Origin: Pagrus major
Lineage: Eukaryota > Chordata > Actinopteri > Spariformes > Sparidae
Assembly: GCF_040436345.1 (NCBI RefSeq)
Contig: NC_133232.1
Coordinates: forward strand, 35,196,265 to 35,260,264
Length of the DNA stretch: 64,000 nucleotides
Direction of reading: 5' to 3'
The notes under the pieces were generated by a model. That model was not told the origin of the DNA and did no database searches. It was given only the letters and a program-made list of their open reading frames with translations. Both the position numbers and the translations under genes were made by a program. Shown piece after piece: positions 1 to 64,000 of this stretch; the first letter of the stretch is position 1, and each line of letters begins with the position of its first letter.

Positions 1-1290
1 GGATTACGAGGCTCTCTGAAAACACATGAAACCCTCAGAAAACATTTATGTAATGATTCCTACGAGGACGAGCTCGCACCAGGGCCCACCTGTGTGGTTT
101 AGCAATGTTGCGAGGAAGAGTTAAAAGAATTTGATTAAGATTTTATTCAGAACCTTGTTTTTCAAGAATAAATACGAGAAATATTCATTGCTATTCAAAA
201 AGATGAACTATTTATTGTAACTTTTGCACCCTAGCGACGCCCCTTTTTCTCTGCGAGAGTGATTTTTCATCCGACGTGCACGTGATGTAACTGAGAATTC
301 CTCTGTAGACCTAAATACAAGAGTGAGCGGACGTGAGAGTGTGTATCTGTGTGTGCGTCTCTATCTTTGTGATCATTGACCAGAGCTTGAGCATTCACTT
401 AATCTGTTCACTTGATATCCTGAGTTGCTTCCAGCATCTAAAAACAGCACCGAGCTGAACTCACTGTCTTTTCTAATCAACACCAGTTTGTTCCCTCTTA
501 TTGTTGTAATCAGTCAGCCACTCCTTGTACTATTGTAATACAATTTCATGTTACCATAGGAACCCTGAGGCTAATATTATTGTATGGAATTTGCATATTA
601 AATGTGTGCGTTCATGCTGCCCTTTATTGCATTCTGCTCACGTGTCTTTGTTGCCCTTTACGTGCCAGTATGTGTTCAATTAGGTTGTGAGAGTATAAAA
701 GTTCTGTACTGACAGACAGTGTTGTTCTACTTTGGTGTAAAAAGGGGTCGTGTCTGGCAGAGGGAGAGGCTATTATGGCTCCTTTATGGATTATGAGGCA
801 GGAGTGTGACCCTTATCTCAAGGTGAACGTCAGTAGCTGCCCTTGTCGCAGTCCATCACAACACTGTTCCCTATTACATTACAGGTGATGGCCCTGGCAG
901 CACCTCATTGCAAACAATATCCATCTTAACAAGTCATTTCGTCCGGTAATGATCCTTACAAATTTGATTTCCCTTAAAACAAGTGAAAAATCCTAACAGT
1001 GAAGTAAGGTGATTTTATTTTCTGCCAATGCAGTTTTTTCCCCTGAACAAGAGGCAGCGTCTGGTAATAAGGCAGATCACTCAGTCTCAAATTCATGAAA
1101 ATTCTCGACACAAGGTGCTTCAGACGAGAAGCAATTGAGGCTGAACCACCTCACAGATGGATTGATGACTTCTGCAAAGGAGGTATTGTAAGGCTAATTA
1201 CTAGTGACCTGTTGAGATGGAACACAAGCACACACTCACTGAAGAGTCTTCAGATTAGCAGGTTTTTGCGAGGACATGTTTATTCAAAGA
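1..1290. other. Intergenic stretch, no gene seen
   Basis: AT-rich single-copy-looking DNA. Only short open frames are present and none resembles a known protein. An octamer-like ATTTGCAT lies near 588 and a TATAAAAG near 692, but with no adjacent coding exon I do not call a promoter. Confidence 0.5.
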
Positions 1291-1295
1291 AGTAG

Positions 1296-1360
1296 CACAC
1301 ACACACACACTCATCAGGTCTTACACAAACACACACCAACACACACACACACACACACAC
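1296..1360. repeat. (CA)n microsatellite
   Basis: Two runs of AC dinucleotides separated by about 20 bp. Each run is followed by the same short sequence, CTCATCAGGT, so the block has itself been duplicated locally, probably by slippage. Confidence 0.9.
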
Positions 1361-1737
1361 TCATCAGGTTTAATTAGCAGAATCTTGGAGACCTTCATGA
1401 TCTGCAAATTACGCGTCTCTAAAGACATGATAATTAATAAAAGGTATTTCTAAGAGTGTGACCTTGTTTTTTCTTGTGCTACATAATTCTGATACAGAGA
1501 CTTGATACAAGTAAGGATCTGTTAATAATACAGTATCTGATTTACCAACACAAAGCTTGTATTGTGCTATTTGTAAAAAATTGGCCACCTGTCAAATTTA
1601 TACTGCAAGCAAATTGGACGCACCATGAAACAAGGTAGTTGGGTTGTCATGCCTATCGTGAGAAACAAGGAAATGCACACTCTCTAGCACTTCACTTACA
1701 AGTCTAGAAGAAACATTGCAAGTTTGGACAGACCATC

Positions 1738-1931
1738 TGGAGGAATAAAAAACACCCTTTGGAGGAATAAACACCCTTTGGAGGAATAAACACCCCTCTG
1801 GAGGAATAAACACCACACTGGAGGAATAAACACCCCTCTGGAGGAATAAACACCACACTGGAGGAATAAACATCCCTCTGGAGGAATAAACACCCTTTGG
1901 AGGAATAAACACCCCACTGGAGGAATAAACA
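1738..1931. repeat. 20-bp minisatellite, about 9.5 copies
   Basis: Tandem copies of a 20-bp unit of the form TGGAGGAATAAACACCCCTC. Variants sit at the last five bases (CCCTT, CCCTC, CCACA). Because 20 is not a multiple of 3, the repeat cycles through all frames and creates open frames on the minus strand (FIPP/FLQR/YSS-rich peptides) that are artefacts of the repeat. Confidence 0.95.
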
Positions 1932-4900
1932 CTCAGCGTCACATCACATTGTGCTGTGATTCGGAGCATTTTACTGACGGGAGGAGAGCTCAGAGACAGA
2001 GACTTGGATTTATCTTCACACCCGTTTGTCGATCTGACTGCAGCAGCGATCTGCAGAGATGACAGTCATTGTCAGGTGTTTACATTCTGTAATGTTGACT
2101 ACTGACTGAAGCTAAAGGGAAAATGTACTCTACTTTGTAAATGTAATGTGCAGAGAGAAGAGGGGGAAGAAGAGAGAACTGGAGTCTCTGGTGAGTGCTC
2201 AGTTTTCTGACCTGCTAGTTTACGACTAAATTACATTAAAGTAATCTGATAGATTTTAAAACAGAGCATCATTTTGAAAATTCACCTTGTGTTGTAGATG
2301 GACCTCAATATATTATTTGCAGTCCAAACAGTGGCTATAAGCCCCCAAATGTGGAATAAATGCCTTCATGAAATTAAAGCAGAAACATGATTATTGGCCT
2401 GTTATGCCTTTCAGATTAACTGGATCAGTATGCCAGCTCTCATTACAGCAGGATACTGAATGTAGGCAGATTGTTTGCTGAAGGTAAACTCCCAGGAAAA
2501 CAGAAAGTGATGAGCTGAAATGGAAAACCACAGAAAGGATATCTCCAGGTAACAGACAAGACTTCAGTGTTACACACGCAGATTACGTGTGAAACTTATG
2601 AAACTGAAACTAATGAGGTGCCATGGCTTACAGTGATATTGGTTTTACTTTCAGTCTGCATTTGATGAGAAATCATAAAACTTTCACTGAAAATGAACTT
2701 TAAACTATGACCCTTAGTGGCGTTTTCTGCATACTAAGTCCTTTATTTACCATAATTTTTTTATGGAAACTGCGAACTCAGGATCTGTGTTTGTATGTTC
2801 AATATTCACTCTCGCAGAAAGTTGCAGTGAATATAAATATTGTTATTATATATGTCCTAACCTTAGTGAAGAACTTTGCTTTTTGCATTTTCAGCGCTGT
2901 AATGAAGTCCATCCCTGCCATACAAAGTTTCACCTGTTTACTGCGGCACAATCTGAAACAATAAAGCTGTAAAACTATGAAAAACTCTGTTGAGCATGAG
3001 TAGCCATTGGTGGTTAACCTTGGTTGACACTTCCTGCGGCTGCTTCACAGGAGAAAGTCTTCAGCAGCATGTCCTGCATTTCTCCAAAACTATGAATCAA
3101 TTTTTCTTAAGAAAACAAAGCCGCCTGTTTGGACACAGCCGACTGAATTGTGATCTGATGGCAAAATATGTCTTCACTTGTCAAATACTGACATACTTTA
3201 CCTTTACTTTTTTATGAGACTGGCTTTAGAGATTCAGAGTAAAGCCACATGGAATGACAAGTGCAACCGTAGGCCGTAATGGGATTATCAAGAAAGCAGT
3301 TAAAAAAAAAAGGAAGGTAAAAACAAACCTGCACTAAAGAGAAGAGGGAACCCACAAGGACGCTTCTGGAGACCAAAGGAGAACATGGAAAACTCTCCAC
3401 TATAAATGGGGAAAAATGACTACATCAGCTTCTCAACACTGCTCAGCTCTTGAGTTAGAAAATTGTTTTGTCATGACTTATTATTAAAAAAGCTTGTCGG
3501 TTATAATGACAGACCGTTTGGGACATTGGGGGCAGGGATTGTAACATTTGGCACCAATGGATGAAAACGTGGTACAAGACAGCAAAGAAAATTTGCTGCA
3601 TCAACAAAACTGCTGCCCTCTAGGCCTTTTTTTATTTAATTTTTTTAATGCAGCATATTTCTTCATTTGGATTTCCACAACTTCATAATTTCTTGTGGAC
3701 TGAACTGTGACGATTTCAGCTAAAACACCAGTGAAGGAGCTTCATTGACGTCATCTAGACAAACAAACCTGATCAGGCAATCAATCCCATCACTTAAGAA
3801 AGCCTTACATTCAACTTCATGTCACGTAATTGTTCGACAAGATTGTAGCATATAGACCGGACAAGCGGCAGAAAAACCCGCCTCAGCACTTCAGAGACCT
3901 GACTAGGTTGTGGGCTTTTAATCGACAGTGCTCAATTAAAATGTCCCATGTGGATTATGTGCCTAGGTGTCACCATGATGGAATGGCAGTACTCTTTAAC
4001 CCCACAAGCAATGGTTCTCCACATCAATCCTGGAAAACCACGATGTCTGCAATTTTTGATTGTGGGGCAGCCAGACGTAATGCTTTATCGAGTTGTGATG
4101 GGATTGCTGATGAATCTGCACCGTAAAATCTTACAATGCCGACTCTGGATCTGGAACCTGATTACAAGGACCGAGTGGTGTTCATCCAGTCAAAAGGCCA
4201 ATATTATTGGAAGATGGTGATGATAATAAACCCACACTATTGGGCCAGATCAGTGATTGTATAGTGATTTCATCTTTTGTTCTTTTGACCTCTTTGCAAG
4301 TGATATTTTTCAGAAAAAAGAAAAAAAAAAGCTGTGTGACAGAATGAAAGGTTTTAGGGTATTATTAGACTATAGTTAGTGGAACAAATGAGCAGTCAGC
4401 ATTCTCAATTTATCTCTCAATCAAAAGCCTGCTCAGCTCCATCTAAATCCTCAGCCAAGACAGATTTCATTTAATATCATTAAGATTGTGAAGGCAGAAA
4501 GTTTCCTCTCTTTTCACCAGATAGATAAATCTTTATACAGTAGTCACTGCCTTGCAAAAATCAGATAACAACCCCTATATTCTGAGGAAATAAATAAATA
4601 ACAAGGTTTTTGAGTTCAGGTACAGGGCACCTTTGTTTTTACTGCTGTGTGGCTCTGAATTTTAGCAGCTGGTGAGATCTGCTCTGAGGCTTAGCCCCGT
4701 TCAAACCAGCTCCAGAGGTCTGGAGAGTAGGCTGTCCATCAGCGCTGAAAAGAGAGCTGGCATAACCTTTTCAGTCCATCACTCGTACTGTTGCTGCTTT
4801 CTGTCCAGAAAGATAGGGAAAGATAATTGACCACTTGAAATTAAGTTAAAGAGGTTTTGCCATTGTTGGTGGTGGAGTGTATTTGTGTGAACATCCTGCC

Positions 4901-5218
4901 AGAATCACTGCAACACGGTTTTTAAAAAATGCTTTTCACAATGTTGAGTAGGTGAGATGTTTGCAGGCAGGGTCCCAGCCTCTGCTTTGGAAAAACATCG
5001 CTTTTACTTCTGCACTCTTCACCTTTGTGTGAAAATGAAAAGGTTATGTTCACATGTGTTGTCTGGGGATTGTCAAAAGTTAATCCAGGAAATGTTGAGA
5101 ATCCTTCACTGAAGAAGACAAGGCGAGGCATTTAGCAAGTACATCAACTGACTGTATTAGAAAATGCACGGAGCTTCTGAAGCAAATGCACAAACGCCTT
5201 AATCCTGCATTCGTTCTA
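1932..5218. other. Intergenic stretch, no gene recognised
   Basis: No recognised gene or repeat. The 3830-4240 interval is less AT-rich than its surroundings and has two overlapping plus-strand open frames of 98 and 90 codons, which I do not recognise. The rest holds only short chance open frames. Confidence 0.45.
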
Positions 5219-5351
5219 ATGGCCAGCAGGGGGCGACTCCACTGGTTTCTAAAAGAAATTCGATTGTATGAAAGCTTATGAGAAAATGGCCGTACTTCTC
5301 ACTTGATTTATTACCTCCGTAAACAGTTTCCTAATGAGGTCATGGTCTCAA
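5219..5351 (+). repeat. Left copy of a ~133-bp direct repeat
   Basis: Starts ATGGCCAGCAGGGGGCGACT and ends near CATGGTCTCAA. It is clearly homologous to 5845-5981 at roughly 80% by eye. Between the two copies lies an interspersed repeat that also occurs twice elsewhere in the window. The copy carries a close match to the CTCF core consensus at 5223-5237. Confidence 0.8.
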
Positions 5352-5830
5352 GTCCTCATATCTAAACGACTGAATAGGTTGATTGTTAGCTTCTCCCAAA
5401 ACAACATTTGTAGACAGTTGCAGCGTCACAGCAACACGTACCAGACCTTTGTTGTATGGTTGCAGTTTGGGGTTAGGTTTAGGGAAAACATCATGGTAAC
5501 TTACCTTATGTTGTGTGATGTAATTTCACAACATTAATATTTTAAAAGAATTTGCGCAGACTTCTGGTTTTTACATTGGACACAAATATCCATCTCCTGA
5601 ATGAAAGTCCTGTTTTTGTTTCACCCTACCGTCCATCCACAACCTCCTCACGGACTTTCCACTCTTTCCACTTCTTCTCCTCACTTTCTCCTTTGCAGCT
5701 GTAATACTCACTTAAGCCACTAGAGGTCGCCGCCTAACAACACACGTAATTATGGATTGCACTGACCTCTCATTTTCAACCTATATGGGCATTTTTCTGA
5801 GGAGAACAGGCTGAAAGTGAAGCAAATAAC
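5345..5830 (+). repeat. Interspersed repeat family, copy 1
   Basis: Shares ordered blocks with 12070-12592 (same strand) and 17840-18285 (opposite strand): TTAGGTTTAGGGAAAACATC, a GAAGGTCCTGT-like block, a CCACTAGAGGTCGC-like block, and a terminal ACCTATATGGGC block. The family is unclassified. I see no coding capacity and no clear terminal inverted repeats. Confidence 0.7.
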
Positions 5831-5844
5831 CTGCTTTCTTTCTC

Positions 5845-5981
5845 ATGGCCAGCAGGGGGTGACTCTACTGGTTCCACAAAAAAAAAAGTCTTATCGCATG
5901 TAAGCTTATGAGAATATGACCCTTCTTCTCACTTGACTTATCACTTCAGTAAACAGTTTACTCATGAGTTTATGGTCTCAA
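5845..5981 (+). repeat. Right copy of the ~133-bp direct repeat
   Basis: Homologous to 5219-5351, offset by 626-630 bp in the same orientation. A C-to-T change turns GGGGGCG into GGGGGTG and weakens the CTCF-like match. Confidence 0.8.
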
Positions 5982-8900
5982 TCAGTAGTTTAAAGTCTTC
6001 TTCAAAACAGCCTGAAGTTAATTTAGTAAATTTTGGTCCCATTGAGAATAAAACAGACAGAAAATGAAGCATGGTATGCTTCAGGGTGTGGCTCTCAGTC
6101 AGATCCAATTACGAGATCGTTCCCAGCTCCACCATCTGATCCAAATCACTTCTGGCTCCAAAAAAACAGAATGCTGATGACCCTAAAGCGAAGCCCAAAG
6201 CCTCAAAACATCTAAAAACCAATGCATGGCGTCAGAATATGATTATAAAACAAATGAAATGAAGATCACAGAAAGCTGTTACATGGTGGGAATACATTAT
6301 ACAGGGACAACATATCCTCATAAACATCAAACCAACATGAAATATACAGCATTTACATATAAAACTGAAACACACATTCGTTTTTAGTCATGCATTAAAG
6401 CAGCATGGCATATATAGTGAGAGTGCAGCTGCTAAAGGGACAGCGATGGTCCTACAGTGTGTTTGAGCAACGTACCATGAGATAAACATACAGAGCAGAA
6501 TTAATTTAATGAAAGCATTCATGAAATAAGTCATGAAACAAACCGTCCATGTGTTCACTCCAGCAAATGAATGTGAATGCGACACCTGTATGAAAAGTAG
6601 TGTGAGGTAGCCACTTCAAAGCAGGTACAACCAGACAAAGGAATTGTTTATGTGCTAATTGACCGTGGAGATGGAAATTAAACAGTGGGTTGTTAACAGG
6701 TTTGGAGGGCTCAAGAGTGCGGTACTTGTAATTTAAGTAGGTTAAAAACTAAGCTGCAAAAACAAGAATTCTTTCCACGATGTTAGCTGCAAGCCAACAG
6801 CTCATAGTCTCAGATGACTGCATACGTACAGGTACACATTATGCATGCTCACTGCCATAACGGACGTGGTGTAATATTTTAATACCGTCAAGCAGCATAT
6901 TGCAAAAAGGTGGTCACTGTGCTTACATGATAGAAACAATTCAAGTGTGCAGCAGCATGGGTGTTGTACTGAGCATTGCATGCCAAGTGACAAACATTTT
7001 TGGAAAGAATCACTTCTTCGCATGCTAATTAAACAAATTAGTTTTTTTTTTCTTTTTTTAATTAAGCGAGTCCGTGTGCTTACTCTGTCTTTCGTTGGCC
7101 GCAGGACAGAAGGAAGCGGTTGAGGAAGGGAAGCAGAGTCTTGAATGCAGATTGAAGTCCCCAAACAGAGGCCGCCCTGTGCCTCTGCAGCCAAACACTC
7201 TTAACCTGAATTGTCTCTCCGTACAGTTTCGGGGACATTAGTCCTGCATAGACAACTCCCAGGATAAAGGCTTAAGACAGCCTGCAATGCACACACTGCC
7301 AAGAGCTAAGAATGATAGAGTGGTCTGTGTATTCACACTGTCTCTCTCACTAGTATTATATGTTTATTAGTCCGTCCTGAAGCAGCCTTATAAAAGTGGC
7401 CAAGGCCCCCTCTGTCATACAAACCATTTCTCACTCCAACACCACGGCACCACTTTTATCATGTTTCTCTTCCCCTTAGAAGAAATGGTCAAAAAAAATT
7501 CAAATGTACTCTGTTTTTCTGCTGTCAGGCAGCAAAAGGAATAGCTTAGCTCCCAGTTGTTTGAGATATGAGGTCACTGTCGCAATATACTGCAAGTCTT
7601 CAGCTCCACTTTATCACATTTTTAAAAGAGTAGGTTGCAACCGGCTCTTGTGAGACTAATGCAAGATAGATGCATTGTGAGGTACCTTTGCCTTTGCTAT
7701 CATTATAGTATTAATGCAGCATATATGTCGGGAGGGGGACTTATCACTGCAGTATAAATGCAATATAGATGAAGGAGCTGGGACCTCTACCATGGTTGCC
7801 ACTATAGTATTAATGAAATATAGATGATTTTTATCATGGTTGTCTGCCAGTGTAGCGGTAATTAAGTACATACGCCGGATTTGGTTGTGCTTTAATTGCC
7901 CCTTGGTTATAGCTGTTGGGAATTGCTTTCAGCAGAGAGTAACACTGAAGCACCACTGAGGAATAAGTGAGGGATTTTTAAACACAATCAGTGGTAATTA
8001 TTGCGAAAAACTATGAAAATAAGGCCCAAGTTGAAAAAATTCACTTGAAATCGACCAAAGAAATAATGTCTGACCCGGGTCGAATGCCCAGCGAAGAGCC
8101 ATAAAGCATTGTCACTCTCTAAATGAAAGGAAGGGAAATGATTTATCTTCTCTACATAATCCTGATCACCCACATCATTAGTTATAATAAAATGCTAATA
8201 CTGTATCATATGTCTTCAAGGGAAACTCATTTGTCAAACATTCATTTGAATACGATGAGAATCTCTGCATACATTCCTCTAACCTTTTGCAGCGGAAGAG
8301 ATTATTACGTCCAACACCACGGCAATAATAGATCTGCTGTAAAGAATAGAGAGACTCTTTATTCACTTTATTCATGTTTCTGAAAGGGTATCTCGAATCT
8401 GTTATCCTTAAATTAAATGTATATTGATGGTGGTGTGAATACATGAAAACAGAAGAGCAAGACAGCACCGTGAAGAGTATCGACCACACAATTTTACAGT
8501 CTGAGGGATTTATTTGTCATGATAATAAAACAGGAAATAACATTTTGTAAAACCCTTCATGACACACAAAAATATAACATATACAGTTATTTATTAACAT
8601 GTATACAGAACACAACATGTGCATTTTTTGAGTTTGCGTCAGGGTGAATGTAAACAGAAGTAGCAGGTGAGGATCCAGTTTGAGCACCAAGCATCAATGA
8701 CGTCCTGCGTTCTCGGCTCAGAAGACGGTCCGCCCATCAAGTGCAACAACTGGATCCAGGATGTTGAGGTGTAAAAGACGGTCTCTGCAAAAGATGTGGG
8801 CACTGATTTCCTTTGATTTTCCGTTGCTTAGCCAGCCTGAGTACAATTTGTCTACCTCATTTTTCCTGCGAGCCTTAAATCCAAGCTGGATTAGCATGGC

Positions 8901-11900
8901 TCTTATCCTCTCCCCTCAAAAAGAGTTGTTGAAGAGGGGGATCCGAGTGGGGGCAAGCTAATGCTAGCTTGGTAACTGTTGGTTAGCAAGCTAGCAAGTT
9001 AGTCTGGTTGGTAAAATAACTAATTCATGATTTTGTATCGACTTCTGTCCCTTAATTGTCTAAAAACTATGCCTGTTATGTGACGCTGCCTTTACTCCAA
9101 CAGAGGAGGTTGAATAAAAGTGGATGGTAGGCCTGAATAACTGATAACCTCCATTTTGGACTCAACGTCTTTATTTCCTGTGAAAAGTCAGCTTTGTGTG
9201 AAGTTAAATTCAACCTGAAAGACATGTACTGTTTTATTTGCCCCTTGATAGTTATTCCACCGTAATAAATTGATTTCAACATTATAAAAGCTGTTGTTAT
9301 ACTTGTCTTATCCTCTCTTATCCATTATTTCGGCTCTGCTTTCTGAAGTGCTGCTTACAATAATTGAACATTTTGTGTTCTGTAATCAGCAGCGTGTCTG
9401 AGAGTGTGGAAGGTTATAGGAGCACAAACTAGAGACATGAGAGAAGACATAAGAGCAGCTAAATTGTCCTAGAAGACTCTATAAAAGATAATGTGCTGCA
9501 CGCAGTAAAATCCCCAGATTACAAACATGTACATTCAGTTTACCAGCGTGACACACACAGAAGAAGAAATCCCCGGTGCAGCAGCCTCGGCCTGTATCAG
9601 ACGGATCCCACTGTATCATCCAGCCCCTGGCCCCCCATTTTTAAACCACTCGTGGAAAATGAACAGCCATGATAGGATATATATTGCTGCTCCTGCTGTT
9701 GTCAGTCTGGCTGGATGTACAGCCATGTTATCTATTACCTCCTATAAATTCCAATTATCTCCCTCGTCAGATAAGATCACACACACACACACTTACGCCC
9801 ACATGTCAGCAGAGCAATACACACACAAAGCACGAGGCAACAAAAATTCAGTGTTGGCAATAAAATAATCCTGTCCTTGAATCTAATCTCTACTACCTCG
9901 ACTGTAGACAAACTCCACTCCAGTGTAATTAAAGCTGATTTAGCATGATTTACACGCTATGGGCAAGATAAAATAAACATGATTAGGTTAGACAAATACT
10001 GAGGTCAATATTTTTGAAGGCTTGGAAATTAATAATACATTGTGTATGATAAACACTTGCACCGTGGGCTCCAAGCATGGAATGCTAAACAGTTGGGTTG
10101 CTGCACCAAACAAGGATCTGGGGCCCCCTGCTGTTATCGACTCAACCTCTTTGTTAATTGCTGAAATATGTCTCTTAAGGCACTTGTTATGTCTCGAAAA
10201 TGGGACATAATGTGCTTTGAATTTGCAATATCAATGATTTTCTCTGAGACAGTGTCACTTTTTTCATAATTTATATTGTCATTCTCATTTGGAACAAACA
10301 TTTTCAACCCACTGTATCAGTCTTCTTTGTCAAAAGGAAACTGATTGTTCTGAATACGTGCAGACATCAGAGTCGTCATCACTAATTCTGTAAGACACTG
10401 CACCTTTAAACAAGAAGACAGGAGACAGACATCAGATGTATGCCAATTGCATGCTTCAGAACTTAGGGTAATGATGCAAAATATGTTCTGCAATTTCTGC
10501 AATCTGCAAGATCTGGGACACGCTGTGTTTACAGTGATTTCCACCTGGGAAGGACTGGAACCTGAGAAAGAAAGAAAATAATGTCCTGCTCATTGTGAGC
10601 TGCTTATCGCAGGCACTCAGCAGTGTCATCCTCTAAAATTAGCTTGTGCTGGCTGAGCACTATCTGGTGAAGATAAAATAAGGGGAGGGGGGGGGGATCA
10701 GTTATGCTGCATTATTAATCTTGAGATGTGAAGGGAAAGAAAGAGAAAAAAGAAAAGGGAAGGGTAGAGAGAATTGAATGGAGGGGGGGACGTGGTGTGA
10801 GGAAAGGACAGATAACTTCCCTTTGAACTCCTTTTACAAGCTGGAAAAAAAGGAAAAACATTTAGCTAAACGAGGTTGCCACTCTCACCTGGCACAGCTG
10901 CAGGTTTAGGTGCCACTTGCTTCGGGTAAAGAAAAGTGGAGGGGATGACTGTCCCCTCGAGGCTGGTGGGAAATCACTGCAGCCAGAGACACACATGTAG
11001 ACCGGTGCTCTCCTTCAGACACAATCACACACTGCAGCAGAAACACGACTGGCTTCTTTTTTATTTTCTGCCCCAAGAGAGATTTTGGATGGCCCCATTG
11101 CACCCAATCCCACCTCTTACTCCGGTCGCTGCCACATCGCAGCTCTATATCTATTCTTGAGGTCAAAATTCAATTACATCACAATATAAATGCCTCAATT
11201 CGGTATAGCGTTTATTTTGTGATAGGCCACAGCCATGAAAAGTTGATGTGTGGTTGTATTATACCTTGACTAATAGCCTGGGGTCTGGGGATCAACTTTG
11301 CTGTTTTTTCTCTCTTTCTAACAGAGTACCTGTTATATAAGGCATTTATACCATTTGATATTTTGGTCATTCAGTAAATAGCTACTTATCCGGAGCAGCT
11401 ATGCAGGAAGTGGTTTCAAATGAGGCTGACTCAACAGACACCTAAGAGCATATAACCACGCACACTCAATTAGTGATGCACATGCATTTGTCTTCCCACA
11501 AAAAAGCATTTGCATTGCGGCTGGGGGAAATAAACCATGTGGGCTCGGTGTATAAGATATGCAAAACAGTGAGAATTTATAGGAAAAAAACACTTACGGT
11601 ATTATATTTACCATGAGAGGTGATGGTGTGATGCTATTGAGCCAAAATGACATTTTCCAAGAGTGAGCCATGTATGGAAATGTCATCACAGAAAACAAGG
11701 GAGTCCATCAGTCTTCATCCACAATTTATGAATTCATACATCTGGGCAGGTCAGAAAAAAAAATGCCAGCGTGGCACTTCATCCACCAGTGATGAAAAAT
11801 CCAACCATGATCCAGCGGGGTGGTTCAGGACAGGAGAGGGTTTTCAAGATAAAGCTGCTATAAAAAATGAATGACTATTTGCAACAAACACAGTGGCTCC

Positions 11901-12067
11901 TGAATCATTCATGGGTCATGTAATGGAAAAGTATGTAGGAACGAATGACAGAGGAAACCCTTTAGCCTGACAAACTTCCCTGGAACAACAAGGGTTGGAT
12001 GTCATTGAATCCCAGCAAGCACTCTAACCAACATGTGTTTTTTTCTATAATATGTGATGTCAGTATG
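5982..12067. other. Intergenic stretch, no gene seen
   Basis: No supported gene. It contains a short (CA)n near 9779, purine-rich tracts near 10680-10800, and scattered short open frames without recognisable domains. Some blocks, for example 9660-9780, look less random than their surroundings and could be conserved non-coding DNA, but nothing in the single sequence proves it. Confidence 0.45.
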
Positions 12068-12069
12068 AG

Positions 12070-12592
12070 CCAACACATCCTCGTACCTTCCCTGTTCCTA
12101 AAACGGCAGCAGACCACTGTCAGACAGACATAGCCTTCAACGTAAGCGCAAAGTTTGGTTATGTTTACATGCTAAAACTACTTGGTTAGGTTCAGGGTCT
12201 AAAACAGCTTGGTTAGGTTTAGGAAAACATCATACTTTGGCTTAAAGCAACTACATTATAAATGTAACATCAGCTACAGTATGAGCGTACCTACGTTATG
12301 TTTATGACGTAACTTAACTACATACGTGAGTTAAAATAACTCATCGTTGACATTCTGATAACAGCGGTCTCCTAAGTGAAGGTCCTGTGTTTGTTTGACC
12401 CAGCCATCCGTCCCTGACCTTTTTCCTGTGCAGACTTGTCAACTTGTGGACTTCCTCCTTTGTTTCTGTAATAATTGCTATGGCCACCAGAGGTCACAAC
12501 CCAACAAGAAACATAACTACGGGTTGTGATAACCGGCTTTTCCAGTCAACCTATATGGTCGTTTTCCTGATGAGGACAGGCCGGTATAAGCT
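12070..12592 (+). repeat. Interspersed repeat family, copy 2
   Basis: Same block order as 5345-5830: CACATCCTCGTACC start, GGTTAGGTTTAGGAAAACATC, GTGAAGGTCCTGTG, GGCCACCAGAGGTCACAACC, and end block ACCTATATGGTCG. Unclassified and non-coding. Confidence 0.75.
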
Positions 12593-15260
12593 GCCGTGTT
12601 TGATGGGTTGGTAGTGAGAATGTGCTGGTGTAGTAATATTGGAAGAGTGAATCAGTGGGAGAGAAGATTATCAGCTATGTGTCCAACAGAAAATGTTGTT
12701 GTGTTGATCAACACCGCATCTACTACAAGCTAAAGGTCTAAATTTCAATGTAACATCTGCACATTAGAGGCAATACTGTATTAAACTGCCTTCCAAATAG
12801 GTCAGGAAAGAAAAGATTGGCAATATACCCTGTCATGGCAATGGTGTCCATCTCCTCAGTGTAATTGGATTATGCTTCTCTATATGTTTAATGCATGTGA
12901 GGTTTGTACTGTCACTCCTCAAGGTCCTGCTTTATGTGATCTACGCTGTAGATCCACATCGACACAAACACAAAGACACACCGTGTCTTTCTCTGCTGGA
13001 TCTGAGATGTTGCTCATCTGATTCATACAAGTTTGTTTCTTATCCAAAAGGTAACAGCTCTGATTACATCGCTGTAATGTTTGTCTCCGTCTGTCAATTC
13101 ATAATTGATAACTTAAGCTTATTTGAGATTTATTTGTCATTATGGAATAAGATTGTATGATGGAAATGTAGCTAGTGTTTCCAGTCAGAATGCTTTTTAT
13201 TGCTCCTCTGTAAAAGTTGACATGACCTTAGAAAGGGAATTTATAATATAATGTTCTATGTTGTCTCTTGACTTTATCCATGTCAATCCTTTGTTTACAT
13301 CTACTTTCCACAGAGTAAGTAGGAGTAATGTAGTCATTACACAGATAACTTTCTGCTTCCAACTTTCTTCAAGGCGAGTCACTGAAATGGTTCAGTGCGT
13401 AAACCTTGGCCATAAAGAAATTGCTTTCTTGTTCAGAAAGTGAAAGGATATAATTCAACTGACCAAAAGCCTAAATGCAAGAGATTAGATTGCCATAAAG
13501 ATCCCAGCCTCAAAGAGATGAACGCCTCCTCGCCAACACCGAGGACACACAAAGCTTGAGATCTGTCTAAATCGCTCTCTCAATTATCATAGACAAAAAG
13601 CTACAGGAGGATTCAAGGTCCTTCGATGATAAAGATGTCAGAATAAGAATAGCTAAAGTCACCGAGAGCAATGAATGTGAATATAATTTTTTCCGTGACA
13701 TTGGTGGGAACATGCAATGAATGACTATCAAAGTCATTGAAGTACATAAACTTACTGCAAGGGGACAACGCCGCGCATAAAGCTGCAGCAATCCTGAGTC
13801 CATTTAAATGTCTGTGGTGTGTTTTCCTGTTCCTGTAGTCTGATGTGTTATTTCACGATGCATTCGTTTGCACAAAGGTTTTGCATAATTTTGAAAATAT
13901 ACTGTAGCCGCGTTCACGTTCTCATTCTTGATGCTACCACAAGATGGTGCTGAAACAAGACATTTTCAAATCCAACAAGTAATACCAAAATCCAAATGGA
14001 TTGAACGTAGCAGTTTATCTTTAAGATCACTGTATCACCTGATAAGATGCCATAAATTAGCACCAGACAGCAGAAACACATCTCAATTATTCGGCGACAA
14101 TGCTTGCCGAAAATGAGTTTAAGCCAGCTACATTAGCATGTCAACGTCCAGTTATTATTAATAAGCATGTTATGTCGTAATATGTTAAAATGCTGAATGG
14201 TCATATCCAACAGTAATCCTGCTAACAAACCGACCAACAGACAAACAAATGGACACAGGTGAAAACATAACCTCCTTGGCAGAGGTAATAACAACAAGTT
14301 AGTTTTGTAGGAGTTACCTTTATTTAACTTTGCATTGCCTTGAGTTTTCCAGGCATCTAGTGGAGACTCCAGGAAGTCGTGCAACAAGCAACGAAGGCTG
14401 TTTCCTCCTGGTTTCAGTCGTTATGCAAAGCTAAGTGAACTCTTGGCTCTATCTTCAAGCCTAATGGACAGATCAAAGTGGTATTTACCTTCTCATGTAA
14501 CTCTGAGTGAGAATAAGCATTTTTACCAAAATGTTGAACTACTCCTTGAAGACCTGACCTTTAATCTGAGCCAGTGGTAAGAAACAGCAAAGTTGCACAA
14601 TTTTCATCCAACAAACAACTTGTTTTTTTCTGGTGCGCAGGAAGTATTACAGCCCAACATGGCTGCAAATGTGGAGGAAAGACTTTCTGTCTTGTTAATT
14701 TTCTGTTTGTAAAGACATGAAGACAAAATCTATGTAGTGAAGTAGGACTATATAGCAACAGTGTTGAGTTGTCACTAACAGTCTAACTACAGGTACATCA
14801 GAGCACCTCTGGTTTTGACTCGAGTTGCAGTTTGATGTGAGATCAAATATAGGACTGTAATAGCAGCGAATTCAACATCAAATACCGATACAGGCCATCT
14901 GTCACTCTCTCAAACACATATATGCTATAATATTATGTGCACACTGACACATGAGCCTCTTTTCAAGGTGAAGCTTTAATCCAAAGGGTTTTGACATGTG
15001 CAGCTGCAGAAAAAAAAAGATGCAGTTTTATTATGTTAGACTTTGTTTATATCTCATTTCAAATACAAGGTGGCTTTTTCCTTTTAGCAGCAGAGGGAGA
15101 AAATCAATAGGCAGAATAATGATGCTGTTGTCTCTACTGCTTCCACGCCTTTACATTCACTGTCATCAATTTACGACACAGCCTTTAGACCTCAACCTCG
15201 GTTTTTATTCATCTGCTCTCTTATTTATTTGTAACAGCTGCAGGTGTGGGGGCGAGAAAA

Positions 15261-15310
15261 CATGTGTGTGCAGCGTTTGTGTTTTATGTGCATGTGTGTG
15301 TATGTGTGTG
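15261..15310. repeat. Imperfect (TG)n microsatellite
   Basis: Imperfect TG dinucleotides interrupted by short non-repeat segments. Confidence 0.8.
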
Positions 15311-15804
15311 AACTAGAGTTGTAGAAGCCAGGATATGTAGTACAGACAGGAAGAAGAAGAAGCTATTGGAAAAGTAGAGAGGAGGAAGAAGAAAGAGACA
15401 GGAGGTATTGAAAGAGATCTCAGGAGAAGGTAAAGCGTTTTTTGGGCTGGGGGAGGATTTCCTGACAGGCCTTCAGCTCACTACACAGCTATGAGAAGGA
15501 ACGGGGGAGAAAAGGGCTTTGGTTGCAGAGGTTGGCTAGTGGTCCTTCTGCTCGCCAGCCTGCATAATGATGGGAAAAGAGGAAATGTTCTTACTCCGAG
15601 CCGAAGATAAAAGGATTTGTAAGGGTATGTAAGTACAGAAGAGGAGTCGAGAGAGCGATCAATAATTAATTTACTTTCAACAGTCAAGGGCAATTAACAC
15701 GCTTTTTTGCCCATTACCCGTCTAAAAGGGCCGACTCTGTGGCTCTAGCCCCTAATCTCGCTGACCATTGTCACAATCGAGGATTACACAGCTAACAAAT
15801 CGAT

Positions 15805-15832
15805 GCACACACACACACAAACACACACACAG
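15805..15832. repeat. (CA)n microsatellite
   Basis: About 14 CA dinucleotides with one AA interruption. Confidence 0.9.
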
Positions 15833-17129
15833 ACATGGAAAACACGCACTCCTCTTAACGCTGGAGACTTGGATTAGAGGCAGTTTTGTATAGTTACAAA
15901 TGTCGAACATGCAGGATTTTGGAGCATTAACCTCCGTCCAGAAGAACAGGACGGTCGAGCGAGTCGCTGTTTGTTTTACAAAACAGTGTTGTGCCTCCAT
16001 TATCCATCATGAAAATGCAATTGCAAAAAATGTAATGGCATATCAATATCTGATGCGTCCTGAATATGTAGAGCAGAACGCTAAGGGTCTCTGTGGTGCA
16101 ACCCCGGTGCAGACACATTTTTCTGGGATGTTTTACATTTGTTACACCAGCAGCACGGTGGGAGAGATTTTTCAAAAGAAGGTAAGAATTAATTTCTTTG
16201 TTCCCTTAAATTGTTTGAGTTTTCCAGAAGAATGAATCTTTATGTTCTTCATAAACTAACAGAGGCATATACAGTATGTTGCCCCCTCTGGTGAAAGTGT
16301 CTACACACTCGGTGTGTATGCATCTCGAATTACAATCCTTCATATTTCAATTATGTCCTAAATTCTGAAATATTTGTCCTCTGAGATCGTCATCATAAGC
16401 TCTCGCAGCCAGTGAATGATTTTCGAGATAGCAATCTTCACTCCACTCACTCCACTGCGTTCATCAGCACTTCTCATATAGAATATGTTGCCAGGGAAAC
16501 ACCATTTACGCATGATGAGCTGACCTCAGAGGCGAGATCAAACTCTGCATAAGAAGCATATTTCAGCAGCTTATCCTGCCCCAGTATTACCTGATGTAAA
16601 TGTGTTGCAGAATTTTATATATTTTTTTTTTCAAACTGGGTCAGAAAAACCCAACTTGTCCAGGGACGCAGGCTCAGAGATGGATGATACCCAAAGCTTT
16701 GGGGAATAGATTCAACATAGGCCGGATTGTGGAGCTGTGACACCAGTGATTACTGCTGAACCGGCAGCAAGCAAAGCTCATTTAACTAAGTTACTGCCAG
16801 GGGATCTTTTTCCTGCCCAAATTGAACATGTGTACCAAAAATGACGAAGGGGGGAGGATGAGCAGATTTTTTTTTTTTTTTAAAGCAACTTACTCACTTT
16901 CACACACTCACGCACACATTGCTGTTTCACCAGATGGGTCAGAGGAAGAAGCTGCCAGGAGCAGGTAGGAGTTCACTGTCTTGCTCAAGGACAAATCAGC
17001 ATGGATGGAAACATTGCTTTGTGGATCACTATAATATAATATGGATGAATCTCTGTTTATCTTTCCTGTATAATGCGAACCTGAGGATGTTTGTTTTATA
17101 GCCGAACTATCTTTTACCCATTTTACAGT

Positions 17130-17280
17130 CTCATTCCTTCCCTCAGAGACTAATCAGATTTTGTTACTATTAATTACTGGCTGTTGTAAATGGAGGGAGG
17201 CCATTTATTACTGGTGGCTCTTTTTTTAAATAAACAACAAACTGTGCCATCACATCTCTTTACAGTCCATTAATCATACA
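17130..17280. promoter_or_regulatory. Candidate conserved non-coding element
   Basis: Non-coding, with clustered TAAT-core sites: GACTAATCAGA, TATTAATTACTGG, CATTTATTAC and CCATTAATCAT within 150 bp. This texture is typical of vertebrate developmental enhancers bound by homeodomain proteins. It is inferred from composition only; conservation cannot be tested here. Confidence 0.3.
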
Positions 17281-17839
17281 CAAAAACTGACAAAAATCCT
17301 GAAGTAGATGTTGTGGACCAAACGTGAAAGCAGATTTGTAGTATTTAAGGATGACTTGTGGTTCTTTGAAAATGTTTAAAATAATTAAGAAAGGATTTAG
17401 CGGCAGGCTCAATAAAGAAGCTGCTTATATGCTCCGTTTAGTCGAGATCCATAAAGGCTTTGCCCTGACCTGCTTTTGATCTGCTGACATTTTGAAGGCT
17501 GACTCATAGCCTTTTTCACTTCGCACTTCACTCGTATGTGATATTTTGTTTCTTTCTGTCTCACAGGTTGTAGCATGATGGTTGTCTGCAGCCTGCTGAT
17601 TGTGATGTTGCTTTCCTGGCGAGTTCTCTTGACTAATGCATTATTAAATCGATGCAACTGCCATGTCAAGCAGCAGTAACTTGCAAAAACAAGGTTCTTG
17701 AACCAAAAACAAAATTGTTGATGAGAAAATGTCAAATATATAGTGAACTGATAGACAGATATGGGTACAGAGTTTCATTCTTGTGATGAAGCACACAGAC
17801 AAATTAAGAATATTAAGCTTGTAGGTCGTGAACGAAAGC

Positions 17840-18285
17840 AGCTTATTACAACCCGTATTTACGTTTGTTGTTCAGCAGCGGCCTCTAGCGGCGATGGTAA
17901 TGATTACGGCAGAAAAGGAGGAAGTGAGGAGAAGCAGGAGGCCGAGGGTGGATGGTCGAGTTAAACAAACAAACACAGGACTGTCGTTCAGGAGACAGCT
18001 GTTCCTGTCCAGAGTGAAACCAGAGGTCAACAGTGAGCTCTTTTAACTTATGAACGTAGTGAAGTAACGTCACATACTTAATTAGGTAAAGGTACTTTTT
18101 GTTTGTTTGTTTGTTTTTTACGTAGTTTTAACCCAAACCCCAATGATTTCCTGAACCTAACCAACCTGCGACTGTACAGTGAAGGTCCAGTACATGTGTC
18201 GCTGTTCTGAGAATGATGATATCTGTTGTTTTTGAAGATGCTAACGATCGACCTCGTCAGTCGTTCTGGTACGAGGATGTGTTTT
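17840..18285 (-). repeat. Interspersed repeat family, copy 3 (reverse)
   Basis: Reverse-complement relative of 5345-5830 and 12070-12592. Read on the minus strand it begins CACATCCTCGTACCAGAACG, passes GAAGGTCC and GGTTAGGTTCAGGAAATC blocks, and ends near the CGCCGCTAGAGGCCGC block at about 17880. Confidence 0.7.
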
Positions 18286-18289
18286 ATTC

Positions 18290-19350
18290 TTGTCATGCCC
18301 GTGCACGTAGTAATAGGTTTCTTTCTTAAGCAGATTTTTTTATTCCAATAATGATACTTATGTTTCCGAAATCAAGTCTAAAAAGAAAAACATCGAATAG
18401 CAGCTGGATATTTTAGTCCGTGACAGCAGCGTAGGCGCAGCAGCTGTCTGCCTGTAGATTACATCACTTTAGTAGAAGACGGCCATCGAGGACGAGCCTA
18501 CTGTACTCTCACACTACAACTCAGTGAACTGCTAAATAAATTAGCTTACAGTGGTTGCTCACTTCATTGAGCAATGTCATTTTGCAAGCACTGATACACA
18601 TAGTGCTTTTTTTTATTTGGTGCAGGGTCCAGGCAGCTTACTAGGGCTGCCATCAGTGTGTGGATTACAGACGTATTAGCGTTTGCCATTTTGCAGTGTG
18701 TTCAGAGAGGAGGCTGGGAAACCTGCGACCGAACATAGAAAAATATACCATATTTTAACACACTGGATTTACTTGTGATTAAAAAAATATTCAGCGTTTG
18801 TCAACCAAGAATGGTGAGAGACAGTCTAAAGCCATAACTGGTGAATCACCGTCATTATCTTGTCAGCTGCTCATTAGGTTAACACCTGTCCGTCCATTAA
18901 GATCCATGAAAATCCAGTCTTATATTTGTATGATAAACTGCTGGACATAACCTCCTCGGCATAAGTAACAATTCAGTGCGACATTGGTAAGTACTTGAAA
19001 GAGTGGGGATCTCATGGACGACACTGACAGCAGTAGCAGAAGTTGAGCCTTGTTTGGGTTGTAAAATGCTTCTGCATACTTGAACATGGTTCTGTTTGAA
19101 GCAATTCTGAGTGTCAATATGAGCAACACCCCCTAATCCCAGTGTTGGCTGCTTGTAGCCCCTTCAGCCGTCCCATTTCCAATGAGTCAAGAAGAAGTTA
19201 AATTTATTTGCAAAGCCGTCTCTATCAAACAAGTTTGTCACAAAGTGGTTTACAGAACAAAAGCCAAATGCCAAAAATCAATCAATCGTCATCATCACTG
19301 TTTTGCTGCGGTGACTTTTGTCATCCATAATGTGTTTGTTTGAGTTTTGA
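18290..19350. other. Intergenic stretch, no gene seen
   Basis: No gene supported. The 19195-19285 block (TTAAATTTATTTGCAAAGCC to CAAAGTGGTTTACAGAAC) resembles the 3' tails of teleost non-LTR elements, but it is too short to classify. Confidence 0.4.
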
Positions 19351-19533
19351 CTTAAAGGACTAGTGTGTAGGATTTAGTGGCATTTATGCTGGATGTTAAG
19401 AACCTGACAGGCCCTCTCTAGAGCCAGTGTTTGGTTTGTCCTTTCTGGGCTACCGTAGAACCATGGCGATGCAACATGGCACTCATATTTCATTTTCCTC
19501 CCTAAACCCCCCTAAATTCTACACACTTATTAG
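19351..19533. mobile_element. MITE-like element with terminal inverted repeats
   Basis: The left end reads CTAGTGTGTAGGATTTAG and the right end reads CTAAATTCTACACACTTATT; these are near-perfect inverse complements about 150 bp apart. The interior is non-coding. This is a non-autonomous DNA-transposon architecture. No target-site duplication was clear. Confidence 0.55.
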
Positions 19534-22500
19534 ATTTAGGTGTCTCCAGGAATACCAGTAAAGTCGACTGGCTTTTTCGCAGTTATTGTGCACAGCAATC
19601 CTCCCCGCTATCGCTGCTCAGCCAACCAGTCACATATATCAAAAATAGCTCAGACAGTTGTCTCAGGTAAAGGTTGGAGGATACAATGAGTCCACATGCA
19701 CACTCATAACTGAACCCTTTTCCAATAAGCCTGAATATTAAAGTAGTTATTTGCTAATATTTTTAAAGCATGATTCAGAGCTTTGCCCGGTTTGTGCTTC
19801 CAGTTCATTGGTAATTCAGATGTTGCTTGTTTTGTTTTCAGACTCACATGTCGAAGGTCACCAGATGTCATAACCCAGATGCCGTGTTAACAAAACACGG
19901 GGCGGTGGCAGACTGATGTAATGTAAACATGTTTATGACAGTAATGAAATAATCAAACCATACAGACGTCATTTTAATATCGGTTGACAGTGATTAAGAT
20001 AGTAATCCATGTTCATGTAAACATCTTTTTATATATGAAATAAATATAAATATTCATGAGTCACTACTAAAAATGGAACTCTTATGCAGCCTTTTGCTTG
20101 TTAAACTCATTTCAAAGCTGTGGGTGCACACATGTGGGTGTCTGCGTGATATCAAGCCCCCCACTCATCAAATGAGTGGATTCCTTCTTCTGATTCAGAC
20201 AGAAAGATGACAAGATTATTACTGACTCAGAGATACGGTCCGCAGCGCCACGGATAAGAGCCTACCAACTGAGCCCGGCTTAGACTCCTCAGAGGCAGCC
20301 GCTGGTGAGGTGCTGCGAACGAGGAATAGTTAAGTGACACGTCTGTCATGAAACACAGAAGGAATCGGCACCTCCTGCAGATGGAAGGAACTATCTGCAA
20401 CCTCTTGTGCCGCAGCCTCGTCCAGAGTGGTGTCATGTCCCCGGGTTTATAACTCCTGCACTTGTGCATAGAAGGTGGTACAAAAACATCAGTCAAGTGC
20501 ACGGCTTGACTCTCCCTGTCCCCTTTGTGTGCCGTACAGGGGCTGGTGAGCAGGAGGTTGACAGTTGCCTAAGGCGATAGGGGGGGAATTGTAATGTGGA
20601 TTTTTTTCTTTTTCTTTTTTTTTTTTTTTTTTTTGGTGATGGGTGGGTATATAAATAAATAAGACACACAGCTGCTATTTACAGATATCTTCTTTCCCTA
20701 GTGTGTGCAACAGACACACTCAGCGGAATCCAAATTCTCTCTACCAAAGCAGGAAGTGGAGGATTGAAGGAGTGGAGGCTGCCGTCAAGAGTGAAGCTTT
20801 ACTGCCTCCCAGTGGAAGAAGAGAGAATCACCACTGTCACAGTCACACTGGAGCTTTGGCTGTTCTATGAAATATTATCTGTGGGAGCAAAGGTATGATG
20901 GATGGATGGATGGATGGATGGATGGATGGATGGATAGCCCTTTCACGCATGAATTATTAAATCAAAATCATGCTGTTAACTTTTTTTCTGATGTATTTTA
21001 TTTTGAAGGAGTTAGGCCTTGGCATGCACCAAGAAATGTTAATTAACTAATGAAGATGGCTGACTGACTTGCTCTGGTGCTTTCTACAGCAGATTGATAC
21101 TGGCATTGTTCAGCTGACATGGTGCTGAAGTTGTGGATGTGATTCATATGGGTAAGTGTTACTTGGTCGTTCAACATTATTGTTCATTTTATGAAGAGTA
21201 TTTTCATATTGTCGACTCTGTACGAGCCCAGGCTGTGGCCTTCTGATGCGCCCTTATGCATTTTTTTCCCCACCGTAATTATCTACTCTGACCTCATACT
21301 GACCTCCTACATTACATTGCCTTAAACCGCTTATGTTGAAGGCCGTTTAGAAAATGTCTTTTCATCTGAGGCTTTATGTTCCCACCACTTTTCGACACAA
21401 AGTGAAAGCGGTTAAATCCTTTTATCGGAAAAACCAGTCAGGTATTTTTTTTTACTAAATAAGGGATGTTAGGAATACTTAAATAGAAATAATAATGTTC
21501 TTTATTTGTGACAGAAAATATGCACCAAAGGATAAATTCTGCCTATTGAACCTATATTTAGATCTGAATCTGACTGGAATTGTAATAAAGCTATTCAAGT
21601 GTAAATTATATCACAATTTTAATAAAACATACAAAATAAGGCTGAATCGAAAAAGGCAGAATTTACATCCACTAGAGAGGAGAGAAAATAAATGTAGGAG
21701 AAACATATTGATATTTTTTAATCTATTTTTTAACCTGTCGGTTTCTGATTTAAGACGATTTAACATTTATCCCAGACGTATTTGGTGCATTTCCTCGTCC
21801 CTCTGCCATTTTGAATGTATGATGCCATAACTCAAAATGACAGAGATACAAAGATAATGTATTTTTTGGTTATTATTTACAGGAACAGTGCACAGCCTCT
21901 CAGCTGCACCAGAGTTAGCTATAAGCCAATTTACATCTGTAGTCACTGGCCAAGAGACCGAGACAACATCTCTGTAATAATTAAATGGGATTGTGGACAA
22001 GGTTTTGGGGATCCGCCTCCTGGTGATTGGCACATGGTACTCCAGCTTACATAATTAAAAGTGCGTGCATGCATGAAAGGGATAGATAGAGATGTTTTTT
22101 CTGATTTTGTTCTAACACCTTTGTGATAATTCAAAATGCAGACTGCATGCTGGGCCTTATCGCCGGACATCAGTTCCTATCTTTAGTAATGTTCTTGTCA
22201 CTGAATGGGAGCAAATTCCTGCAGCCAGGTTCCAAAGTCTGAAAAGCCTAAAACTAGAAGAGTGGAGGCTGTTATAGCAGCTTCCTGATGCCTCTGGTTT
22301 TTGTGTTCAGATATTTAGTAATCACTTAACATACGCAGGTACGAGCCTGACAAAGATGACTAAACCGGGGTCGTGGAGAAGTGGCGTTACATGGTGCAGC
22401 ATTCCAGCTTATGTAAGCTTCTGTATGCATGGCAGCCAGTTATGATTCATATAATTCACTTAGCATGCACATGTGGGGAAAAAAATTCATATACGGTACA

Positions 22501-22795
22501 GGCCTATACTTAGATTGCTTGGTGAGCGTGGGCTTTGATCCATGCAACAGCCAACATGCTCGTAAACAGACATCTTATCAAAGCCTCCTTTGATTCTATG
22601 GCCAGTGAACCTAAGGCTACTCGTTTTAGGTCACACTTTCAAGCAGCATTAGATATGAGTGGAAACTGATGAATTCATTAAGTCAGTCCTCTGTTTGAAC
22701 CCAATTTTGAGGCACTTTGACCTCATTCTTAATTTTTCCATGAGACCTTCTACTCTACCTGCTGCATCATTGACAACCTGCATATGAATTATTTA
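19534..22795. other. Intergenic stretch, no gene seen
   Basis: No supported gene. It holds a poly-T run near 20615 and a GGAT tetranucleotide repeat at 20897-20935. An open frame at 20701-20898 ends just before a GGTATG sequence, but it resembles nothing I know and I do not call it. Confidence 0.45.
20897..20935. repeat. (GGAT)n microsatellite
   Basis: About ten tandem GATG/GGAT tetranucleotides. Confidence 0.95.
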
Positions 22796-23708
22796 CTTAA
22801 AGCAACACGATGTAACTTGTAACTATATGCTTTCTTCTGTAACTTCTGTAACTCCGTGTTGATGTCAGATCACAATGAACAAAAACAAACTGCAGATTTT
22901 TAATAAAAGATTGTTGATATAAAAATGCTTCAAATACTCAACCAATCAAAAAACGTTCTGCATCGCAAGTCCTACCCCTGAAGTTCCTGTACTTTTGGAA
23001 AGTACTAACCTCCAGGATGGTAAAATAATGTGAGAGCACCGAGTTCCTCCAAAGGTTGTCATGATCCTGGTTTTTGTTGTTCTCTTATTTCCTGTTTTAT
23101 TTTGAAATTGTGCCCTCATGTGTCGTGTGTTGCTTTTCAGTTCCTCCCTCTGTGTGATTTTCCCTCCTTCCAGTGTTTTTCCGTTCCTTTCCCTCACCTG
23201 TCCTTTCCCCGCCTCCCTCCACCTGCAGCTCATCCCCTCGTTAGTGTGTGTGTATATAGTCTTTGTGCTTCCTCTTGTCTTTGTCAGTTCGTTCTGTTTT
23301 CTCCTGTGTGTCCCACTGTTTCAGCCCAGCTTCCTCCAGTGCTATCTAGCGTTTCTCAGTTTGACCTCATGGTATGTACCAGTTTTTTGTTCTTTGTGTT
23401 TTCATTGATTTGTACTTTGCTTTTTTGTATCATTCAGCTTCTGTTTAATAAAACTCGCCTTCAGTTCCTGAATCCTGTCTGCCTCCTGAGTGTTTCTGCA
23501 TTTGGGTCCTACCCTTCTCTCGTAGTTGTAACAAAGGTTCCTATAGTCCCTGGGGGAAAGTTCCCGCAGGGGTGACATGGATTTTGAGTGAATGGGCCTG
23601 TATTAAAACTACATGTATTTCGATATAATTCTGTAACCTTAAAGCAACATTATGTAGAAATTGGCATTTTTGTGTGATTTGGTGCGTTTTGGATAATGTT
23701 GCTTTAAG
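22796..23708. mobile_element. TIR-bounded block, possible DNA transposon hosting an LTR
   Basis: Starts CTTAAAGCAACACGATGTAA and ends TAATGTTGCTTTAAG, which are inverted repeats. A further direct-orientation copy, CTTAAAGCAACATTATG, lies at about 23638 and pairs with the right end as a ~70-bp hairpin. A 477-bp LTR sits inside. Either a single transposon was split by the LTR, or two small elements of the same family lie side by side. Confidence 0.45.
23057..23533 (+). mobile_element. Solo LTR of an LTR retrotransposon
   Basis: A 477-bp element with canonical TG...CA ends (TGTCATGATCC ... GTTGTAACA), flanked by a perfect 5-bp target-site duplication AAGGT (23052-23056 and 23534-23538). Internal signals fit an LTR: TATATAG near 23252 and AATAAA near 23448, followed by a T-rich region. 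No gag or pol sequence lies beside it, so it is a solo LTR left by LTR-LTR recombination. The 181-codon open frame across it is a by-product of its pyrimidine-rich composition. Confidence 0.85.
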
Positions 23709-23879
23709 AGAAAGAGCACATAAATGTTGTTTCTGACAATTACAGGTATTGGCTCAAATTATCTCTTCCATCTGTCAGGACATCAGGTTCAACAAATCCA
23801 CTACTCGGATGTCAGCTGTTACCACTACAAGGTAGTGATCGGTGCAAAAGGACCAAGGAAGGAAAGCAGGTTTTGCATA

Positions 23880-24260
23880 AATTAATACTTAACGCCGCCG
23901 CCAATAGATGATTGCGATCAGGCTGCATCATCGTTTTAATGAAGACTTTGAAATGGCGGGCAGAATCAAAGAAAAGAGTCTTCTTAATGGTGGAATAACA
24001 ACTACAAGATTATTTTAATAATTAGCCAGAATGTGATCAAATTTGCATCAGTTTTTACATCTCTTTGATGCAATAAATGAAATGTATGCTTGTTCTGTAT
24101 GAGCTATATTATCAGGGAGGAAAATAATTAAATTATCCATCAGGAGATTATTATATATTACATTATCGGGCAGTTAATTACATTAACATATTTTATCACA
24201 TTCTGTACTCATCATCTAGAGCGGCTATAAATCTGGCACGTAATTGCTTTGCGTAGTGCA
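23880..24260. promoter_or_regulatory. Candidate conserved non-coding element (enhancer-like)
   Basis: AT-rich non-coding interval with many homeodomain-type cores: TTTAATAATTAGCC near 24014, AAAATAATTAAATTATCC near 24122 and CAGTTAATTACATTAAC near 24170. It also has ATTTGCAT-like and TTTGATGC motifs and no simple-repeat character. It resembles developmental enhancers in vertebrate gene deserts. This is inference from texture; no target gene is visible in the window. Confidence 0.35.
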
Positions 24261-24296
24261 CACACGTACACACACACGTACACACACACACGCACT
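24259..24296. repeat. (CA)n microsatellite
   Basis: CA repeats interrupted twice by GTA. Confidence 0.85.
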
Positions 24297-25855
24297 TACA
24301 ATAAATGGACAAATAATCTCACTGACCCAGGAGGACATCTGAAAACATCTGAGGCCTGAAGGATTTACTGTACCTGCGGTGAGTTAATTTACTTGTGCTC
24401 AGTTTACAGCTGAAAAGAGGAGAATAAAAATACAGCAGAAGTAAATCCACCAGGCAAGGTTTACTCCACCCACACCATGTTGGATTGGTCTTATGGTTGA
24501 CCGTTTATTAACAAAATGCCCAGTACCAATTAATCTTTCCTTATAAAGTTTACAGGCTATATAAGAGCGGGATATCCCTGAATTTAAAGAAAACAGCTGG
24601 CATCATGTGCACATAAAATATATATTTGCATCAAGTTTATTACTGAAAAATATCACATGAATGAAAAGACATAAAAACTGTAAGAGTCTGAGCTCGCTGC
24701 CATGATTGGAAAACTTGCAGTCATGTCTTTGTAAAGTTGTGTCTGGCTGAATCCAACCATCGTGGAGCGGTCGGTGTTGAACCACAGAACACATACACAC
24801 AGTACAACCTCCAACTTCCTGAACAATCATGAATTGACAATTAAAAAAAAAAACAAAAGACTCTTATTAGTGGCGTCATCTTAAAGTGCCTCCCTGTAAC
24901 ATTTTGTAGCACTTTACATATATTAATCACTTTTTTATTGGCCATATGTGAGCAGATTTTAATGTAACTTTTAAAATTAGACCTATCCCGTCTCTCTCGG
25001 CTGCCTGTGGATGATTTGACAAGAGGTCATATTCTGCTTTTTGAGTTTCTGCCTTTCCGTTATTGTGTTATGTAGTATTTTTTTGCAAGTTAAAGGTCTG
25101 CAAAGTGAAAAAGCCCAAAGTCCACGCCAAAGAAAACACTGTTGCTGCACTGCCTGAAACACCTGGTTTGGAGTCGAGCCTTTACCTGCGTAACTTGTAT
25201 ATATTTATTTATGAAATATATACACTCCTGGAGTCTTGTTTAAGATCTTGTCTGTTATCTTTCCATCTGCTATTTTCTTTTGCTGTTTCAGCGGCGTCAG
25301 ATGCAGACAAAATGTTTGGATTACCTTCAGCTGGTCGGTTTGAATCTCCAGCAGCAACACAACTAAACAAAGGCTGCTTGTTGTGTTTTGCATTGTGAGG
25401 TAAACTCTTCACCTTGCAACCTCTGGAGACATTTCTGTGGCTCTCTTCTAATTTCCTCCTAGTTGTCTCCAGTGTGAAAGTGTGCCTTGATTGATTGTGT
25501 CAATTACAGGAGCTTATTTCAAAGGAGCGGGAGGGGCTGTGTTGCTGCTGTTGCTCTCAAGTAGCAGTCAATGGATGTCATAGATTACTTAAAGCCCTTT
25601 TAAGTCTAGCTGCAGTTTGTATAGCCTATTAAAAGTACGGACCAACTGGGACATAAATTACTGAGGCTACAGCTGCTACAGAAATCCTTTTATCTACACG
25701 GAAGCAGACAAAAAATCTGAACACAAATAAACACACGGTCAGTGCAACTAGAACATTGTGATTCATGTACAGCATTATGCCAACCTTGCATCAATCAACC
25801 TTCACTCCATTTCACACAACATTTTATTTTCCTCCTGGAAACCTTTTGTTTGTCG
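24297..25855. other. Intergenic stretch, no gene seen
   Basis: No gene supported. Open frames near 25063-25398 occur on both strands and match no family I recognise. Confidence 0.45.
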
Positions 25856-26186
25856 TGTGTTTTTACAGATGGAAAATTTTTTTCACTAGTTTCTCAATTC
25901 ATGAAAGTTCTCAAGAGAATGCAGACTCAGAGACTTAGAAAAAAAATGAAAAGGTTGATTTTTTTTGAAAAAAGTTTTTTTTTCTGAAAAGAATTTTTTT
26001 CTAAAAAAAAGTTTTTTTAAGAAAAAAAAATCAGAAGAAAATATTTTTTCTTAAAATAAAGATTCAATAGAAAAGAAGTTTCATGTGTGAAACCAAGTGG
26101 ACAAACAAATTTCTAGAGTATTTTTTTCAGAGAATTTGTTTTCATGTGTGAAAAAGTTATTTTTGTGAAAAAAGTTATTTTAGATA
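25856..26186. repeat. Left flank of the macrosatellite, diverged related repeat
   Basis: A/T-homopolymer-rich DNA sharing ordered blocks with 34725-35200: GTGTTTTTACAGATGG, GCAGACTCAGAGACTTAG, TTCAATAGAAAAGAAGTTTC and CATGTGTGAAAC. The right edge passes directly from GTTATTTTAGATA into the first full unit at 26187. Confidence 0.75.
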
Positions 26187-29100
26187 CAGATTATGTTGTT
26201 TGTTGTGTTGGCCTTGTTCTCCCTCTGAAGCAAAATAAATGCTACTTTGAACGTGGCTCCTCTGTGACACTGGCTTTCTTTTGGGGGTGGAAAGAATGGG
26301 GAGACACACATCATGGTATGTCTTGGGTTCCCCTAGACCAGTGGTGTGACAGGGGGGGGGGAAGTCAGGATTTTCAGAAAAAGTTGAAAAAAAGTCAGAA
26401 TTTTGAGGAGAAACTTTTTGGGGGTAATAAAAGTTGGACATTTAAGAGAGTTTGAAACCAAAGTTGGAATTTTGTTTTTTCTGAAAGGTAACTTTTTCTG
26501 GAAAGTAACTTTTACTAAAAAGTAACTTTTTCTAAAAGGTAACTTTTTCTGGAAAGTAACTTTTACTAAAAAGTAACTTTTTCTAAAAAGTAACTTTTTC
26601 TGAAGAGTAACTTTTTCTGAAAAGTAACTTTTTCTGAACAGTCACTTTTTCTGAACAGTAACTTTTTCTGAAAAAAGTTATTTTAGTAAAAAGAAATTCA
26701 GGGAAGTGCATCAGGCTGGACCTGCTGATTGGCTTGCTCAGCTTGATTGCTGACACAGGATTGGTCAGAGGAAGGAGAGGAGCCCTTTTTGAAGCGCCAG
26801 CTGACTGCAATCTCCATCTCCACCAACCTTCCACCTCCAACATGGACCAGTGTCTAGTCTGACTCGTGTTTTGTTTGTGATGTATACTGAATAAACTGAT
26901 TAAACCGATGTAGGAGTTGGGTAAGATTTTGTCTTTTGTTTATATTTCTGATTTGTGGCAGGAAGTTAGGGGTAAACAGATTATGTTGTTTGTTGTGTTG
27001 GCCTTGTTCTCCCTCTGAAGCAAAATAAATGCTACTTTGAACGTGGCTCCTCTGTGACACTGGCTTTCTTTTGGGGGTGGAAAGAATGGGGAGACACACA
27101 TCATGGTATGTCTTGGGTTCCCCTAGACCAGTGGTGTGACGGGGGGGAGTCAGGATTTTCAGAAAAAGTTGAAAAAAGTCAGAATTTTGAGGAGAAACTT
27201 TTTGGGGGAATAAAAGTTGGAAATTTAAGAGAGTTTGAAGCAAAAGATGGATTTTTTTTCCTGAAAAGTAACTTTTTCTGAAAAGTAACTTTTATTGAAA
27301 AGTAACTTTTTCTAAAAAGTAACTTTTTCTGAAGAGTAACTTTTTCTGAAGAGTAACTTTTTCTGAAAAGTAACTTTTTCTGAAAAGTAACTTTTATTGA
27401 AAAGTAACTTTTTCTGAAGAGTAACTTTTTCTGAAAAAAGTTACTTTAGTAAAAAGAAATTCAGGGAAGTGCATCAGGCTGGACCTGCTGATTGGCTTGC
27501 TCAGCTTGATTGCTGACACAGGATTGGTCAGAGGAAGGAGAGGAGCCCTTTTTGAAGCGCCAGCTGACTGCAATCTCCATCTCCACCAACCTTCCACTTC
27601 CAACATGGACCAGTGTCTAGTCTGACTCCTGTTTTGTTTGTGATGTGTACTGAATAAACTGATTAAACCGATGTAGGAGTTGGGTAAGATTTTGTCTTTT
27701 GTTTATATTTCTGATTTGTGGCAGGAAGTCAGGGGTAAACAGATTATGTTGTTTGTTGTGTTGGCCTTGTTCTCCCTCTGAAGCAAAATAAATGCTACTT
27801 TGAACGTGGCTCCTCTGTGACACTGGCTTTCTTTTGGGGGTGGAAAGAATGGGGAGACACACATCATGGTATGTCTTGGGTTCCCCTAGACCAGTGGTGT
27901 GACGGGGGGGGGAAAGTCAGGATTTTCAGAAAAAGTTGAAAGAAGTCAGAATTTTGAGGAGAAACTTTTTGGGGGTAATAAAAGTTGGACATTTAAGAGA
28001 GTTTGAAACCAAAGTTGGAATTTTGTTTTTTCTGAAAGGTAACTTTTTCTGGAAAGTAACTTTTTCTGAAAAGTAACTTTTATTGAAAAGTAACTTTTTC
28101 TAAAAAGTAACTTTTTCTGAAGAGTAACTTTTTCTGAAGAGTAACTTTTTCTGAAAAGTAACTTTTTCTGAAGAGTAACTTTTTCTGAAAAAAGTTATTT
28201 TAGTAAAAAGAAATTCAGGGAAGTGCATCAGGCTGGACCTGCTGATTGGCTTGCTCAGCTTGATTGCTGACACAGGATTGGTCAGAGGAAGGAGAGGAGC
28301 CCTTTTTGAAGCGCCAGCTGACTGCAATCTCCATCTCCACCAACCTTCCACCTCCAACATGGACCAGTGTCTAGTCTGACTCCTGTTTTGTTTGTGATGT
28401 GTACTGAATAAACTGATTAAACCGATGTAGGAGTTGGGTAAGATTTTGTCTTTTGTTTATATTTCTGATTTGTGGCAGGAAGTTAGGGGTAAACAGATTA
28501 TGTTGTTTGTTGTGTTGGCCTTGTTCTCCCTCTGAAGCAAAATAAATGCTACTTTGAACGTGGCTCCTCTGTGACACTGGCTTTCTTTTGGGGGTGGAAA
28601 GAATGGGGAGACACACATCATGGTATGTCTTGGGTTCCCCTAGACCAGTGGTGTGACAGGGGGGAGTCAGGATTTTCAGAAAAAGTTGAAAAAAGTCAGA
28701 ATTTTGAGGAGAAACTTTTTGGGGGAATAAAAGTTGGAAATTTAAGAGAGTTTGAAGCAAAAGATGGATTTTTTTTCCTGAAAAGTAACTTTTTCTGAAA
28801 AGTAACTTTTATTGAAAAGTAACTTTTTCTAAAAAGTAACTTTTTCTGAAGAGTAACTTTTTCTGAAAAGTAACTTTTTCTGAAAAGTAATTTTATCTGA
28901 AAAGTAACTTTTTCTGAAAAAAGTTATTTTAGTAAAAAGAAATTCAGGGAAGTGCATCAGGCTGGACCTGCTGATTGGCTTGCTCAGCTTGATTGCTGAC
29001 ACAGGATTGGTCAGAGGAAGGAGAGGAGCCCTTTTTGAAGCGCCAGCTGACTGCAATCTCCATCTCCACCAACCTTCCACTTCCAACATGGACCAGTGTC

Positions 29101-32100
29101 TAGTCTGACTCCTGTTTTGTTTGTGATGTGTACTGAATAAACTGATTAAACCGATGTAGGAGTTGGGTAAGATTTTGTCTTTTGTTTATATTTCTGTTTT
29201 GTGGCAGGAAGTTAGGGGTAAACAGATTATGTTGTTTGTTGTGTTGGCCTTGTTCTCCCTCTGAAGCAAAATAAATGCTACTTTGAACGTGGCTCCTCTG
29301 TGACACTGGCTTTCTTTTGGGGGTGGAAAGAATGGGGAGACACACATCATGGTATGTCTTGGGTTCCCCTAGACCAGTGGTGTGACGGGCGGGGGGGGGG
29401 GGGAAGTCAGGATTTTCAGAAAAAGTTGGAAAAAGTCAGAATTTTGAGGAGAAACTTTTTGGGGGTAATAAAAGTTGGACATTTAAGAGAGTTTGAAACC
29501 AAAGTTGGAATTTTGTTTTTTCTGAAAGGTAACTTTTTCTGGAAAGTAACTTTTTCTGAAAAGTAACTTTTATTGAAAAGTAACTTTTTCTAAAAAGTAA
29601 CTTTTTCTGAAGAGTAACTTTTTCTGAAGAGTAACTTTTTCTGAAAAGTAACTTTTTCTGAAGAGTAACTTTTTCTGAAAAAAGTTATTTTAGTAAAAAG
29701 AAATTCAGGGAAGTGCATCAGGCTGGACCTGCTGATTGGCTTGCTCAGCTTGATTGCTGACACAGGATTGGTCAGAGGAAGGAGAGGAGCCCTTTTTGAA
29801 GCGCCAGCTGACTGCAATCTCCATCTCCACCAACCTTCCACTTCCAACATGGACCAGTGTCTAGTCTGACTCCTGTTTTGTTTGTGATGTGTACTGAATA
29901 AACTGATTAAACCGATGTAGGAGTTGGGTAAGATTTTGTCATTTGTTTATATTTCTGATTTGTGGCAGGAAGTTAGGGGTAAACAGATTATGTTGTTTGT
30001 TGTGTTGGCCTTGTTCTCCCTCTGAAGCAAAATAAATGCTACTTTGAACGTGGCTCCTCTGTGACACTGGCTTTCTTTTGGGGGTGGAAAGAATGGGGAG
30101 ACACACATCATGGTATGTCTTGGGTTCCCCTAGACCAGTGGTGTGACGGGGGGGGGGAAAGTCAGGATTTTCAGAAAAAGTTGAAAAAAGTCAGAATTTT
30201 GAGGAGAAACTTTTTGGGGGAATAAAAGTTGGAAATTTAAGAGAGTTTGAAGCAAAAGATGGATTTTTTTCCTGAAAAGTAACTTTTTCTGGAAAGTAAC
30301 TTTTTCTGAAAAGTAACTTTTTCTGAAAAGTAACTTTTATTGAAAAGTAACTTTTATTGAAAAGTAACTTTTTCTAAAAAGTAACTTTTTCTGAAGAGTA
30401 ACTTTTTCTGAAAAGTAACTTTTTCTAAAGAGTAACTTTTTCTGAAGAGTAACTTTTTCTGAAAAGTAATTTTATCTGAAAAGTAACTTTCTGAAAAAAG
30501 TTATTTTAGTAAAAAGAAATTCAGGGAAGTGCATCAGGCTGGACCTGCTGATTGGCTTGCTCAGCTTGATTGCTGACACAGGATTGGTCAGAGGAAGGAG
30601 AGGAGCCCTTTTTGAAGCGCCAGCTGACTGCAATCTCCATCTCCACCAACCTTCCACTTCCAACATGGACCAGTGTCTAGTCTGACTTGTGTTTTGTTTG
30701 TGATGTGTACTGAATAAACTGATTAAACCGATGTAGGAGTTGGGTAAGATTTTGTCTCTTGTTTATATTTCTGATTTGTGGCAGGAAGTTAGGGGTAAAC
30801 AGATTATGTTGTTTGTTGTGTTGGCCTTGTTCTCCCTCTGAAGCAAAATAAATGCTACTTTGAACGTGGCTCCTCTGTGACACTGGCTTTCTTTTGGGGG
30901 TGGAAAGAATGGGGAGACACACATCATGGTATGTCTTGGGTTCCCCTAGACCAGTGGTGTGACGGGGGGAAATCAGGATTTTCAGAAAAAGTTGAAAAAA
31001 GTCAGAATTTTGAGGAGAAACTTTTTGGGGGAATAAAAGTTGGAAATTTAAGAGAGTTTGAAGCAAAAGATGGATTTTTTTTCCTGAAAAGTAACTTTTT
31101 CTGGAAAGTAACTTTTTCTGAAAAGTAACTTTTATTGAAAAGTAACTTTTTCTAAAAAGTAACTTTTTCTGAAAAGTAACTTTTATTGAAAAGTAACTTT
31201 TATTGAAAAGTAACTTTTTCTGAAGAGTAACTTTTTCTGAAAAAAGTTACTTTAGTAAAAAGAAATTCAGGGAAGTGCATCAGGCTGGACCTGCTGATTG
31301 GCTTGCTCAGCTTGATTGCTGACACAGGATTGGTCAGAGGAAGGAGAGGAGCCCTTTTTGAAGCGCCAGCTGACTGCAATCTCCATCTCCACCAACCTTC
31401 CACTTCCAACATGGACCAGTGTCTAGTCTGACTCCTGTTTTGTTTGTGATGTATACTGAATAAACTGATTAAACCGATGTAGGAGTTGGGTAAGATTTTG
31501 TCTTTTGTTTATATTTCTGATTTGTGGCAGGAAGTCAGGGGTAAACAGATTATGTTGTTTGTTGTGTTGGCCTTGTTCTCCCTCTGAAGCAAAATAAATG
31601 CTACTTTGAACGTGGCTCCTCTGTGACACTGGCTTTCTTTTGGGGGTGGAAAGAATGGGGAGACACACATCATGGTATGTCTTGGGTTCCCCTAGACCAG
31701 TGGTGTGACGGGGGGAAATCAGGATTTTCAGAAAAAGTTGAAAAAAGTCAGAATTTTGAGGAGAAACTTTTTGGGGGAATAAAAGTTGGAAATTTAAGAG
31801 AGTTTGAAGCAAAAGATGGATTTTTTTTCCTGAAAAGTAACTTTTTCTGGAAAGTAACTTTTTCTGAAAAGTAACTTTTATTGAAAAGTAACTTTTTCTA
31901 AAAAGTAACTTTTTCTGAAAAGTAACTTTTATTGAAAAGTAACTTTTATTGAAAAGTAACTTTTTCTGAAGAGTAACTTTTTCTGAAAAAAGTTACTTTA
32001 GTAAAAAGAAATTCAGGGAAGTGCATCAGGCTGGACCTGCTGATTGGCTTGCTCAGCTTGATTGCTGACACAGGATTGGTCAGAGGAAGGAGAGGAGCCC

Positions 32101-33932
32101 TTTTTGAAGCGCCAGCTGACTGCAATCTCCATCTCCACCAACCTTCCACTTCCAACATGGACCAGTGTCTAGTCTGACTCCTGTTTTGTTTGTGATGTAT
32201 ACTGAATAAACTGATTAAACCGATGTAGGAGTTGGGTAAGATTTTGTCTTTTGTTTATATTTCTGATTTGTGGCAGGAAGTCAGGGGTAAACAGATTATG
32301 TTGTTTGTTGTGTTGGCCTTGTTCTCCCTCTGAAGCAAAATAAATGCTACTTTGAACGTGGCTCCTCTGTGACACTGGCTTTCTTTTGGGGGTGGAAAGA
32401 ATGGGGAGACACACATCATGGTATGTCTTGGGTTCCCCTAGACCAGTGGTGTGACGGGGGGGAGTCAGGATTTTCAGAAAAAGTTGAAAAAAGTCTGAAT
32501 TTTGGGGGAAAGTTGGAATTTTGAGGAGAAACTTTTTGGGGGTAATAAAAGTTGGACATTTAAGAGAGTTTGAAACCAAAGTTGGAATTTTGTTTTTTCT
32601 GAAAGGTAACTTTTTCTGGAAAGTAACTTTTTTCTGAAAAGTAACTTTTATTGAAAAGTAACTTTTTCTAAAAAGTAACTTTTTCTGAAGAGTAACTTTT
32701 TCTGAAAAGTAACTTTTTCTGGAAAGTAACTTTTTCTGAAAAGTAACTTTTAATGAAAAGTAACTTTTTCTGAAGAGTAACTTTTTCTGAAGAGTAACTT
32801 TTTCTGAAAAGTAACTTTTTCTGAAAAGTAACTTTTTCTGAAAAAAGTTACTTTAGTAAAAAGAAATTCAGGGAAGTGCATCAGGCTGGACCTGCTGATT
32901 GGCTTGCTCAGCTTGATTGCTGACACAGGATTGGTCAGAGGAAGGAGAGGAACCCTTTTTGAAGCGCCAGCTGACTGCAATCTCCATCTCCACCAACCTT
33001 CCACTTCCAACATGGACCAGTGTCTAGTCTGACTCGTGTTTTGTTTGTGATGTATACTGAATAAACTGATTAAACCGATGTAGGAGTTGGGTAAGATTTT
33101 GTCTTTTGTTTATATTTCTGATTTGTGGCAGGAAGTTAGGGGTAAACAGATTATGTTGTTTGTTGTGTTGGCCTTGTTCTCCCTCTGAAGCAAAATAAAT
33201 GCTACTTTGAACGTGGCTCCTCTGTGACACTGGCTTTCTTTTGGGGGTGGAAAGAATGGGGAGACACACATCATGGTATGTCTTGGGTTCCCCTAGACCA
33301 GTGGTGTGACGGGGGGGAGTCAGGATTTTCAGAAAAAGTTGAAAAAAGTCAGAATTTTGGGGGAAAGTTGGAATTTTGAGGAGAAACTTTTTGGGGGTAA
33401 TAAAAGTTGGACATTTAAGAGAGTTTGAAACCAAAGTTGGAATTTTGTTTTTTCTGAAAGGTAACTTTTTCTGAAAGGTAACTTTTTCTAAAAAGTAACT
33501 TTTTCTGAAGAGTAACTTTTTCTGAAAGGTAACTTTTTCTAAAAAGTAACTTTTTCTGAAAAGTAACTTTTTCTGAAAAGTAACTTTTTCTAAAAAGTAA
33601 CTTTTTCTGAAGAGTAATTTTATCTGAAAAGTAACTTTTTCTGAAAAGTAATTTTATCTGAAAAGTAACTTTTTCTGAAAAAAGTTATTTTAGTAAAAAG
33701 AAATTCAGGGAAGTGCATCAGGCTGGACCTGCTGATTGGCTTGCTCAGCTTGATTGCTGACACAGGATTGGTCAGAGGAAGGAGAGGAGCCCTTTTTGAA
33801 GCGCCAGCTGACTGCAATCTCCATCTCCACCAACCTTCCACTTCCAACATGGACCAGTGTCTAGTCTGACTCCTGTTTTGTTTGTGATGTGTACTGAATA
33901 AACTGATTAAACCGATGTAGGAGTCAGGATTT
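26187..33932. repeat. Macrosatellite: ten ~730-855-bp tandem units in two types
   Basis: Taking the CAGATTATGTTGTT motif as origin, units start at 26187, 26977, 27740, 28494, 29223, 29984, 30800, 31546, 32292 and 33147, so spacings are 790, 763, 754, 729, 761, 816, 746, 746 and 855 bp. Each unit has: a block with AATAAA; a G-run after CAGTGGTGTGAC; a segment rich in AGTCAGAATTTT; an internal 17-bp minisatellite; a near-invariant block with two ATTGG boxes and a short ATG frame; and a second AATAAA. Length differences come mostly from the copy number of the 17-mer. Type A reads GGGGGTAATAAAAG ... GAAACCAAAGTTGG. Type B reads GGGGGAATAAAAG ... GAAGCAAAAGATGG. The order is A-B-A-B-A-B-B-B-A-A. 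Reverse-strand open frames recur in every unit because the units are near-identical. Confidence 0.97.
26478..26690. repeat. Nested 17-bp minisatellite (first of ten)
   Basis: Tandem 17-mers GTAACTTTTTCTGAAAA with variants (CTGAAGA, CTAAAAA, ATTGAAAA, CTGGAAA). Equivalent tracts recur in each unit, for example 27259-27450, 28030-28200, 28778-28925, 29522-29692, 30272-30505, 31083-31255, 31829-32000, 32598-32860 and 33450-33690. The last 17-mer continues into GAAAAAAGTTA(C/T)TTTAG, forming a potential hairpin. Confidence 0.9.
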
Positions 33933-34200
33933 TCAGAAAAAGTTGAAAAAAGTCAGAATTTTCAGAAAAAATTTAAGGGAAAAAAAGTCTGAATTTTGGG
34001 AGGAATGTTAGAATTTTGAGGAGAAATTGTTGGGAGGAATAAAAGTCAAAGTTTTTAGATAAATTTGAAACAAAAGTTGGAATTTTCAGAAAAAGTTGAG
34101 GGAAAAAAGTCAATATTTGAAAAGAAAATTTGATGGGGAAAAAGTCAGAATTTTCAGAAAACGTTGAAAAAAGTCAGAATTTTTGTTTTTATTTTAAAGT
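33923..34200. repeat. Rearranged right end of the macrosatellite
   Basis: At GATGTAGGAGT the sequence leaves the expected GGAGTTGGGTAAG continuation and jumps to the GGAGTCAGGATTTTCAG segment that normally follows the G-run. About 430 bp of a unit is missing, with GGAGT shared at the join. Beyond it, diverged AGTCAGAATTTT / AAAAGTTG segments continue to about 34190. Confidence 0.8.
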
Positions 34201-34258
34201 GTTACCTTTAGTCAAACACCTCATAAGAAAGAGAACACACTTCACTTCACACTAAATG

Positions 34259-34264
34259 TTTATT
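34259..34264 (-). terminator. Possible eif4e polyadenylation signal
   Basis: AATAAA on the minus strand, about 1.75 kb past the eif4e stop codon. An ATTAAA at 35642-35647 (minus) would give a much shorter 3' UTR of about 0.38 kb. Transcript data are needed to choose. Confidence 0.35.
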
Positions 34265-34724
34265 TACAATCCATCTCTCGTACATTCACTGCCTAGAAAT
34301 ATGGGGCAGGCTGTAACATTCAAGGCACAGTTGAATCCTCCAGACAACGCACATTTGTTAATGCCACAAACAAAATGAAACTTGGAATGTAAATAATGAC
34401 ACAATGTAAACTTTATCAAAGCAGTAGAACAAAAGGCATTTAAAATGAACAAGTAAACTTTTTTTACTGGATCTTATGGCTTCAGCAGAAAATATGCAAA
34501 CCCAACAATATGTATATTTGGAAAATATTACTGAAATCACTCAAAATTCTAGGGACATATGTGTAAGAGAAAGTAAACGAACAGCTCCGACATGAATGGC
34601 AAAAAATGTACATACTTTATAATTTTGCTCAAGTGGCACCATGTATGATTAACAAAGCTTCCTTCATCCATTTTGATGTAAATCGTTTACTCGAGTGACA
34701 AAGTTGTCAAAATCTTTTCACCAA

Positions 34725-35200
34725 TTCTCAAAACAGGAGAGAACGTAGACTCAGACTTAGAAAAAGGATCTTAGCAAATAATTCAAGTGTGAAAACGAAT
34801 GAAAATTTATTTTTTTCTGAAGTTTTTTTTAAATATTTTTCTGAAGTTTACTTTTTCTGAAAAAAAAATTTTTTTTGTGAATACATTTATTTTAGAAAAA
34901 AAATATTTTTCTGAAAAGAAAAATTCAATAGAAAAGAAGTTTCATGTGTGAAACTGAGTGAAAAAAAATTTCTGGAGAATTTTTTCCCAAAAATGTTTCA
35001 AGAGAATTTTGTATGAAACTTAATGTTTTTCTTTTCATGAAAAAATCCAAGAGTCTTCTTTTTGTGTGAAACAAAATTAAGTTTCATGTGTGAAGCTGAG
35101 TGGAATATTTTCATTTCTGAATTTTTTTCATGTCTCAAGTCATAAAAACAGGAGTGTGTTTTTACAGATGGAAAAAAAATAAGGAACTTAGGATGATCCT
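34725..35200. repeat. Right flank related to the left macrosatellite flank
   Basis: Shares GTAGACTCAGACTTAG, AAATTCAATAGAAAAGAAG, TTTCATGTGTGAAAC, TTTCTGGAGAATTTTTT and GTGTGTTTTTACAGATGG with 25856-26186. Block order is partly permuted, as expected of diverged tandem copies of an older repeat. It may lie inside the eif4e 3' UTR. Confidence 0.7.
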
Positions 35201-36007
35201 GGCAAATTTTCACAGAAATGAACTTTAGACAAAATATGAAGCACCATAAGCATCTTTAAATATATATTCTGCTTCTGAGAATGGTAAACATCTCAATTTG
35301 AACTCTTCACATAAAATTGCACAAGCTGCTTGACAAGAAACTTCGCAGTTCAAACCAAGACTTCCCATTTGTAACACTGGCAATAAAGAATTTATCAAAC
35401 TGAAATACAACTGCAGAAAAGGTGTCAAAAAATGATCTGACTTTGCTAAAATTCCTACGAAAACAAAGGTTTCTATCAGTTTGTTAGTTCAGATCTCTTC
35501 ACTTGTGGGTTATATCACATTGCATGGTTAAAAATTAGACCATGCAATACATTTTTACTGTAAACTGACTTGGATGTACAATACTAACAGAACACTACAG
35601 CTTGTACCAAAGTAGAAAATGTTTTACTTTCTTTTCTTGCCTTTAATGTTAAGTACTTTAAGAAAAACGTAAGCGGTGGATAAATTAATAAATTCACAAA
35701 TATGCAACCGCATTTAAAAATGAAATCAGGGCATCAAAACATCTTTTACTCATCTTCAGCCCTCCACCACAAAAACAAAGTTATAAAGTCCTCAAATGAT
35801 GGTGCTACATTGTAACTGCACATACTCTCACCAGAAACAAAAGCATTGGTGAAGTGTTAACAAACATGTAAATCCACTAACAAAGATTTAAAGTGGAGAT
35901 AAAACGGTTTCCTTTTTGTTTGCCTGTCTGTTACATTCATAGAAAAATCACAAAAAATCTCTGCTGGCAACAGAAAAAGCACGGATGATGATTCTGGTTT
36001 ATGGTCC

Positions 36008-39000
36008 TCAGGCAACAAACTTGTTCTTGGTTGTGGAGCTGCTCTTTATGGCCGTGTCTGCATGTGACTGATATCCGATGATCACTTTTGGCGGAACGCC
36101 TAATCTCTCTTTATACACACGCCTACAGAGGCAGGGAAAGAAAAAAGACGTGTAAAGCACATTAGCAAATGCTAAAAGAAAACATTTTTAAACCTTCATA
36201 TGTGACAATAAACGACACAAGAAGCCCTACAGAGACAGGCATGTATATTAAATTATCTCTATTCTCCTTCAGTAGCACAGAGGTTGTCCACTGATGCTGT
36301 ATCTTCAGACATATTTTGCTCAACAGGGATTTCCTGCACAGCTCTGAAATACAGAAGAGTATTAGGGCCAGGGGTGAGAAAAAAAAAAAAAAAAATTTTT
36401 ATTTTGCACTTCAAGAAAAAAAAATCCCTGGAGTGTAACTTTCTGTGTGTAGTGTAACAATCTCTTCAAAGTCCTAATACAGACAACTACACTGTGTTTA
36501 TGAGCTAAAAGAGAAATTATTTCTTTGTTACTAAAGCAGATTCTGAAGTACAGTTTCACCAATTCATCTACACAAGGCACTTTGTTGAGTTGTGCTGTTT
36601 AATGTAGTCTCAAAAGGTTGAATTTAATCTTGAAATGTCAACTTTATTCTCAACATTTCAACTGTATTCACACAATTGTATTTAAACTTTATTCTCGACA
36701 TTCAGACTTTTTTCTTGAAGTGCATAATGACAAAAAACCTTATTTTTTCTCCTTAGCCCTGGCCCTAATACTCTTCCATACTGACACCCTTAAATATAAC
36801 ACTGGGGTTTTCTTTCCAGCTCTTGAACTAACTGGGTATCTATCACTGTAAAAGGAGTGTAAAATTCAAGTAGCTCATTTCAGCTATAGGGGTTTAAATA
36901 CTCATAAGTAAAAGTTACACACAACATTTGTACATGTGTAAAAAGGGCTATTGACACGTTCAACTTTGTCACCAATATTTGTGGCATGTTTGAGTTACCC
37001 TATGTGTGTGATGGCTTCTTTGTTTTCGTAGTCCGTGGTCCATATTGCGATTTTGTCTCCTTTGGCTCGGACGTTAATGACGGCTCCACAAACGTCGTCA
37101 CTGTGGTCATCAAAGGCTTCACCGATAAGACACAAGAGCTGCAGGAAAAACAAACATTATTTCCAAATGCCTTGTAATTGGGGAGCAGTTCCTTTTTAAT
37201 GGCAGACATTTTGACTTCTCACAGGAGGAAAAGCACAGGTGTTACTCTTAACAATGACTCAAGTTTCCCAGGAAGCCATGACAGGCCACAGTGTGCCAGC
37301 ATGCACTCTGGAAAATGACAGCATCTTTCACAGAAGATCATGCTGAGCTCGGTGTGTGGATTGACAGAGGTGTACTGCTGTGTAGGAGCGCCTCCTCCCG
37401 TCTTCTTCATTTATTTATTTTTCCTGTTGGCTGCAAGTAATGTCAAAGCAATTTCATTGTGCTTTTTTATACCAACATTATCTTACAACAGACAGATTGA
37501 AACATTAAATCCCTGTATGTTACAAGATATGAAAGTACTGCCTTGAATTCTGTTTTTGTAATTATTTTGCATTTGCTCCCAAGTGTGTTAGACACTGTGG
37601 GGGTTACAGCTGGAAGAATAAGGCTAAGCTTGTCACAAATGCCATAAAAATAAATCTCAGCAACACTTTACTTTAATGGAATAAACATATGTAGTTATAG
37701 TCAGCTCTACTCGTGCCCTAATGATGGAGCCGTGATATTATAAGCCTATTAATTTACATATTCGCACAGTTGATTTTTTCTGACAGCTGTAACTGTGCTG
37801 CTGTCAGCCTGGATTATGTGTTTAACTTATTTTTCTATTCATCTAATATATAGCTTGCTTTTTGTTTGTAACATATTCCAGTCTGCTGCCAGTAGTAGTC
37901 CATGTTTGCGAGTATTCATACACTGACAACACCTCCCCTTTTATGTGACTGTGCGCATGTCTAGATGTGGAAAAACCTGTTGACTTATCGACTTGATAAC
38001 CACCTTCATGTGAACACTTTGTGTGTTTGTAAGTGAAGCCAGATAACTGAAAAATATCCCGGTTATGTTGAACTTGCTTTGTAGTACAGAAACCAAAGCA
38101 GCTAAAAAAAGTGATTTATTTACACAAATGCTTTTACTGCTGTGATGCCACAAAATGTATTCCCCCGAAAAAAGAATACAGGTAAACTAGGGATGCCCCG
38201 ATTGTGAAATTCTGGGCCACTGATGATACCGATGTTTGTCTGTCATTTTGTTTTTCTTGTCATTTATTCACCTTTTGTGCTGGGAAAAAAAAAAAAAATC
38301 TTTAAAAAGCAACTGCTTCAAAAGCCTGCTATACAACTACCTACTCAGTAATATGCGTTTATATAGCCTTACAACTGGATTGCAGGGATGTCACAAGCCA
38401 GTAGCTCAAAAAAGTGCCGGTGCTAAACTGATATGTCACAACAGATAAACACCGGCCACTGCCATCATTGAATTTTAGTTAACTTGCCGATAGGGGGCGA
38501 TATTGGTTCATCCCTAGACAAGACATAAAAAGGTATCATTGAAGTATCAATACTCGACAGGACTGAACATACCGTCTCCAACCAGAACCGATCCAGGTCT
38601 GCTTTACGCTGCTGCTTGGACAGAGTTATCAGCCAGCGGCCACCTCGTCGATTCTGTTCATCCTCCCACATTGGCTCAATCCCATCCTGCATCCAAATAA
38701 AGGTCAAAGTTTACAACACTATAAATATTCCACGATGAACGAAGGCTTTAATTTGTAAGTTTCCCCTTTAGATCACGACCAAAGGTAATTAAGTTCTCAA
38801 GTTCCGTTGTTGTTCCTCTAAAAGCATAATCTGAATTTAAAAAATAATCTGCAGATCATTGCAACAGTCAAGAAACAGCTGGCCTTTTTAAATATGCATT
38901 TGGTAACCATGTCAGCATGTAAATGTGGCAACTGAAGTAGCATCTGACAGCAGGAACTTGTCACCACCAAAATGCATTACAAGATGCCACCTTTCCATCC

Positions 39001-42000
39001 TCTGTTTCCAACTATCCAACATTATTTATGACAGATGAGATCCAGTTTCAGTTGTGACTAATGTTCATAACTAATCCTTTATAGGCTCACTGTGGCCACT
39101 GGAGAAGATGAAGTGAAGTGAAGTGCAGCCTGACTTGGTGCGAGTATCTGGAAAAAACTATGTTTTGATTCTCCCCACCCAATGAGTACATGCATCACTG
39201 AGGATGGAGGCTCACAAATCAGCAAAACTCAGATGAATGAATTACCAACAAGGCCATGAAAGTCCAAGTTTGCCACTCTTATTTCCTTTGTAGTTCGACA
39301 GTGAGGGCTATGAATTGACTGGAATTATAAAACACAGAAAGAAAATTGTATTTCTTTTTGGTTCTGTGAGGCACAGGAAACTCAGTTTGCTGGTTTGTGG
39401 TCCATTTGAGGGCTCAACCACACACGTCATTGTTATTTATTGAGACTTGACCTCATAGGTCATGCGAAACCATGATGCGGCATGCCTTTGCCACCGGATG
39501 TCACAGTTTTATTTGCCCCTTCGCTCGCATAGAATGAGGTGAACAGGAGCTGATATTCTGCATCGTTAATTCCTTGAACGTGCGAGAGTGCACCAACGCT
39601 GTCCTGTCCCCCTAAATTAATGTGATTATCTATTAACATGGGAAGTTGAGACAGTTCAGAGTTTTAAGTGGGTATAATTATACAATGTCGAAAGACAGTT
39701 ATAAGAGCACTCTTACCTTGAAGAGCGAGTAGTCACAGCCAGACAGCAAGTTACTTGATAGCTGAATGTGATTGTATAATCTGTGAAAGATGGAGAATAT
39801 TTTATGTATGAGAGTATGTTACAGAAAACCTTTTAGCAGCCAGGCTGAAAACATGGTGCAACATAACTTCACACATCACCAACAACTGCCACTGTGAATC
39901 ATGAATAGCTCTGATGTTGTGCAATTCTACATCTTTTAATGCAGACATGTGCAGCATATAGCGATAATAAACTTACGCCCAGAAGTCTTCCACAGTGTCA
40001 ACTTTGGAGATGAGACGAAGATTAGATTGCCATGTTTTGCTTTTGTCGTTCTTGAAAAACCAAAGAGCCCACCTGCAAATCAAAGAAGGGTTAGACTGAC
40101 AGCTGCTTTCCCTCATTTGTCATGTTGCTCATTAACAACTTGTTTCACTGGAAGAGATGTGCAGATTCACAATAAAACTACTGAACCTGATATAAGGGCG
40201 AGATAAACCTGCTCAGACCCTAATGCCTTTTGAGTGTCTTAACTGATAAGACAAATATCATGTGACCCATAAGGACTTAACTCTTCAATGTCCCATCATT
40301 AAAAATCAGAACTGTATTAATGCACTTGTTCATCATGTTTTCTGCATGACAACTTCTTGACTCTACTTGCTGGGGAACAAGGAGTAAAACTAGACTTACT
40401 TGTTCTGTAATGGATGCTTAATGTACGATTCAGGACTCACGACCTTTTGTTTCTTCTGAGGATTTGCCGCAACTGAAGAGGACACCTAGGAAACACAACG
40501 GTACAAAGACGCATTAAAACTTTCAGAGAATTGTCAAACAAAATGTTGGGGCTTTTTAAAATTGCTGCGTTTCTAATGTGCCATCTGTGATGACAGCTGC
40601 TGGCACTGTTATGCTGCATTTAATCATCTAACTTGTCTTTAGTTTTATTGTCGTAATTGAAATTTTGGAAAAAAAAAAAGGTTATGCTCGTGGCTATGAT
40701 ACTTTGGAGAGTATATGAGAGTGGATAGGAGGTATAGGGCTGTAAATAAGGATTATTTTCACTGTCGAGTAAACTTGTTCGGGCTATAAAATGTGAAAAA
40801 TGGCGATCAGTGTTTCCTCATGCCGTAGATGAAACCCTCAAAAATCTTGTTTTGTTTAATTTACTGATGGAGTAAAGAAAACCACAAATATTGACATTTA
40901 AGAGGCTGAAATGAGGATTTTTTCCTAAAAAAAATTAAACCATTTAATCGATTCTCAAAATAGTGCGTGATTTGTTTAATAATTAACGGATTACTTGCTG
41001 CAGCTTTATGGGGTATTTAAGTAGTTTTAAGGAGGAATGTGCATTTTTTTGTATCGTTTACTTTTGTTGTGTGTTCCTCTGTATTACTTCACTGCTTCTG
41101 TGGATTTTGATGATAAAGTAAATTTGATTTGTTTTGACCCTTATCCATGAGGCCGATATTAAAATCTTAAGTTTGCCTTTGTGTTGCGGTCTTTGGACAA
41201 TCTTAAACTATTTTTGCATATAACTTGACTAATTTGGCCACGCCATCTTAAAACCATTCCTTGGTCCCTCGTCAATCAATATAAAATCTACAGTCAGAAA
41301 TCTTGGTGTCATATTTGATTCCCAACTGAACTTTGAACCATGTCGGTAATCTCATTACTTCCATCTAAGAAACATTAATACATTTAAATCAGTGCCTATT
41401 CTTTCCTCCCTTCACTGGCTGCCAGTTAAATTCAGGATTTATCATAAGATAACTTTTAAAGCCCAACACGGTCTGGCTCCCAGTTACATTACTGAACTAT
41501 TGACTCCCTACGCTACAAATCAAATCGCAACCTAAGATCATCCAACCTACCCTCGCTGGACGTACGTAGGTCAAGGCTGGTGACCGAGGGCGAACAGGGT
41601 TTAACTATCAGAGCTCCACGATCAGGCAAAACACTCCCTGTTTTGAGGTCATTGCTTAAAACTTTTTTTTTTTTTTTTAATATAGGAAAACCTTTTTGAT
41701 GACAGATCTGTAAATTCGACATGTATTCTAGTGTTTTACTTTTCTTATCCATTTCAATTCAAAACTTTATTGTGGACTCACGGTCCGGATAAAAGACAAG
41801 ATATGACTTAAAATAAATGACTTACAAACTCACAAAAAAAAGAGCTTTTAAATGGCTTAAAAACAGTGACAGAGGCAGCTTACTGACTGGAACTGGTGGC
41901 TTGTGGTGCTAAACCTTATGTCTCGAATAAAACCAGGATGATTTTATGTTCAGACACATTAAAAGGTGGCAAATAAATTTAAACATGAGATTTCTTAAAA

Positions 42001-42666
42001 CAGATTGGAAAGTACCGACTCCTGCAGCAATGAACATTAAAAAACAATGGTGGCCTGTGTTTTTAATGTTTTATCTTAATATATTCTCTGAAGCACTTTT
42101 TGCCTTTTATTCTCATGTGTCCTGTGAAGCTTATTTTAACCTGTATTTCACGTGAAGCACTTTGTAGCCTTGCTGAGATGAGTGAAGAGAGAGGAGCATG
42201 TCTTAGCTAGCTTGTGTTGTTTTGTCGCTGCCGCTGCTAACACAACGCGTAGCCGCCGCTGCTAGCTCGCTATTAGCTCGCTGCTAGCTGTCTGCTGAAG
42301 GTCCAACTAGTCGGAACCGAGTTGTGGATCAACGCTTGGAGGCTCCGCTCATTCATCCGAGCACCAGAGTTACTGTCAGGGTGGTTTCACCCGGTGTCGG
42401 TCCCCGAGGTCGCTACACTTCACAGCGGTCACTACAAGCGTCGGTGTGCGGAGCGACTGTGTTCGTCTCCGGCGCCGGTGCGTTAGTGTTGTTCTGTTAC
42501 CTGCCACAGGTGAACAACGGGACGTCTACACAACTACTGAAGGTGTCCCGTCTCAACAACCCCGTCGTTGTGTTTCATCGTTCGTGTTTTCACGGGGGAT
42601 AAACGCGAACTGCGGGACTGGGGCGCCGGTGTGTCGCTGTGCACTCACCACCAGAGCGGTCGCCAT
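36008..42666 (-). CDS. eif4e: Eukaryotic translation initiation factor 4E (cap-binding)
   Basis: Cytoplasmic mRNA cap-binding subunit of eIF4F. It recruits eIF4G to the m7G cap and is restrained by 4E-BPs. Seven coding exons on the minus strand: 42649-42666, 40400-40485, 39977-40072, 39717-39780, 38573-38686, 36999-37138 and 36008-36122. All have GT-AG borders and compatible phases, and they total 210 residues (human 217). Visible landmarks: HPLQNKWALWFFKND; cap-stacking Trp49 and Trp95 followed by Glu96 (human W56, W102, E103); Trp66 in VEDFWALYNHI for eIF4G/4E-BP binding; Trp159 in IAIWTTDYEN; and the Mnk-target Ser202 in SSSTTKNKFVA. The start chosen (MATALV) matches the family's MAT start. 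The frame is also open upstream to another ATG near 42837. The N-terminus is short and basic (NPQKKQKVV), unlike the acidic human tail. Which fish eIF4E-1 paralogue this is remains unsettled. Confidence 0.97.
36354..36776. mobile_element. MITE in eif4e intron 6
   Basis: A 423-bp element bounded by a perfect 20-bp inverted repeat: GAAGAGTATTAGGGCCAGG at the left and CCTGGCCCTAATACTCTTC at the right. Poly-A and poly-T lie just inside the ends. The interior repeats AACTTTATTCTC-like phrases, a texture seen in abundant teleost non-autonomous DNA elements. No coding capacity. It lies wholly within the intron between 36123 and 36998. Confidence 0.85.
41225..42190 (+). mobile_element. Degraded LINE 3' fragment in eif4e intron 1
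   Basis: Around 41285-41330 the plus strand encodes STVRNLGVIFDSQLNF. At about 41394-41535 it encodes PILSSLHWLPVKFRI... HGLAPSYITELLTPYA, the typical C-terminal end of Rex1/L2-type (Jockey-group) reverse-transcriptase ORFs. The piece between them is deleted and stops follow. A tail-like segment, CTTTTTGCC ... GTGAAGCACTTTGTAGCCTTG, lies at 42080-42170, separated by unrelated sequence. It is antisense to eif4e. It is a dead fragment. Confidence 0.8.
42200..42648. other. CpG-rich first part of eif4e intron 1
   Basis: GC- and CpG-rich sequence continuous with the eif4e promoter, with a GCTAGCTCGCT short tandem motif near 42260. A 92-codon plus-strand open frame here (42324-42602) reflects the base composition and resembles no known protein. 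Confidence 0.6.
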
Positions 42667-42760
42667 CTTCTGGGAGTCTCGCTCACTTTCCTGCGACCGT
42701 TGAAATAGAGAATGTGATTGGGCCATCTGGTACCGTCGCACCGCGCATGCGCAAGAGGAC
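42664..42760 (-). promoter_or_regulatory. eif4e core promoter and start region
   Basis: TATA-less, CpG-rich. On the minus strand the start codon lies inside AAGATGGCGACC, the YY1 consensus typical of housekeeping genes. Upstream are a CCAAT box (ATTGG on plus at 42717-42721) and a perfect palindromic NRF1 site GCGCATGCGC at 42743-42752. The exact transcription start is unknown. Confidence 0.65.
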
Positions 42761-42924
42761 GAAGCACGTGTTGATGCAGGGTTTGTTTGGGACTCACTGC
42801 TGATGTCTTCCTGGGATAAATGACCATTATCACTCATCAGTAATTAAAAAAAGTCCTACATTTATCTGAGGAAGTCATCTGCAATTGTCCTTGAAGTGAT
42901 AAGAAAAGATCACATGAATTAAAA

Positions 42925-43690
42925 TACATGAATTCAAATCAAAATCAGATCAATTTGATTTACATAGGCCAAAATCACAGTCACATTGCCTCAGTGGGCT
43001 TCACAATCTGTACAGTGAACAACACCCTCTGTCCTAAGACCCTCGAATAGAGTGGGGAAAAACTTTCCATATTTAAAAAATTTAAAAAAACTTTTAACGG
43101 GAAAAAAAGGTGGAAGAAACCTCAGGAAGTGCCACAGAGGAGGGATCCCTGTCCCGGGACAGACATGCAATAGATGTTTCATGTACAGAACAGAACAACA
43201 AAATCACAGTTTTCATATTTCATTGCTAGAATGCCTGATGCAAGTAAGTTACATAAAATATATGTGAGGAGTGTGGATCCAGGAGGACGACTGAGCAGGT
43301 CGAGGCATCGCCAAGTGGTGCCCGGGCCACATGGCCTCCACTCCACCACGGTGACCTGGAAAACAACAGGCCACACGAGATAATTAGCAAAAAAACCCCA
43401 TCAGAATGTAAAAAGATTTGAATTTCACAGAAGTACAGATATAAGGAGATAGTAAAACAGAAGAGAGCAATGATCCATGGGAGCCCAGGGTAATGACGAT
43501 CCAGACCTCTCAATGTGTGAGGCAGAGGAGAGGAGAGAGGAGAGGAGGAGAAAGCTAGAGAGGGAGAGGAGAGTGAGAGTAGTACATCCATCGAACTTGT
43601 GACCATTATCTGGACATTTCTTTTGTGGTTTGCAGAAGTATTCACGTAAAGCAAGAGATTATTAATAAACTGAATCATCCCAATCTTTTA
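42925..43690 (+). repeat. Interspersed repeat, long copy
   Basis: Begins near AATTTGATTTACATAGGCC, passes CCTCAGTGGGCTTCACAATC, CCCTCTGTCCTAAGACCCTC and CACAGAGGAGGGATCCCTG, and continues to a GAGAG-rich tract at 43526-43575. It is homologous to 59935-60345. Such sequences are abundant in teleost genomes. I cannot assign the superfamily and see no coding frame. Confidence 0.75.
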
Positions 43691-44560
43691 CCAATACAGC
43701 TGATAATAATCAGGAGATCAGGTTGACTTATTTAGCCCTTGATCAAAGTCCCAGTCTAAAACATTATCACACTAGACTCGAAAACATCAAAGATACAGAT
43801 TCAAAAGTCCACGACAAGCCACAAAACCAGTGACAGTATACTTCGGCAAAATATATTAATATCTTGTGTTACTGCTTGTCTTGTAATTAACATACACGAC
43901 TCAAAATTATGGATATTGGGATATGGGTGCATAAACCCTAACTCCATGTTCCCAAGGCCGTGAGACTCTTGAACTCATCCTCAACACTCCACTGCCAATT
44001 TTTTTTTTCTTTTAAAAATGTAGCAGGACATGCAAACTTTAAACATTATTTTGTTTTTCAAACACTTGAATTGTGTATATTATATCTGTATGAATGAGAA
44101 TAGTTAGGAATGCAGGCAGCTAATGAGAGCTTGTGGATTACTGCGCTGCACTGTCCATACTGCAAAAAGATACAGTAAGATTCAACAGTCATGCTGAGTC
44201 AGATGAGGTGTTGGTGGGTGATTATGATTATCTTTAAGACAGGATGAAGCTTGTGATCTAATCAGGCTGTGGTATGCTATCTCACAGTTTGTGATGACTT
44301 TATCAAAAGTCAAATATAAGTGCAATATATACCAAAAGTATACAAGTCATTTTAACTGGCATATTTGTTTGTAAAATGTGTATTTATTCTCACTATTTAT
44401 CACATTTGTTTATGTTTTGTGATATTCAGTGTCTGTCACAATATGTGCATTAAGTATGAACGTGGTGTTGCATAATGTAGCTGTTATGTAATATGATTAA
44501 ATGCTGTTATCGTGCTTTGAGTTCTTGGAACAGTGAATAAACAGGACTGACAGACTCATT
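43691..44560. other. Stretch between eif4e and adh5, no gene seen
   Basis: AT-rich, no open frame or repeat that I recognise. It contains the end-to-5' gap between the adh5 polyadenylation region and the sequence upstream of eif4e. Confidence 0.45.
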
Positions 44561-44582
44561 GTTGACTGACGTTTCAAAAAAC

Positions 44583-44588
44583 TTTAAT
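44583..44588 (-). terminator. adh5 polyadenylation signal
   Basis: ATTAAA on the minus strand, about 165 nt past the adh5 stop codon at 44752. It is a common variant signal at a plausible distance. Confidence 0.6.
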
Positions 44589-44751
44589 GACTTTTGATTT
44601 TTGCTTCAAACAGTTAAACTGCTTGTGTTCTAATACTGAAACTTATGTCAAAACAAATGAACAAGTGCAGAGAGAAACATTAAGTGCTGCTGCAACTATG
44701 GAAGGAGATTGTTTAAAGGCCGGATGTGAAAGAGGTCGTGATTCAGGCACT

Positions 44752-49206
<4,455 letters not shown>

Positions 49207-49320
49207 GTTGGTTTCCTCAGCAGAGGGGAGGGGGCGGAGCCTAACCGGAAGGAGTTAACCATCCGGACCAATCAGAAACGAGAACGGGCAAGCGGACGCG
49301 TGACGTAGGCACGACGGTGG
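49207..49320 (-). promoter_or_regulatory. adh5 promoter
   Basis: Directly upstream of the adh5 ATG is a GC-rich TATA-less stretch. It has a GC box (GGGGGCGGAGC, plus strand, about 49230), an ETS-like ACCGGAAGG (49244-49252), a CCAAT box (ACCAATCAG, about 49267) and a CRE-like TGACGTAG (about 49301). This combination fits a ubiquitously expressed class III ADH. The boxes are seen; function is inferred. Confidence 0.6.
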
Positions 49321-50160
49321 AAAAGAGCTTAATTTTTAATTTATTTTGTATTATTTTTGAGTCTATTTCATGTTTGTATCACATTAAAGCCCAGAATCAG
49401 AAGAACACCGGAGTTATAAATGTTTTTTAAAAATCTCACAGTAACTTCATTATTTTTTTATGTAGTGGATATAAATACTAACATGTGAAAGTGAAAGCCT
49501 TCTTAGCCTTAAAAATAGATGTGACAAAATAAATGACAGCTGACCGACACTGTCCCCTGACACAGACTGAGTTGGTCTTAAGGTGGATAAGTGGAACCAA
49601 AACAACACCTATTTAATTGTTTGTATTTATACTGAATGTGAGCTAATTCTTCAAAACACAAAATAAAAATTCTGACATCACAGAATAAACAATCAAATAA
49701 CTCATTTTGAGTAGTGTTTATCGTCTTCGCCCTCATTAAATGTTGCAGAATCTATAAATATGAAAAATACTTCATCCATCTAAAAATTTTAACTACTGGA
49801 CACAAGATGTCTCGTACTTCACTGAAAGGTCCAGTACTACTCGCACGGTAGGCAAGTTTCCCATCACACCTTTGCACGTTGGATCATGTTATGTTTGTGT
49901 TTTGGTGAAACTCAGATCTAAAGGTGAAACCATGTTGCTGCAGGCATCGTTCTGCACAGTAAAGAGTGCATCCCTCAGTGAAATAAAACAAGCAGAGCAC
50001 GTTGTGGAGGGGACGGGCACCATAAAATCTTCATATGTTTTGACATCTGCTGAAACATCACTTTCTTTATAGTGTGTTTTTCCTATTCCAAGTAATGCCC
50101 TCGGGGGAAATAACACACCTTAGGATGGCGTCGTATTACGGATACCTGAGAGATTAAATC
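49321..50160. other. Spacer between adh5 and gar1
   Basis: AT-rich spacer between the adh5 promoter and the presumed gar1 3' end. No repeat or gene recognised. Confidence 0.5.
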
Positions 50161-50183
50161 AATGACACAGTTACAAAGCACCC

Positions 50184-50189
50184 TTTAAT
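50184..50189 (-). terminator. Probable gar1 polyadenylation signal
   Basis: ATTAAA on the minus strand, about 530 nt past the gar1 stop codon. No nearer AATAAA was noticed. Confidence 0.45.
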
Positions 50190-50719
50190 CAAGGTCTTCA
50201 ACAAAAATGTGACAATATCCTGTTTAAGATTTTACAAACTATGGGTATTAAAATGTTTTCAACTAATAGCATAAAAGCCTGATTTACCACACATGTTCCC
50301 ATATCTCAGGAAATTAACACATTGAGGTTTGTGAATGCATCTTTTGAAATCTTATTCAAAAGTATAAACATCTGTCATGGCCTAACATTTTAACACAGTC
50401 AGCGCAGGATAATGACAATGCCTGTTCACTGTTCACAAAGGGACCCAAATATCCTCCCAGACAGGCAGAAAAGGTCCTCGTTATGTTACAAACAAGCATA
50501 CATATGAACCTTTTTAAATACAAATCATGGAGATCCATCAGTCATTCAAAACTAGTACAAAAATAAAACAAAAAGAGAAAATCCACTCAAGTTCTACAAA
50601 GTGAGGCAATGTCCATATTCTGAGTCCATCAGGCCGAACACTGATATAAAACGCAGCCTTTGTTACTTGTGTGGCAGAAGACTGGAATGGGACGGTCACA
50701 CCAGAGCACCACAGTCGGA

Positions 50720-52972
50720 TCATCTCCCACCTACAGGCAAACAACAAAAAATTAGTACCTTTAAACGTGGAAAGACGAAGAACAATTTGTAGAAGACTGA
50801 AAAAGGACCAACCTCTGAATCCACGTCCGCCACCGCCTCCTCTTCCTCCTCTGAAGCCTCCACCGCGTCCACCTCCGAACCCTCCACCGCGGCCGCCAAA
50901 TCCTCCGCCGCGACCACCTCCACCTCTGCCACCTCGAAAACCGCCTGGGAAAAACAAATAGAAGCAAAACAGTATTAACTTAACGTCGGAAACACTGAGC
51001 TTTTTTAGTTTGACAGCTTACTCTAGAATAAGCCTGCCCCGGTGTGACGAGCTACACATTGATAAACAATAGGAGACGGGATTTATTAAAATGAGACAAA
51101 GTTAGATGCCTCACCTCCGCGACCGCCGCCTCTACCCCCGCCTCGGCCTCCTCTTGGCGGACCTTTCTCTCCTGGCGGCCTGGGGAGGAATCTCTGCAGC
51201 GGGAGGAGCTTCATCGGATCTATATAAAACTAAAGAGGCATCGCAAATTACATACAGTGTAACACACAGAGGAACTGAAATGTTTGCAAGGATTAAAATT
51301 AACCATTTCTAAAATGTTAATGTCTGTTTTACCTTCTGCATTTTCTTAAATGACGATGCCTTCATGTTATCAGACAGTTTGACTGAAAAATACTGCACGG
51401 GTGGATTAAGGAATCAACGGGATTTTGAGCAGCAACAATTACACTTAATCTTGATAAATTGACCTTTATTTTTGTTAAACCACAAGATGTGTCAGAGGTC
51501 CAGAGACTGAACTACAACAGAAAGGATACAAAGTCACGGAGCTGGCCGAATATCTCATCCACCTTCCCGATCTGCTCCTTGTTTTCCAAGTACACTGGGG
51601 CGTTGAAGTAGGGAACTTTGTTTTCTTCTGTTGTACACTTGCACACAATGTCATCTTCACACGGATGCACGAACTCTCCCAGTGCTGTACAGTGGAAACA
51701 CAATGAACCACAGTTAGTTGTGTGAAAAAGCTGTTTTGGCAGACTTTGCTCAAGGACATTGGACATTTTTGGACATTTAAACAGCAAAAACAAACCAAGG
51801 GAAAAAGAATCATCAACAAATAAAACAAAACAAACAAAATGAAGGAAGTTGGCAAAAAAGGAAATTCTGAAACCCTGAAGGTATAAACACAAGTCACTAA
51901 TGAGGACCATGTGTACATGGTTAGTCTTATGATTGCATGATGATCACTCAAATTATGTAATTTCACAAGTTTCCAGTTCCCCATTTCACATCTGGGTTTT
52001 TTAAATGTCACATTCACATCACATGGTGTGAATGATGGCCACAAGATATTTTCATAACTTGTAACTTGTTAAAAAAAACCCACGGTTGCAGTTTGTTGCG
52101 GAGCATGAAAAGTTATGTGTATTATTGACAACACAGTACTTGATTACTGCGACTAACACTTTGCCTTTTTTTGCTTTTCAGGCACTTCCACATTATTGAG
52201 CCCAAAGTCTGACATCATAGTCGATATTAAAAGGTGTTGGTGTGGGCGGTATTTACAGGCCGGGTACTGGTAATTATGGTCATTTTCCTGACCACACAAT
52301 TAAGTGTTTAGTGGCAAGTGTGGTTACTGGAAGTGGACCCGGCTGTTTTTGACCTTTGCAAGCTGCTCCACCCACTGACTGCATCTAGTTAACTCCCTCT
52401 GCCCCGTCAAAATAAAAGCAACTTAGTAAAGTTTTGTCACAAAGAAATTCAGTCTTACAATTTTAATATTTACAATATCAATACAAACTCTGAAATATTT
52501 ATTTTCCATCGCTGTTCTCAGAAGAAAATGAGGTCCCCAGAACACTGTTTGAAGCTAGAAAGGTGGCAGGGTCCGCCACACATCAGTGCAGTTGTGTTGT
52601 CCTTTAGAGTCAGTTTGTGTTTCAGTCAATGAAGATCTCTCTCTTCTGATCAAACTCTTCTTTCCTAAACTACACACTGCACCTTTAATCACACAGCTCA
52701 GTCACCAGCCTCAGCTTCTGCAACATATTTTCCCAACATCACAGGTTCGTGACTCGGTTCTTACCGACAACATATTCTGGAGGACCGTAGTCTTGTCTGA
52801 ATCCACCTCTGCCTCCACCCCGTCCGAACCCACCACCTCTGCCTCCTCCAAACCCTCCACCGCCTCTGCCTCCTCCAAATCCACCGCCTCTGCCTCCACC
52901 ACCTCGGTTAAATCCTCCGCCGCCACCTCGGTTAAATCCTCCGCCTCGTCCTCCTCCTCCTCTGAAAGACAT
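50720..52972 (-). CDS. gar1: H/ACA ribonucleoprotein complex subunit 1
   Basis: Core protein of nucleolar and Cajal-body H/ACA RNPs. With dyskerin, NOP10 and NHP2 it guides rRNA/snRNA pseudouridylation and is part of telomerase. Six minus-strand coding exons: 52765-52972, 51530-51684, 51333-51392, 51115-51229, 50813-50944 and 50720-50730, giving 226 residues (human 217). Order: an N-terminal glycine/arginine-rich domain starting [11 protein letters not shown] (about 1-60); the conserved core [16 protein letters not shown] ... [39 protein letters not shown] and [28 protein letters not shown]; then a second RGG domain. The last exon adds only the codons ...GGR-stop. The donor of exon 5 is a weak GTTGGT. 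A non-coding 5' exon is implied, with donor GTGAGT after 53224 and acceptor before 52988. Proline-rich open frames on the opposite strand are shadows of the RGG repeats. Confidence 0.97.
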
Positions 52973-53224
52973 TTTCTCTTCAAGTCGTCTGTAAAACAAA
53001 CAGGGGAGAGGAGAATCAGTCAGGACAAGACGAAGACTGTGAGCTGACCCCGTGGCAGCACTGCACAAGCTAAGCTAACATGCTAGCTCGCTTAAAACCA
53101 TTAAAACTCCCCAAATTCCGCCTCATTTACGTCCATAAATAAACACGTCGTGTCTTCTCTTCGGGATGTAAACGCTGACACGTCTTCAACACTTTCTACA
53201 CACAGTTAAAGCAGATTACTCACA

Positions 53225-53551
53225 ACTTCTGACCCGCGAGCTGCAGCTATTTACTCCAGCGGACGTCCATGCGATGACAACACGTGTGGGGACGGGCTGC
53301 CGTAAAGCTGCTCTCCGGTGTCGGCAAGTGTCGTAAACCCGGAGTCTCTATCGCGCACGCATCATGTTTAAAAGCACAAGCTGTGGAGCTGGTGACTCAT
53401 CCGGACCAGAAGATAACAGGCTCGGGTACTTTGACTTGTCAGATATCTGTGTGCAACTTCTTCATTCACGCGTCTGTAAATATACAGAAAATATAATATA
53501 AATACTTTGTTTTAAACGCAGGTGGTTTAAAGTCAGACACACCAGGCAGCG
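53225..53551. promoter_or_regulatory. Shared divergent promoter of gar1 and the class I-like ADH
   Basis: About 0.3 kb separates the inferred gar1 first exon (minus, donor side at 53224) from the ADH start codon (plus, 53552). It is CpG-containing, TATA-less on both sides by eye, and has a perfect E-box CACGTG at 53281-53286. Transcription start sites are not known. A shared bidirectional promoter is inferred from geometry. Confidence 0.5.
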
Positions 53552-59860
<6,309 letters not shown>

Positions 59861-59934
59861 GATGACGGACTGAAATTCTGTGTCATTTGATGATATTTTG
59901 CTTACAGCTCTGCCGTGTATTTTCCTGAAATGTT

Positions 59935-60345
59935 CAATCAAATCACTTGTATTCATATAGCCCAAAATCACAATCACATCGCCTCAATGGGCTTTACAAT
60001 CTGTACAGTGAACGACAGCCTCTGTCCTTAGACCCTCGATTCAAGTGAGGAAAAACTTTCAATGTTGAGGAAAAAAATCTTTTAAGGGGAGAAAAAAACA
60101 TGGAAGAGCCACAGAGGAGAGATCCCTCTCCCAGGACGGACAGACATATAATAGATGTCACATGTACAGAAAAAAACAACAAAATCACAGTTTACAAGTT
60201 GCATTGACAGAATATCTGATACATATTATAGCATCTGTAAAGTGTGTGGATCAAGGAGACAACTGAGCAGGACGAGGCATCGCCAAGTGAAGAGGCATCA
60301 AGTTTTATAGAAATACAGATATAAGGAGATGATCCAGCGTTAATG
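59935..60345 (+). repeat. Interspersed repeat, short copy
   Basis: Homologous to 42925-43690: CATATAGCCCAAAATCACAA, CCTCAATGGGCTTTACAATC, CCTCTGTCCTTAGACCCTCG and AGGACGAGGCATCGCCAAGTG. It lacks the central and distal parts of that copy. It probably lies inside the 3' UTR of the class I-like ADH. Confidence 0.75.
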
Positions 60346-60737
60346 CTGCTTTTCGTATAATATATCAACACTTCAAATGTTTCCCTTGCTTCACTTTGTA
60401 GTAAATGACCTCATTATCCACTAGATGGCAGTCTTATGCCATGTAAAAGCTTCTATACTTGTATCCACGAATACATCTGACTTTATAAAGACTATCTGCA
60501 AAGAATTGTGTGTTTTCTTTCAGATTAAATGTTGTTTTTTCTTGTTTATTTCAGACTTGATCAAAAGGAAGAAACAGAGTGTTCAGTGCACTTGTGTAAA
60601 ATGACACTGAATATAATTATATATAAATATATACAGCATTTGCTGTAACATCAAGACAAATTATCTCTACATCTCAATGTCAAACTTGGCAGCTACTGTG
60701 ATTCTGGTTCTGATATCAATGTGAAGTGATACTTGGA

Positions 60738-60743
60738 ATTAAA
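60738..60743 (+). terminator. Possible ADH polyadenylation signal
   Basis: ATTAAA about 880 nt past the ADH stop codon. I saw no AATAAA nearer. If it is used, the 3' UTR contains the 59935-60345 repeat. Confidence 0.35.
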
Positions 60744-60875
60744 TACTCTTGTATAGAAGACACAGGAACTAAATGGCTGAATCTGTCATCAGCCATGGAG
60801 AAGTATCTGCTTCATGCGGTCAGGCTTACCAGATTTCATCCTTGGTAATATTATATATTGATTTAAACGGGAGAC

Positions 60876-60898
60876 GAGGAGGAGGAGGAGGAGGAGGA
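60876..60898. repeat. (GGA)n microsatellite
   Basis: About eight GGA/GAG trinucleotides. Confidence 0.9.
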
Positions 60899-62497
60899 CA
60901 GTTGTGGGGTGTCAGGACGGAAGACAAAAGGTTGTTTGGGGAATGCCTCTCGGTGAAGAGCTGAAATAGCTGTTGAAGGAATTTGTTTTATTGAAGGTCC
61001 GTTCAGATCAGATGAACACCGTTTGGCAGTTTCTCCTGCTTTTCCATCTTTATTTAAAATGGAAAATAAATTGGTCGCTTCTGCCTGCAATCAATCACAG
61101 ATTATACAGCTGAGACCCCCCCACTGCTCCTCTGAAACAATCTCTAACTAAAGAAAGTTTTTGATCAAAAGAAAGAGGAAGACGAGTTTTGACAGGTGGT
61201 TCTAGTGACTCGGCTCTCTCATCAATAAAAAGCTGGACATGCTCACAGATTTATAATGCCTTCTTGGGGACATGTGTCCGAATGTCTGCCTCATGTGGGA
61301 AAACTATCCAAAGCGACGACCATAAGTCTCTTTTTTTTTTCCTTCTCTTTGTGCTTGAACTCTACAACCTCCAGAATTGTCACAGCATTTTGCAACTGAT
61401 ACAGCGAGGACATGATATCCTTGTTACAACCGCAGCATTGTGCACATTTTTGAAAGTCTTCACTGTCCATCTTGTCATGTTTCACATACATCTGTGCAAC
61501 ATTTGTGAAGATATCTACTGGATAAGGAAACTTTGGCACGGAGCTGAACAGCGAGCATTTACAAATGGGGAAATTATATTTACATTTTTATTCCTATGTT
61601 CTTTTTTCTTTCCCTCTTTCTGTCATCACTTCGCTGCAACAACTCCGTCAGACCCGAGTCTTCAGGAAGATAATTGACAAACAACAGAAATGCCAGATGA
61701 GGTAAATGCCATCACACAAATAAAGGCATGTCTGGGAAAAAAAATGTCAAAAAGTGCTGCCATGCCTTTCACAATATTTAGATTGGGATCAAGAGATTTT
61801 CTCTTATTTATTAAGCTTTATTCCTGTGTGACAGACAGACAGACGATGGCACATTAAATATGACGAGAACGTAAAAGTAGGTGGGAAACACCCTACCATA
61901 ACAAATAGAGTGTGTTTGGTAAAAGCAACAGAAAATATAATACACCAATATCCATTTACAGACATGTAACAATTACATATAGGGTACATATAGTAGTTAT
62001 ATCCACCAGGAACTATAAATCATAATATTTGGTCTAAAAATCACAAGAAAACTACAGAAAGGACTAAAAACACATTGGAGTTTGTTTATAGGGTCTATCA
62101 TCCGTGACAATAAAGGCATTTAATTAAGTGCCTTATGATTTCTTATGATATTTATGTCACATGTATATCTCTCCAAATAGCACCACTAAAAAACTCAATT
62201 TGGGTCCAGGAGGTGCTCCAACCCCTGAACCCTGATTCATATTATTTGTGTTTTCTCTTTATCTTCATATTATGATTTTATATCACACAGGACTTATAGA
62301 AAAAGAAATGAGTTAGTATATGTTCTCCAGTACTGGATGTCCATTAATAATGGAGGGCCATCTGTTATGTATTTGTTTAGCTTTACCTGATGTCATTCAC
62401 GCTCACTTTGGCATTCTGGCTTCTTATCTCAGTGAAAACACCTGTGATGTGATGAGATGAGAATGTGTTTGCTTCAGTTATCTGAAGACTTTGTTTC

Positions 62498-62881
62498 TCA
62501 CGTTGTTTTGACCCAATCACCAATATGAATGTTGGGAAAGTACGTTTCTGCAAAACCACACGCAAACTTACTGTTATCAGCACAAAAAATGCCTGGTTGG
62601 AGGTAGGAAAAGATCATATTTTGGTTTAAAATACCTGTTTTGGTCACCACAAACACGGCTGGAGAAGTCAGAAATTGTGCCGAGGTTTCCTTAAAAATAT
62701 CCAGTGGGGTCACACTTACAAATGTCGGAACCCAGGCTTGAACTGCGGTCACTGGCTTGTCACAATGTTGACACCAATAAGCCGTTTCCACAGAAGACAT
62801 CTTGAAATGAACGATGGCTGAATTCCATTTCGCAGCTTCTGTTTCAGGGTCCTCGTGTGCTGCCTCACTCTTACTGTCACC
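62498..62881 (-). other. Unrecognised open frame, possible first exon
   Basis: The minus-strand frame is open from about 62881 through an ATG at 62800 (MSSVETAYWCQHCDKPV) to 62498. The part before the ATG also reads like protein (DSKSEAAHEDPETEAAKW). A consensus donor GTAAGT follows the codons WVPTF near 62723, so a 26-27-codon first exon is possible. WCQHC hints at a zinc-binding pair, but I recognise no family and no downstream exon. It may equally be chance or a decayed copy. Confidence 0.2.
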
Positions 62882-64000
62882 AGGACATTTTAATCAGTCA
62901 CAACTGCACTTTTTATACTATGAAAAGCCAAAATGTCTGCTGTAAAGAAAAAGCCTGCTAGATATAGGAACACAGTCTATCTTAATCAGCTGTTATGTTA
63001 ATTCTCCCTCCCAGTTTAAGCACATTTATATTCTGTGCATTTATAAAATGATATAACTGAGCTGTCAAACACTTTTTTGTAGACTTGTTGGTCTGAATGT
63101 TTTGTGAACATCATAAAACATAAAAACACATTAACCATTAAAAAAAACCTACTGTATTAACACCTCTGAGAAACAAGGAAGAGGGGGAAGCCCGACTGAC
63201 AGAGACACTGAGTAAGACAGAGAGATCGAGCGATGGATATACTGTATAGCCCCGACGGCTATGGAAGAACGGCCCACTTAAGTCACTAAAGACTGCCAAT
63301 GTGAGGCCCCTGTTTTATCAGCAAATCCTGGCCATTATACGACTAATGCCAGGCATTGCCTGTGACATCCCCAGCCTTTCTTTGACACGGTTAGCTGTAG
63401 CTTCTGTGTCAGTGGAATATACCCAGCTTCACTTGAGGACAGCACAGTACAGTGTTTTGGAGGGGCAACTAGTTTTCCGCTGCATTAGTGCACTGTGCGG
63501 TGACAAATCTGACACAGTAGGGAGTTGTTATCAACCGGAAGATTGTTTTAGCTCTGACATTTTAATATTTTCTCAATCTGAATAGCTGTCATATCTTAAT
63601 ATCAAAGCATTTTGACATTGTAAATGCCCTTAAATGGGTTAGAAACACTAAAAATGTTGTACAGTTTAAGTTTTTAAAGGAGACCTATCATGCTTAAAAA
63701 TATTTTCCTTTCCTTGAGTGTTTTATAAATGTTCTTGTGCATGAAACTTCTGGAAAGTTAAAAAGGTCAAAGTTCGCACCAACAGAAGCTCCTTTTTCCC
63801 ACAGAAAACACTGCTTTTGCGTTGCGTACGGTGCCACTTCCATGTTGGTGGAAAAGAGGCAACACACTACTTTTCCAAAATCCTAAATGATTTTTTTTTT
63901 GGCACTGCCTGTAAATATAATACAAAAGGCTATGATGCACTTCAATGATGCACTTCAGAGGCCTTGATGTAATACAATACCAGGGTAATGACCATATCAT

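Follow-up and report, generated by a model that had tools for sequence, protein, structure and literature searches.

What kind of repeat lies beside the housekeeping gene of this locus, on what appears to be a fish chromosome, from which sequence did it arise and by which steps did it grow? The string CAGATTATGTTG occurs ten times in the window (the whole stretch of 64,000 bp analyzed), only on the + strand, against a chance expectation of 0.02, and none of 100 shuffles reached ten. Split at each of these strings, the window array consists of ten head-to-tail units of 729–855 bp, the tandem organization of an LTR-derived satellite. It extends over 7.7 kb, and no N is present anywhere in the window. 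The initial annotation had described ten units of this size in the order A-B-A-B-A-B-B-B-A-A. The cuts confirmed the units, and the two marker strings, which agree in 10/10 units, confirmed the order. The array had also been called a macrosatellite. Macrosatellites are long arrays with units of at least 1 kb, and a 7.7-kb array of 0.73–0.86-kb units is too small for this label.

26187, 26977, 27740, 28494, 29223, 29984, 30800, 31546, 32292, 33147, + strand: starts of CAGATTATGTTG
26187..26976, + strand: unit 1, type A, 790 bp
26977..27739, + strand: unit 2, type B, 763 bp
27740..28493, + strand: unit 3, type A, 754 bp, minisatellite code identical to that of unit 5
28494..29222, + strand: unit 4, type B, 729 bp
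29223..29983, + strand: unit 5, type A, 761 bp
29984..30799, + strand: unit 6, type B, 816 bp
30800..31545, + strand: unit 7, type B, 746 bp, identical to unit 8
31546..32291, + strand: unit 8, type B, 746 bp, identical to unit 7
32292..33146, + strand: unit 9, type A, 855 bp, with a ~20-bp insertion common to units 9 and 10
33147..33926, + strand: unit 10, type A, 780 bp, incomplete, with ~59 bp missing
26425..26476, + strand: ~50-bp block (alignment columns 264–314) of unit 1, containing every fixed A/B difference, directly upstream of the 17-bp minisatellite
26476..26674, + strand: 17-bp minisatellite TTTTTCTGAAAAGTAAC, 11.7 copies in unit 1

The units differ in length mostly by the 17-bp minisatellite, a G-run and the ~20-bp indel. 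According to TRF, the ten units carry 8.7–14.7 copies of TTTTTCTGAAAAGTAAC. Eight different minisatellite codes are found among them, units 3 and 5 sharing the full code. A 27-base sample of the minisatellite has 29 exact matches in the genome, all of them inside two arrays of chromosome C18, the window array and a second one described below (array 2).

The A and B types

Two linked differences had been proposed to define the types. They are indeed linked and assign the units consistently, and the alignment refines them to nine fixed columns (264, 278, 296, 298, 303, 308 and 312–314), all within the ~50-bp block. In label tests, 2/252 labelings do as well as the A/B one on this block, compared with 136/252 and 158/252 on the two cores of the unit, which do not sort by type. 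Mean distances within and between types are 0.0098 and 0.0096 in the 5' core, and 0.0096 and 0.0095 in the 3' core. The minisatellite keeps a weak A/B signal (10/252 labelings), as does the whole unit without the block (24/252), indicating that the A/B linkage extends slightly past the block. A unit tree, suggested as a check of the two types, recovers an A clade with a local support of 0.98, but this clade disappears once the block is removed.

Shuffling of the block against the cores is suggested by informative core sites that occur in all four combinations with A/B. The window array has 4 such sites out of 8, and array 2 has 2 out of 13; some sites border the G-run. Among site pairs, all four combinations are seen in 11/28 in the window array and in 23/78 in array 2. 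We infer that the A/B difference reflects two variants of a single ~50-bp segment at the junction, shuffled relative to the remaining unit. The variants probably existed before the arrays separated, unless they were passed from one to the other later. This is a caution that a few linked bases, when used to define a "type", may track one short shuffled segment and not a unit lineage.

Origin of the unit

The unit retains about 415 of the ~630 bp of an LTR, which has lost its 5' end and an internal segment. Attached to this LTR part are degenerate AGTCAGAATTTT repeats and the 17-bp minisatellite. The core of the unit matches dispersed copies on at least 11 contigs, as judged from the 40 of 124 candidates scored, and in these copies the LTR is longer. 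Each of the five LTR copies tested matches the unit as two pieces, between which about 110 bp of the LTR are replaced by 12 bp.

27475..27646, + strand: LTR piece 1, across the unit 2/3 border, LTR positions ~121–299, 90–93% identical to the five LTR copies
27659..27903, + strand: LTR piece 2, with AATAAA, from LTR position ~387–413 to the last bases, 87–89% identical to the five LTR copies

Positions refer to copies with a full LTR start; in locus L032, where the start is missing, piece 1 corresponds to 90–261 and piece 2 begins at 358. In L047, the piece 1 match runs to position 270. Piece 1 carries a pair of ATTGG boxes that start 32–33 bp from each other. Both LTR ends are present in 11 of the 18 dispersed loci. 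Direct repeats of 4–5 bp beside the TGT..ACA ends reveal three independent insertions: CTAC in five loci with common flanks, TCAG in L045 and AGGAG in L034 and L035, which also have common flanks. L044 and L031 possess both ends and no clear direct repeat. On C2, two copies lie 13.5 kb apart; we rejected them as the LTR pair of one element, as their identical outer flanks point to a duplicated segment.

We searched three frames of the LTR's strand for Pfam domains in the 3 kb beside two LTR copies. As in Gmr1-like Ty3/Gypsy elements, from whose Gag the SCAN domain is described as deriving (PMC3424704), SCAN is found beside both copies (E values of 2e-8 and 7e-8), one of which is also accompanied by RT_RNaseH (E value of 1.8e-13). 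The dispersed element thus appears to be a Ty3/Gypsy-like retrotransposon with a SCAN-type Gag, a class assigned from these Pfam domains; unlike the Gmr1-like elements of that report, the array holds the LTR only (PMC3424704). A retroviral LTR, considered on account of a primer-site-like string after L043 and L047, was dropped in favor of Ty3/Gypsy given the SCAN and RNase H matches. Likewise, ATG, AATAAA and splice-like strings had raised the possibility that the unit is part of a protein-coding gene, which we abandoned after the dispersed element and the LTR ends were found.

A sister array on chromosome C18

The search of the assembly for other loci, proposed with the initial annotation, revealed array 2, at C18:34.306–34.317 Mb. 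It lies 0.9 Mb from the window array (C18:35.222–35.231 Mb) on this chromosome and repeats its unit, junctions included. With 40 of 124 candidates scored, weaker arrays elsewhere could be missed. Array 2 comprises nine head-to-tail units and a partial one, S0. Its similarity at a lag of three units is matched by 2/5000 shuffled orders, and by 1/5000 without the ~50-bp block, which identifies a trimeric A-B-B higher-order repeat (HOR). All four exact tracts of at least 500 bp are at lags of 2421–2423 or 4842. Neighboring units S4/S5 and S7/S8 differ at 5 and 9 positions, compared with 1 and 3 for S4/S7 and S5/S8, and S2 differs from S5 at 6 positions versus 7 from S4. One minisatellite code is common to all five B units. 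We also note that the periodic A/B order itself makes up much of the lag-3 signal, B1 and B2 differing at few sites.

The right end of array 2 matches positions 127–353 of the L044 LTR as one piece and runs into LTR sequence absent from the units. In the window outside the array, no LTR was found with three LTR copies as queries, CA/TG runs excepted. On the evidence of its right end, a single boundary, array 2 is probably the founder rather than the window array. The flanks of the two arrays (1.7 and 2.6 kb in the window versus, beside array 2, 5.3 kb on the left and ~5.4 kb on the right) are not related beyond low-complexity repeats. Array 2 is thus not merely a copy of the whole locus. In the 3.9 kb to its right, five of six frames gave only one Pfam match, PF19211, at 15.5 bits against a cut-off of 29.7, which we take as chance.

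Growth of the arrays

25938..26126, + strand: left flank, degenerate repeat, 75% identical over 199 bp to the right side at 34791–34985
33922..34183, + strand: right flank, degenerate AGTCAGAATTTT repeats

Repeats of similar type border the window array, and positions 34004–34086 of the right flank are a diverged copy (81%) of the unit's block region. The window array is very probably a small satellite that originated from the end of a retrotransposon and was then remodeled by unequal exchange, conversion and slippage. The founding LTR would have lain between mutually similar low-complexity repeats, both containing TTTTC[A/T]GAAAA. Since these repeats are alike, unequal exchange between the two sides of the LTR would have started the tandem array. 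The mosaic seen today would then stem from three processes: additional rounds of unequal exchange, gene conversion over short tracts, and slippage within the 17-bp repeats. In array 2, a three-unit block (A-B1-B2) would have been duplicated, giving the trimeric HOR; the duplication of unit 7/8 is the only clearly recent one in the window array.

The initial annotation instead proposed that the window array grew by duplication of a ~1.5-kb A-B dimer and then of monomers, to which could be added that conversion later blurred the signal. Its monomer step is borne out by units 7 and 8, which are identical and share a 925-bp exact tract at lag 746. For the dimer step, the first six units alternate, as they do in 12/252 arrangements, and units 3 and 5, at dimer distance, differ at 5/754 positions and share their full minisatellite code, while the partner units 4 and 6 differ at 15/729. 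The match of units 3 and 5 would also be expected if a dimer had been duplicated and its B partner then converted; the A clade of the whole-unit tree and the three-unit block duplicated in the sister array point the same way. However, lag 2 is unremarkable: its similarity is matched by 523/5000 shuffled orders, 755 without the block and 2226 on the cores, and 523 is the lowest count for any of the lags 1–5. Of the 252 ways to order five A and five B units, 90 have at least as many runs, so that the alternation by itself is within chance. The only exact tract of at least 420 bp is that of units 7/8, at monomer and not dimer lag. We therefore consider dimer growth unlikely. The higher-order structure claimed for the window array, where no dimeric periodicity is significant, holds in trimeric form for its sister.

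Errors of copy number or order in the assembly of one or both arrays could mimic duplications such as units 7/8 or the trimer repeats. Assemblers are prone to fail on sequences as similar as these two units with their 925-bp tract, or as the repeats of array 2, with a single difference between S4 and S7 and one code in five B units. An artefact nevertheless seems very unlikely in view of a window free of N, the eight different minisatellite codes among its ten units, compared flanks that are unrelated except for low-complexity repeats, and contigs that, where examined, are chromosome-sized (23–40 Mb).

The housekeeping gene noted beside the array is eif4e, and the near end of the array lies ~2.1 kb beyond its inferred stop codon.

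36008..40077, - strand: eif4e, four exons located (about 40.0, 38.7, 37.1 and 36.1 kb)
36010-36008, - strand: inferred stop codon of eif4e

This proximity raises the idea that the array was retained for a function, for example as a series of promoters or terminators, derived from the LTR, on the downstream side of eif4e. The paired ATTGG boxes are kept in 20/20 units of the two arrays and the AATAAA context of the LTR in 19/20, the partial unit S0 starting downstream of AATAAA. The boxes, however, are inherited from the LTR, the motif being found in 13/18 dispersed loci as well; the units are too similar for conservation to be telling, and they lack the LTR start. No Rfam family reached its gathering score between 24 and 36 kb, where a permissive threshold gave 65 matches (the best with 34.3 versus 64.5 bits) that we take as chance matches to A/T-rich repeats. 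Six-frame Pfam scans of 6.0–25.9 kb of the window found no domain at E 0.1. Such retention is highly improbable, and there is no need to assume a function for the window array.

Alpha-satellite HORs are repeated blocks of distinguishable monomers. Similarly, array 2 repeats an A-B1-B2 block with a higher identity than between neighbors; it differs from alpha-satellite in its mere 8 units (2.7 trimers), its ~0.8-kb unit and the lack of a known centromere link. Further parallels are the human "LTR arrays" reported for MaLR elements (MSTA/THE-1), tandem arrays of LTR retrotransposon fragments with ~3.5-kb units, forming 25 arrays on 9 chromosomes, the three largest being pericentromeric, with HORs of six monomers on chromosomes 13, 18 and 21 (PMC2588610). 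Compared with the units described there, which are 4–5 times longer and include internal regions, those reported here combine a single LTR fragment with minisatellites, in two arrays on one chromosome, one of them with a HOR (PMC2588610). Satellites have been described as arising from an LTR segment or from short intra-transposon arrays and growing by unequal exchange between repeated parts; in our case, the exchange sites would be low-complexity repeats flanking the LTR and not two LTRs (PMC12628747). LTR-derived arrays with HORs are thus already known in human, and the window array is a small, tidy addition.

HORs are usually studied in huge centromeric arrays, in which the founding events are lost. 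Here, one genome contains two small arrays of one LTR-derived unit, one with a trimeric HOR and one without. We tentatively propose, as a possibility somewhat short of even, that a single LTR gave rise to the satellite at one site, from which another array on this chromosome was then seeded, that an old two-allele A/B segment is common to both, and that eight units were enough for one array to become a true HOR, a step its twin has not taken. At this size, one long read can span an array, and the arrays can be typed in different individuals and in sister species. The succession of LTR truncation, initial tandem copying, block duplication and exchange is thereby open to direct testing. If this proposal is true, the step from a monomeric satellite to a HOR would have been caught in one genome, with the LTR, the unit junctions and the flanks still visible.

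The A and B Forms of the Window Array

As described in the initial annotation, the array in the window consists of ten units of two marker-defined types and lies beside a gene, here identified as eif4e. The unit start CAGATTATGTTG is matched 10 times in the window versus 0.02 expected by chance, and both marker strings give the type order A B A B A B B B A A (10/10 units, numbered 1 to 10). Every unit contains 8.7-14.7 copies of a 17-bp minisatellite, TTTTTCTGAAAAGTAAC, whose 17-mer codes are the same in units 3 and 5 and in units 7 and 8, the remaining six being all different.

Features of the window:
26187 to 33926: array of ten head-to-tail units, 729-855 bp each, the last incomplete
36010-36008, minus strand: stop of eif4e (IF4E domain, adjoining the array), at the end of its C-terminal exon
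45832-57773, right of eif4e: ADH-type gene (minus), gar1 (minus), second ADH-type gene (plus)

The near end of the array lies ~2.1 kb downstream of this stop. The two ADH-type genes are on opposite strands with gar1 in between; the ADH and gar1 domains came from 3 of the 10 open frames examined. No Pfam domain was found at 6.0-25.9 kb of the window. Genes such as these, together with the genome size, would be consistent with a teleost fish. Another minisatellite of 20 bp (TCTGGAGGAATAAACACCCC, 9.9 copies) occupies positions 1736-1932.

A MAFFT alignment of all ten units revealed nine columns with fixed A/B differences, all within columns 264-314, a block of ~50 bp immediately upstream of the minisatellite. 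We compared the real labels with all 252 choices of five units as A. They are the best for the block (2/252, the label and its mirror) and ordinary for the 5' core (136/252) and the 3' core (158/252); the minisatellite carries a weak signal (10/252), and the unit without the block gives 24/252. The tree test proposed in the initial annotation gives a divided answer: an A clade with a local support of 0.98 is present in the tree of entire units, but the types mix once the block is removed, unit 4 (B) pairing with unit 10 (A), and two further pairs of A units (1 with 9, 3 with 5) standing apart from it. At four of the eight informative core sites, all four site-type combinations occur, and 11 of 28 core site pairs are incompatible with a single tree; some of these sites adjoin a G-run where the alignment is loose. 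According to the label tests, the block-free tree, and the four-combination sites, A and B are best interpreted as alternative forms of a single short segment rather than as whole-unit lineages.

Growth by duplication of an A-B dimer, also proposed initially, is not borne out. The number of runs in the A/B order is equalled or exceeded by 90/252 arrangements, and the strict alternation of units 1-6 is reached by 12/252. The mean distance between units two apart (lag 2) is 0.0231, a value matched by 523/5000 random orders (755/5000 without the block and 2226/5000 on the cores). Just one exact tract reaches 420 bp; it is 925 bp long, lies at lag 746, and involves units 7 and 8. Units 3 and 5 differ at 5/754 positions and units 4 and 6 at 15/729. 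An A-B dimer step in this array is possible but not shown.

A Trimeric Higher-Order Repeat in a Sister Array

The initial annotation had called for a search of the assembly for other loci. With the unit core (window 27455-27900) as query against 785.9 Mb in 25 contigs, a second array of the same unit, array 2, was found among the best 40 of 124 candidates, which were scored. The whole analysis covers one assembly and its genome searches score best candidates only; more distant arrays may exist.

G000:C18:34308302-34316138: array 2 (loci L029 and L030), same strand as the window array, 0.9 Mb away on this 38.0-Mb chromosome

Its nine unit starts (S1-S9) are spaced by 785, 782, 854, 782, 785, 856, 782, and 783 and are preceded by a 667-bp partial unit. 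A cfap20-like gene (minus strand, CFA20 domain) adjoins the array. From the second unit onward, the type order is B A B B A B B A. The A block of three units is one base from the window A block; the B form shares some B states with the window and has others of its own.

Array 2 is a trimeric higher-order repeat (HOR), A-B1-B2, of about 2.7 copies. The likeness of units three apart is attained by 2/5000 shuffles (1/5000 without the block and 1/5000 on the cores), and lags 1, 2, 4, and 5 are all ordinary in this test. Exact tracts of at least 500 bp number four (1037, 552, 531, and 516 bp), and each of them has a lag of 2421-2423 or 4842, corresponding to three and six units. Lag-3 pairs differ at few sites (S4/S7 1, S5/S8 3, S6/S9 5, S2/S5 6, and S3/S6 8). 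Part of this likeness is the periodic A/B order itself; A units (S3, S6, and S9) and B units are separated by 25-32 differing sites. B units at other distances differ by only 5-9; few sites therefore separate B1 from B2, and S2 is only slightly nearer to S5 than to S4 (7 differences).

As array 2 units also come as A and B forms, the A/B split probably predates the divergence of the two arrays, provided that no later transfer of types took place between them. The window array has an insertion of ~20 bp in A units 9 and 10, whereas in array 2 it is the five B units that all carry it, a further sign of shuffling. A 27-base sample of the minisatellite has 29 exact matches genome-wide, 20 in array 2, 9 in the window array, and none elsewhere; diverged relatives are possible.

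LTR Origin of the Unit

The unit core matches dispersed copies (79-94%) on C1, C2, C3, C6, C7, C14, C15, C18, C19, C21, and C24. In many of these, the two core parts are ~100 bp further apart than in the unit, where they are adjacent. Under the motif used, both TGT..ACA ends were recognized in 11 of 18 fetched dispersed loci and span 451-685 bp. Three independent insertions are bordered by direct repeats of 4-5 bp; none was found at L031 or L044.

CTAC: five loci with common flanks
TCAG: L045
AGGAG: L034 and L035, common flanks

L034 and L035 (C2:10.259 and 10.273 Mb, 13.5 kb apart) were considered as two ends of one element and rejected: they share outer flanks and direct repeat, indicating a duplicated segment. 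L040 (C19) aligns with L046 (C6), L042 (C3), L041 (C14), and L038 (C24) over ~1.5 kb including the LTR (97-99%); more matches follow downstream, and the right part of the larger sequence common to this group is also present in L039 (C21). Judging from these alignments, the L038-L042/L046 group represents one LTR insertion carried along within a larger segment, either duplicated or mobile.

At L047, a primer-site-like string follows the LTR. The 3 kb adjoining L043 and L047 were scanned with Pfam, using the three reading frames on the same strand as the LTR; both encode a SCAN domain and one RT_RNaseH, Pfam domains being the basis of the LTR class assignment. According to PMC3424704, the SCAN domain originated in the Gag of a Gmr1-like Gypsy/Ty3 element.

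The unit keeps about positions 122-299 of the LTR and those from 387-413 (by copy compared) to the end. Missing from it are the first ~120 bp of the LTR and an internal stretch of about 110 bp, the latter replaced by 12 bp. Its non-LTR parts comprise the A/B block and the minisatellite together with degenerate AGTCAGAATTTT repeats. Sequences related to the block region (75-96% over 45-98 bp) occur on C5, C7, C12, C15, and C23; 20 of the 44 genome matches are in the two arrays, and a diverged copy lies in the right flank of the window array (34004-34086). Sixteen listed matches, on both strands, fall within 12.7 kb at C23:24526027-24538714, which may be another, older array of degenerate repeats.

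Probable Array History and Known Parallels

The right end of array 2 continues past the unit's internal deletion, with positions 127-353 of the L044 LTR in a single piece. A separate LTR start (L044 LTR 1-387) lies ~2 kb to the left of array 2, beyond the cfap20-like gene, and includes a 172-bp stretch identical to 4/10 window units. With three LTR copies as queries, no LTR was found outside the array in the window except CA/TG runs. These observations make array 2 the likelier founder. The compared flanks of the two arrays are unrelated apart from low-complexity repeats. In the degenerate repeats flanking the window array, TTTTC[A/T]GAAAA is present once on the left and at four sites within ~280 bp on the right; the first unequal exchange could plausibly have taken place between such motif-sharing repeats on either side of the LTR-derived block. 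A direct repeat (25938-26126 and 34791-34985; 75% over 199 bp) brackets the window array; it may reflect either an older duplication or a degenerate repeat of dispersed type.

The nearest parallel to the two arrays is provided by the human MaLR LTR arrays, described in PMC2588610 as 25 arrays, spread over 9 chromosomes, whose ~3.5-kb units consist of LTR retrotransposon fragments. Chromosomes 13, 18, and 21 carry the three largest arrays, which are pericentromeric, and show HORs with a period of six monomers. The same paper reports complex higher-order structure for a 61-bp VNTR at Xp22.33. In parts of a 2025 review, satellites are described as originating from LTR segments and growing by unequal exchange (PMC12628747). 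From what these two sources report, HOR structure in LTR-derived arrays is already known, and this pair is a small new case.

Xp22.33 is far from the centromere. The value of the pair is that, with the same unit and in one genome, one array has a HOR and the other has none.
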